Shown: in pieces, positions 1 to 64,000 of the stretch | Layout of the letters: every line of letters starts with the position of its first letter | Numbering within the stretch: the first letter of the stretch is position 1 | NCBI RefSeq assembly: GCF_036373705.1 | Contig: NC_089851.1 | Location: 2,505,001 to 2,569,000 of the forward strand | DNA from: Amia ocellicauda | Lineage: Eukaryota; Chordata; Actinopteri; Amiiformes; Amiidae | DNA: 64,000 bases | Direction: 5' to 3' | Program-made: the position numbers and the translations under genes | The notes under the pieces: generated by a model | Told to the model about the DNA's origin: nothing | The model's input: only the letters and a program-made list of their open reading frames with translations | The model's database searches: none

Positions 1-2278
1 CACAGCAATATTAATATGACACTTCGTGCTCCGTTTCTCAGACTCTGTCGGCTCTTCTGAGAAGCTGCTGGGCCCACGTGACTTGCTTGCTGTCCAATGG
101 CGTCAGTCAAATATATTGACAATGTTCCTCCCTCTCCGTGATCGCTTGTGAAAATGCTTTATTTTTCAGCAGTTCAAATCTCACACTCCTCCTTTGGGGG
201 TTGTAATATGGTCCTCTCGAATAGTAGCCTATACTGCATGTAAATTACATTTTTAAATATTAATTATAACTGTTCGTTTAATGGGGTGGGATATTAGAAC
301 TGAGGGATTGTTATAAAGTATTATTGCAGTCTGCTTGTAGTTTCTTGAAATAGCGGGGGGCTGTTGATTGCGGATTGGGGTGGCAGCACAGCCAGGGTTT
401 TGAAAGTGTGGATTTATTATTGAGTGTTATATTTATCGTTGGTTAGTTATTGCACATTGAGTTACGATGTTCTTTGGAGTTTATACTGCTGCTATGGTTT
501 GTAATTACTGGAAGATATTTAATTCCATGTGATTTTAATTAGACTAGTAAATAAATATTATTGGTTTTTATTCCTTGTGTAAAAGTCCGGTTCCTCCTTC
601 TCTTTATTGCGAGTATCCAGACTGCAAGTACATTGTCCAGTGTTGCATTAACTCCAGCAGTGTTAAAATTAACTCTGAAAAGTGTTTATAATACACAGTC
701 ACCAGAGTAAAATGAACGCTTTCATCAGAGTTGGCATTTTCACAGTTAAAAGTCCTGCTCTCAGGGAGTTAAATAAGCACCTCTTACAAGTGTTTATTTT
801 ATTTTATTTAAGTACTCTCTCACCAGTGTTAACTCTGTTAGTCCGTTAAATTGTTAAACCCGTTTACTCTGCTTTTATCAATCAAACGATAACTAGCATT
901 ACCACAAGATTTGCTTCTATACACTCTGGGTGATCAGAAATGTGTGCATGTGTGTAATTGATAGTGTGTATTAAAATCTAGCCGTCCTTTTTTAGAGAGA
1001 GAAAATAAATATTGGTTTTACAATTTACTTTTCAGTAAATAAATACCCAGACCCAATCAAACACACAAACGGGTCAGACATATACAGGCAATGCTTACAA
1101 GCTCCACCACAAACAGGTAAATAGCTACTCATTGTGGTCTGGGCTTGACTCAAAGACATGAGTTCAGAGTTAGGGTAGAAAAACCTGACAACACAAATCT
1201 AAATATATTGATGGGTAAAGATACATTTTACCCTCAAACAATAATTACTGTACAATAATTAACATTTACACAGTTATTAAGAAAAAAATAAAACCATAAA
1301 AACAACAATTATTCAAGAAACTACCACAATGGTAAATTCTTTGGTGTTTGACACCCAGTATTAACACTGACTCTCAAGATGATTTAACTCTCAAAGTGTC
1401 AACTGAATCTCTTTAGTGTTGAAACGACACTGATTTGAACACTATTATTAACAGTGGGATTTCAACACTGCAGATTCTGTCTCACTCACTGTCTCTGTCG
1501 CTACACCTACAACATCGTGCACCGGGCATGAGCTTTAATCTTGTCTGGGACCACAACGGCTCCCATCAGACTCAGATCATTATTCCATATGATATCCCTC
1601 CATATCAGCTTCTGTATGAAACTCAATAATTTCCTTTTTACTCACAGTATTCACAGTACAGTAGCCTATGCATATCATGCATTGTAGCCTCTGCAGCAGC
1701 GTAGCAGCTCCTCGTCCTGCAATCAGACTCAAATGCGGGTGTTTCTGCACAGAAAAATGAGAAGAAATGTAGCTGCTCACACTTTCTGTCACTGGCTGCT
1801 TGCTAAAAACTTGACATCTCTGCTCACTGGCCGATGCGTCGACATCAGGGACCAGTTTTGCGGTCGTCTGGGATTTTCATGATGTGGTTCAGATGCCCGT
1901 GTGAGCCGAGAGCGCAGGTTGCTGTTGTTCAGGTTCTTGATGGGCGATGGTGCTCACAGAGACACTTGTCCCGCACATGCACAGCATCTCTGAGGACAAC
2001 ATGTTCAAGTCCACGTCGGCGATGCAATCAAAGCAGCATCTCTCGGCCTGCGGGGTCATTTCTTTCACTAGCGCGCCTAGTGGACACAATGGGAACTACA
2101 CGTCTTCATCACTGTATTTTTAGAGCTAACGGGCCGTACTGGACTGAACATTCCTGCACTGGCCTGAAGCTGTTAGATCAGGCAAATTTCCTTCCCAATG
2201 ACAAATGATCCCACAATTCAATTATAACCTGAATTTCAAGTACAAGAAACTATAATCTATAAATCATTTGATACTAAA
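1..2278. other. AT-rich non-coding flank with degenerate repeats
   Basis: I see no supportable gene here. Two patches, about 640-860 and 1340-1470, carry many degenerate copies of a short AGTGTTAAC / AGAGTTAA-like word in both orientations, a dispersed fish-repeat pattern. A moderately GC-richer patch at about 1680-2160 is open on both strands (1834-2208 plus, 1889-2089 minus), but I recognise neither translation and see no splice context. Confidence 0.5.
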
Positions 2279-3120
2279 ATAGGTGGCTCAGCAGATACAA
2301 TCTCGTCAGCACAGACTATTCAAAGGTACATAGATAATATTCAGTTGTGGGCGACACCTGGCAGATGAAATTCAATGTGGACAAGTACAAGGTAATACAC
2401 GTTAGGTAACAGAAATGTCCACTATAATTACACTATGGGAGGAACAGAACTAGATGAAGTAACGCATGAGAAAGACCTAGGAGTCTATGAGGACTCCTCA
2501 CTTTCTCCATCCAAACAATGTGGGGAAGCAATAAAAAAGGCAAACACAATGCTAGGGTATATTGTCAAAAGTGTAGAATTGAGAACAAGGGCAGTGATGT
2601 TCAGACTGTACAATGCACTAGTTAGAGCTCATCTGGATACTGTGGACAGTTCTGGGCTCCACACTTCAAGAAAGATATCGCTGCTCTAGAGGCAGTTCAG
2701 AGGAGAGCAACCAGACTTATTCCAGGTCTGAAGGGAAAGTCCTACTGAGAGACTGAGGAACTGAACCTTTTCACCTGGAACAGAGGAGACTACGTGGGGA
2801 CTTGATCCAAGTCTTCAAAATCATGAAAGACATCGACCACATCAAACCAGAGGAGCTTTTCCAGATCAGCAGGGACACACGCACCCGGGGACACAAATGG
2901 AAATTGGGCTTCAAGGCATTCGAGACAGAAAACAGGAGACACTTCTTCACACAGAGAGGCGTCACAATCTGAACAAACTCCCCAGCGATGAGGCTGAAGA
3001 GACAATTTGGGAACATTCAAAAACAGACTGGATAGGATTCTTGATCACTTAGTTATTAATGGACACCAAACGAGCACGATGGGGCGAATGGGCTCCTCTC
3101 GATTGTAAACTTTCTTATGT
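2279..3120 (+). mobile_element. LINE reverse-transcriptase 3' fragment, copy A
   Basis: This is a 5'-truncated non-LTR retrotransposon. Across two frames it translates to the C-terminal part of a reverse transcriptase: a WQMKFN-like start, then [45 protein letters not shown] and NKLPSD-type blocks. That order is typical of CR1/L2/Rex1-like LINEs. Frameshifts and stops show it is dead. Related copies lie at 20.2, 30.3, 54.9 and 63.0 kb. Family assignment is by recognition only. Confidence 0.75.
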
Positions 3121-3350
3121 ATATGTAACGGGGGTAATCCGTGTATAATGAGCCCGTTGCAAGGTGACGTAACCCCTCAGTAAAAAGTAGTAGTACAGTG
3201 TAAAGCCTCCCGTGGTAGGAGGCCCGGCCTTTTTTGCGTAGAGGGCTTAACACTATACTGCGCTGGAGCCACTGCGGTGCGGAGCACTCGGAGGAGTGCC
3301 GGTGGTGCGTGGCTCGATTCCTGGGCGGGGAGCCCCTATATTACATATAG
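3121..3350. repeat. Possible SINE-like insertion
   Basis: A GC-richer segment directly abuts the LINE fragment. It contains a GGCTCGATTCCTGG word near 3312 that resembles a tRNA-type Pol III B box. I cannot fold a tRNA from it and found no second copy in the window. The rest of the gap to 4283 holds nothing I recognise. Confidence 0.25.
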
Positions 3351-4283
3351 TAATACAGTGTAATACACTGAAGTCATCTATGGTCACTTACCTATTCCCA
3401 TTTCTGAATACTTTACAGTAATTATTGATGCCACATCTGACCTGCTTAGATTGGGCTGCACCCTCTGCCCAGACCCTGGCGTTGAAAGGCCATGGTTTAT
3501 CACATGGTCAATGATAGTGGCACATATGTCAGTGTAAACATCTGTTCTGTCTTTCCCTTTGAGCTGCTGTGCCACTGCGTAGACGCACCCCTCTTCCTCT
3601 CTGGCCTCGTGGTTGTGGTTGTGGTCCCCCTCATTCTTCCTTTCGTCTTTGTCTTCTGACTTTCTCTATTTCTCACCAACACCAGCTCACTTCTCTATGT
3701 GATTATGGACTGGTCGTTGATTGAACAATTGAGAAATGAAGATGTGCACACGTGCAGTAGAGATTCACAGTTCTGGGAGTTTGTGTTATCTGCTGTGAAC
3801 AAATGATCTAATTTTGCTTGACAAGATTACCCAATTCATTGTTGTGTCATGTGTAGAGTTGTGTTTACTGCTGTACAAAAATGTGCTTGGCATTTGCATT
3901 TTGTGTGAAAGTAAACAAAAATGGCACAGTTTTGAATGAATGTGTACTGTTCTGCTCATTTAGGTTATGGTGTTGGTCATGTGGACCACAGTTTCATTTG
4001 CACTGACTTAGCAATCGAGAAAACACATCACTTGCAGCCCCTGATCTAACCAGTATTTCTTCATTAGTGGCAGAAAAACAAATGTTGGCAAACAAGCGAG
4101 TTACAAAGACAAAACCCAGGGGTAATACAATCCTTCAGAGCAGTCTTCTCATTTGGAAACCACAAAACATCCTGTTGCATCATTAGGGGCTCAGTGCCAG
4201 GGGGGAGTGTCTGAGGGGCAGGGAGCTGAGGAGCCACAGAGCCCAGTCCTCAGACCTGCTGCTCCCCCAGCGCTGAGAGGAAG

Positions 4284-4524
4284 ATGAGCCGCCTGCTGCC
4301 TGTGCTGCTGCTCACTGCCGGGGCCCTGCTGGCCCCCACCAAGGGGCAGGGAGAGACAGACTTTAACAAGCTCTCTGATGTCTTGAAGACAGCGGTCAAC
4401 CTGGCCATCAAAGACTGCAATGAGAAAAAATTATTTAAGGACCATTTGAATTTCTTCAGCACCATCGAGCCAACGGTATGGTGTGTGTGTGAGTGTGTGT
4501 GAGTGTGTGTGTGTGAGTGTGTGT

Positions 4525-4555
<31 letters not shown>

Positions 4556-4991
4556 AGTGTGTGTGTGTGTGTGTGTGTGAGTGTGTGTGTGTGTGAGTGT
4601 GTGTGAGTGTGTGTGTGTGTGTGAGTGTGAGTGTGTGAGTGTGTGTGAGTGTGAGTGTGTGTGTGTGTGAGTGTGAGTGTGAGTGTGTGTGTGTGAGTGT
4701 GAGTGTGTCAGTGTAAATGCATTTGTCTGTCCGTGTGTGCATTCAGTGTGCATGCCTGTGTGCATTTCTGTGAGTGTGTGTGTGTGTGTATGAAAAGCTG
4801 TCTTACTAGGTCAGTGAACCTAATGTATTTCTGTGTCTTTTTATCTTGCAAGCTAAATGTTTAAATGTAAAGTTCAGAGGAGTTTACATGTTCTCCCCGT
4901 GTCCACGTGGGTTTCCTTCCACCGTCCAAAGACATGCAGGTTAGGTTAATTGGCTTCTCTAAATTGCCCTGTAGGTATGTGTGTGTCTCTT

Positions 4992-5027
<36 letters not shown>

Positions 5028-8000
5028 GCCCAGCGATGGCCTGGCGTCCTGTCCTGGGTGTATTCCTGCCTTGCGCCCTATGCCTGCAGGGGTCAACTCC
5101 GGCTTCCCCGCGACCCTCAGCAGGACAAGCGGTTTCGAAAATGGATGGATGGATAAAGTTCAGATTCCTCTTTGTTGTTTAATAGAAACTACATTAGAAA
5201 ATTATTCACAGAGATGGGGGGCCACTGAGGCGGGTTGGATTTTGATCTTTAATCTCAGATCTCTTTATGCATGCCAGAGGCTAAACTGACACTGTTTGTA
5301 TACTGTATCTCTGATCAACCTCTTACATGGAAATCCCACTGCAGTTATTCCCCGACTTTATTTTGCCAAAATTGGAGAAAACAAAGCTGTACAGATTCAT
5401 ATACTTGTACATCTGCTTCACCCCCGATCCCCTCCCCTCTCTCTCTGACTGGACTTTGTAAACCAAACTGTTTTCTTTTCTTTCTTTTTAACCTCTGCAT
5501 TGTCTGAAATGAATAGTTTGAAACTGTATCTCTCTTTTTCCTTTGCAGAGTGACAACAGTTTTGTTGATTTCAACTTTTATATGAAAGTAACGCACTGCT
5601 CTAAGACCAATAGACACGAACACCGTGGGGACTGCAAGTTCAATGACAAAAGAGTGAGTGTCACGCTGGGCTGGAGAGAGCAGGGAGTGTAACAGTACAC
5701 AGAGACAGACAGTGAGACAAAGACAAATAGTGAGACAGAGACAATGAGTGAGACAGAGACAGTGAGAGTGACAGACAGTGAGTGTGACAGACAGTGAGTG
5801 AGACAGAGACAATGAGCGAGACAGACACAGGGAGTGAGATAGAGACAATGAGCGAAACAGACACAGGGAGTGAGACAGAGACAATGAGTGAGACAGACAC
5901 AGGGAGTGAGACAGAGACAATGAGCGAGACAGACACAGTGAGTGAAACAGATACAGGGAGTGAGATAGAGACAATGAGTGAGACAGACACAGTGAGTGAG
6001 ACAGAGACAATGAGCGAGACAGACGCAGTGAGTGAGACAGATACAGTGAGTGAGACAGAGACAATGAGTGAGACAGATAGTGAGTGTGACAGACAGTGAG
6101 TGAGACAGAGACAATGAGTGAGACAGATAGTGAGTGTGACAGATACAGTGAGTGAGACAGAGACAGGGAGTGGGACAGCGATGAGAAGAACAGTGGTGCA
6201 GGCTTCTGAGCTTCAGTATTGAAATAAACACAGAGAGGACTATCTACAGGTCAGAACACCCTGGTGTGTCTCTGCAGACACTGTTCACCCGCAGTGCAGT
6301 CATATCCCTACCTCACCTTGTCTCTCCCCGTCTCTTCCCCACAGCCATTGCTAGACTGTGTGGTATGCGGCAGAAGACACGGGAACAGCATTGAATCGCC
6401 CTACATCCACTGTGTTCCAAAAAAACACCTGGTAAAAAAGGTATTTCAACCAAATGGTTTCCATCAAGAAATGAAAAACTTCAGTACTATATTTTATACA
6501 TGCATATACACTCACCTAAAGGATTATTAGGAACACCTGTTCAATTTCTCATTAATGCAATTATCTAATCAACCAATCACATGGCAGTTGCTTCAATGCA
6601 TTTAGGGGTGTGGTCCTGGTCAAGACAATCTCCTGAACTCCAAACTGAATGTCTGAATGGGAAAGAAAGGTGATTTAAGCAATTTTGAGCGTGGCATGGT
6701 TGTTGGTGCCAGACGGGCCGGTCTGAGTATTTCACAATCTGCTCAGTTACTGGGATTTTCACGCACAACCATTTCTAGGGTTTACAAAGAATGGTGTGAA
6801 AAGGGAAAAACATCCAGTATGCGGCAGTCCTGTGGGCGAAAATGCCTTGTTGATGCCAGAGGTCAGAGGAGAATGGGCCAACTGATTCAAGCTGATAGAA
6901 GAGCAACTTTGACTGAAATAACCACTCGTTACAACCGAGGTATGCAGCAAAGCATTTGTGAAGCCACAACACGTACAACCTTGAGGCGGATGGGCTACAA
7001 CAGCAGAAGACCCCACCGGGTACCACTCATCTCCACTACAAATAGGAAAAAGAGGCTACAATTTGCACAAGCTCACCAAAATTGGACAGTTGAAGACTGG
7101 AAAAATGTTGCCTGGTCTGATGAGTCTCGATTTCTGTTGAGACATTCAGACATTCAGTCAGAATTTGGTGTAAACAGAATGAGAACTTGCCTTGTTACCA
7201 CTGTGCAGGCTGGTGGTGGTGGTGTAATGGTGTGGGGGATGTTTTCTTGGCACACTTTAGGCCCCTTAGTGCCAATTGGGCATCGTTTAAATGCCACGGC
7301 CTACCTGAGCATTGTTTCTGACCATGTCCATCCCTTTATGACCACCATGTACCCATCCTCTGATGGCTACTTCCAGCAGGATAATGCACCATGTCACAAA
7401 GGTCCAATCATTTCAAATTGGTATCTTGAACATGACAATGAGTTCACTGTACTAAACTGGCCCCCACAGTCACCAGATCTCAACCCAATAGAGCATCTTT
7501 GGGATGTGGTGGAACGGGAGCTTCGTGCCCTGGATGTGCATCCCACAAATCTCCATCAACTGCAAGATGCTGTCCTATCAATATGGGCCAACATTTCTAA
7601 AGAATGCTTTCAGCACCTTGTTGAATCAATGCCACGTAGAATTAAGGCAGTTCTGAAGGCGAAAGGGGGTCAAACACAGTATTAGTATGGTGTTCCTAAT
7701 AATCCTTTAGGTGAGTGTATATATTGTGACTCACTGTGGGGTGTAGTACAGAATGGACACAGCCTGTGGAAGAAACATCTCCGTCTTGTCCCTTTCTCTG
7801 GTCATACCAATATTGACACACCAATCACCTGTCAGCCACCATATATACACAGAACAAACAAGGCAACCGATTGCACTGCACCGAGACAGGGTGAGGGAGC
7901 AGACCGGAGACAGAGGGAGAAGGAGACGATATAAGGACCCTGTTTGATTGAGAACCTGGCTTGTTTACATACATATACACATGCACACATAGGTGTACTT

Positions 8001-8927
8001 TATGGGAGGGACACTTTTTGAAAGATGGGGGATAGTTTCACCGAATGTCCAACCCACCTTTGAAACAAAAGTTACATATATAGTGACACTGGGGCTGGTT
8101 GGGGCCTGTGTGTCTGAGGATCACCGCTGGACAGGCTGAGTCTTTTTCCTTTCTTTTCCCAAACGGCTAGTCGGTTTCCCAAGGAATCAGTTCAGGAGAG
8201 TATCAGCGCCTAAGACAGTCTCGTGGTTGTGTTTTTCCTGGAAGTCAGCTAAGAGGTTTTCTCTTCTCTCCTTGCTCAAAAGACAGAAAGCTCGAAAGTT
8301 AGAAATCCATATATTTACACAGAGAGGAATATATATACATATACACACACATATAGTGCCTATAGGAAGTTTTCATAATCTACATAATCTAAATATTTCT
8401 AAATACTAATTATTATCTTTAATGTGTTTCATTTTTAAAACAGCAGAAAGTGCTGCAAAGAATTGATAACAAACGTTATTGAGCTGTGTTGCTATCCAAC
8501 TATACGTCTGAGTCCTGTTTCTGTTTAGTGTCTCTGTGGAGTAGGAATCGCATCCCAGTGAGGGACACAGCTGCTTCCAGAGACCCAAACCTCCCAGGTT
8601 CACTTCTGTTCCCAATTTGATGTTATACTTTAGTTAAAGGATGCAGCAAATAGATGAGCAAAATATGCTGTTTAAATTATAAATGGAACCGGAAGCCGGC
8701 CCTGGGGAGTCTTGTTCACTGGGATCGACTGAATCCGTGTCTCTCGGTCTTCCTTTGAGTACAACAAACAGAAACAGGTCCTTCAGGTGTGCTGACTCCG
8801 TGAGCTCTCTAACTGGGATCACTGTCCTTCATTTCAGCATCAAACCGAGAGAAAGGAGAAGTGTGACATCTACAGACCGGGCCAAGAGAGTCTGTTGTTT
8901 CAGAGGGGCTGTGAGGGCTGTTACTGA
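4284..8927 (+). CDS. rarres2: Chemerin-like protein (retinoic acid receptor responder 2)
   Basis: Coding exons are 4284-4475, 5549-5653, 6345-6440 and 8838-8927. All introns are phase 0 with GT-AG ends, giving 160 aa (human chemerin has 163). The order is a hydrophobic signal peptide (about residues 1-21), then a cystatin-like fold. All six cysteines of the chemerin pattern are present: HC and DC in exon 2, DC, VC and HC in exon 3, KC in exon 4. Exon 1 adds one cysteine. Exon 4 opens with an HQTE...C block matching the mammalian HQETQC segment. Chemerin is a secreted prochemerin whose C-terminus is trimmed by proteases to activate CMKLR1. Here the tail ends in FQRGCEGCY rather than the mammalian FPGQFAFS-type peptide. 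Human RARRES2 lies in 7q36.1, the same band as FASTK and SLC4A2, which supports the call. Intron 3 hosts a Tc1 transposon. A cystatin-family relative is the alternative. Confidence 0.75.
4479..4790 (+). repeat. (GT)n/(GTGA)n microsatellite in rarres2 intron 1
   Basis: About 300 bases of alternating GTGT and GAGT words begin right after the exon 1 donor. Long His/Thr/Ser open frames on the minus strand here are products of the repeat, not genes. Confidence 0.9.
4873..5158 (+). repeat. Dispersed fish repeat with (GGAT)n tail
   Basis: The segment runs from a TTTACATGTTCTCCCCGTG start, through AAAGACATGCAGGTTAGG and CTAAATTGCCC, an internal (TG)n at about 4979-5028, a GATGGCCTGGCGTCCTGTCC block, to a GGATGGATGGAT end. 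I recognise this as a repeat type common in fish genomes. A shorter inverted relative lies near 60.53-60.60 kb. Confidence 0.7.
5695..6175 (+). repeat. Minisatellite of GTGAGACAGA-type units in rarres2 intron 2
   Basis: Tandem units of roughly 30-36 bases are built from GAGACAGAGACAATGAG and GAGACAGACACAGGGAG variants. Every frame stays open because the unit lacks stops, so the long Ser/His/Leu and Glu/Thr open frames are artefacts. It lies between the exon 2 donor at 5654 and exon 3. Confidence 0.9.
6509..7717 (+). mobile_element. Complete Tc1/mariner element (DD36E type)
   Basis: A 1209-bp element is bounded by perfect 29-base terminal inverted repeats (6509-6537 and 7689-7717, starting CACTCACCTAAAGG). 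TA dinucleotides flank it at 6507-6508 and 7718-7719, the expected Tc1/mariner target duplication. It encloses one uninterrupted transposase. It sits in intron 3 of rarres2 in the same orientation. Perfect repeats and an open frame suggest recent insertion. Confidence 0.93.
6657..7685 (+). CDS. Tc1-like transposase, intact
   Basis: The 342-residue frame has an N-terminal paired-like helix-turn-helix region (about residues 1-110, with ISQSAQLLGFSRTTISRVYK) and a DDE catalytic domain. The catalytic blocks are WSDESRF, then FQQDNAPCH, then [12 protein letters not shown]. Counting from the second Asp to the Glu gives 36 intervening residues, so the signature is DD36E rather than the classical DD34E. 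From memory this matches the Incomer-like group of vertebrate Tc1/mariner elements. A glycine run (AGGGGVMVWG) typical of the family is present. The protein would cut and paste the flanking element in the nucleus. No frameshift or stop is seen, but activity is unproven. Confidence 0.93.
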   Translation: MGKKGDLSNFERGMVVGARRAGLSISQSAQLLGFSRTTISRVYKEWCEKGKTSSMRQSCGRKCLVDARGQRRMGQLIQADRRATLTEITTRYNRGMQQSICEATTRTTLRRMGYNSRRPHRVPLISTTNRKKRLQFAQAHQNWTVEDWKNVAWSDESRFLLRHSDIQSEFGVNRMRTCLVTTVQAGGGGVMVWGMFSWHTLGPLVPIGHRLNATAYLSIVSDHVHPFMTTMYPSSDGYFQQDNAPCHKGPIISNWYLEHDNEFTVLNWPPQSPDLNPIEHLWDVVERELRALDVHPTNLHQLQDAVLSIWANISKECFQHLVESMPRRIKAVLKAKGGQTQY

Positions 8928-9069
8928 TGACTCCCCTGGCAGGGTCCAGAGGCTGGAGGGGTGCTGGGTCAGGAGTTCAGTCCAGCTCTAGGGAGAGACA
9001 AGCAGCGCAGCCTGGGATCCCCTCCCTTTCTGACCAGCTGAGAGTGTGAGTGAGTGAGATTGTGTGTGT

Positions 9070-9119
<50 letters not shown>

Positions 9120-9989
9120 GTGAGTGAGTGTGTTTCTGTGTCAGAGTGTTGAAACGAGTTTGTGCATATGGGTGCAGACTACACACACAATCTAGTATTT
9201 TTGCAGAAACTATATCTTTATTACAGGTTTATTTGTTCCTGCAATACACAGACTTTCCATACTGTCTCCATCATATATTAAATGTTGATCGCTGATGTAG
9301 CTGATGTAATCCTCTCTGCCCGTGCACGTCCTCGCCCAACTATTGATGCAATACAAACACGCACTTCAGTGCAGCTGTGATGTAATAATGCACAGCATAC
9401 TAAATGTGCAGGAATGACATTTGTTTTCTATATGTTGATATGTAGTACTTTATATTAAAAGCATTAAGAGCACGCGTGTGAAGTGCATAATTAATGAAAG
9501 TGAATTTGTGTCTGCTTCCTAAACGAGGGTCTTTGCTCTCGATGGCTAGCGATCAGGGCCTTGCTTCTGGTTTAGAAGGGAATCGACACTTTGTGACAAC
9601 CTGAAGGAAAACAAAAGGCCAGACAGATCAATGGAAACACACACGCTTGGCCGACTTACTCAATTATGGAACATGTGTAAAGCTCAAGAGAAGAGAAGCC
9701 AGCAGTCTGTAATAGTTGTATTTCAGATACGAATTAAACAGTTAAATGAATTGAGCAATGACACATATAATATTAAGTAAACCAATCATTGGCTAAAATA
9801 CTCACTGGGAATATTGTACACAGAGGAACACTATAAATCACTCAAATCAGTATTGCACACACTTAAAAATATTCACAGTTATAAATAATTTAAACACACA
9901 ACTCAGTGATACAAAACCCATCCAAAAGTGTCATTGACATCTAGACAAGTATAACATGTGATACACACTCCTAATAACATGTTTGTTAA
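8928..9989. other. rarres2 3' flank
   Basis: This contains the presumed 3' UTR and a (GA)n tract at about 9071-9119. The rest is AT-rich sequence without a recognisable gene. A TTATTA-rich block near 9210-9240 may include the transcript end, but I see no clear poly(A) signal with a GT-rich follower. Confidence 0.4.
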
Positions 9990-11000
9990 CATTATCCAGG
10001 ACATACATTATTGGGGCACAAATGGCAGGAGCTTCAATCACACAGACGCTCAACTGGCTCGTGTTTCAATAGCAACAGTGACTGAAGTTACATCTGCATT
10101 TAGATCTATGGGAAAGACATCAGTAAACAGGGTTGGACATTGTGGTCAAAAGAGCACATTCGATGACCGTGATGCTCGTGCATTACTGTGATATGTAAGG
10201 ACAAACAGAAGAGCAGCTCTTTCCCAGTTGACTGAGAATGTCAATGCAGAACGTGATCAGACTGTCGGCAAGAACAGTCCATCCAGAACTACACAGAGAG
10301 GATATTACAGTAGCGCTGCAGTGCAGAAACCCCTCATTACAAAGACAAATGCACATCTGAGAGTCCAGTGGTGCAAAAACCAGAGGCACTGGTCTACAGA
10401 TATGCGGAAAAATGTGATCTGGTCAGATAAGTCATCCTTCACTATGTTCTGGACAAGTGGGCGAGTGGATGTGTGGGACACCAAGAGAACGGGACAGGCC
10501 TGACTGCTGGACCCCTACAGTGAGAGGGTCCGGAGGCTCTGTTATGCTGTGGGGGGCATTTTCCTGGCATGGTTTGGGTCCACTTGTCCCCTTAGAGGGA
10601 AGGGTCTCTGCAAATCATGACACAGTTATTCTGAGTGATCACCTTTATCCTATGGTGACACATTTCTGTCCTGATGGGAGTGGTCTCTTCCAGGATGACA
10701 ATGCTCCATCCACAGGGCACGAGGGTCACTGAATGGTGTGATGAGTATGAAAATAATGTGAATCATATGCTATGGGCTTCACAGTCATCAGATCTCAACC
10801 CAATTGAACACCTATGGGAGATTCTGGACTGATGTGTTAGACAGCGCTCTCCACCACCATCATCAAAACATCAAATGAGGGAATATCTTGTGGAAGAATG
10901 ATGTTCATCCCTCCAGTAGAGACCAGAGACTCGTAGAATCTGTGCCGAGAGCATTGAAGCTGTTCTGAGGCTTGTGGTGCCCAACAGCTCACTGAGACAC
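9990..11000 (+). pseudogene. Decayed Tc1-like transposase
   Basis: Three overlapping frames (9958-10191, 10228-10503, 10457-10732) and a further tail together read as a Tc1-type transposase. There is a helix-turn-helix region, then a WSDKS block, a QDDNAPS block and an NPIEHLWE block near 10800. In-frame stops and frameshifts separate them. I cannot define terminal repeats, so the limits are approximate. The protein differs clearly from the intact element at 6.5 kb. Confidence 0.75.
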
Positions 11001-11201
11001 TTTATGCTGGTTTTTCCTTTGTCACCTGTCTGCACTTAGACGTAAACGATGTTGTGCCAAATTGTATAAGAGGAGATTAAATAAGTCTATTGCACCTTAA
11101 ACTGAGACAGCGTTGCCACCTTCTGGACAATGTCTCAAACTGCAACCAGCCATTTAATTGCAGTGTAATAAATTGCTTCAGCACAGCAGACCAAACACGA
11201 G

Positions 11202-11202
11202 A

Positions 11203-11247
<45 letters not shown>
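11202..11247 (+). repeat. (AAT)n microsatellite
   Basis: About fifteen trinucleotide units lie between the decayed transposon and the fastk promoter region. Confidence 0.9.
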
Positions 11248-11248
<1 letters not shown>

Positions 11249-11325
11249 GTTTGTGAAAAATCATAAAACAAATAAGTACAGGAGAACATGACCATAGAAA
11301 CTACATTGAAGTAGACCCTCAGGCT

Positions 11326-11443
11326 GGCCACTAGAGGGCCCCAGAGTCACGTTTATATGAGCATTATTTATTTATTGGATGAGGGCGTCAAATAAATATA
11401 AGTGGCTGCTCTTATAATGGTGACTCTGGGCCCTCTTGTGGCC
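11326..11443. repeat. Inverted repeat carrying two CTCF-like cores
   Basis: The arms at 11326-11350 and 11420-11443 are about 24 bases, nearly complementary, around an AT-rich loop. Each contains a CCACNAGAGGGCC word: plus strand at 11328-11340 and minus strand at 11428-11441. This resembles the CTCF core CCNCNAGRKGGC. The hairpin form also fits a small MITE. Confidence 0.45.
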
Positions 11444-11729
11444 ATCCTAAGGAGGGGCCACTAATTTAAAGTTCAGCACTTCGGTGAGTGAGTGAGTGAG
11501 TGAGTGAGTGAGTGTGTGTGAACATCATTGTGGTCTTCATGTATAGCCCGTGTTTTATCCAGCTAAGTCGTCACATTATGATTAAGCAACAATGGTTCAC
11601 CAGCACCGTGTGCGCTGTGACGCACTGCACTGTTCGTCGTGTTTGTTCTGTCTGTCAGGTTCTATTATGTTGCGGCTGTAAACGTGACTGATTCCCAGCC
11701 GCGCCGCGTCCTGTACGGAGCATGCGTCA

Positions 11730-11737
11730 TGACGTCA
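11730..11737 (+). promoter_or_regulatory. Palindromic CRE upstream of fastk
   Basis: A full TGACGTCA site, the CREB/ATF consensus, lies about 480 bases upstream of the probable fastk transcription start in a CpG-richer stretch. Function is inferred from the motif only. Confidence 0.5.
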
Positions 11738-11944
11738 GCTACAATATTCATAAGAATACTAGTATTAATAAACACGCATAGCCGAATATACCTCAGTGTC
11801 ATAACTATTATTCAATAGTCCTATATTGTTCTTATTTCTATGGTTCTTGCAGCAACTCGGTCAGAAGTTTTCCTTCCAGACCAGAAGGGGTTAAATGTCC
11901 AGGACGTCTTTTCTGTCCCTGGGAGGCGCTCCATCCTTCTTCTG

Positions 11945-12162
11945 ATTGGCTGCCTCCTTTGCGTATCCTTCATCCGATTGGTCCTGGCCAATGTGCTCAC
12001 CCGTTCTAGCTGGCCCTGCCGTGTACGCCGCTTGTTTCCAATTGGCTCCCCTGCAGCCGTGACTCTGCGCCTATTGGTGGCCCGGCCCGACGAGTTAGAA
12101 GGCCACTTTTGAGAAACGGGGCTCTGATTGGCTACTAGGTGGCAGAGGCGCTGCGGGATTGG
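11945..12162 (+). promoter_or_regulatory. Probable fastk promoter with CCAAT-box array
   Basis: Six ATTGG words (inverted CCAAT, the NF-Y site) start at 11945, 11977, 12041, 12073, 12127 and 12158. The intervals are 32, 64, 32, 54 and 31 bases, close to three or six helical turns except one. Two CCAAT words on the plus strand (11988, 12038) add to the cluster. No TATA box is seen. Downstream at 12216-12225 is AAGATGGCGG, the YY1-type element common just after start sites. Together they suggest a TATA-less CpG promoter firing at about 12.19-12.21 kb. Confidence 0.6.
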
Positions 12163-12189
12163 CTGTCCGGGTGGAGGAGGCGTGTGGGG

Positions 12190-12715
12190 AGAATCAGGGA
12201 CTGATGGCTGCCGGGAAGATGGCGGACACCGGGGCAGCGGCGGAGGATTGAGAACGGGGGAGGGAAGAAACCGAGACCGATTTCAGGGGCATGAGGGCGT
12301 GAAACAGCCGGTCTCCGGTGCCTGGGGGAGCACGGACGGCTCATTTCTCCCATATTTACACTAAATAAGGCGGGTGTTTGCGACTCCCTGTCCGGCCGCA
12401 CGCTGTCTCTGGTTCAGTCGGGTCCAGGGTTGCTGTTTGGGGGTCTTAGTGCAGACAGCGGCCCGGGGTCACAAGCACGCCCGAGAGAGCGCCTCAGAGC
12501 TGCGGCGACCGAGCCCCGCAGCAGGACGCGGGGCGGAGGGCAGAGTCGCGGTGGCGTGGAAGTGGGAGTTTTAATTTTTAATTTCCCTGCCGCTGCTGCC
12601 ACTGACGGAGAGGCAGAGAGGGCGCGGAGAGCGGCGGCTGCAGACACACGGGGCCCGGCGACACGGATGAATGAAGCCCCGCTGACCGACGCCGCCTCCA
12701 TTGCGACCAACATGT
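12190..12715 (+). other. fastk: fastk 5' untranslated exon 1
   Basis: A GC-rich leader ends at the donor CAACAT|GTAAGTG (12715/12716). It cannot encode the N-terminus: the only frame that joins the coding frame of exon 2 has stops after 12572. It does contain upstream frames: 12204-12251 (16 codons including stop), and an ATG at 12667 that stays open to the donor. The 5' end is approximate. Confidence 0.55.
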
Positions 12716-15700
12716 AAGTGAAACCCGGTGCACAGACGGGCTCCCACGCCGCGGCCCGTCTCCCCAACGCGGTCTCCCCTCTGGCGTCGCGTCGGGGGAG
12801 AGGACGGCCGGTGCTGCTGGGCTCGGCTCTGCCTGGTGCTTTCAGTCGCTGTGGTTCCTCAGGACAGCCGGGTCCGCACGTCACATGTCCCGATGTGAAC
12901 ACGGAACTGCTGCTCTTGACTGTATCGTGTGTGTGTCCGGCCCCACCCGGCAGGTGCTGTTCGGCCGAAATCGAGGGCTCCCGGCGGGCATGGCTCACCT
13001 GATCACCGCAGGGCCCACTGTCGATACGCGTGGGTGTTATCAGTGCCGGCGCCGTGCAGCCTGAGAGCTCGTCCGGCCTGCGAGGTCACCCAGCCGGGCA
13101 TCAACAGCCGGGTCATTATGGGCACGATTATCAACTTCACAGCCACATGTGGCCGCGGTCATGTAGGTGATGCTGTATACAGGAGTGGGGCGTTGTGCCA
13201 TCTAGTTTGTCATTCATAATGATGAAACGTGGGAATGCTGTCACACTTTTTTTTTGCACGTTTTCGCATTTCTTCGAAAACAAGAGAAGCACAACAACCA
13301 AAGGCCATGAGAGTCTCGCCCCTCCGCAGGATGTAAACCATTTAACTCTCTGCCACCCGAGAAACCAGTTCATACTGGGGGTTAGTGAGGGCGTGTGTTC
13401 GTGTGTCATGACCCTCACTCACACACACACACACACACACATATCATATGACTGGTGTCTGTATGTGTGTGTGTATATATAGACACTACTCACACACACA
13501 CACACAGTCATACTCCAAAGTTGAAAGGAATACAAGTTATATCCAGCAAAAATGCAGAAACTGCAATGGTTAACACTTCCATGGCTAGTAGTCTTGTTTT
13601 CTTGCAGCACCTGCTTTAAAAATTGTACAGTTTAAACTTTAAATGTTAAGCATTATACTAATAATTGAAAGTATCATTATTATTATTATTAATAGCAATA
13701 TTTTGAACTTTGCATGTCAGTGTGTGGCGATTGTCTTGCAATAACTGAAGCAAGCAGTGTCCAGTACCTGCCGTTGCTTATACAGGCCTACAGGAGCCTG
13801 CAGTTTGTGAAACCCAGGCGTCTTCGTGATAAATGGTCATTGCTTAGTGTGTGTGTGCAGGAAAGCTCAGCCTAAATGGACTCGGCTGTGAAATGCAGCA
13901 CTTTATTGAAGTCTGTACATCAAGATCAGTTTCTTTGAATCTTCCGTACGACACACCTAAACGTTTTTTCTTCCTTTTATAAAAAGCAAAGCTAGCAATG
14001 GACGATATAGTATCATGTTGGCACCACTGACAGAAGCTCTCCTCCACCCGTGTGCTTGAAGTGTACGACATTTCTCGAAATTGTCTGGGACACGTAGCCT
14101 ACCTCTTTAATGCACAAAGGCTGTCTATAGGTAAAACTGAATGTCCCATATCTTATTGTTTCTGCATTATTGTATTCTGTAGTACTTTGGAAGATATGTT
14201 TTTTGATGACTATAGGTCGGCCTGGGCACTGCACGTTTCGAAGCCTGAAAAAATATAAGCAGTTTTAGAAATTGAAAAAGCCTTTTAGAGTAAGCAGGAC
14301 TCCGGAAGAGAACATTTTATTATGCTTTGATTAACAAAATAAGGTGACCGAGGTGGTAGGCCGCAGTGTGGAAATGAAGTGCTGAAGACTTCCATGGCGT
14401 AGCCTCCCAATTCATGCTTCATAGTATGTTTTTTTTGTTTGTGTTTTACAAGCTGCAGGAACTTTGACACAGTGCCCCGGTTAACTAACCAGAAAATACT
14501 GAGGAGCAAAGAGAGCTGTTGTGTTTATAAACCCCCCCTCGACACGCACGCACGCGCATCTCGTACATAGTTACTCGGCATAAGGTAACGACCCTAACGC
14601 CCCATTTGGGAGCAGTCAAAGTGCCGTCAAGCAACTGTCTTTGCTGGTGCGGCACCATTTTTATTGTGTTAGTGTTATTTGTTCAGCATGCCTTTTTCCC
14701 CTCCTGACGGGTCTGTACTATACAGTCAGAGCACTGCTGACCGCTGGCCAATCACACCTCCCTAAAGGAGCTGCCAAAACCCAGCCTCCCTCCCTGCCAG
14801 GACTGTAAACTCTCCAGCGAGGGGGCTCAAGGCTTGTAAGGCGAGGTGGGTCCTGTTGTCTACTCACAATGCAGGACTGTCCTCCCCTTCCCTCCTCCAG
14901 TCCAGTCCAGTGGATTCCAGGCTCCAGCCTTGAGCTCCACACTGGAATGAACCTCTGCAATTGTCACAGTAATGAATACGTGCATTTATTGACGTGTGGG
15001 GGGGAGGCGGAGAAATCTGCATTCGCTCAAGACTCTCTCTTGCTGGCGAGTGGAGGAGACTGGGGTGGTGTAATTACTAGTGGCTCCAGTGACTAACACT
15101 GGAGTGGAGATCAGAGAAAGTAGTTAAAGGAGGTGAAATGAAGGGAATTTGTCATGCAGATCTTGACCGTTAAGTGTGCTGTTGCGTTGTGTGCCTGTGC
15201 TCTAATGCGAGCAGACAGGAGGTCACGGCAGCCATGGAACGCCCTACTTTGCAAAACTGTCCCTTCTGCCTCAATTGCAGGATCAAATAAGGCATTAATG
15301 TTTTCGGTTTGCTGTCTCTTCTATTTTTAATAATAAAGATGGTAAAAATAAGCAGTTGCTCTACATAGGCACGCCATCAGGACAGAGCTGCGCGTTTCCC
15401 CCCTGGGCTTTGCCCCCTGAGGAGCTGAAGGCCGGGTCAAAGTCGGCAGCGAGTGATTATGCAATAACTTGGGATTAAACCTGTCTCACTGCATCGTTCC
15501 AATACCGTTTGAGGCTCCAAACCCCCATGTTATTCTTCTTATTGTCATGTTGTATTTGTTGTATTGATTATCGACTTTTATTTTGTAGCAAGTGTATGAA
15601 GAGTGGAGAGAGAGTGGTGTGTGTTAGTGGAGCAGTGCATAGTGGGGCGGTGTGCAGCGCTGTATCGAGTGTGGTGTAGTGTGATCTGGGGTAATGCTGT

Positions 15701-16766
15701 GTAGGTATAGCGTACTAATGCTGCGTGATCAAGTTTAGTGTAGGTATAACACAGCACGGGGCAGGCCGGGGCAGGCGGTGGCATTCCTTAAATATCAGTG
15801 TAAGCGATCCAGGGCTCTCGCCTGTCCCGCTCAGGGCTGGATGTGCTGCACCAAGGAGATTCCTGCTCGGGCCGCCAGCCTGCTGAAACCGGGCCCCTGC
15901 CATCTACACCACCTCAAACTAATTACACTGACAGAGTGTACAAAGATTGATCATACAGCGATTCAGATCTAAGTACAATGTCTGTCAAGGTCTGTTTACC
16001 TTGTCCCCATTGCTCCTTTCCTGAGTGCTGGGCCTGGGTGTCAATAAAGCTGTTTTTAAATTGTATAGATGAGTTGAGAGAGAGAGAGGCAGGGAAATTC
16101 TGTCAGTGTGGGTTTTTGGCAAACATGTAAAATACAGAAAAATATGCAATAACAATCACCTAAAAGCTATATATTGTGTTGCAATGCTCAATGGTCTATC
16201 TGTGTTTTTGGCCGTGTGTGATGCTTCTTGAAGCATTCATCTTGGTGTAAGCCAGGCTTTCTACTGCAGGTTTTGCATAAGTATAGTATCTTTTCTGCCT
16301 CCATCTACTTCAATGTCTGCTCATTCTAACGTCTGTGAGAGCCTGCATCTCTCTCTGTCACTTCAGACTCTCGCAGGGTGTATATTTGATATATAAAATC
16401 AAATATGCAGCTCTGGAAAAAATTAAGAGACCACTGCATTTTTTCTTAAATCAGCATCTCCACATGTATGGCCACCATTCCATTCCATTCATATTTTTAT
16501 TTGGAATTTGGGAGAAATGTTGTCAGTAGTTTATAGAGTAAAACAAAAATGTTCATTTTACCCAAACACATACCTATAAATAGTAAAACCAGAGAAACTG
16601 ATCATTTTGCAGTGGTCTCTTATTTTTTCCAGAGCTGTGTGTGTGTTTGTTTGTATGTATGTATGTATGTATGTATATACATATATATGTAATATGTACC
16701 TATATATAGTGTGTATATATATACATCTCATCAAATATATAATGTTTGTCCTTCCTCCCTTGCCAG
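12716..16766 (+). other. fastk intron 1
   Basis: A 4-kb intron runs between the 5' UTR exon and the first coding exon (acceptor TTGCCAG|GTTC at 16766). It contains (CA)n runs at about 13416-13505, the MITE at 16408-16637 and a TATG/TA-rich tract at 16650-16740. I see no other gene. Confidence 0.5.
16408..16637. mobile_element. MITE with about 30-base terminal inverted repeats
   Basis: The left end CAGCTCTGGAAAAAATTAAG continues to GACCACTGCA and is mirrored at 16606-16637 as TGCAGTGGTCTC ... CCAGAGCTG. The 230-base body is AT-rich and has no coding capacity. The form fits a non-autonomous Tc1/mariner-derived element. It lies in fastk intron 1, just upstream of the first coding exon. Confidence 0.8.
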
Positions 16767-16814
16767 GTTCAGCGTGCAGTTCTCCGGCCCCTCCGTCCGC
16801 CTACTCTGCATGCT

Positions 16815-19800
16815 ATGCTGCGGCTGCCCTCTCGGCTCGGCCCCCTAACGCGCGGCACAGCCAGCTATTGCCTCGGACCCCCGCAGCCCCTGGCCACGAC
16901 TGTGGGCATGTACGCCACCCGCTTCTACGGCACCGGCGGGGGAGGTGGGGGCGGCGGCGGAGGAGGAGGCAAGCCAGGCCGACGGGCGGCTCTGGTGGGG
17001 AGCGGGGGGCTGCCTGTCTTGGAGAACCACCATCACCCCACCCTCGGTCACCCACAAAGCTTCCAGCCCACCGTGTACCAGGGCAGGCTGGACGGGCACC
17101 GTGCTCACTACCCCAACCAGCACCCCCACCCCCACCACTACCACGCCCCTCCACCTCCACCTCCTCCCGCCCCGCCTCCGCCTCCCCTGCCACCCCACCA
17201 CCTGCACCACCACCTCCACGCCCACCCGCACCCCCACTCCCACCCGCACCACCACCACCACCACAGCAAGAAGAAGACCTGGAACTTCATCCACGAGAAG
17301 ATGAGCTACGACACGTTCTTCACCATGAAGCGTCTGATCGACCGCTCCCGCAGCGTGGACGAGGTGCTGCGCTGGGTCACCCAGAACCCGGCCAAGATCT
17401 CCTACAACCACTACCCCATCGCCCTGCAGAAGATTGGCCAGCTCCTGCAGCAGCAGCAGAGCACCGCGGCCGTGGCAGGGGCAGGGGGCGGAGGAGGCGG
17501 GGCAGTGGTGGGGGGCACGGGGTCTGCCCCACCCCCGCCCTCGGCCTCTGGGCAGAGCGAGAGCCATTACCGCCAGATCTCAGACCACCCAGACTTCCAG
17601 ACGCTGTGCGACGCCATTGTGAGCGACTGCGTGAAGTTCGACAACTTCAGCATCGTCAACTGCCTGTACGCTGTGGCGGCCCTGGGTGAGTGGAGCTCTG
17701 GGGGGCAGTGGGGCCCGGTGTGGTGGAGGGTAGTGATCGGAATTATGGTTCTTTTCAGACAGTTCTTTTGATTCAGTTAAGTACGAAGATCCGGTTCTTA
17801 TGACTCTTTGCTTAGTTTGGTACTTCTGGTTGGCTGAATTCATGTTTAGCACTGTAAATGCAGCAACCCTAGGTAATTGGTAACTGTGTTGTATTTACTA
17901 AGTAAAGGTTTTAAACTGGTGTTTGACGTAGCTTTTGTATTATGGTTGCTTTTTCGCCTTTGCCTAACGTTAACGCTACCGGAACACCAACTCTGCAAGA
18001 ACTGGTTCAAATGAGTGTATGCATCAGCCTATCAAAGGTACAAGTGCAGCCCCAAATGAACCAATCGAATAGCAGATATGTGTCTTCAGAGTGAGTGAAC
18101 TGAAGAAAAATGAAAGAACTGAAACAACCAAACTCTCCAGTTCTTGGGTTAACTGAAAGAGAAAGAGATGGATCTTGAATGTGCTGCTGCACTATGCGCG
18201 TGCATGAAAGCCTGGTGATCTATTTCATGATCATATAGTCATGCTTTCACAAAATGGATTATATTTATTTCAATAGACAATCTTTACATTGAGTTGTCCA
18301 AACTGATTTGCTGGTTTAATAAATACATACATTTAAGAAATACTTGATAAAATAAATGCCTATACCTATTCTTTGTATATTTTTCCCCCCAGAAATTCCA
18401 GAGTACCATTTAACAGAACAACATATATAAGACAAACCGAGTTTATATTAAGTCTTAAACTTTCTAAAAGTGATTTATAAAGACTTTCAGGGAAAAAATA
18501 TATATATATTTGGATACGTTACAAAATTGTACAGTGATATGTGAAAATTGCCCATTACTATTGGTGGGGGCATGGTGGGGGCTCTGGAGGGGAAGTGGGG
18601 TGGCAGGTAGGGTGGTGGTGGGGTTGGTGCACTCTGGACAGTGGAAAGGAGGTGGGGGTGGGGAGGAGAATGCAATCAGAGGGGGGCTCTCCCTCAAACT
18701 CTCTAAACCTCCGCCCCCCCGCAGGCCTGCCCAGCGACTCCCAGATCGTGCAGGTGCTGGAGGAGGAGTCCCGGGGCCGGCTGTCCCAGTTCAACCAGAA
18801 GGACATCTCCATGGTGTTCAGCAGCAGCATGAAGCTGCACCCGTCCAGCCAGCACCCCCTCATCGAGTCCTGCCTGTCGGGGCTGGAAAAGAACATCGAG
18901 CGCGAGCGCCACCCGCAGACGCTCTTCCTGCTGCTGTCCTACTACCGCCTCAAGTGGCGTCCCCTGCAGGCCGAGGCGCACACACCCGAGCGGCTGCTGA
19001 CCAACCGCAAGATCCTACGGCTTGTTAAGCACACCCTGGCCAGCGTGAGCAGCGTGCGCGACCACGAGATGGCGCTGCTGGACGAGATGCTGTCAGCCTG
19101 TGCCCGCGAGGCCAGCAGCAAGTCCCTGGAGCTCATCTTCAGCTCCCACCTCTTCTACCAGAACCGCCAGGAGAAGTTCGTCAGCAGCCTGGCTGGTGAG
19201 CAGAGCGGAGCAGTAGGGGGTGAAGGGGGCAGTGGGTGAAGAGTGGAGAGAGAGAGATTGTAGAAGGCAGTGAGATGGGCAGGCAGTGAGAGAGAATGGA
19301 GAGAGAATGTGCAGAGGCAGTATGAGAGGGGGAGAGAGAGACAGAGAGAGAGGATGGGTGGGCAGAGGGGCAATGAGGGGCAGGGAGGGAGACTGTCAGG
19401 TGGCCGTGCGCTCATTACACCCTGCTCCCCTGCAGAGGAGCTCCCAAAGAAGGTGGACAGCATCACACCCTACACCATGGCCCTGATCGCCAAGTACATC
19501 GCCCGGCACCGGCTGCGCGAGACCCGGCTGCTGGACACCATCGCGGAGTTCCTGGTCAAGAAGGGCGAGTATCTGGACAGCAAGGTATGGCCTGCGCAGC
19601 CTCGACACCACCGAGTGTGTCTGTCTCTGTGTGACGGTCTCTCTCTCTCTCTCTCTCTGTCTGTCTCTGTGTGATGGTCTCTCTCTCTCTCGCTCTCTCT
19701 CTTCTTCCTCCTCCAGGTGATCCAGAAGCTGGTGTTCCCCTTCAGCCGCATGAGTTACCGGCCCTCCAACGACGCACAGTTCTTCTCCAAGTTGGAAGCG

Positions 19801-22597
19801 GTGCTGGAGCTGAAGGCCCTGAGCTCCCCGCTGGCCACTGTCAACATCCTCATGTCGCTGTTCCAGCTCGGCCACTTCCCCGGCCCGGTGCTGCACCGCG
19901 TCTTTTCCAGCAGCTTCATCAGCAACGTCACCAGTGAGTGAAAAACCCACACACCCGCCTGTCTGTCGTCGTCCCCTTCCTGCACACACACCCACACACA
20001 CACCCATTAGCTCACTGGTCAGCGAGTCTCGGCGCCCCTCTCTCCCCACAGACAGCCCGTACGCCCTGATCGTGCGTCGCTACCTCTCCCTGCTGGACGC
20101 GGCGGTGGAGCTAGAGTTCCGGGACTACGCCGGGCCGCGGCTGCAGGATGCGCACAAGGTTCTGATGTTCGACCACGCGCTGACTGCCGACGAGGTCAAC
20201 CGCAAGTACAGGTCAGTGGCGCTCGGGATCTTAATTGATCAGTTACATAACATAAGAGAGTTTACAAACGAGAGGAGCCCATTCGCCCCATCGTGCTCGT
20301 TTGGTGTCCATTAATAACTAAGTGATCAAGGATCCTATCCAGTCTGTTTTTGAATGTTCACAAATTGTCTCTTCAGCCACATCGCTGGGGAGTTTGTTCA
20401 GATTGTGACGCCTGTCTGTGTGAAGAAGTGTCTCCTGTTTTCTGTCTTCAATGCCTTGAAGCCCAATTTCCATTTGTGTCCCCGGGTCCTATGACTCCCC
20501 TCTCTCTCTCTTCCTCCTGTCCCCTGTGTTGCAGTTATAAGGGGCTGGTGGCCGAGGCTCTCAGGCAGCTGGTGGGGGAGCAGAGCTACAAGCAGGATGA
20601 GGTTTTGGCCCCCGGCTACTACACAGGTGCAGTGCTGTCCGCCTCGCACTGTTCCCTTCTGAGAGTCCGTCCTCGCTGGACGGCAGTGGTATAGCCAGGC
20701 GGTGCCTCTTCGGTGTTGTGCTGCAACAAGAGACAGTGTTAAGAGATCGTAGTCGGCCTGCTGAGAGGTCTGAGCTCCCTCTTGAGGACGGATTATTAGT
20801 CTGCGTGTGAAAACATGCAGTCTTATTCTCTTACAAAATCTTTATTCTTCTTCTGTTCACACTAACACTAACTCCTCCTACAGTTCTTACTGTACATACA
20901 CCAAACTTCACACAGTGGTTCACTTTGACACCGCATTGTATGTGTGTGCTTTTTTTACGGCTAGGATCGATATTTCAATTATGATTGATTAAAAACCCCA
21001 AATTTCCCACTGACTTCAATGGTGGAACGCATTATTGTGCACAGACATTCTGAGCTGTGGGACAGCAGCCAATCAGCTTCGAGCTGTAGTTTCACAGTTT
21101 GGTCCCGCCACCCCGTCTCTGCACGTTGTACTGAGATTTCCCATTGCGCTCCGAATATCCGGTCTTATTTAATTTCTGCATATAATACTGTTTTATTACT
21201 GTTATTATTCCATATTATTTACTGCTGTTACAACTTTGTGCTACAAGACTTTGTCAGAAAAATGCCCTACACACATCACTGTTGTATACTGTAGTATCTT
21301 GTACTACACATACACTGAAACACACTGCTTACTGCACTCAAACATACTGTCACATGCAGTTTCTCCAGAACTGTAGCGTTCCAGTTGTCACTGTTATTCA
21401 GTGGTAATGTTGTCGTTTTTGCAGTTTATTAACAGTTGTGGTTGTCAATATTATTAGCTTGACTCAAGTTGTGTGTGTCGTGCAGACTTCCTGCTGTGGA
21501 TCGACAGCTCGGGCAGCGTGCTCCCGATCAAGGCGGGCGCGGGGGGGGGCATGGCAAAGCCCCCGGAGGCCCCTCCCTCGGTGACCAGCCTCTCTGCCGA
21601 CTTCCAGAAGTTCTCCCCCTTCGCGGCGCTGGACAATGGGCCTGAGCAGGGCGTGGCCGAGGAGGAGCTGGGGGCCGAGGAGGCGGCCTTCCTACCGCAC
21701 CACCTGCGCACGGCCCCCCAGCCCCCCGCCGTGGCACAGAGGGGCCCCAACGCAGCGGGGGGCCCACTGGACTACAGCCCATACTATGCCCCCCCTGCAC
21801 CCGCCTACTATGCCGGCCTGGCCAAGGAGCAGTCGCTGGAGAGCCAGGACAGCTCCACCCTCAGCAGCCCCTCCGACTGCCTGGTCCTGCCGGGGGGCCC
21901 GGGGCAGGGGGGTGTGGGGGGCCCCGAGTGCTCCCCGGCACTGTCCTCCACCTCGCTCTTCCAGTTCCCCATCGGCAAGATCCTGGAGGACGAGGGGACG
22001 GGGCAGCTGCCGGGCTTTTACGAGGGGGTGCCCTACCCCGAGGGCGGGGAGGCGCCGGCCTCGTCCTCCCCCCTGCAGCTGCACGGCGCCGGCAGGGCCG
22101 AGTCAGACAGGGGGCCCCCCGGGGATGCTCTCCAGCACCAGATCAAGAGGTGAGGGGCCCGCCCTGCCCTGTACCCCCTCCAAACACAGAGATGTATTTA
22201 CTTTGTGAAATGTATGTAACGTTTTTGATTTGTTCTCTGTATCCCTCTTGTCTGTCTCTCGCAGGGTGATCATGTCAGTCAATGACAAATGGCACTACTG
22301 TCACAACTCGGACGTGCTGGTGGGATCTCGGGGGATGAGAGACCGGCACCTCCAGCTGCTGGGTTACGTCATCCTGCAGGTACTGGATCGCACTGCTGAC
22401 ATACCTGGCACCAGGAGGTCCCAACTTTTCAAAAGAGTGAGATTTTAACAACTTACACCCTGTTTCCCTCTCCCTCTCTCTGCACATCGGTGCTGTGTGT
22501 CCCCCTCCAGCTGCCATACCACGAGCTGGAGAAGCTCAACGGCATCGAGGACGTGAAGCAGTACCTGCACAAGAAGCTGCTGGAGGTGCCGCTATGA
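16815..22597 (+). CDS. fastk: Fas-activated serine/threonine kinase (FASTK), long fish form
   Basis: Coding exons: 16815-17685, 18725-19195, 19436-19584, 19717-19933, 20052-20211, 20535-20626, 21486-22149, 22265-22379 and 22511-22597 (941 aa). The start chosen is the ATG opening MLRLPSRLGPLTRG, an Arg-rich, mitochondrial-presequence-like N-terminus; human FASTK also has an MLR start in this region. Next come a poly-Gly run (about 41-52), a Pro/His-rich stretch (about 100-153), a helical FASTKD-type region (154-490), FAST_1 (about 480-545), FAST_2 (about 571-665, with YALIVRRYLSLLDAAVELE), a 220-residue Pro/Gly/acidic segment from exon 21486-22149, and a C-terminal RAP domain (about 876-936). 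The family binds mitochondrial RNA and controls its processing; FASTK stabilises ND6 mRNA. Human FASTK has only 549 aa. A LINE fragment sits in the intron after 20211. The kinase name is historical; no kinase fold is seen. Confidence 0.92.
17686..18724 (+). other. fastk intron after first coding exon
   Basis: About 1 kb of mostly AT-rich sequence ends in a GT/GGGG-rich stretch before the acceptor CCCCGCAG at 18724. I recognise no gene or mobile element in it. Confidence 0.5.
20243..20488 (-). mobile_element. LINE 3' fragment, copy B (in fastk intron)
   Basis: About 245 bases matching the extreme 3' end of the repeat seen at 2.3, 30.3, 54.9 and 63.0 kb. It starts with an ACATAACATAAGAGAG tail and reads as the RT C-terminus on the minus strand. 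It lies 31 bases downstream of the donor at 20212 and is strongly 5'-truncated. Confidence 0.85.
20627..21485 (+). other. fastk intron before the long acidic exon
   Basis: Sequence between the donor ACAG|GTGCAG and the acceptor TGCAG|ACTTCC. It is AT-rich in its second half. I see no gene, repeat unit or motif I can support. Confidence 0.5.
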
Positions 22598-24325
22598 CAG
22601 CGGTGGCCTGCTGGCGCCGCCGGCGGGCGGACGGGCGGGTGCCGACTTCAACGGGGGACGACACCAGAGACCCGAGCAGCGGCTGCTGGGTCCCCTAACC
22701 AGCAGTGTTCTTGTAATGCGGTGTGTGTTTTGGGAGGGGGGTTAATTGTAATGTTTTTTGGGGAGGGGGGTGCAAAGGTACATTTAGGATCACCTCTCTA
22801 GATCTTATTTTTTTGTTGTTGTCGTCGTTGTTCCCGAATCCTTGTTTTTAATATTCTATACTTGCAAAGCATGTCGGGGCGTGGGGTGGAGGTGGGCTGG
22901 TGGGGAGGTCAGGAACTGTATTTTCAGAGGGTGGTGGGGTGGCTGACATTGAGCAGCAGGGAGCAGGGGGCAGGGGGTGGCTGACACTGAGCAGCTGTGG
23001 GTGGCGGGCGGGGGGGGGTTGCTCCTGGAGGTACAGATGGGTCGTGTGTCGAGCGGGACATTGCGTGTGGGCTGTGGGGGTGAGAGGCCATGACCTGGGG
23101 GGGCTATTTCATGTTTTCCAATGGTGGTGTTTGTCGGGGGGGTAGTGGGGCCTGGGGCGGAAGAGCAGGGCGAGTCTGGGGTTGTAAAAGTTTTTTTCCC
23201 TCCCTATTTGTTGATTTTGACTGTTTTCTTCTTACTGTAACAACTCGTGCGCTCCTGGTTGCTGGCACTGTCAAAGCCATGTGTGTGCCCCCCCTCGCCA
23301 AGAAGCAGTGGATTGTGGGACTTTGATGTGAGGTAAAAGGTAATCTACTGCTTAATAATCTTTAGTATCATTATTATTATTATTACAAGAAATAAGCCAC
23401 AGGCAAAGTGAGGGCCTGTGGGGGCTGGGGGGCCTGAGCTGCCAGGGTTCCACTGTACCCCCCCCTGCCAGCGTCTCATCACAGTGCCCTCCGTGCCTCA
23501 GTCCGGCTCAGACACTGTGCCTCCTTTTCCTCCTGGAGAAACGTCCCGCTTCAACCTGTGAGTCGGATACAAGAGTCCCCAGTGTACAAAACTCCCAGCT
23601 CCATTGGTATCATCAACACAGTTATCCATGATCTACGAGGCGCCACCTGAACACAGCTGTAGGAGATGAACTAAAACGGTTCCCAACACGGGCGAGCCAT
23701 TAACATCAAGCAGCGCCCCGTTGTGCCCTTTCTGTTTTTGCTATCTTTTTTCATAAAAATAATAATTGAATAACTAAAGCTGAGAGTGAGGTTATGACAA
23801 GAATGCCTCCAGCCCCCTACTAAAATAATAATAATAATAATACTAATACTAAAGGGGGGGGGTAGTGTGCATGGTGCTAGAGGAGACGCCTGCAGGAGGG
23901 CGCAGTGTAGACGGGGTGAACCGTCAGGAGAGGGGTGAAGTCAGGGGAGGTGGGCGGAGGGGTAGGGAGACTAATATCTGCTCCGTTTCCCCCTCTGTGG
24001 TGTCCCCTCTCGCAGGAGGGGTGTGGGGGAGAGCTGGGAGCCAAATGCAGCTGAGCTTCCTGACTGGGCAGCTGGAGGAGGAAGAGATAATTTATTATAC
24101 TTATTGTTGCTGTTGTGGGAGGGAGGAGGGCAGGCTGGGGGGGTGCTCTGTTTGTTTATATATACATATACAAATCTATATATGAAAGATATTATTAACA
24201 GGTAAAGGTGGAGGCCGTGCAGCGCGCTCTTCCTGCTGGAGTCAGCGGCGGGGCTGGGGGGCTGATCCCAGGGGTGGGGGGGTGGAGCAGAAGTACGACA
24301 AATAAATCTCACTTTTACATTTGCA
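22598..24325 (+). other. fastk: Probable fastk 3' UTR
   Basis: G-rich, non-coding sequence follows the TGA at 22595-22597. The best poly(A) signal is the AATAAA at 24301-24306, followed by a GT-rich tract (about 24330-24357). That would make a 3' UTR of about 1.7 kb. It also holds (AAT)n runs near 23371 and 23825. No coding frame here is credible. Confidence 0.45.
24301..24306 (+). terminator. Candidate fastk polyadenylation signal
   Basis: An AATAAA hexamer is followed within 30-50 bases by a GTTGTCTTTGTTCGTTTGGG tract, the usual downstream GU-rich element. Confidence 0.5.
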
Positions 24326-24921
24326 GAGCGCGGTGTTGTCTTTGTTCGTTTGGGTGGAAGAGTAACGGCCTGTGTGGCTACAGTGGGTTTAATCTATCCA
24401 TCCCTGCGATAGTGCACTAATAAACACACCTATTGATCGGTCTAATGTATAGCGTCCACACCTTGACTCCAGCGGTCAGTGAAAGTGTGTGTAGCTGCTG
24501 GGGACTGTGTGGCTCATGTCTGGGGCTGGGGACAGCTGCAGATAGACACTGCAGCCTTTGTAAAGTAATGGGGTTTAGGAACCCCCTCCCCCCCAGGATC
24601 TAGTGTACCTCTCTGCCAACAGGCTTTTCTCAGTGCACCGGTTCCAGCAGGTGGCAGTGCAGTGTGATGACTGGAGACCTGGGGCCACACACTCCCTCTC
24701 ACTGCTCCAGGGATGGGGCCGGGTGGAAGGTACTCCAGCCAGCATTCAGATCCTCGTTTCCAATTAAACATTTAAGCCTCCCCTGGAATTACCAGTATGT
24801 TCCTCTGTCCAGACAGGCTTGGGGTCCAACTATAATGTTAGCGCCAATTCACAAAGGTGGGCAAGAGAGAGTGCAAGACCCTCGCTGCTGTTCCGTTGTC
24901 CATGTTGCAGTGTGTCCGGTA

Positions 24922-25195
24922 GGGCCGTGGTTCTCAATCCTGTCCTGGAGTATCCCCAACCCTGCTGGTTTTTGTTCCAATCAAGCTCTCAATTACACTA
25001 ATTTCCTAAATCAGAGCCTTTTAATTATTTTTAACCATAGGGGTTTTTAAGTGAAGTATAAAATTGAGGAAATTATTAAGGAACTAACTTTACATTTGAT
25101 TGTAAATTGTTACTGATAATCAAATTAGTTAAGTAATTGAGAGCTCCTTTGGAACAAAAACAAGCAGGACAGGCGGTTGGTTTGAGGACCACTGA
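24922..25195. mobile_element. MITE with long imperfect inverted repeats
   Basis: The left arm (about 24922-24994, GTGGTTCTCAATCCTGTCCT ...) and right arm (about 25133-25195, whose complement reads CAGTGGTCCTCAAACC ...) share blocks including GTTTTTGTTCCAA and AGCTCTCAATTAC. The centre is AT-rich and has no open frame. A non-autonomous DNA transposon is the likeliest explanation. The family, possibly hAT, is not certain. Confidence 0.65.
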
Positions 25196-25881
25196 GTTGG
25201 TATTGGAGTAGAGGCGTGGCACCGGTACCACCCAGGCCTGGATTGACCTCTGATTGCAGTTCCGTCTCACTGCCGTTCTCGGCCACTTCACTGGAAACTT
25301 AATTAAGCAATTGTGTCTTAATTGGACCTTCTAATGATCAGTTTTCAGCTGCCAGTGGGTGAGGGTTCAGGCCCTCATGGGGTCCCGAGAGCACAGCTGG
25401 GGGACGACACAGGGGACTAACAGACTTCACTCATTACCCTCCCCCTCCTGCTCATCAGGAGCAGCAAGACACTATAAAGTGTCTCAACCCTCAATACCTC
25501 CACACTCATTTAGGGAGTAAAAGGAAACCCTAACCACACAACTAAAACAAAACCAGTTTTAGGGTTTTAGTTTCATTTGTATTCCAAAAAAAAAAAAAAT
25601 GAACACGCAACATATCTTCAGTAACACACCTATAGAAAGGTAGTAATAATTAAAAAAAATCATAATAAACACATGTAACACCACTCCTTTAAAAGGTCAT
25701 TGAGTGAGTAAAAGTCCCTGGGGGTCGCGACCCCAGGCCTCAGTCCGTCAGGTGCTCCAGTTGGCTGGGTGGCCCTTCTGGGGGCGAGTTCACTTTCTGA
25801 AAGGCTCCTCCCCCCACAGCCATGGAGAGGGAGGGGAGTGGGCGTGTCCTGCAAGCCCCCCACCCTCCGCAGTGGGCGGGG
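25196..25881. other. Convergent intergenic region / ubtf 3' flank
   Basis: Presumed ubtf 3' UTR on the minus strand. An A-rich run at about 25587-25599 and AT-rich sequence follow. I find no canonical AATAAA on the minus strand in this interval, so the ubtf transcript end is unplaced. Confidence 0.4.
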
Positions 25882-28800
25882 CTAGTCCGAGTCCGAGTCG
25901 CTGGTCTCTTCTGTGGATGAGCTGCTGCTGCCCTCTGATTGGTCCTCGTCATCTTCGCCCTCCTCGTCTTCCTCGTCCTCCTCATCGTCGTTCTGCGGGA
26001 AGGAGGTGAAGGAGTGAGCCGGGGCAGGGACACACACCAGGAGATGCCCCCACATTCAGTCTCGCACGGAGACAGGTGGCCATTTTCACGCTGGATACAA
26101 ACTGAAACCGACAACGCCACAAACACAGTGCCTGTACCCACCTCCTCCTCGTCCTCGCTGTCCGAGCTGCCTGAGGACTCTTCCTCATCCTCCTCTTCCT
26201 CTGAGTCTGAGGAGTCTGTCTTCTCCTCCTCCTCCTCCTCAGAGTCCGAGGTGTCCTGGGGCGCAGGGGGCACAGTCAGCTTCCCTTTTCCCTCCAATTA
26301 TTTCACAGCCGCCCATACACACACACTAACATTCGAGCGCATCGTTCTCACCGGCTGGCCCTAGAAATCGCACGCACGCACGCACGCACGCACACACCCC
26401 CCTCTCCCGGGAAGGCAAATACCTGTGCCCTGTACGCCATCGCTTCTTGCCCCCCCCCGGCCCCCAGTCCTCCGGCAGTCGCACCTACCGCCTTCCCCTT
26501 TCCCGTCACTTGCACCTTTGCCCCGGGGCCACCCGCCTTCACCGAGCTGCGTCGCTTCTGGAGAGAGAGAGACACGAAGAGAGGAGAGAATCGGAGTAAA
26601 ACAAAGACTGACACACACGCTCAAAAACACGCAGCAGACCGAGACAAACTCCCACAGTTTAAACGCCTCACTCACCACAGTGGAGAACTCTTTGTAGACG
26701 GCGCGCTCCTGAGGAGACAGGGACTGGAAGACAACAGAGAGGGAGAATCAGAGAGTGACAGAGTGAGGGTGAGTTACAGTGTCCCAGCTGTCCAGGAAAT
26801 AAATCCAATCACTCAATCAATCAGGGCCCTGAAGAGCAGCAGCGTACCTTCACCCAGGCCTCCAGCTCGGCCTTGTACTCGATCTGATGCTCCTCCACCA
26901 GCTTCTTGTACTTGTCCTTCTGGCCCTGGCTCAGCTTGTGCCACCGCTTGCCAATCTCCACCATGCGCTCCTTCAGGCTGAAGTGGTTGAGCTCACCATT
27001 GGTCAGCAGCTCCTGGGAGAACATCTGGTAGCCGCTCCTGAGGGGGCAGGAGGAGATGCCGATTACAAATACTGCTCTCTCTTCATTGCTCAGTGGCTGG
27101 TTTGGAGTCGTGTCAGTTTAACAGTTTATGGTTGTGTGCGTGTTTGTGCTGCTCACTTACACGGGGGGTTTCTTGGGTTCCCCATCAAACTTGGGCTTCC
27201 TCTGGGCCTGGGCAGACGGTGGGGTCCTCATCTCCACCAGCTCCCTCTGCAGGGAGGGACAGCACCGTCAGACTGACACACATATACACTCCAAATCCCA
27301 GTGAGACATCCTCACCCTGACCCCTCCATCCCAACCTTGCCCCACACCCTCACCTCATATCTCTTCTGGTCCTCTGCAGCCTTCTTAATCCAGGGGATCT
27401 TCTCCTTCTTCTCCATGGCCCTCCAGGTGGACTCCATGGCATTCTGCGCCTTCTTCCGGTCGTTCTGCAGAGAGGAACCAAACACCATCAATCCCACTGT
27501 CACGCACGGTCCTGAGATCTCCTGCTGCCAAGTGAAGCCTCCTGCCGTCATTCCTCCACCAATCAGTCCAGATCTCTGCTTATTAACATTCTGACCCACA
27601 AATACATACACACCTACATCCCCCTGCCCTCACCCTGTACTTGGTCAGGTAGTCCCCGATCACACTCTGCTGCCACATCTCCTCGGCGGTCTTGGGCGTC
27701 TCTGGCAGCCGCGTCTTCCTCTTGCTGTCGCGCTTCTCCTTGGGCGGGGTGTGCAGCCGCTGGTCAAGCGGGCGGTCGGCCTCCCGCAATCTCTCCTGGC
27801 ACACGGGGTGGCAGGGTCAGCAACACAGTCTCTTTCCATCTCAATCTTTGCGTTTCATGCTCTCCCTCCCTCTCTCTCTCCCTCCACTTCACTTTGCTTG
27901 ATGCCTATATTTTCACACCCTAAAAGCTACCACAATACAAGTGCACATTCAAAGCCCTCGCCCGAGAGGGTCCAACAAGGCACCTCACCTTGGCTGAGGG
28001 GGACTTGGCCCTGAGGGGGCTGCCCGTGGCGCCCATGCCCAGTCGAGAGCCCCCCAGCTTCTCCTCCGTCAGCACGCGGTCGCGCTCCTCCTCCGGCAGG
28101 CTCTGCAGAAACAAACACAGCACATGGTCAGCTGGAGGCAGCACACACACAACAGTACACACACACTCTGGTTACACTTTATACATCTGTGTGTGTATGC
28201 ATGTGCGTTTAAACCCTATATACACTGTTCACAGACTCGTACACACACACACATGGAATACTATATTTTGAGTGCTGGGATCCAACATATGGGACAAACA
28301 CACACACACACCTCCAGGAACCTCTGCAGATCCATCTCATACTGCTTCTTTTTCTGCAAGAGAAGAACAGATCACAGATGTTAGTATGTGTGGCACTTGG
28401 TTACTCCTAAATGTGCTCTATAAAATAAGGGGGATTATTATTTTTTACCATCTATACACACACCAATCAGCCATAACATTATGAGCACTGACAGGTGAAG
28501 TGAATAACACTGATAATCTCACTATCATGGCACCTGTCAGTGGGTGGGATATATTAGGCAGCAAGTGAACATTTTGTCCTCAGAGTTGATGTGTTAGAAG
28601 CAGGAAAAATGGGATCTGAGCGACTTTGACAAGGGCCAAATTGTGATGGTAGACGACTGGGTCAGAGCATCTCCAAAACTGCAGCTCTTGTCGGGTGTTC
28701 CTGGTCTGCAGTGGTCAGTACCTATCAAAAGTGGTCCAAGGAAGGAAAAGCGGTGAACCGGCGACAGGGTCATGGGCGGCCAAGGCTCACTGATGCACGA

Positions 28801-31800
28801 GGGGAGCGAAGGCTGGCCCGTGTGGTCCGATCCAACAGACGAGCTACTGTAGCTCAAATTGCTGAAAAAGTGAATGCTGGTTCTGATAGAAAGGTGTCAG
28901 AACACACAGTGCATCGCAGTTTGTTGCGTATGGGGCTGCGTAGCCGCAGACCAGTCAGGGTGCCCATGCTGACCCCTGTCCACTGCCGAAAGCGCCTACA
29001 ATGGGCACGTGAGCATCAGAACTGGACCACGGAGCAATGGAAGAAGGTGGCCTGGTCTGATGAATCACGAGTTCAAGGTGTTGACTTGGCCTCCAAATTC
29101 CCCAGATCTCAATCCAATCGAGCATCTGTGGGATGTGCTGGCCAAACAAGTCCGATCCATGGAGGCCCCACCTCGCAACTTACAGGACTTAAGACTAACG
29201 TCTTGGTGCCAGATACCACAGCACACCTTCAGAGGTCTAGTGGAGTCCATGCCTCAACGGGTCAGGGCTGTTTTGACGGCGAAAGTGGGACCTACACAAT
29301 ATTAGGCAGGTGGTCATAATGTTATGGCTGATCAGTGTATTCAATAACCACTTCAATTAGTACAGGGTTGTGGTGCCTACATTGATTATTACTATTAATC
29401 ATATCAAAGTGCTGCAGTCCTGTGAACGTAGGTTATTCTCAAACACAAGTAAAAATACAGAACAAGAACCCAGCATTAAGACAGTCCCCTAGCCCAACCC
29501 CGCGGTGACCCCTGACCTGCTCGCAGCGCTTCTGGAACATGTCCTTCTCCTTCTGGGTCATCATCTTCCACTGCTTGCTGCACAGCACCATGCGCTCAGT
29601 GCTCGGCACGTCCTTCATGTTGACCATCAGCTCGGCGCAGTACAGGGAGTAGCCATTCCTGCAGGGCAGTGGGGGGGGGAGGGCAATTAGACACGGCACT
29701 GAGTCAGAATGTTGCCCGGCACAGCACAGCAGGGCGGAACGGCACAGCATGGACGTGGACCTACGGAGGGGGTTTGGTTGGCCGTCCGTCGAACTTGTCT
29801 TTGAGTTGGCGCTCTGCCTTGGTCAGGACGGACTTCGTGTGCTCGTCTGGGTTGGCGTCGGGGTGCGTCTCGTGGTACACTCTCATAGTGCCCTGCAAGA
29901 CACACACACACACACACACACACACAGTCAGCGAGCGGCACAGACACCAGGCCTGGTCTGGGACAGGCAGTGAAAGTGGCACTGTAAGTGGAGTTGGCAT
30001 TATAAATGGTAGGGTGATGGTAGGGGAGAGATCAAGAATGAGAGAGAAAAAAAAATAGATCATATACGTAAATATTAACACGTGAAATTTGAGAACCTTC
30101 ATATTTTTCTCCATTTTGCAAGAAGTGTTCTCATGTGGAGCACAGGATGAGAGACGCTCAGCGCCTCATTCCACGCTGGCTCACCCTGATGATTGAATTT
30201 TCATGGCAATTAGCACCTGCGTATACGGTACATAGAAGCTGAACCAGTTCCAGAGAGGAAAAACTGCCCATGTGTGACATTAGTTTTATACAAAGGTACA
30301 AATGTATAAGAACATAAGTGTCCAATCAAGAGGAGGCCGTTCGCCCCATCATGCTCGTTTGGTGTCCATTAATAACCAAGTGATCAAGGATCCTATCCAG
30401 TCTGTTTTTTAATGTTCCCAAATTGTCTCTTCAGCCACATCACTGGGGAGTTTGTTCAGATTGTGATGCCTCTCTGTGTGAAGAAGTGTCTCCTGTTTTC
30501 CGTCTTGAATGCCTTGGAGCCCAATTTCCATTTGTGTCCCCGGGTGCGTGTGTCCCTGCTGATCTGGAAAAGCTCCTCTGGTTTGATGTGGTCGATGCCC
30601 TTCATGATTTTGAAGACTTGGATCAAGTCCCCACGTAGTCTCCTCTGTTCCAGGGTGAAAAGGTTCAGGTCCTCAGTCTCTCAGTAGGACATTCCCTTCA
30701 GACCTGGAATAAGTCTGGTTGCTCTCCTCTGAACTGCCTCTAGAGCAGCGATATCTTTCTTGGAAGTGTGGAGCCCAGAACTGTCCACAGTATCCAGATG
30801 AGCTCTAACTAGTGCATTGTACAGTCTGAACATCACTGCCCTTGTGCTCAATTCTACACTTTTGACAATATACCCTAGCATTGTGTTTGCCTTTTTTATT
30901 GCTTCTCCACATTGTTAGGATGGAGAAAGTGAGGAGTCCACATAGACTCCTAGATCTTTCTCATGCGTTACTTCATCTAGTTCTGTTCCTCCCATAGTGT
31001 AATTATAGTGGACATTTATTACTACTAATATTGTTTATAATAATAATTATAGTAAAATAAATTAATCTTGTGTATTGCAAGCCAAACTGACCCCTGACCT
31101 TGAAAATCCCATTGACCCCTGAGAAGCCTGCCCCATTGACCCTTTCTCCTAGTACATCACAAACCGACCCAAACCCCAAACCCTTGACCCCCTCTGACCT
31201 CGTAGTCCTTCTGCAGCTCCAGCGCCTTACTGATCCACTTGAGGCGCTTCTTGTCGGAGAGCTGAGACCACTGTCGGCGCAGGGCCTCCTTCAGCTCCTT
31301 CTGGCTGACCTGGGAGAGCAGGACACACAGTCAGAGCGCTGCTCTGGAGATGACTGAGCCGGGCTGCTCAGGAGGCTGGGGGTCCTCGTGATTGGATACA
31401 TTTTTCCTAATCATTTCTCATGTGCATTTCTCCATATAAACTGGCTGCTGGCAGCATTGCTGATATAAAACCAAAACCATTTCTAAACAAACTGGGAACT
31501 GAAGCTTTGAGTGGACTCTCTAACACACATGAATCTTATAAAACAGTTTGTGTCTCAAACTGCTGTATGATGGGTGTCTCGTCTCCACGCCAGTCACCCG
31601 TCCCATCCCATCCTCCAGCGCTCACCCTGCCCTCGTCCCCCCTGTCCCACCCCGCCCTGTACCCAATCCTAACACACTAGAGGAGACGGATGGTGTTACT
31701 GGCAGATTTCTACACTTCTGTTGTGGATGGTTTAGCCGTTACAGAAGAGCCACCAGCCCTGCACATGTCCCAGATCGCTCCCCGCCCCGCCCTGTCCCAC

Positions 31801-34637
31801 TCAGCCCTGGGGTGTGAAGCCGGCCAGCCCTGGCAGAACCTCACTCACGTCTGGGTGCAGCTTCATGTAGGTCTTCTTCTCGTGGTTGTACCAGAGCTGC
31901 TGGGGCGTCTTGGGTTTCTCTGGCAGGTCTGACTTCTTCCTCTCCTCCATGAGCTCCGGGTGATCCTCCCTGGGGAAGAGACGCACACGCACAAGAAACA
32001 CACACAGTGCCCTCGGTTATCAGACAGACACGCACATGTGGTGTTATTTTGTAGATTAATGAAGACAGGCAGATCTCTCATTACTGTCGGCCTACGGCAC
32101 CTCCAAGCCTGCAAATAAACCCTGGCAATAAAACCATCTCAATTGTTTTACTTGAACAGGGCTTTTGTCAGAGACTCAAGAAGACTGCAGTGCCTTTAAG
32201 GACATAGCAGTCCCTATAGGATGACACAGTAAAAACAGGGCAATTAACTCACTTGAAGCGGGCCATGTTCTTGTCGAAGGACTCCTTCTCTCGCTGAAAC
32301 TCCTGGATGTACTTGAGCTGTGAGGATTGAAGAGGAGGGAGAGGAGGTTAACCTGGCACCATTAAAGCCAAAACATCCCAATGCATACATAACAGAGTCC
32401 CTGGCTGAACAACCAGGACCAGGGGGTTCAAGAGTGAACACCTTCTTTTTCTCTGGCAGCTCTTTGTACTTCTTGGACAGGATCTTGGTGAGGTCCAGGT
32501 TGCTCATCTCCGGGTGTATCTTGGCATACTTGGCACGTTTCTCCATGAAGAAGCGGAAGTAGGGGGTCAGGGGCTTCTTGGGGAAGTCCGGGTGCGTCTA
32601 AGTGGGGAGACATGGGGACAGAGCAGAGAAAACGTGGGATTTACTCTTTGGGGAGGAAGGGGAAGGAGCTAGATATTAAAAAACACAAATAAACTGTAGA
32701 CAGTACACTCCATTCACTGTCCATTATCCATGTGGGGGCAGAACTGACCCTTGAAAGGTCAAGCAGACAGTTCTTGGCCACCTAGGTTACTGGCCTCTAA
32801 CCACTGGTAGAGTATGTATGATTTGTTTCTTAAGGAAAGCTCTCCGCTGACAAAGTGACATTGATCGGTCACAATAACACAATCCAACAACTTAAGTACA
32901 GATCACAGTACAGTGACTGTGTTTGGGGGCAGTTCAGGTAAGTCCTCTGTGCGGTGCAGTCACAACAGGCAGAATTAAAGCAATGCATATACAGACCATT
33001 CACATCCGAGCTGCAGAGCGTGAAAATCTGCCCAAACAACATGGGATATGAAAACAAAGCCGGACACCGACGGTGCACATTTTTAAAATAAATGTTCTAT
33101 AATCGCCCCCATGCACCGGAGACTCGCTGACTCCCTAAGACACTGCAGCGGGGGGATGGATTCCGACTCCAGTCCTGGTGCCCCAGTGTCTTCTGGGTGC
33201 TGTTCCAGCCCACCGCTCATCTCTCTAACTGGCCTGGTAACAACAGTTCACCAGATTAAATTCGAGCAAATAGACAGATGGGAAGTGATCGGTTGCAAAA
33301 TAAAATGTGAAAACCCTTAAATAAGACCAAACTGAGAACATAATCTGCCAACTGAGTGACAGAGAGCTCTTTTTGGAAAAACAATCTCAATAAATCAATG
33401 AATTAGAGGACTGGGGGTCTGCCGCACCAGGTCTACAGCCACTGGGGCACCTGGATTGCCAATAAGAGCCAGGCAGAGGAGCCAGGAAAACAATTTGCCT
33501 AGGTTAGAGAAGATCGGTACCCTTTCCATACGGGACAAAAGTGTAAGGTATAGTCTTGGTTTTATCAGCCGGCCTGTTCTCCAACTGCCCCCTAATTATT
33601 ATTAGCAAGAGAGAGCCCAATCCCTACTGTACCTTGAGTTTCTTGCCCTTATAGGGGTTCTTCACGTACTCGATGGCGTCCATTATCAGCTCAGTCATGG
33701 TGCGGTACTTCCTCACCTGAAGATGGACAGACAGACAGACAGAGACACAGAGAGAGAGAGAGGTGGTTATAGGTTTAAAGTCTCAGATGAGGACACTGCT
33801 GTTGCAACCTTAATAATTATGAGATTAACTGCACATGTCCCAGACCGTAGCTTTCACCACAGTCACTGTCGTAGTTTCCTCTTTCTACTATTTGTATGAG
33901 CTCTGAGAAGCACACAGTCCGTGTAATTATTCACGGCAGGTATACAGCTGTAGGGCTCTTCAAATCCCTTTCCTGCTCACACCCTGAAAACACAGCTTAA
34001 CTGGTTCAATTCACTTCAGCAAATAATCCGTTCAGTGAACCAATCCGAGAGCTGACTGACCAAACAAATTGTGCCAAGGAGAACACGTCACCCTGCTGGC
34101 GACCACCGCCACGGGTACTGCCCTGCAAGCACTGCACCCCGCACGGTCACCAACCCACCTCGTTGGACACTTTCTGCCACTTGCGCTTGCACATGTCCCC
34201 GGTGAAAGCCCCGAAGCCAACCTTCTCCCAGTCAAAGTGCGACTCTGTGGTCTTGTACTTCATGGCGTCTCCGTCGGGCAGCAGGCCGCGGATCCTCTCC
34301 AGCAGGGTCAGGCAGTCCTCTTTCGTCCACTCGTCCCCGTCTGCAACACACACGTGAACACGCATGTCAGCGGTCACTGCACACGCATCACGGTGTAACA
34401 CTGTCAGTTTGACGCACAGCTCTCAGTTTGCTCATTTGTTCACCTAACACTGTTACACTGTAAACACAAGACAGACGGACAGATTGTGTGTGCTGTGTTG
34501 AAGCACTCTAGACTGTTGACTGCGTCTTTACAGTGTCTTGCGTTGTGCGTGCGTGTGAGTGAGCGAGTGAGTTTACCTGCCACGGTGGTGAGGCGCTCGG
34601 CCTGGGCCGCACTGGAGAGGCTGCTGCTGCCGTTCAT
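25882..34637 (-). CDS. ubtf: Upstream binding transcription factor (UBF), five-HMG-box form
   Basis: Coding exons in transcript order: 34637-34577, 34340-34159, 33716-33633, 32597-32442, 32317-32253, 31969-31849, 31309-31199, 29892-29765, 29658-29517, 28353-28312, 28102-27989, 27795-27634, 27464-27354, 27246-27161, 27037-26848, 26723-26676, 26557-26489, 26255-26142 and 25992-25882 (698 aa). Start is MNGSSS, matching the vertebrate MNG start, in a CCGCCATGA context. Order: N-terminal dimerisation region (about 1-110), HMG boxes at about 115-183, 198-262, 300-365, 433-493 and 515-585, basic linker, then an acidic/serine tail ending TSDSDSD. UBF binds rDNA in the nucleolus and loads SL1/Pol I. 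Mammalian UBF has six boxes; box 4 is absent, as in Xenopus UBF. The 37-codon exon 31309-31199 matches the exon skipped in mammalian UBF2. It could be the ohnolog ubtfl, which I cannot separate from ubtf. Confidence 0.93.
28457..29337 (+). mobile_element. Internally deleted Tc1/mariner element in ubtf intron
   Basis: The terminal inverted repeats share CAGCCATAACATTATGA (left about 28457-28490, right about 29310-29337), with TA at 28455-28456 and 29338-29339. The transposase reads cleanly from 28711 through the helix-turn-helix region to AWSDESR near 29070. It then jumps to the [18 protein letters not shown] end in another frame (to 29302). The central catalytic Asp and flanking sequence are deleted, so it cannot encode a working enzyme. 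It is antisense to ubtf, between the exons at 28312-28353 and 29517-29658. Confidence 0.88.
30306..31020 (-). mobile_element. LINE 3' fragment, copy C (in ubtf intron)
   Basis: About 715 bases matching the 2.3-kb and 54.9-kb copies on the minus strand. RT blocks [12 protein letters not shown] and [15 protein letters not shown] are readable with frameshifts. The 5' end stops inside the family, consistent with target-primed 5' truncation. It lies in the ubtf intron between exons 29765-29892 and 31199-31309. Confidence 0.85.
32598..33632 (-). other. ubtf intron between exons 33633-33716 and 32442-32597
   Basis: About 1 kb containing no gene or repeat I recognise. The smaller ubtf introns hold only microsatellites, for example (CA)n at about 29900-29925 and (CGCA)n at about 26370-26395. 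Confidence 0.45.
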
Positions 34638-37150
34638 GGCGGAGAAGCGCGTGGGCGGCTCCTCCTGGACTGGCTGGGCCTCGACAGCTCTGGAACACAC
34701 GGCACGCAGAGAGGAGTCAGGAACGTAGAACAGCACGGACCAACACGCCGTGTAGCAAGGGAGAGTCAGGAACACGCACAGGTGTCATTTCATGCTGCTG
34801 GCACCAGGGGTCTCGCACACCCACTCACACTAGGGTCAGCGCTCTAGAACACACACACACAGGAGGACAGCGCTCTAGAACATTCACCCTCGGGAATATT
34901 ATTAACAGTTATAACAGTCATTTAGAAGAGAACTTAGTCCACAGTGACTGACACGTGGTGTGTGAACGGAGTGCATGTGCTCACAGTGTTGATTTCAGAT
35001 TTATTATTTTTCATTTTATGCATACAAAATTACAAGGTTTTACACCATCACTACAAATGCAAATGACTGCCCCAGCATCTATATGTCCAGTAACAGAGAA
35101 ATTGTATTGGTGGTGACTTAACATAAAAACATCCTTTATAAAATAGTACACACACCACTCCCTCCCCCGGGGTGTCAACAGGTCTGACCTACATACATGC
35201 ACGCCTACAGGGAGAGAGGGGCACATCATGTGCCCACCCTGGCCAACATAAACATTTTAAGCTCATATACAAAATGTAATTGTAGGTTTTGGCATTAGAG
35301 ACACCAAAGATAACATGAATGCACATCCATCTCCAAATAAAACAGGGATGCTGGGGCTGAGGTTTGTGTCGTTTCAAAACTGTGATGATTCGCTCATCTG
35401 TATCAAATGAAAAGTTGGCATTAGTTCAGGAATGGCACCTAGTTTAGACAATGTTGTGCTGTTTTATTCGTGTAGAAACCTGGCCTGTGTGGAGCTCCTG
35501 CGGGGGAGCGCTGTGTGCCTGGCACGGACACGCATTGCAGGACCAGGTTGGGTTTCAGGTTCAATCTAGGAGCATCGTGCGACTGAGGCTTCACCGCAGT
35601 GTCTTCTGGAACCTTCCCGGTGGAGCGCCTGGAGTCCAGAACCCGCGGATCTAGAACCTCGCAGAGCTCCAGCAGCGCGCAGCGCGACACCCAGCTCTGT
35701 GCGTTTTAATGTACTTTTAATCACCGAGGAAAATCGCTCAGTCCGATACGTCACATTATTATAGTTTTGAGATTATTCAGGGTACGATGACCTTACCAGT
35801 CTGGTGTTTTCTATGCTTTTGTTTGATGTCTGCTTATTTTATAACTAATAATATAACAAACATGAACACGGCTCCGATATATTAAAAAGCTTGGCAATGT
35901 TGTGGCTGCATCTCAGCGTGAAGCAACGGAAGGCTTTGCTTTCTCTGTTTCACTGGCTCTTCTTAAAATCAGTTCTGGGTCATTACAATTATTATTATTA
36001 TTATTATTATTATTCTGAATCTTGCACGACCGCAATCCCGTGCTGTATTACCCTCCTGCCTGGGACCTGCCCGAGCCGTGGTGTGACCGATCAGCCGGCC
36101 CGGACGGCGCCGCACGGCCCCCTCCCTCTCCCGCTGTCAGCAGCTGCGACACCGCGGCGGCGCTCTCCTCTCCCCGTCTCTCCAGCCGGCCTCCCCGGGC
36201 GGTGGCGCAGCTGCGCTGCCGAGCGAGGCGACGCGTTCCCGGTCACACCGTCACCCCCCGCCCGCTTGCAAGGTCAACTCGCACAAACAGCCGCCTAGCT
36301 GCCCCCTTCCCCCTGCCAACCCGCCCGCCCCAGACCCATGTACTCCGCCAGCTTTCAGGGAAAAAAAACCCTTGTTAAATAAACTGTAATGAATGGTACT
36401 GAAGCCGAGCAAAGCACCAGCCGGCCGGCAGTCACAGCCAGCCGGGGAGGAAAGAGCAGGCGGCCCGGCTACTCCGCAGACTGGTGCTAAAGCTGAAACC
36501 GCCCCGGAGAGACGCACCACCCACCCCTGCACCCGGCTGAACAACAGGGCAGCGTCCGCGGGACGAAATGGTTCAATCGGAGCCTTTTCCCCGGTCAGCC
36601 CTAGACACCGACCCGCTGTCCGCCTGCTGCCCCCGCAATGGCGTCCTCAGCCCGGCAGGAGTCAGCACACAGCTTCCGCTGGAGCCAAAGCCGACCGAGG
36701 GGGAGAAAATGGGCGTCTTTTTCATTTTTAAACCCCTAAAATGTACCTTTAATATGAAAACGCGCTGGCCGACCTACACGATGTAGGAAGGCAGTCTTGA
36801 CACGCTCCGTATATTCATTTTTATGTATTTTTCTTAAAATGTATAAATGTAAACCAGTACATAATGCATTAAAATAAAATATATATATATATTTGTATTA
36901 TTGTCTCTATGTGTATTCGCAAAAAGTAAAGACGATTCAAACGTAACCGACTCGATGGGTTCATGGAGAAAATATAAAACGGCAGCGGGTGTCTGCGCCT
37001 GCCTTCGCCCCAGACCCCTCACTGCAGCGCCGCCATGAATGCCACAAAGACTCGGGGAGAAAAACACCGAAATCCGCTGTAAACGGAGCCAAAAAACGAC
37101 AAAACACTCACCTTCCTCCACCGCAATGAATCGGCGACGCTTTTAATCGG
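34638..37150 (-). other. ubtf: ubtf 5' leader and CpG-rich promoter region
   Basis: The first coding exon extends 5' to an acceptor (TTCCAG|AGCTG) at 34689. A donor GGAAG|GTGAGTG at 37112 on the minus strand fits an upstream non-coding exon, followed upstream by GC-rich DNA to about 38.1 kb. The region between holds (ATT)n at about 35990-36013 and CpG-rich sequence at 36.05-36.7 kb. The first exon's 5' limit and its splicing to 34689 are inferred. Confidence 0.4.
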
Positions 37151-40100
37151 ATTTGGTGTCGTGTTGGGTTGGATTTGGGCTTTTGTCGGGTCTTTTTTTC
37201 AGCAGTAAACCCCGGGGAGTCAGGACGAAACGGATCCGACAAAAGGAGCGTCTGGTCCGGTATGAAACTCCGCCCAGCGCCGCAGGGGGAGGAACTCCGA
37301 AGGAAAACAGGCGAGAAAAAAAACCCACCCTGCCTGAGACAAAGGCGGAGGCTGGGGGCGAATAAGTGTGTAGCGCTGCTCGGTTATTTTCTTTTTATCG
37401 TTTTTAAATGAAAATACACGTGTTTGCGAGGCTGGATCAAAGCGCGGCGGCCGCCCGGGCGAGACGGGCCACTGGGGCAGCTGCGCCGGCGACTGACGCG
37501 TCTGGAAAAGCGCACGGTCGGCATCTTTGATCGCAATCACAATAAACGCTTTTATTTTCATTTCGGGGGCTGTTGAGCGGATGCGTTGCTTTCTTCTGCG
37601 GGTTCATCGCTGCGAGACAGTGCACCCCTGTACCCAGACGCCCGGGCAGACTGGAGCCGCAGCCCGGGACAGGCAGCTTGTGATCCCGGCAGGCGGAGCA
37701 CAAGACCGAGACTGGAGCTCCGCGGCCAGCTGGCAGCTGTTCTGCGCGGTTGTGCTCAAACTGTGGCGAAAACACACCGATAAACACAAACAACCTGCAA
37801 ACTGTTATTGTTTGAAATGAAGATTCGTAATCAATAAACGCTAGAAATGCTTTTATTTTGTGGTTGGGGTTTGTGTTTGAATAGACGCTTGCAGGGAGCT
37901 GGCGCTGCACGCAGGCGGCCGCCCCGTCCCTCCAGGGCCGAGGGTTTGTTTTTGGCGCTGCCGTGCACGTCGCACCGCCGCCCGGCTTCTCCGGCCACTT
38001 CCCTCAGAGGAGGGACCGGACTCCATCCCCCCGCCTGCAGGGCAGGACAGTGTAGCTGCAGGAGCTGCAGTCTGGACAGGCAGGCATTTGTGCAGCAAAC
38101 TCCACAGCAGTTCAATCTGGGAGGCTGGCTGGTGGGGGTGTGTTTGCACGGCTGAATCCACACACTGACTGGCCCCAGCACAGCAGTGAGGCCCCAACTG
38201 AAGTTTTAGCTCATTTTATTTTATCCATCTCTCTCTCTCTACTTATCTGTCTATCCACCCTTGTGATATTTTGCACAACTATGTAAGTCTTGGATACAGT
38301 CTTCTGATACACATTAATAATCCTAATGAATCATGTCACTGGAGGAATTCAGTTTGCTTGGATCTTATACAGTCAGTGTGATACGCTTATGAAGAGGGTC
38401 CTTACACACTCACACTGGAAACTGTTGTTCCTCAAGGAGCTTTTTGACACCAAGTGAATTGTCCTCTCGTGTCTTAAATGCCACGGATTGAGCGTTATTT
38501 CTCCTGTATCTGTTTAGCTTGCAATCTGACACGATTCCAACAGAAGAAAAGGGTGAGAGAAAACAGAAGGCATCTGATAGCTGAAGAATATCGGGGTGAC
38601 ACAAACGCTTGATAAGGGGACCAACAGGGACAGAATCATCAGTTTGTTTTATTCAGCAGACCAGGCCCAGAAGGCACTGGGGCTCCCGGGCCGGGGTTGG
38701 CCAGTCCTGACCCACAATCAGGAACAGAAGTCGTCTTGACTGAACTGGCAGCTTCAACACCGAGCGCTGAGCTGTGATTGGACTGCGGAGCAGGATGTGC
38801 AAAACACTTGTTCTGCTTGTAATGCCTGAGAACAGCTACTAAACCAGTATATAAAAACATATCATAAACCTAATTATAATCAAACGTTTGTTCAGTTTTC
38901 AGAGGTGACACTCGGCAGCTGAACTGATGATGTCAGCGTGCCGGATAGCGTGTCTTATTACAAGGAGAACGGATCCCCAGAGGCAAAGCTCATGAGGTCC
39001 AACAAGAACGAACGGAGGTGAAGGGAGACCTGTGCCATTACTGGTGTCACACTGCCCCCGGGTGGGAAGAGTGGGTATTTACACATTTTACTGGGGTCTT
39101 GCAAGTGTTTGCTTGAATACTTTAACATATTATCAGAACACAGATCAGGCAAACAAGGCCCCAGTCACAAGGTTTTGAGTGTGTGGGGGGCCAGGGCCAG
39201 AGATCGCTGGGACAGTGTTCGATGCCAGCGCAGCAAAACCCCAGAGCTCAGACCTCACCATCTCCAGGATTTCATGCCCCCCCCCCATCCCACGTTTAAC
39301 CAATTATATTCAGGATTGGCTTCACCGGTCGGATCTTGCCGCCGCTCCCAGGCCAAGACTGAAGCTGCACAGCGCTGCGTCCGAGCTGCCCATGCACACC
39401 GAGGGCAGGGTCCGACTGCGTGGCCAGGGTCTGTTCAGGGAGCGTTTGTGAAACCAAGGGAGCAAAACAAGAAACAAGAGCTTCGAGTCTGACGGAGAGA
39501 ACAACACAGGCAGAAGTAAATAGAAATTTCTCACTTTATTTTGTATTATATCAGTTTATTTGTCATTTTTATCCTAACAGGACACAGTTTAGCAATGCAC
39601 ATTTCATTTAAAAAATCATTTATTCTAAAAACAAAAACAAAAAAATCCAATGCCAAGTACTTTGCCCATCACACTGACAAAGCTGCAGGACACACACGGC
39701 AATTTGCAATGTTCTCCACAGCAGTGACTGCCCCCCCCACCACCGGCACCACCCCCTGACCCCAAAATCGCCCCTCGCTCTTTCACACTGCAGGCCAGAG
39801 TCCCCCAACCCCTCACCCCAGGAGCCCGACCCAGTTAGCATTACAGCAGAGCTAAGGACAGCTGTGGTGTGCGCAGCTGAGAGCCCCTGGACCGCAGGCA
39901 GTGCAGCACACCGGTACAGCTGTGCAGGGGACGGGACAGCTGCAGAGAGACCCCCTGTACTGTGCGCACCTGGGAGCCAAAGGACAGGAGTCCAGTGTCC
40001 AGGAGTAGCAAACCCCTGTACCTTTTTAAGAGTAACATTTATTAACACAATAAAATACATGATATTTATGTATTATAATGGATTATTATTAAATAATACC

Positions 40101-42480
40101 AAAAGTACACGTAGTGATAGGCAGTTATAAGAATGCAAAGACCTGCGACTCTCACCGGTCAGGTCGTCTCGCCCAGATGTCAAGACTGGAGTCACATTGA
40201 CAAAGACATTAAAGACTTAAAGAATTAAAATGACGCCGTTCGTTTGTTCCATGACATTCGTTTGATCCTTGAGAAAATAACTTGCAAGAAAAATATATCC
40301 ACGTGTAGTTTATTTAAATTTTTTAAAATGGAATATTTTAAATTTAATTCAGGACATGAGTCTGATTTCTGTTAAAAACAAGCAAAGACTTGCATCTACC
40401 CCTCCTCCCCCCCTAGCGAAAATCAAATCATTAAAAGACTATTAAAGTTGGCATGTACAAACGCTGACTGGACTGTTCTGAAAGCGACAGGCGGAGAAAC
40501 TGAACATTGAAGGATCCGTCGACAGATACGAACGTAGTCTAACTTGACTTAGTGTCTCAGGGTGACAGAAAGAGATACAATACCCACAATGCATCCAGTT
40601 CTGGACACACCAGGGGCACCGAGTGAGTGGCCGCAGGTGGGGAAGGAGCATTCGAGTAGTAGACGCACACTAAACCCACCCCCCCATCCCCGGCTAAAAA
40701 TAAGAGGCCAGGCAATATAGACCGCCTGGGTTGTGAGTATTCAGTGCTCTATCAACCCCTTCAACCACAACCGTTGTGCTAAAATCAAAGAATAAAACAC
40801 TTTTACACACAAGAAACTAACAGATCTCTAAGAACTGCCTCCAGGGTCCCCCCTCTCACTCAAAAGTTGTTTATTGAGGGGTGTAGATGCGCGCTGAAGG
40901 TTGGCACTAATTAGCGAACGCAAATGTCAGGCTGTGTAGTATACTGGGACTCTGTATCCCTCAAACTGGCCTGACGCCCTCCCCCATCTCTCTGCCCCAC
41001 TCTGTCTCTCTCTCACTCACTCAGTCCCTCCCTGTCAACTTCAAATAAAGACTGAGGCAAAGACAACCTAGACAAAGGGTCTGTATCCATCAATTTAAAT
41101 AAAAACATGTTCCCCTTCACTGTGTCTGGCTGGATGGCACAGTATTGACCTGTCACTCTTATGTGACAGTAAGACTTGTTTAAGACCACAAGAAAGCAGG
41201 GGAACAGAGAGAGGGAGACGTCTCACTCCATCTCTCGGTCTCACTCTCAGGCTCTAGGTACACATTCTACGCCCCAGATTTAACGCTCTCTCACACGTTC
41301 CTAAGTCACTAAGGCACTTCCCAGCAGGCGGGCCCCCCTCTCTCCGGCCTAGTGGAGTTCTCTCATTATTGCACAAAGATCCCAGAACCTCCAGTCCGAG
41401 CACGTCCCACTGACCTGTCCAGGCGGTGTCTTTTCAAGAGGACGCCGCGGTCAAATACGCAGGAAATTACACTTGCTGTTAATGAGGGAAAAATGGTGAC
41501 CTGAGTCAACCTGAGATATTTGGTACACTGGGAACCGCTGTGTCCTGCTACTGGCAACCCCACCACCACACCCACCACACACCCTACACACGCCGTAACA
41601 CCCCCCTAGTGTTGCCTCTTTGGTCCTGCTCACTATAGCCCCGTGGTTGCCAACGATAATCACACTGAAGCCGCACGGTCAGTGAGCACTCGCCTCCACA
41701 GCTGCTAAAGGGGTAAATAAATAGCAAGAGCAATAATAACGATAACAGCGACACCTCCTGTGTGACGGCACCGGATCCAGCATTCAACTGTAACAACCTT
41801 CCAATACTTTCATTTATATATATATTTGGGGGAGGGATGACATCCTCCACCCCCCCAGTGAGGAAGACAGGTTTTAAAGCAGCTGCTGCAGAGTCACTGC
41901 CCCCCCTCCTTCCCCAATACTCCCCCAATACCATTAAAAACACAACACATTTTTGGTGGCCAATACGGATTAAAAAACACACATCGATGTTGCAGTAACA
42001 TTCAAGAGATGAATATATATCCTCCCCCACCCTCTCCTCTGTCTCTTAGCAGCAGCAACAGACCAGGGAGGGGGGACGTCTGGTGCCAGAGCAACCGGGG
42101 TGGGGGGAGCAAGGGAATATTGGAACGATAGGTAGTGAGTGAAGGGGGAAGGGGCGAGGTCAGGGAGAACCCCCCCAGCCACGCACTTCCACCCCTGTGT
42201 GTTAAAGTGCTTCTGCTCCTCTTAGTGCTTCCTATCCAGTCGTGAATCTGGGGGCTCAGCTGGCAGTAGGGTGTCCCCCACTGCCTGCCCTGGTCCCCCT
42301 ATGATGGTCCCCCACATCAGTGCCCCGCTGCCCCCCGCCACACCCCGTCTATCTCCACCCTCCCCCACTGGCTTTGTCGCCCAAAATTAATTGAATTAAC
42401 GAATCAGCTGATAGACAAAAAAAAAAAAGGAAAAAAAATATATATTACTAATCATTTTTTGCAAAAGATCAGAGTCAAAC

Positions 42481-42512
<32 letters not shown>

Positions 42513-42698
42513 TAATAATAATAATAATGATAATAATATGATGCATTTACAAAAAAAAAAAATGTACAGAGGTGAAAGAGGGCGTTTCCCGGGAAGGCGG
42601 ATCCCCGGTGCCCATCTCTGATTGGCCGTGCTGGGTGACTGGCAGGCCGGCGTAGCCACTGGCAGGTGAGTGCCTGGGTCGTGGGTGGGCGAGCCAGC
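37151..42698. other. ubtf-slc4a2 intergenic region
   Basis: About 5.5 kb lacking any recognisable coding gene. The ubtf-proximal 37.2-38.1 kb is CpG-rich and likely promoter. The slc4a2-proximal part may hold the slc4a2 3' UTR. Minus-strand AATAAA words occur near 39534, 39558 and 40867, but I cannot choose among them. An (AAT)n microsatellite is at about 42480-42529. Short open frames show no family resemblance. Confidence 0.4.
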
Positions 42699-43988
42699 TC
42701 AGACTGGCATGGGCATCTCGTTGTACTCGTCCTGGCCCTCCTTCTCGTCGAACGTGGGCTCCGCCTCGTCTGCGTCGAGCTGGGGGGAGGGGACAGGGGC
42801 CTTAGGACTACCGCTCTCTCTTATCCCCCTTCCTCCCTCCTTCTCCTTCTCTCCCCCCGCGTCTTCTCTGCTCCCTCTCTACAAGACCCCCTCGCCTCCT
42901 CTCCCTCCCTCCCCCACCACCTTTTCCACTCCCTCCTGCCCTCTTTTCCCTCCCTCGCTCCCCCTCTCCGGGTCACTCACACACTGCATCTCGCGGGCGG
43001 AGAAGATGCGCGGCAGCAGGAACATCTTGACCGGCACGGTGAGGATGAGGACGAAGGGGAAGGCCAGGGAGGCCACGGTGGACATGACCGCCCACAGCAC
43101 CGCCAGGCACACCACCTGCACGGCCGTGAACAGGTGCATCCGCAGCGTGCGCACCTGTTGGGGGGCAGAGAGAGAGAGAGAGAGAGAGACGCATGACACA
43201 CAGTCACTCCAGGGACCAGAGAGCGGCCAGCAAAGCAGGCTTGTGTGTTTATTGTTATTCTGATATCAGAACCTCCTTCAACCGCAGCCACAAGAAAATA
43301 CATGTCTTCACGCAACGCACTCCAGACACCGTCCCACAAACAGACACAGGCCACCCCCAGTCCCCTTTAAATCAGCCCCCCGGCACCCCACGCACCTTGC
43401 GCACGAAGCTCTCGTCAGGGTGGTACTTGGGCGGCATGAGCAGCAGCAGGATGCGGTCGTACAGCTGGATGCCGTTGAGGGACATCACGCCCATGTAAAG
43501 GAAGATCCCGAACAGCACGGCCAGGGGGATCTTCCGCAGCAGGTCCCCGATCACGATGGACATACCTGGGGGGGGACAGAGAGCGAGAAGAGGTGGTGGG
43601 AGAAATCATATCAATAAGTAAGTATTCTGCTCAGCATCACTCCCACCCACACTCGTTTCCCTCTCTCTCCCTCTCTTACCCACGAAGATGGCCACCAGCA
43701 GCCCAGTGACCCTCTGCTCCTTGACCTCCTGGATGCGGGGCTTGTCTCCGGGCGCCACAGCCTTGCTCATGACGGTCAGGGCGTTGGTGTGGGTGACCGA
43801 GCGCACCGTGGTGGCCGCCAGCCAAGGCAGGCCGAACAGGGCGGACAGGCCCCCCGCCGCCACGATGATCAGCAGGTCCAGGTGGAAGCCAGAGCCCTTG
43901 ACCAGCATCCTCTCTTTCTTACAGATAATCAGCCTGTGGGAGAGGAGGGGGGAGAGAGGGAGAAGGAGGGGAGAGATGGAGGAGTGAT

Positions 43989-44053
<65 letters not shown>

Positions 44054-47000
44054 CAGTGCTTTGGCATCATTGATGTAATGTCAATAAAGCATTTATGAAT
44101 TTCAATTTGAACTGGAAGACTAGGAGAGAAAGACAGCAGAAAGAGGAGTGTTTCAAAAGCAGTAATAGTGAATGAGTGAGGGGACAGAGAAAATGCTTTG
44201 GCAACACTGCTCCTGTTGGTGGTGCTAATAAAGCAATCTTTGAATCTGAATTAATTTGAGAGAGAGACACAAAATAGATATTTTATGTCAATGCTTAGTC
44301 ATGCCAATAAAGCTTTTTTTAACTGAATTTGTACTGTAAGGCAAGAGAGAGAGTGTGCGCGGAGGGACAGGGCGTGTTGGGGTCGGGGGGCTCACGTGGT
44401 GATCTGTGTCTCCATGAAGATCAGAATGAAGACCAGGATGGCCGGCAGGATACTGGCCACCATCATCCAGATGGGGAACTGGCCCTGTGAGCCCATCGGG
44501 TTGATGAACCAGTCGCGCTTCTTGGGGCTGGTGACTGAGAAGCCACTGGGCACGCTCAGCTTCTGCACAGAGCCACAGACACCCCACGTTACAGCAGACC
44601 AGGACAGTGTGTGAGACTGCGACTGTGACCCATGTGTAGGGGTCAGAGGGGCGGGGTTACCTGCGTGTAGGTGTCCCTGATGCTGTAGTCCACCAGCACC
44701 ATGATCAGAATGGCGATGGGGACGCCAAAGTCTCCGATAATCCTGCGGATCTGGGGACAGAAGACAGGCAGCCAGTCAGGACTGACCATAGCAGACACCT
44801 CCCCACCCGACCTTTAACCCCCTGACCCTTGACCCCACAGACACACCCTGCCAGGGAAGAAGGCGCTGTTCTTGAACTTGCGCAGATAGAAGGCGATGAA
44901 GAAGGTCCCGGACATCAGCACCAGCGACAGCAGTGCCGTGTTGGGCTCGCCCGTCACCTTGGCCGTGGGGGGGGGTTCCGTGCTGTTCAATCCCATCCCG
45001 CCCCCCCACACCGGCCCCACCGTGCCATTCTCCGCTGTGCTGTTGTCCAGGGAGCAGCGCTGCAGGGGGTGTTCCTGGAAGATCTGCAGAGATACAGAGA
45101 CAGGAGTCAGAGAGACAGGACACACTTCCATATACAGACCAGGGGGGAGAACCAGTGCCAACACTGCCTCTCTCCCTCTCCTCACTGCTCCACTGACCTT
45201 GACCAGTTTGGAGAAGGTCTCGTAGATGAAGATGAGGGAGATGAGGAAAGCGAAGATCTCCTGCGTGAAGCGCGAGACGAAGCGCACCAGGAAGCTGCCC
45301 TCGAAGGCCACGATGATGAGCGCGATCAGAACCAGCCAGAAGCCGATCCACACGCGGCCCGTCAGGTACTCCATCTCGTTCGAAGTGCAGAACTAGAGCA
45401 GGTCAGGGAAACAAGAGTGTGAACACAAGGGGGCAGAAAATAACCCGTGATTATATGTATTTATGTTGAGAGCTAGGGGAGAGAGGGGAGGGGTTGGCCG
45501 GGCTTGGCTGTCACTCACAGAGTAGAAGGCCTCCTCAAACACCAGCAGCGGCCCAGAGAAGCCCACCACCAGCAGTGGCTGGGCCCCCAGCAGGTAGAAT
45601 ACCACCCCCTGCAAGGATGTGGCCACGATGAGCTCAGACACGCCGATCAGACCCTCCGTCTTCTCCCCTGGAGGGACACACAGCACAGACAGAGGGACAG
45701 ACAGACTTCATTACACTCTCTTCTGCATGGCAATAAATACTCTCAAACGAGGGAACTATTCCTTACTGGAATCACCCCCTGCCCCTCACTCACCTAGCAG
45801 GCCCCCGAAGGTGATGGCGGGCGAGAGGGCGGCGAAGTAGATGAAGATGACGGCGGCCATGCACTGGGCGTTCAGCGCGTCGCGGATGTCACTGAGGTAC
45901 AGGGGGTAGCGGCGCCGCGCGTCCCGGATCAGCCCCCCGAACAGCCGGCCAGTGCGCTGCAGGGGGTCGTCGCCCGGCTTGAAGGGGGTGAGTAGAGACT
46001 CTGAGGGGAAAAGAGGGGTCAAATGCTGCAAGTGACAGCAAGCCGGAGCCACAGTCGAGAGGGCAAGAGTGGAGAGTTGGAGGATCGCAGAGAGCGAGCG
46101 CGCGCAGTGCGTCAGAGCGCAAGAGCGCGAGAATGTGCAGTGCGTCAGAGCGAGCAGAGTGTAAAAGAGCAGTGCGTCAGCGAGCGTGTGCGTCCCTCAC
46201 CCTTCTCCTCTGGGCTCTGCGGCTCCTTGGTGAGCAGCTTGCCTTCCTGCTCCTCCCTTTTCCGCAGCATCTCCCTCTGGAAGCGCGCCACCGAGCGCAG
46301 CAGCTCCTCGCCGCTCAGCTCCGAGGGCGGCAGCACGATGCTGCAGTCCAGGAAGGCGTTGATGGCGCTCAGCAGGTCCTGCCGATCGTCCGCCAGGTAG
46401 GCCGCCTCGTGGAAGTGCTGTGGACAGAAAGCGGACAAGCAAGCGGTCAAGCAGTGCACAAGGCAAGCAGTCAAAATGGCTATGGGTAAGGAAGTCAATC
46501 AGTGTGCAAGTCCATCGATGAGTCGATGAGAAATGTTACTGATCAATCGTTTGATGGGATTTTGGTGAGTATTTTCACCTGTACTTAACGATATGAAAGG
46601 GACTAGTGCATGTGTGTATACTTATATTAATTAAAAATGACATTTTCCCTGAATAAATCAGAACTTGATAACTAACGGCAAGTGCTCAATCATGATGGCA
46701 AGAACAAGCCCCCCCCCGATCCCGCAATATATAAAAGACCAAACATGGCCGATAGGTTTAATTGATAACCAACAGGTACTTCCCATGATCGCCCCATATA
46801 ATGTGCTGTGCTGTGGACAGTCAGGGCTGGAGAGAAAGGAAGACTGATCAATTGACCCACCTTGTCAGACATGAGAGTGGAGATGGAGCGGCCGATCTGG
46901 TGGTAGTCCATGTTGGTGCTGCTGGGGCCCAGGAGCACGAAGAGGAAGCGGACCGGCACCGGCACCTCCAGCACCGACTCCAGCTGCACGGCCTCCAGCA

Positions 47001-49380
47001 GGCGCACGAACGCCATGGTGGGCTGCTCCAGGAAGTCCACGCTGCCTGCGGGGAGAGGAGGGCGGGGGCCGGCTCAGTCAGGGCGGCAGGGCGGCTCTGG
47101 GAGAGTCTGGCGTCTGTGTCTGGTTCTCTCCCTGTGTGTCCATGTGCCTGGGTCTGAGCTTGTGTGTGTTGGTGTGTCACTGCGGCCCGGTGTCGGTATG
47201 GGGTCTGAGACGACTCACCCACGAGCACCACGGTGGCCTCTGCGTTCTCTGGGATTTTCTCCAGCAGCTTCAGCTCGTGTTTGGACTTGGAGCGATGCAT
47301 GCCCAGGGTCGGGGTGGCCTCCTTCTGCACAGAGAGAGGGAGAGGGAGACTGTCAACAACTGCCGTCCTTTTCCTCTCCCTCCCTCAATTCCTCCCTCCT
47401 GCTCCACCCTACCTCTCCTTCTCCCTCTCCTCCCATCACCCCTCCCTCCCTCCCTCCCACTCCCAGCCTCTCCCCTCCCTCTCCGACTGACCTCCAACTT
47501 CTCGATGTCGACCCAGGTGTCGGGGTCCGAGTGCCGGGGCCCACCGCCCATGAGTGGCTCTGTGACAGAGGGCTCGGGGGCCCCAGCTCGGCTGGCGGGG
47601 GGTGGGACAGCTGTGTGGTTGCCGCTGTGATGGTGGACCAGCAGGGAGCCCAGGCTGGCGGCAGAGATGTTCCGGGGGAAGATGGGCTCCTTCTCATCGC
47701 TCGGGTGACTGAGAGCCGGGGGGGAGAGAGGAGGGAAGGAGGAAGACAGTAGAAGGCGAGACAAAATGGTCAAGTCCAGACACCTTCACACCCCATGCTC
47801 AGAGCTGGAACCAAGGGCCCTGCTATCAGTTAGATAATGACACCCTGTCCTGAGTCGGGGTTGGGGGTGCTGTGCACGGGTGTGTCGCCCCCCCCTCACC
47901 TGTGTTTGAGTAGCAGGGCCCGGAGCACGTTGGCGCGGTCAGCCGCCTTGATCTGGTCCGAGATGATCATCTGCTCGACCACCTGGTGGGCGATACCTGG
48001 CAGGGTCTTCTGGTCCAGGTCCAGCAGCACGGCGCCTACAGGACACAGCACAGACACCGGGCCTGGGTCAGGAGCAGGACACGGCACAGACCCACACCAC
48101 CTCTTCCGCCTCCTCTCCCTCCCCGTCTCTCCCTCTCCACTCCCTCACCCTGTGCGATGGTCTTGCGCAGCTCCAGGAGGCTGCGGAAGCTGAGCGAAGC
48201 CACGTGCGGTTTGCCCCAGCGCTCCGTCTCCTCCTCCACATCCTCCTCGAACTTGATCCAGCGGGCCGTCTCCTTCCACTGCATCTCCTGGTTCTTGTCC
48301 ATGATCAGCTCGTTGAGCTCCACAAACACCTGCCCGAGCGCCCGGACACACACGGAGACATGGAGAGGGACATAGAGACACACGGAGAGACAGAGACACA
48401 AAGCCATCTCAGTGCATATTTAACCCATCGTAATTGATCACTGACAGACTTCTACACCTCCTTCAGCCTTGAACACTCATCTTGAGAAACAAACTCTCAG
48501 TCCCTTGATTAGAACTGAAGACACACAGACACGGAGACAGAGACAGACAGAGACACAGTTACAGTCACACATGCAGACACATACACAGACTGAGATGGTC
48601 ACAGAGACGCACACACACACAGTCACACACAAAGAAAACAACAGCAGCCACAACAAAAACAAACAACTCAATTTTCTTTCTGAAACTCATCCCCGTTTGA
48701 GCATCTGAATTATTAATCCTGCAAAAGCCCCAGAGCAACAGACAGAGTAAAGCACAGCCAGCCAGCGCTTAACCAACAAATCACACAATCTAGCCGGCGC
48801 AGTCGGGCAGCCCTGCCCTCACAGGAGACTCTCGCATCGCGGGGACACCTGTGGCTGCGATGCATTGCCTCCTGCGATCCTCAGACCGACATATAGACTG
48901 GGGCCACACTGACAGGCCTGGGCCCCACAGATCAGGAAGCTAGAGACCGAGACCCGACCAGAATAAAAACCCCTTCTCACCTTCTGCGGTCTGGCGACGT
49001 GCCCGGTGATGTCCAGCAGAACCATGGTGGACAGACAGACGGGACGCAAAGATGGATGGATGTGCAGGCGGACGGACCGAGGGGACCAGAGAGAGAGGGA
49101 GGCGTGGGGTCGGCCGGAGTGGAGCTGAACTGAGCTCAGAGAGGAGCTCCCAAGATACCCCCGGGCTCTCAGGAGCAGAGGCGGGCCCCTCTTGTCCCTG
49201 CTTGTGTCGGGCTCGGTGCAATATTAATAAATCATCCTGCCCACCCCTTGCCCTGCCTCCGATGGAGACGAATTCTGCAGGCTGGGTGTCTCGTTACTCG
49301 TCTTTATATATTCTGTCTTTTTTCTTTCTTCCCCTCGTGAAAGGAAAGAAGTTGGTCATTCATTTTTAATTGCCCTCGTG

Positions 49381-49411
<31 letters not shown>

Positions 49412-49791
49412 ACAGAACAAGGGCACACAGCGGGCTGCCAACAGAGGGCGAGGACAACACCTGTGTTATTTATCCATCCGTTAGTCTATCCATCCATCTG
49501 TGCATCCATCCATCTCAGTATTCACCCACCTTATCCAGCTCTGTGTCAATCCATTAAATTTGATCACTTAAGGCTGAAGCTTTACAGTGTGAAAGTCACT
49601 GCAAACTTATTTTTTAAATCTTGATATATAGCAAAAATGTATTTTTGGGGGAAATAACCATCATACAGCCAAACAATTCCAACAGGAAATCGAATCAAAT
49701 TAAAAAAAAAGTCCCACAATGCAACATGACTACTGTGGTTTATAGGGACTAGAATATGGCTTCTGGTAATAAATGAAACCATGATGAATAC

Positions 49792-49844
<53 letters not shown>

Positions 49845-52800
49845 TATTATTATTATTATTATTATTAATAGTATGTAGGGGCTGTGCTCTGGTGACCTTT
49901 GCCTCCTGACCTCTAATGTGCCCTCTCACCTCATGGGGGGTGCGGTCCAGTTTGCGGATGCGGGTGCTGGGCTCCTTGTGGTCCTTGCTGATGTGGACCA
50001 CCTGTCCCTTGGCGCTCTTCCTGACCAGGTGTCTGCGCACGCCGGGGACATCCTCGAACCTGTGGCCTGAGCAAGAGCGAGATGGAGGAGGACACACTTT
50101 AAAAATGTCTTATTGTCAATTTATTTTTATACAAATAAACACAAGATACGCAAACTCATTGTGAGACAGAACCGCGACCAAATCACAGCTTTCCCACTAA
50201 AACTGAAATAAATGAAATCGTCCGAGGATGAAAGCCGCCCAGTGTGGGTTTGCCTCTCCTCTGTGGCACTGTTATGTGCAGCCTGGCACAGCACAGCGGC
50301 GCTAGGGGTCCCGCGGTCAGGGATACAGCTAGTGTCACCTCTTCTGGCGTGTGAAGACGCCTGAGAGAGAGAGAGAGAGAACAAGGTGGGCACTGTGAGG
50401 GGGCAGAGTCTGTGGCAGCGAGGTAAGACGACTCCCGCAGGCGGGTGATGGCAGATGAGCTGCTTTTCTCACACAGTCTCAGTCCCCCACCCCACACACT
50501 TGTAGGCACTCATGCACGCTCTCTCTCTCTCGATCTCTCTCACACACACACAATTAGACAGAGAGAGTGGGTGAGATAGGGAAATAGGAAGATGGGTAAA
50601 TAGGAAGAAAAATAATTTCCAGCGAATTTCTAAGAATTTCTAAGTTAGAAACACAAACTGTGGATTTAGGGGGAGGGGTCTTACGAGCACAGCCTAAGAG
50701 AGGGGCGGGAAAGAGGAAGGCAGAGGAGGGGGATTGGGGAGACACTGGCACTGTCGGCTACAGACCCTGCCAACCCACCCCACCCCCTTCAACAGAGCAC
50801 GGTAAAGAGTGACGCAGCTCAAAATGTAACTAAATGAAGTCGGAGGCGGGACACTGCCCGACACTGACAACAACAAACACCGCCAATACAACCAAAAACC
50901 ACAACCAACCTCCCCACGCCATGGTGTCTCCGCTGGATCGCCACAGCCGGATCACTACAGCCGCTCGTTCTCGGGGTCGAGACGTGGAGCACAGCGCCCA
51001 CGTCACCTGGGCATGCAGCGACCCTCCGCCCGTCTCTCTCCCTCGCACTCCCCGTTCCCTACCTCCCTCAGGGGGTCTGCAGCACTCCTCTGTGTCAGTG
51101 CGGGGCCCCCCCTCCCCGTTTGTGTCCGTACCCGTCTGTCTGTGACTCAGCAGGGGTGCTTGGACCAGAACCCAGTTGAGAACATGGAGCTGGATCGGGG
51201 GGGGGGGTTTACAGCACTACAAAGCTTCCCAGGCATCTACCCCCCCCAGAACACAAACACGGCCCAGAGCAAGGAAGAAAATAAAAAAGGAAAACCTGGC
51301 AGGATCCTGCCTTGCACTCCAATTGTGCCGAGCGTCGGCCATGTTCCAGACCGAGCCCAGGTCCGCACGGCTTCCCGACGCCTCACTGAACTCCGGCTCG
51401 CATCAGAGATGAACTCCAAGGGGAAGAGAGACTCCTTCCTCCTCCAACCAGCGTCCACCAGTGTGTCCCACTCCCAGCTCTTCCCCTGCAGCACCCTTCC
51501 AGGGTATCGTGATTGGGGTGAGGTGCACCGGGTCCAAGGCAGAAGCAAGTGAATCGGGTCCAGGAGTCTCTGTCCCCTCTGGGCAGTTCCACAGGGCTGG
51601 GATGCACAGAGCCGAGTGCTCGGGCGCTGGGATGTGCCGGTGCCTGGCGGGGGAGGCGGGGGAGGTGGAGGGGACAGTGATGTGATAATTCCCCTTGTTG
51701 AGCGGCCGCCAGCTCCTTGCCGACTTTCCCAGGCCGATCTCCTCTCGCTGCGCAAATTGATCAGGACCGAGGGAAGGATCATGAACAACCCTCCCTGACC
51801 CCAAACTGCAGCCCAGTGCTGGCGAGGTGGGGTGAGGGTGGGAAGGTGGGCAGGGAAAACTAAGCAAGAAGGATCACTTCCACAGTGTGCAAAAAAATAT
51901 TTTACGAAAAGGACTGCTCTTTCACGCTGAGGTTACAACACCAAGCACAAACCGGAGCAGACTCAAACACCTGTAGATCCAGTTTGCAGAACCCTGCACA
52001 GATGACCACACAGAACTCTGACAATTCTGACACCCAGGTGCAAGAGAGAGTGGGGTAAAAACTAAATAAAGCTAAAACAATATGCATTTTGTCTCCTTTT
52101 GTCCATAGTGCTCATTTTAATCTGGCAGAGTTCTGTTATGGTTTTGCTTGGAGGGGCTGTATTTCTATGAACCTAACAGAGTGAAAGTACAGAGATGCCT
52201 CATACAACCTGGGCTTCATTGAGAGAGGGAGACTGTGGGGAGTACAGGGCAAGACAGAGAGAGATGGAAAGATCGAGAGAGAGACTGAGTGATAGGGAGG
52301 CACAGAAATACGTTTCCCTGGGTAAGCGACATCTGCTAGGAAATAAATAACAATAAAAAATTAAATTAAATGTAAAAAGGTGAAGATTGGAAACCCGGAG
52401 AGTGCAGCTCTCTTTGTGCGTCCAGTTCAGTCTTTCCTTTACCAGCCCTGTCCCTGCAGGTTATGGCACTCTTGTGGGCACAGGCATCGACTGATGTATT
52501 TGCCGTTTAAACATGCCAAACCAAACAAACACCATTCCAGCAGACTCTCCGTACAGCTGGCGACCATGATAAACGTTTCAAACCGTGCCCTAGAACCGTA
52601 ATGGTGAACGTAAATAAAACAAACAACTTCTCTCCCCCTTTTCATCCATCCCTTCTCCTTCCCTTTCCCTGGCTCCTCTTCCTTCTCCCCATCCCCTCTT
52701 CCCTGGTACCTTTCTCCCTGACCCCTCTGTCCTCTCCCTCCAACCCCCTTCCCTCTCCCCTCTTTCTCCCCCACATCTTTTTCTTCTCCCCTCCCCCCTC

Positions 52801-55800
52801 CCCCAGCCTCCCCACACTCACTCTTGATACCGTCCAGGTCGGAGGAGGCCAGGGTCTGTGCCTCGCTCTCGTCCGTGGGGATCCTCTGGTACTTGGCCTC
52901 CTCTGCGCCCGTCATGCTGCCGATGCGCCGCCGCTCCTGCAGGTCGTAGTTCCGGGCGCCGGGCTGGGTCTTCGAGGGAGTGGCCCGGGTGGAGGCGCCG
53001 GACGGGCTGGGACTCGCCGGGCCGGTGACCGAACTGCTGCTACCTTTCCTTCTCTCCTCCGGTGCTGAGCGGGCTGCTCCTCCGCGCGCCGCCACTGCGT
53101 CCCTCTCGCTACGGGACAGGGAGATGGGGGGGCAGATTAAATACCCGTGCCTGCGAGCACACACGCCTGTAATTACAGAGCGCCACCGCCCTGGCACCGT
53201 CTGGACACCGCCTGCCTCAGCACGGCCTCCCACACCCCCGTCTCTCCCCGACAGCCGGACAGCCAGAGTCAGTCAAATCCCAAATCAGTAACAGTAACAG
53301 TGAGTTAGTAAATCGGTAAATCAATCAGAGAGTCAGTCTGTCTACAGGTCTATAGGTTTGCACTTAATTGCCCCGCAGGTGCTCAGTCTGAGCCACAACA
53401 GCACCTGTCAATCTCCCAGATCATTAGTGCCCCTGGAGGCACCCGGCTGCGAACGGGGCGCGTTAATGTCGGGATTCGGTTTGGTTTTCGTGCGTCACCG
53501 TTTCTTTTTCTCCCTTGAGTGTTCTACTCTCCTCAGGCTCTAACGGGTCAGACACCTCTCCTCACACAAGTTCATATTTCTAATAATGACCCTGTACATC
53601 TAACTTACTTCTGGTCTACATTGTCTGGCTGTAAAGCGCTCTGCCACCATTTCTTCAGGAATGGGGCCATAATGGATACAGTCCGACTGATAGAGTGATG
53701 GAGCCGTCCGACACAATAAGAGCACCTGATCTGACTCATTGTTTTGGTCCTGAGCTACTTTGGGCCTGATTACTGTCCTGCTGTGGAGAAAATACACCCT
53801 TTGAGTCATGAGTCAGCAGTGAGGAGCTGTGGGGGGAGGGGGTATGTGAGCAGCGGTCAGTGGTGCTGGTGGTGTGGGCAGCTGGCGGGCCACAGTCACA
53901 GGGAGGGTAGTGCCAACCTGCAATCTGTGTGTGTGTGTGTACCCACTCTCTCTCTCTCTATCTTCCCAATACTGGCTCTGTAAACACTGGTACAGGACTA
54001 GCCCCAGGTCAGTCCAGTCCAGCCCAGCCCAGTTCAGCACATACACCCACAGTCCCCCACAGGACAGAGAGAGAAGGTGGTGCAGACTGTGGAAAGTCCT
54101 TTGAGCCTGTGCCCATCACAATCAGCTGCCTGTAAACATGAGAGCTGAGCTGATGATGCTGGCGTCTGACTGTAACCTGCCAGAGCACAGTGTGTCGACA
54201 CCCCCCCCCCACACCGCCAAATCTGTCCGTCTGCATCCAGCCTAAACACAGACGCTGCGTTCCTCAGAGCGATTTAAACCCGTGTAATTTAAAACAAAAA
54301 CACAAAAAAAGATTATGGGGGGAATTGGGAAGGGTTCGTTAACCCAGGCAATTAACCGCTCTTAGACTTCCAAGAATAGCCCGTAAATTTTGAGCTTATC
54401 AGAGAAGTAAAAAAAGAAATGTCTCGTTACACACACACACACACACACACTGCCTGCTCGATCCGCAGCACCGTGCTGGGGGAGACGCGTCTCGTGATCC
54501 CAGGTCAGGATTAGGACAGGAGCTGAGGAGGTGTGTGTGTGTATATATAACTGTGAGAGGTGCAGGCAGTTGGAGGGGAGCTGTGTGTGTGAGAGTGGGG
54601 TAGGGGGAGGGAGCAGGGGTGGATAGGCACTAGATGCGAGAACTCGAGTCGCCACTCTCTTTTTCCAGCACAAAAATAATTTACGATTTAATAAAGAACA
54701 AATCCAAAACAAAGTTTAAAAAAGAAAATCCCCCTCCATTGGAACACACTGCGATGACTTCATGACTGCTGCCCTGAGTAATTACTGTCATCCCCCAGAT
54801 ATAGGACATTAAACTGGCTTCTATGATTCAACCCCAGGTCCCCCCCACCAACCTCTGATGAGATGGTATAAACCCCTTTCCCTCTGCCCACATGCACAGA
54901 GAGAGAGAGAGAGAGAAAGAGAAAGAGAGATTGAGAGTGAGAGGGAGATGATAGGTGGCTCAGCAGATACAATCTTGGCATTACAGACTATTCAAAGGTA
55001 CATAGATAATATTCAGTTGTGGGCGACACCTGGCAGATGAAATTCAATGTGGACAAGTGCAAGGTATTACATGCAGGTAACAAAAATGTCCACTATAATT
55101 ACACTATGGGAGGAACAGAACTAGATGAAGTAACTCATGAGAAAGACCTAGGAGTCTATGTGGACTCCTCACTTTCTCCATCCAAACAGTGTGGGGAAGC
55201 AATAAAAAAGGCAAACAGAATGCTAGGGTATATTGTCAAAAGTGTAGAATTGAGCACAAGGGCAGTGATGTTCAGACTGTACAATGCACTAGTTAGAGCT
55301 CATCTGGATACTGTGGACAGTTCTGGGCTCCACACTTCAAGAAAGATATCGCTGCTCTAGAGGCAGTTCAGAGGAGAGCAACCAGACTTATTCCAGGTCT
55401 GAAGGGAAAGTCCTACTGAGAGACTGAGGAACTGAACCTTTTCACCCTGGAACAGAGGGGACTAGGTGGGGACTTGATCCAAGTCTTCAAAATCATGAAA
55501 GGCATCGACCACATCAAACCAGAGGAGCTTTTCCAGATCAGCAGGGACACACGCACCCGGGACACAAATGGAAATTGGGCTTCAAGGCATTCAAGACAGA
55601 AAACAGAAGACACTTCTTCACACAGAGAGGCGTCACAATCTGAACAAACTCCCCAGCGATGTGGCTGAAGAGACAATTTGGGAACATTCAAAAACAGACT
55701 GGATAGGATCCTTGATCACTTAGATAGTAATGGACACCAAACGAGCACGATGGGGTGAATGGCCACCTCTCGATTGTACACTTTATGAGAGGGAGAGATA

Positions 55801-58800
55801 AATGTCACCCGTCTGTGAAAGGGGTGGGATATGGTATCAATTCGCTCTACTGTGATGGACTCACTCGGTAGGTGTGGCGTCCTCAGCCTGGCGGCCCACA
55901 ATCTCCAGGGCGGAGACGGGCACAATGTCCAATTTGCGGGGGGGTGCCTGGCCACCTGTCCTCCGGTGGGCAGCGTCCGGTAAGAAGGCATCGTCGTCTG
56001 AAACGAAAAACTGTGGGGAGAGGGCGGTGAGAGCAGGTCAGGGAGAAGGACACGTGCAATCCATTCATATTTCAGCATTTGGTAAATAAATAAACCAGTC
56101 ATTAGGCAGGGAGGAGAAGGAAATAGAGACTGGAGTAAAATTGGTATATAAACACAGTAGCCTGTGCCGTACCTGCACCCCCTCGCCCTGTGGGAGGGCC
56201 TCGAGGTCGCTGTCAGCGGTCGGGGTGGGCCGCTCTCCATTGGAGGGGCTGCAGGAGTCCTCCTCCTCGTCCTCGTCCTCCTCTTCCCCTTCCTCAATGG
56301 TGGGGGCGCCAGTGTTGCCGCTGTCCCCCCCGGCCGCCCTCCTGTGGCCTCCTCCCCTCCTTTTCTTGCCGCTCTTCTTCTTGCGCCCATCCAAGGGCAG
56401 ATGGGTGGACAGGGGGTGGTGGATGTGGTGGGAGGAGTGGCGGTGGTCTGGAGGGAGAGAGAGAAAGCCTGTTCAGGTGAGCCATCCTGAGCTCCTCCAA
56501 TCATGATAGATCTGCTCAGACTCTGAGGGCCACACCAGGGGAGAGTAGACTGAAGACTGGCGCTCCAGCCGACCAATGAGAAATCACTCTGAATTAAGAC
56601 TGAATTAAAACAGCAGTTGTGGCAGAGTTGGGTGGCAAGAGACTGACACTCTAGTGGTCCAATGGAAAAGAGCCCAGACTGACGCCCCAGCAGGCCAATG
56701 AGAAGCAGAGACGCTCACACTCGAAATCCTCCTCATTGTAGCTGCGGTGCAGGTCGTCGGGGACGCGGGGGGTGGGCTGCAGGATGTGCTCGAAACGCTC
56801 CACCCCCAGGGCCTTGTTCAGGTCGGCCTCCTCCTCTACTTCATGCTCCCGGGGGCTGCGAGGGGACAGCGGGTCTCCCTCCGGCTGGGGAAGGAGAGAG
56901 GGAGAGAGAGATTGATTCTTAAATTCTTATAGTGATTTTCTTACATTAAACACATAATGTTGCTTATGTTACAGTGCAGGGTGATGTTTTGTATTCATCA
57001 GACCTTTTCGGTCACTCATACAATGAAAACAAATCGGTCTGTTCCTCCTTGTTTAGGCCCCCGCACACAGGGGAGAAATTGTCCTCAACGCCAAGCCCGG
57101 TGCCACAGTTCACTGATTAAAGTGTAGTCACAGCCGGAGAGGTTTCTCTGGAGACAGACACACCTCTCGCCTCTTTCCAAATCGTCCGCTGTGCGAGTCA
57201 GTGGTGGACACTTTGTCCAAATGGGGACACAGAATCCTACACTTTCACTGCAGAGAGCACAAGCAAACGGAAAACCGGTTAACTGAAGAATAAAAATCAC
57301 CCCCATCACTCCAGCATCGAAATGAAATGAGACGCATGCAGGGTGAGGTGTGGACACAAGGGGGAGACATTGTCACAGCTACATCTCAACCCTGCTGTGA
57401 AGAAACCCGAGTGCCTTGCAACGATGCAATGCAAGAAATAAAAAATAAAAAACACACAAACTATCAATGGTAAGTCGGCTACTTTCCCCAAAACAAACAC
57501 CACTGATTACACGGCACAGCTGGAGGAACCAGGACCTCCTACAATGTGATTGGTTTCCCTTGGCGAATCCACAGTGCAGCAGTCAAATCTGTCAGCTCCA
57601 GCAAATCAGCGCCTGGCACAGGGCTGTGAGAGGGGACAGCAGGAGCTCGGGGGGGAGAGAGGCAGGGCTGTTGGGTAGTAATTCCACTGCCAGCCCCCTA
57701 TCCCCTGACCTTCCCCTCCTTAGAGAGACCAACACTCCTTTTCTGGAGCATCTTCTAGACCAGAGCGTACACTGGAACAAATATTTGTGACGTAGTTTGA
57801 CTGCCCAGCGCTGTGACTGACCCACACACGCCATTCCAAGGGGTCTCTCACAGCTGTGCTAGTCGTCTACACTCCAAATGTGCTTACAGTGCATTGTCTT
57901 TACAGTGCGTTCACAACCGCAAAGATCAGGACCCGAGATGCTGAGAAGCGGGTCAGAACCCAGGTTAGTGCCCCAGTGGGGGCTCTGGGGAGACGCATAT
58001 GGCCGAGCTCCCGGGGGCCACACTGATCTGCAGCCTCCTGCACAGTACACAAGTGCAACGATAGCTAAGGAATAAATATCATTATAAAAGATCGATCAAA
58101 GTGGGAAAACTCTCTGGAAAATCTTCAGGAAAGACCACAGCCTGTGGGTGGAGCCCCTGACACTTTCCCAGGGCAAAACAGTGAGGCATCAGCCTCATTC
58201 TATACTACAAAAAGAAATAAACACAGACAGAGAGATAACATGAGCACAAGACCACAGACACTGACTACTTTCAGAAGTTTCCGCTGACAAACGCGCAGCC
58301 GATAGACGAGAGGAGAGAATTTTCCGACAAGGTCAAACAAATGTATCTAATCACACAGAGGAATAACAAATAAAGGGCACGTCTGTTGGCGTGTGGCGGC
58401 ATCGCACACTTGGCAGCCACACCTGGAGCCCCAAGCCCTTCAGTAAGACCATCTCCCCTGCCCCGTGAGCGAGTCGGGGTCCACGTGAGATTCACATCAG
58501 GTTCGCAGTGAAAGGCTGGGATCTGTCACCTTGAGCTTGGGCTCCCAGGCACCCCGGGGGGGTAAGACTATGCCAAGGTTTGATGCGTGGCAACAGGTAG
58601 CCGCATCGTATCCCAGAAGAAAGCTCCCTCCTGCCTCACACGAGAACCACATCAATACACATAAATCTCACTTCTCCGAGGCGTGGGGGCATCGCACACT
58701 TGTCCTCTTCTGAAGGTCAGTGCCCAGCCTGTGGGACTTCCCTGTGGACCGAACCCAAAAGACTTACCAAACTCATCCGGCCAGCAGAGTGGACAGTGCT

Positions 58801-61800
58801 CAGTGGTCAGTGGAGCGGGGGGCTCCTCTGTGCCGTGGCGGTGGTCAGAGTCTGCCTGGCTGCCCTGTGTGTTCGTGTCTGCGGTTTTAACACACCAAAC
58901 CCTGCTCTGCACCACACCGAGGGTCTCGTGACGCCGTAATCAGTGTGTTATCTGCCACACACCGCAGCCGCCGTGCACCTGAGCACTGATTACAGGTTCG
59001 CAGGGAACTGAACCTCGGCTCCACGACACACCGATTTTTTTGAAATGTTATATTAATTCTGTATTTCCCCCCTCCTCTCTCTCCCTCTCCCTCTCCTTTC
59101 TCTTGGTGTTGTCTTGAGGACAAACCTGTAAGGTCACAGTCTTAAGAGCGGCTCGCACAATAGAGCCCATTCATTTTTCCCCTTGTAAATATTGACCAAG
59201 GAGGGTTCTCTCTCTCTCTTGTGCGCTCTATAAGCTTCCTAGATAAAGCTACAGAGGCCAACCTCAGCAGCTCCCACCTGACGCAGAGAAGACGTTTCGT
59301 TCCCTCTGCTTTGACACATGCATTAAACCAGGAAATAAACTGTGAAAAACAGAGTGCTTCTCACTGCAGCTTCACCTCTTAGGAAACTCCAGTATGTGTG
59401 CACGTGTGTGTATAAGTAATTACACATTACAAACATTGAACAGACTTCACAAGGATAGCTTCATCCCTTGCTCTCATTAATGTAACATATTATAATTGCT
59501 ACAACAATGTCTCTCACACTCTCTCTCAGCGTGTGCTTTTTGACAGCCAAAGCAAACACAGCGCTGGAGAGAGAGAGATTTAACCTCTACAGAGAAACCT
59601 TTCTTTTCATGACAAAACAAGGGAACAAATGCACAGGGAGGGGTGTTTACAGAGCACAATTATAAAGTTATATATAAAATAAAGTTTTCTGCTGGCTGCT
59701 CAGAGACTTTATCAATGACAGCAGCTTTTCCTCAAACTGGTTCGGCTTACTCTGTTCTGTTTTTGTATTATTTTTTATTTTCCCCCCCTCTGCTTATCAC
59801 CCGTCCCCTGCTTCCTCTCCTTTCCATGTCACAATGGAAAACCATCATCTCATCTCCAGTCTCCCCCGGGCTTTACTAGCCTGTCTCGGACTAACCCCCC
59901 AATCTATTAGTTATAAATGAAGCTTATTGTATTTATTATTGTTGTTACGATGATGATGTTTGTTCCTAAGGGCTACTGGGTTTTAACCCTTTCTGATCAG
60001 GATTCGAAGGAATAATTTTAAATCTGTTCTACCATCTCTGTGTCCCCTCCCCTCTGGAGTAGAGATGACATTCTGCATCACTGCCCCTCTGCCCAGCCCC
60101 CTCTCGGTGTCTGCTCCTCCAGGAGGGAAAGGGTTAAACTCCACACAGTGAACTCCGCAGTGTTAATGGCCAAAGGTGGTGGTGGGGGTGGGGGGTGACT
60201 GGACCTTTGTTCCTGTTGTAACGAATGTGTAACTCAACAACACTTTCACCAGGGTCAGTAGGGTATCCGTGCATCTTTCTGCTCTCTCTCTATCCCTATG
60301 CCTGTCTCTCTAGTCCGTTCACTGCCTGCCCACCCACCTCTCTCTCTCTCTCTCTCTCCCTCGCCCCTCCTCTCTCTCACAATGTCTCTGGGCTGTGGGC
60401 CAAGTCAGACAGGCATGGCACGGAGCCAGCAGGCGGGCGGGACACAGGGTGAGCAGTTTTGTGTCGAGTGTTTGGTTAAGCTAAGACGACAAGAGTGCCA
60501 GAGAATCTCAGAGTAGAGAGACAGGGTGCAAGACAGGGTTACACCCTGGACGAGGTGCCAGTCCATCCCAGGGCAGCACAACACGCACACACACATGGCT
60601 TCAGGGAGACCATGTGTGTGACAGAGACCGAGTTACAGTGACTGCCCCCCGCTGTGTCCCCAGGGGCCGCAGAGCCGTGTCCCCAGGTCGGGCAGGGTCA
60701 GGGATGTGTGAAGGGCCCTTTTCCTTCGTGCCTGTAAACAAGCAAAAAGCCCTCAGCCCAATCGCCACGGCCCGGGCCTGCAGCGAGCCTCGCGCCGGAG
60801 CACAACTTCCTGCCCTTGTGTAAACACTCGTGACTGCAGGGTCAAGAGCACCGACCTGCCATCCATCAGCGCTAATGAGCAGGGGTCCTCAAAGGGGCTC
60901 AGTGTTTCAGCAAGACAGACAGAGACAGACAGGGAGCCTAAACTTGGACATTAGACTGAACTCCTATTTGTAATATCACTGAAGTTACAGCTGGTGGTTC
61001 CCTCAGACTGGGCCCCGCTGAGTAAGGCTTGGAGTAAACCCCCCACCTCTGGTATCAGCTGGTTTTCGCTCAAGCTGAGCTCTTAATTGAAGCCTTAACT
61101 GAACTAACAATGATCGTCTTAATAAACTCCAACTCTGATGGCTGCTTACACAGGTGCAGAGCAGGCAGGTCAGTAGGTGACAACAATCGGAACAGCACCA
61201 ACACTTGCTGTGGCCGGAGCTCAAACCAGCTCCCCGACACGGGGAGAGCTCCTGGAGCACATCTGGGAGCCGCTGACATTACTAAATTACTAAACAAAGC
61301 AAACCAAGGCATAACTGGTTAACACTAGAGTCACTTCTGCCATGTGCCCTCTGTATTCAAGGCCAGCTGCCCCAGGACGGCCCACAGATCAACCTGAACT
61401 ACACACCCAACAGCGGCAAGCCCGGGACCGCTCACCAGCACAGTGCGCGAGTCCTCCGAGGTAATGGACAGGGGAGCCTGAGCTCACCCGGGGTACCGAC
61501 CAGTGGGAAACCAATTAAAATCCCTATGAGCAAGGCAATTCTGCAGACAATCACACTAGGAAATTAATTTAAAATGATTACTAAGAAGAAAACAGGTACA
61601 AGTTCACAGAACACCTCGTTTAAAATTAAAATGACAATAATTGATAACTATTTACCTAATGAAACACTAACTGCAGACAGGTCCCTATAAGCTGCTCTCT
61701 GTGCACCGTCTCGCACTGTCAGGGGTGTGGAGCTTTAACTCGCGCTTGGTGTTCCCTTGGGCGGCACGAGTCTCCCTCCAACACAGCTGCTTATTCATAC

Positions 61801-62114
61801 AAGAGTAAAAGCCACTCAGACACTGCCCTCCGACACCCCCTACCTCTCAACCACTTCCCATCTCTGTCCCCCACCTCCTCGCCGCTCCCACTGCTGCGGG
61901 GAGGTGAGCCGGCCCCCCTAGTCTGATTACCCCCCACCCCCATTACAAGAGAATGAGAAAAAGAGAGGGATAGAGAGAATGCAGAGCTGTAACATGCTGC
62001 AGTGCACTGTGGGATAGCGTACCGGGGTGGCGTGGGTCTTTCCTGCACAGCGGCCATGGTCTCGCCCCCCATGAGCCTCTCGACACTCACCTGAAAGTTG
62101 AACAGGAAGTCCAT
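42699..62114 (-). CDS. slc4a2: Anion exchanger 2 (Cl-/HCO3- exchanger), long isoform from a b-type first exon
   Basis: Coding exons in transcript order: 62114-62091, 56884-56719, 56447-56173, 56010-55865, 53108-52822, 50066-49930, 48329-48149, 48035-47900, 47708-47492, 47324-47219, 47045-46861, 46417-46201, 46000-45794, 45667-45519, 45392-45198, 45083-44847, 44750-44661, 44562-44396, 43933-43680, 43565-43396, 43154-42981 and 42779-42699 (1266 aa; human AE2 1241). All junctions are GT-AG and phases match. The first exon encodes only MDFLFNFQ, like the mammalian AE2b2 start. The N-terminal cytoplasmic domain has the His-rich [14 protein letters not shown] block, an acidic run and the pH-sensing [12 protein letters not shown] block. 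The membrane domain (about 700-1230) keeps IFMETQITT (transport Glu about 1036), SKLVK and three N-glycosylation sites (N890, N895, N909). The tail [12 protein letters not shown] ... NEMPMPV is AE2-specific. The long N-terminus excludes AE1; the NEMPMPV end favours AE2 over AE3. Confidence 0.96.
43989..44335 (+). repeat. (GA)n tract and three degenerate AATAAAGC repeat ends
   Basis: A (GA)n run at about 43993-44052 is followed by three degenerate segments with the pattern CTTTGGCA ... AATAAAGC ... TTGAATTTGAA, at about 44058-44110, 44190-44255 and 44290-44335. They fill most of the slc4a2 intron 43934-44395. Another related end lies at about 63520-63585. They look like remnants of one retroposon family's 3' end. 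Confidence 0.55.
48981..49025 (-). CDS. slc4a2: Alternative internal first coding exon of slc4a2
   Basis: Fifteen codons ([15 protein letters not shown]) start at an ATG in a near-ideal CCACCATGG context. They end in a canonical CAGAAG|GTGAGAAG donor in phase 0, exactly the phase of the next acceptor (48330, CAG|GTGTTTGTGG, VFVEL). The resulting short isoform would be 936 aa, replacing the first 345 residues. It drops the His-rich and acidic N-terminal segments but keeps the [12 protein letters not shown] block and the membrane domain. The position, directly before the VFVELNEL exon, parallels the cardiac AE3 start. Mammalian AE2c starts come from a nearby intron, but I know of no match for this peptide. 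A TATA box lies 277 bases upstream. Inferred from sequence, without transcript evidence. Confidence 0.7.
49302..49310 (-). promoter_or_regulatory. TATA box of internal slc4a2 promoter
   Basis: On the minus strand this reads TATATAAAG, a good TATA consensus. It lies 277 bases upstream of the alternative ATG at 49025, predicting a start near 49275 and a leader of about 250 bases. A second AT-rich block (TTTATTAATATTG, about 49218-49230) lies further downstream. Confidence 0.5.
49795..49866. repeat. (AAT)n joined to (ATT)n, self-complementary
   Basis: About 50 bases of AAT repeats run straight into about 22 bases of ATT repeats, so the tract can fold into an all-A/T hairpin. It is intronic in slc4a2, just downstream of exon 49930-50066. 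Confidence 0.9.
50067..52821 (-). other. slc4a2 intron between exons 52822-53108 and 49930-50066
   Basis: 2.75 kb with scattered CT/GA-rich tracts and a GC-richer part at about 50.9-51.8 kb. Several open frames up to about 180 codons occur there, but none resembles a known protein or has splice support. Confidence 0.45.
53109..54946 (-). other. slc4a2 intron between exons 55865-56010 and 52822-53108 (proximal part)
   Basis: Contains (CA)n at about 54429-54450, GT runs near 53927 and 54530, and a (GA)n tract at about 54897-54930 directly before LINE copy D. No gene is seen. Confidence 0.45.
54947..55789 (+). mobile_element. LINE reverse-transcriptase 3' fragment, copy D
   Basis: The best-preserved long copy. 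Frame 55019-55360 reads through the RT thumb-like region ([18 protein letters not shown] ... [15 protein letters not shown]), and 55474-55668 carries a downstream block ([14 protein letters not shown]). It begins at the same internal point as copy A at 2279. It is antisense to slc4a2, 75 bases from exon 55865-56010. It is non-functional because of stops and missing 5' domains. Confidence 0.85.
56885..62090 (-). other. slc4a2: slc4a2 first intron
   Basis: 5.2 kb between the MDFLFNFQ exon and the exon beginning PEGDPL. Probably regulatory in part, but I recognise no gene. It includes CT-rich tracts (59.05-59.10, 60.33-60.38 kb) and a partial inverted relative of the 4.9-kb repeat at about 60526-60600. 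No alternative first exon with a phase-0 donor was recognised with confidence. Confidence 0.45.
60526..60600 (-). repeat. Partial copy of the 4.9-kb dispersed repeat
   Basis: The stretch GGGTTACACCCTGGACGAGG ... CCAGTCCATCCCAGGGCA is the complement of the block near 5030-5075 in the plus-strand copy. Only a fragment remains, followed by a short CACA run. Confidence 0.55.
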
Positions 62115-62960
62115 GCTGGAGGCCCAGGCTGCCTGTCAAGCCCAGAGCTCAGAGGCGTGACGCTGCTGCCATCACTGTTTCGGTTTGTTTGCTTTTGTTT
62201 AGAATGACAGAAGAAGAAAAAAAACCTAGGCTAAAAAAAAAAAAAAAGCGCTAATCAAACACTCTGGGAAAGAAACATGCCGTATCCTTCCTCCCGTTCA
62301 CCCCCACCTGACACATGACCAGGTCAGTCCCAGAGGCAGGAAGACGATATTTTCCAGCGGCGGCCCCTTCCAAATCCCATTGCCAGCTTGCACAAACACA
62401 CACGCAACCACACGCCCACCCGCTGACAGATTCAGACTTGCTCTCCCGTACTGGGAGGAGTAATAATTAACTGCCGAGTTCACCAATGCCAGAGGATTTG
62501 GGGGACGGAGAGCAGCCACAGAGCAGACACGTAGTGGGGGGGGGAGGTTTTATTGCGTTTCCGTTAACTGCATTACACCTGTGTGTTGCCAGGCCTGATA
62601 CCAGGGATATGAAGCAATAAAAAATGATATATTGCAGCCATAAAGCATCTCCAGGCTGGGATACCTGCCAGGACAGGCAGCCACGTGTGGCACACTGAAC
62701 ACAGGGGTCCTGGGGAACAAATTGGTCTTTTTGGGGGGATTCCACAGCAGAGACTGAACTACACTGCATTATATTGCAAGGAAGAGAGCGAGAGAGTGAG
62801 GGAGGAGGAAGGAATATAATCATACTATTATCAATGATTTTCTTTTTTATTAATTTAATTTTAAATTGTTTAATCTATGCATTTATTTTCTATTTTATTT
62901 TTTTGTTTAACTTTATTTTCTATAAATCTATATTTTCCAGTTTATATATATCATAAAAAT
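62115..62960 (-). other. slc4a2: slc4a2 b-type promoter region
   Basis: Sequence upstream of the MDFLFNFQ exon. No TATA box is evident close to the ATG. It becomes very AT-rich beyond 62820. A minimal ATG-TGT-CAG|GTGGGG reading at 62316-62308 is discussed as a finding. Confidence 0.35.
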
Positions 62961-63489
62961 ATAACAACATAAGAAAGTGTCCAGTCGAGAGGAGGCCATT
63001 CGCCCCATCGTGCTCGTTTGGTGTCCATTAATAACTAAGTGATCAAGGATCCTATCCAGTCTGTTTTTGAATGTTCCCAAATTGTCTCTTCAGCCACATC
63101 GCTGGGGAGTTTGTTCAGATTGTGACGCCTCTCTGTGTGAAGAAGTGTCTCCTGTTTTCTGTCTTGAATGGCTTGAAGCCCAATTTCCATTTGTGTCCCG
63201 GGTGCGTGTGTCCCTGCTGATCTGGAAAAGCTCCTCTGGTTTGATGTGGTCGATGCCTTTCATGATTTTGAAGACTTGGATCAAGTCCCCACATAGTCTC
63301 CTCTGTTCCAGGGTGAAAAGGTTCAGTTCCTCAGTCTCTCAGTAGGACATTCCCTTCAGACCTGGAATAAGTCTGGTTGCTCTCCTCTGAACTGCCTCTA
63401 GAGCAGCGATATCTTTCTTGAAGTGTGGAGTCCAGAACTGTCCACAGTATCCAGATGAGCTCTAACTAGTGCATTGTACAGTCTGAACA
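62961..63489 (-). mobile_element. LINE 3' fragment, copy E
   Basis: About 530 bases on the minus strand with the same 3' tail (AACATAAGAAAGTGTCC) and the [18 protein letters not shown] block. It is 5'-truncated at the [10 protein letters not shown] block, shorter than copies A, C and D. Confidence 0.85.
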
Positions 63490-64000
63490 ATCTTATCAAA
63501 ATCTTATCAATTATATCACATGCTTTGGCAATACTTGTATACAAATGCCATGCTAATAAAGCCTGCATTGAATTGAACTGAATTGAGGGAGGAGAAGGTC
63601 GAGTTAATTCAGGCTTGGGCCTACACACAGTTGGGTGTGGACGTACGGGTGGGCGACTCTCTGACTTTCCCTCCCCAAGACACCGGAGGTGGGGGTCGGT
63701 TTCGGAAGCTGTGCCCATAGACAGGCTGCCCGGCCTGGCAGCGCACCAGGGCCCATTGTGCTCCCAACCCCAGCCAGGTGCTAAGCCATGAGATCAAAAC
63801 ACAAGAAACACACGAAAAAAGAGTGAGGATGAAAGGAAAAAAAAAAGACTCGAACCCCGCCGGTCGAGTCAGAGCTGGTTTTAATAAATCTGCGGAGGAA
63901 TGCGTGTGTGAGAGCGTACCAGCGCGTGCCACCCGCCCCCCCGGCTTCACTACCGAGCGTCAGCCGCTGCTCCGCTGCACGAAAGTGTGGACTCACAAAA
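63490..64000. other. Window end upstream of slc4a2 b exon
   Basis: Includes a retroposon 3' remnant at about 63520-63585 (CTTTGGCAATACTTG ... AATAAAGC ... TTGAATTGAA). The remainder is unassigned. The canonical a-type AE2 first exon is not seen here and may lie beyond the window. Confidence 0.35.

Follow-up and report, generated by a model that had tools for sequence, protein, structure and literature searches.

Does intron 7 of slc4a2, in the 64,000-nt window of Amia ocellicauda DNA analysed here, hold an alternative coding first exon for a shortened AE2, or a chance resemblance to one? A preliminary description of this DNA had proposed the former: a start codon opening 15 codons that end at a phase-0 consensus donor, a TATA box 277 bases upstream, and a 936-residue product lacking 345 N-terminal residues. 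The start, the 15 codons and the donor are all found as described, on the minus strand. The ATG of CCACCATGG occupies 49025-49023 and opens 15 codons running through 48981; the donor that follows, AAG/gtgaga, agrees with the consensus at 8 of 9 positions and is in phase 0. The exon encoding VFVELNEL begins at 48329, also in phase 0, behind the acceptor ...gggcag/GTGTTTGTG, and its phase fits the candidate donor. The candidate TATA box is present as well (TATATAAAG, beginning at 49310), at a distance that depends on the convention: 277 bases approximates the gap after the 9-mer (276 as counted here), and the two elements are 285 bases apart from start to start. The predicted leader contains one short upstream ORF (ATG 49235, MIY, stop; 3 codons), which counts against the proposed start, and CATC-type repeats occur directly upstream of the candidate ATG and elsewhere in intron 7. 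An origin of the exon from a repeat was considered and rejected: the candidate stretch gave one match only in the genome (988 Mb, 385 contigs) and is thus single copy, in a search that leaves out simple repeats and words of very high frequency.

The gene itself, on the minus strand, was rebuilt exon by exon. The resulting model gives 1266 residues for the long form and 936 for the short one, with exactly 345 before VFVELNEL and 921 after it, in agreement with the lengths first proposed. Within the limits searched, a single exon path fits frame and splice sites for the 921 residues from VFVELNEL to the stop codon, and the gene is intact. It is closest to AE2: a 115-residue piece compared with solved structures matched human AE2 with E 9.5e-51 and AE3 with E 9.4e-45. 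A separate AE3 gene (HRFEDNPG...) is found on contig C22, and AE1, AE2 and AE3 have one motif match each in the genome (8 of 13 candidates matched); the other 5 of the 13 candidate matches look like Na-coupled SLC4 members. The Pfam domain Band_3_cyto begins at residue 344 in the long form and 15 in the short one, so that the folded domain has the junction at its edge and would be retained whole in the short form. Exon 8 includes what we take to be the AE2 pH-regulation block. At the other end of the gene, the first residues of the long form, MDFLFNFQ, are of the AE2b2 type (MDFLLRPQ in human). Mammalian AE2b2 likewise has 8 unique residues (PMC4664831, PMC4464172), which suggests that the AE2b2 start is ancient.

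Positions of the slc4a2 features discussed in the text (window coordinates)
Feature	Position	Strand	Basis or remark
AE2b2-type first coding exon (MDFLFNFQ) of the long form	62091..62114	-	8 unique residues
HRFED exon (exon 7), skipped in the predicted short form	49930..50066	-	slc4a3 counterpart receives the cardiac-type first exon
slc4a2 intron 7 (AE3-type numbering), holding the candidate	48330..49929	-	sequence and exon model
Candidate TATA box TATATAAAG	49302..49310	-	sequence; predicted transcription start ~49280
Predicted 5' untranslated part of the candidate exon	49026..49280	-	pyrimidine-rich; transcription start predicted from TATA distance
Candidate alternative first coding exon	48981..49025	-	ATG, AAG/gtgaga donor, phase 0
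VFVELNEL exon (exon 8), acceptor side of the proposed splice	48149..48329	-	sequence, exon model
Exon-8 Met codon, possible fallback start	48300..48302	-	ATCATGG context; aligned with human AE1 residue 66

Beside slc4a2, the window encodes between 16700 and 30000 what are presumably a FAST-kinase-like gene (plus strand) and a UBTF-like HMG-box gene (minus strand). In human, FASTK lies near SLC4A2 and UBTF near SLC4A1; the gene order here may preserve the neighbourhood as it was before duplication. Two open frames, 6657-7685 and 28630-29319 (both plus strand), are presumably Tc1/mariner-type transposase-like, one long and one partial.

The strongest alternative to a real exon is chance: a patch of intron rich in GC and pyrimidines, with CATC/CTGT simple repeats, in which an ATG, a frame and a donor are mimicked without any transcription. 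How often such a combination turns up was estimated from a scan of 528 strand-kb, comprising the window and a further 20 stretches, each of 10 kb, of the contig on which it lies. A strict pattern (ACCATGG, an open frame of 5-70 codons and a donor of at least 8/9) occurs three times, the count being the same for phase 0 as for any phase; apart from the candidate, the matches are a genuine coding exon of AE2 (at 47016) and a single site in the background. This corresponds to 0.009 per 1.6-kb intron for all three, or about 0.003 for the background site alone, low rates which argue against chance and which overstate the case, since the patterns were written after the candidate had been seen. A loose version of the pattern, beginning with RNNATGG, has 14 matches, and TATAWAAR precedes the start by 30-400 bases in two of these. 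The window accounts for six: besides the candidate, these are the start of AE2b2, three coding exons of AE2 and a frame at 28036, presumably UBTF-like, for which a Pfam search gave no match. The eight background matches include a cullin exon (Pfam E 3.4e-15) and a probable exon of Bax1-I, whose E of 0.026 falls short of the curated cut-off; for the remaining six, Pfam gave no convincing family. Up to 6 of the 14 loose matches are therefore at places without a convincing protein family, so that the tens of kb of introns in a window can yield one by chance. Dinucleotide shuffles of the intron (n = 3000) contained the strict pattern in 0.17% and the loose one in 3% of cases, and either start pattern combined with TATAWAAR in none. 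A reader scanning dozens of introns would meet a chance feature of this kind fairly often, at an estimated 0.1-0.3 per window.

Codon usage gives a separate view of the same site. Codon frequencies trained on the remaining AE2 coding sequence were set against the trinucleotides of the same gene's 5' introns; the test is independent, because the site had been picked by its start, frame and donor without regard to codon usage. Over the 14 codons after the ATG the score is +5.15 bits in the predicted frame, as against -3.8 and -9.5 in the other two, a 15-codon exon offering little to measure. None of 92 ATG-started open 14-codon stretches in the slc4a2 introns reaches this value, nor does any of the 23 with matched GC; it is reached by 1.1% of 8829 open stretches and, among 1239 coding stretches, by 85%. 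Against a local background the score is +3.44 bits, and the corresponding figures are 1 of 92 and 2.1%. The signal stops at both edges. The 66 codons before the ATG, in the same open frame, total -19.5 bits; the 10-codon block across the donor, starting from the last codon of the exon, scores -13.4 bits, and the four full 10-codon blocks after the donor +0.2, -6.2, -5.1 and -3.4 bits. Codon usage of the slc4a2 type is thus present in the predicted frame only, and only between the ATG and the donor.

Eight other matches to the loose pattern also score positive on codon usage. Four of these belong to the training set (the AE2b2 start and the three AE2 coding exons); the others are the presumed UBTF-like frame, the cullin exon, the probable Bax1-I exon and one background site, L015. 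Among the six background matches without a family, L015 is the exception (+4.5 bits over 25 codons), and the other five are negative, a result that goes against chance as an account of the candidate. The codon model is not portable between genes: a cardiac-type exon of slc4a3 (discussed below) scores -32 bits, which we think is owed to the different base composition of that gene.

Signals of promoter type add less. TATAWAAR occurs about once per 5.3 strand-kb in the scanned sequence, and among 31 ACCATGG sites preceded by 400 bases of sequence, 7 have one 30-400 bases upstream, the candidate being among these 7. Boxes being this common near ACCATGG, the one at 49310 is of little evidential value and was rejected as evidence for a promoter; the same count agrees with a chance origin. 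The CpG observed/expected ratio at the candidate (0.63) is reached by 13.5% of 650 background windows and by 60 of 213 in the gene-rich window, and that ratio together with GC content by 1.1% of the former and 13 of 213 of the latter, a modest signal.

Taken together, chance has in its favour the family-less loose matches, the commonness of upstream TATA boxes, the CATC-type repeats close to the ATG and at other places in the intron, and the lack of a counterpart in slc4a3 (below); the rarity of the strict pattern and a codon signal confined to the interval from ATG to donor, matched by at most 1 of 92 comparable stretches, tell against it. Chance seems to us a serious contender, somewhat short of an even probability. 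The reading that we tentatively put first, and which approaches an even probability, is that slc4a2 intron 7 holds a real, minor and perhaps tissue-specific coding first exon for a short AE2, as the sequence features suggest.

If so, a TATA-type promoter at 49310 would give transcripts from ~49280, with a first exon of ~300 bases that would extend to 48981 and be spliced to exon 8 (VFVELNEL) at 48329. With the ATG at 49025 as start codon, the product would be a 936-residue AE2 in which a 15-residue tail is joined to complete Band 3 cytoplasmic and membrane domains, without the 345-residue AE2 extension. The product would presumably be a Cl-/HCO3- exchanger that keeps the pH block of the cytoplasmic domain and loses the modulation by the N-terminal, Glu-rich part. 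In mouse, AE2c1, which lacks 198 residues, is described as needing a more alkaline pH, an effect mapped to the Glu-rich stretch 120-150 (PMC4664831), and I347, K348 and F349 of human AE2 are described as cytoplasmic-domain residues contacting the membrane domain (PMC10810954). Since the short form would be without the Glu-rich stretch and would retain the membrane-contacting residues, it is predicted to be an active exchanger with a shifted pH response.

Alternative promoters for N-terminal variants are reported to be common in SLC4 genes (PMC4664831, PMC4464172). The mammalian AE2 variants named in these reviews are a, b1, b2, c1 and c2, none of which starts at intron 7, and no AE2 start in intron 7 is described in the titles and abstract openings of the literature searched, mostly outside subscription journals. 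A query with AE2 exon 8 found 11 pattern stretches in viral contigs and 97 in genome contigs, sets with no fish DNA among them, and 0 were confirmed.

A further possibility is that the promoter and first exon are real and that translation begins instead at the exon-8 Met (48302). Transcripts from about 49280 would be spliced to exon 8, the 15-codon frame being unused or minor, and the product would be a 912-residue form resembling kidney AE1 (kAE1). This Met has a strong context (ATCATGG) and by alignment arithmetic (query 53 = AE1 66) corresponds to residue 66 of human AE1, the kAE1 start; human AE2 has Leu at this place. kAE1 is described as lacking 65 residues of AE1 (PMC11271275, PMC4464172). 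Against this, the ATG at 49025 comes first, has the better context and is the one favoured by the codon signal. We regard initiation at the exon-8 Met as the main route as improbable; under the preferred reading, with translation from 49025, it could serve as a start where the upstream ATG is bypassed.

The origin of such an exon was approached through the paralogues. The preliminary description had placed the cardiac start of AE3 just before the equivalent exon, and had from this suggested an ancient internal promoter common to SLC4A1, SLC4A2 and SLC4A3. In its cardiac form, AE3 is reported to share the last 957 of 1227 residues and to have the first 270 replaced (PMC1950688); PMC11271275 gives the missing part of cAE3 as residues 1-296. 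The former is preferred here because the sequence fits 270, and neither figure puts the boundary at VFVELNEL (321). By alignment, VFVELNEL starts at residue 321 of human AE3, and residue 271 should open the HRFED exon, a boundary taken from the fish gene. The fish slc4a3 has in its intron 6 (L009 5767-5572, minus strand; G000:C22) an exon of 65 whole codons plus one base, reading MMVITEEREALVGG...ESIRAHMGCAGLTS, with a 7/9 donor, that joins the HRFED exon in phase 1. We take this convincingly C1-like exon as the likely counterpart of cardiac C1, which suggests that the cardiac start of AE3 predates the split between fish and mammals. The placement of that start was therefore one exon out: C1 splices to the HRFED exon (human AE3 271 versus 321), and the slc4a2 candidate, in the next intron and in phase 0 instead of 1, is not in a C1-homologous place.

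Intron 7 of slc4a3 (503 bp), the counterpart of the candidate's intron, has besides its own donor none of at least 7/9 and no ATG-to-donor frame. A tblastn search of the window with the 66-residue peptide of the slc4a3 C1-type exon gave, among the best 40 matches, nothing better than E 0.13 and none at the candidate, and the AE2 intron compared with 9.9-kb slc4a3 and slc4a1 stretches gave only 16-17-base matches with E 0.12 or worse. A C1-like exon was also sought in slc4a2 intron 6, which is homologous in position to the intron of AE3 C1, and rejected, there being no donor of at least 8/9 and no homologue among the matches listed. This intron does have an ACCATGG (ATG 50922; 50830-50922, minus strand), a second good start context in the slc4a2 introns, opening a 30-codon hydrophobic frame that stops without a donor of at least 8/9. 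In the 9 kb upstream of slc4a1, one ATG-to-donor frame was found (L010 1473, MGHNWSCPDRLRQLGLQTASLPTEWVIPQ), of looser context, unrelated and likely due to chance.

A promoter inherited by all three genes is thus very improbable: mammalian SLC4A1, SLC4A2 and SLC4A3 are all reported to have internal promoters in their 5' halves (PMC4664831, PMC1950688, PMC5073285), but that of AE3 is one intron upstream and in another phase in this genome, that of AE1 is placed in intron 3, exon 4 serving as the leader (PMC5073285), AE2c1 is described as losing only 198 residues (PMC4664831), and the slc4a3 exon and the candidate have, among the matches listed, no similarity at the protein level. Of the earlier interpretation, the alternative first exon agrees with everything that could be tested and gains from codon usage, and the argument from a shared promoter falls. 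As the AE3 start is one intron upstream and the AE1 start also lies upstream as far as it could be matched, the candidate, if real, probably arose separately. That it represents a lineage-specific internal promoter, a fourth AE2 promoter class independent of the internal promoters of AE1 and AE3, is possible, though we hold it as rather doubtful; a real exon would add to the SLC4 family one more N-terminal variant, of a known kind and probably young.

Should the exon be used, AE2 would gain a promoter class, and there would be a natural test of the role of the long N-terminal extension in pH control, the folded domain being intact and the extension alone lost. If it also arose independently, AE1, AE2 and AE3 would be a case of convergence, each shedding part of its N-terminus by way of an internal start, and repeated independent origin of such starts would suggest that tissues can turn the extension off as a module. 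An unused exon would still illustrate well how readily a first exon can be imitated by intron sequence.

Among known systems, AE2b2 is like the candidate in being an alternative first exon of AE2 (here at 62114), and differs in that it swaps only the first residues and keeps the rest of the extension. The stomach variants AE2c1 and AE2c2 are, like the predicted product, N-terminally shortened forms of AE2 made from an internal promoter of the same gene; mouse AE2c1 starts further upstream and is reported to lose 198 residues (PMC4664831), compared with 345 for the candidate. Cardiac AE3 shares the general layout: a paralogue with an internal promoter in one of its 5' introns, and a short unique N-terminus that replaces the extension and leaves the cytoplasmic and membrane domains in place. 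It differs in lying one intron upstream, in joining the HRFED exon in phase 1 in this genome, in having no sequence similarity to the candidate, and in the number of unique residues: 73 in mammals as reported in PMC1950688, about 66 in slc4a3 here, and 15 in the candidate. Human kidney AE1 is described as having, like the candidate, an internal TATA promoter (PMC5073285), and its product begins in the exon equivalent to exon 8; the promoter lies in intron 3. Provided that human AE1 shares the intron found in fish AE1 directly before the exon-8 equivalent, this is at least one intron further upstream. Unlike the candidate, kidney AE1 has exon 4 as an untranslated leader (its 5'UTR) and starts at residue 66, with no new residues, whereas the slc4a2 exon would supply 15 of its own.
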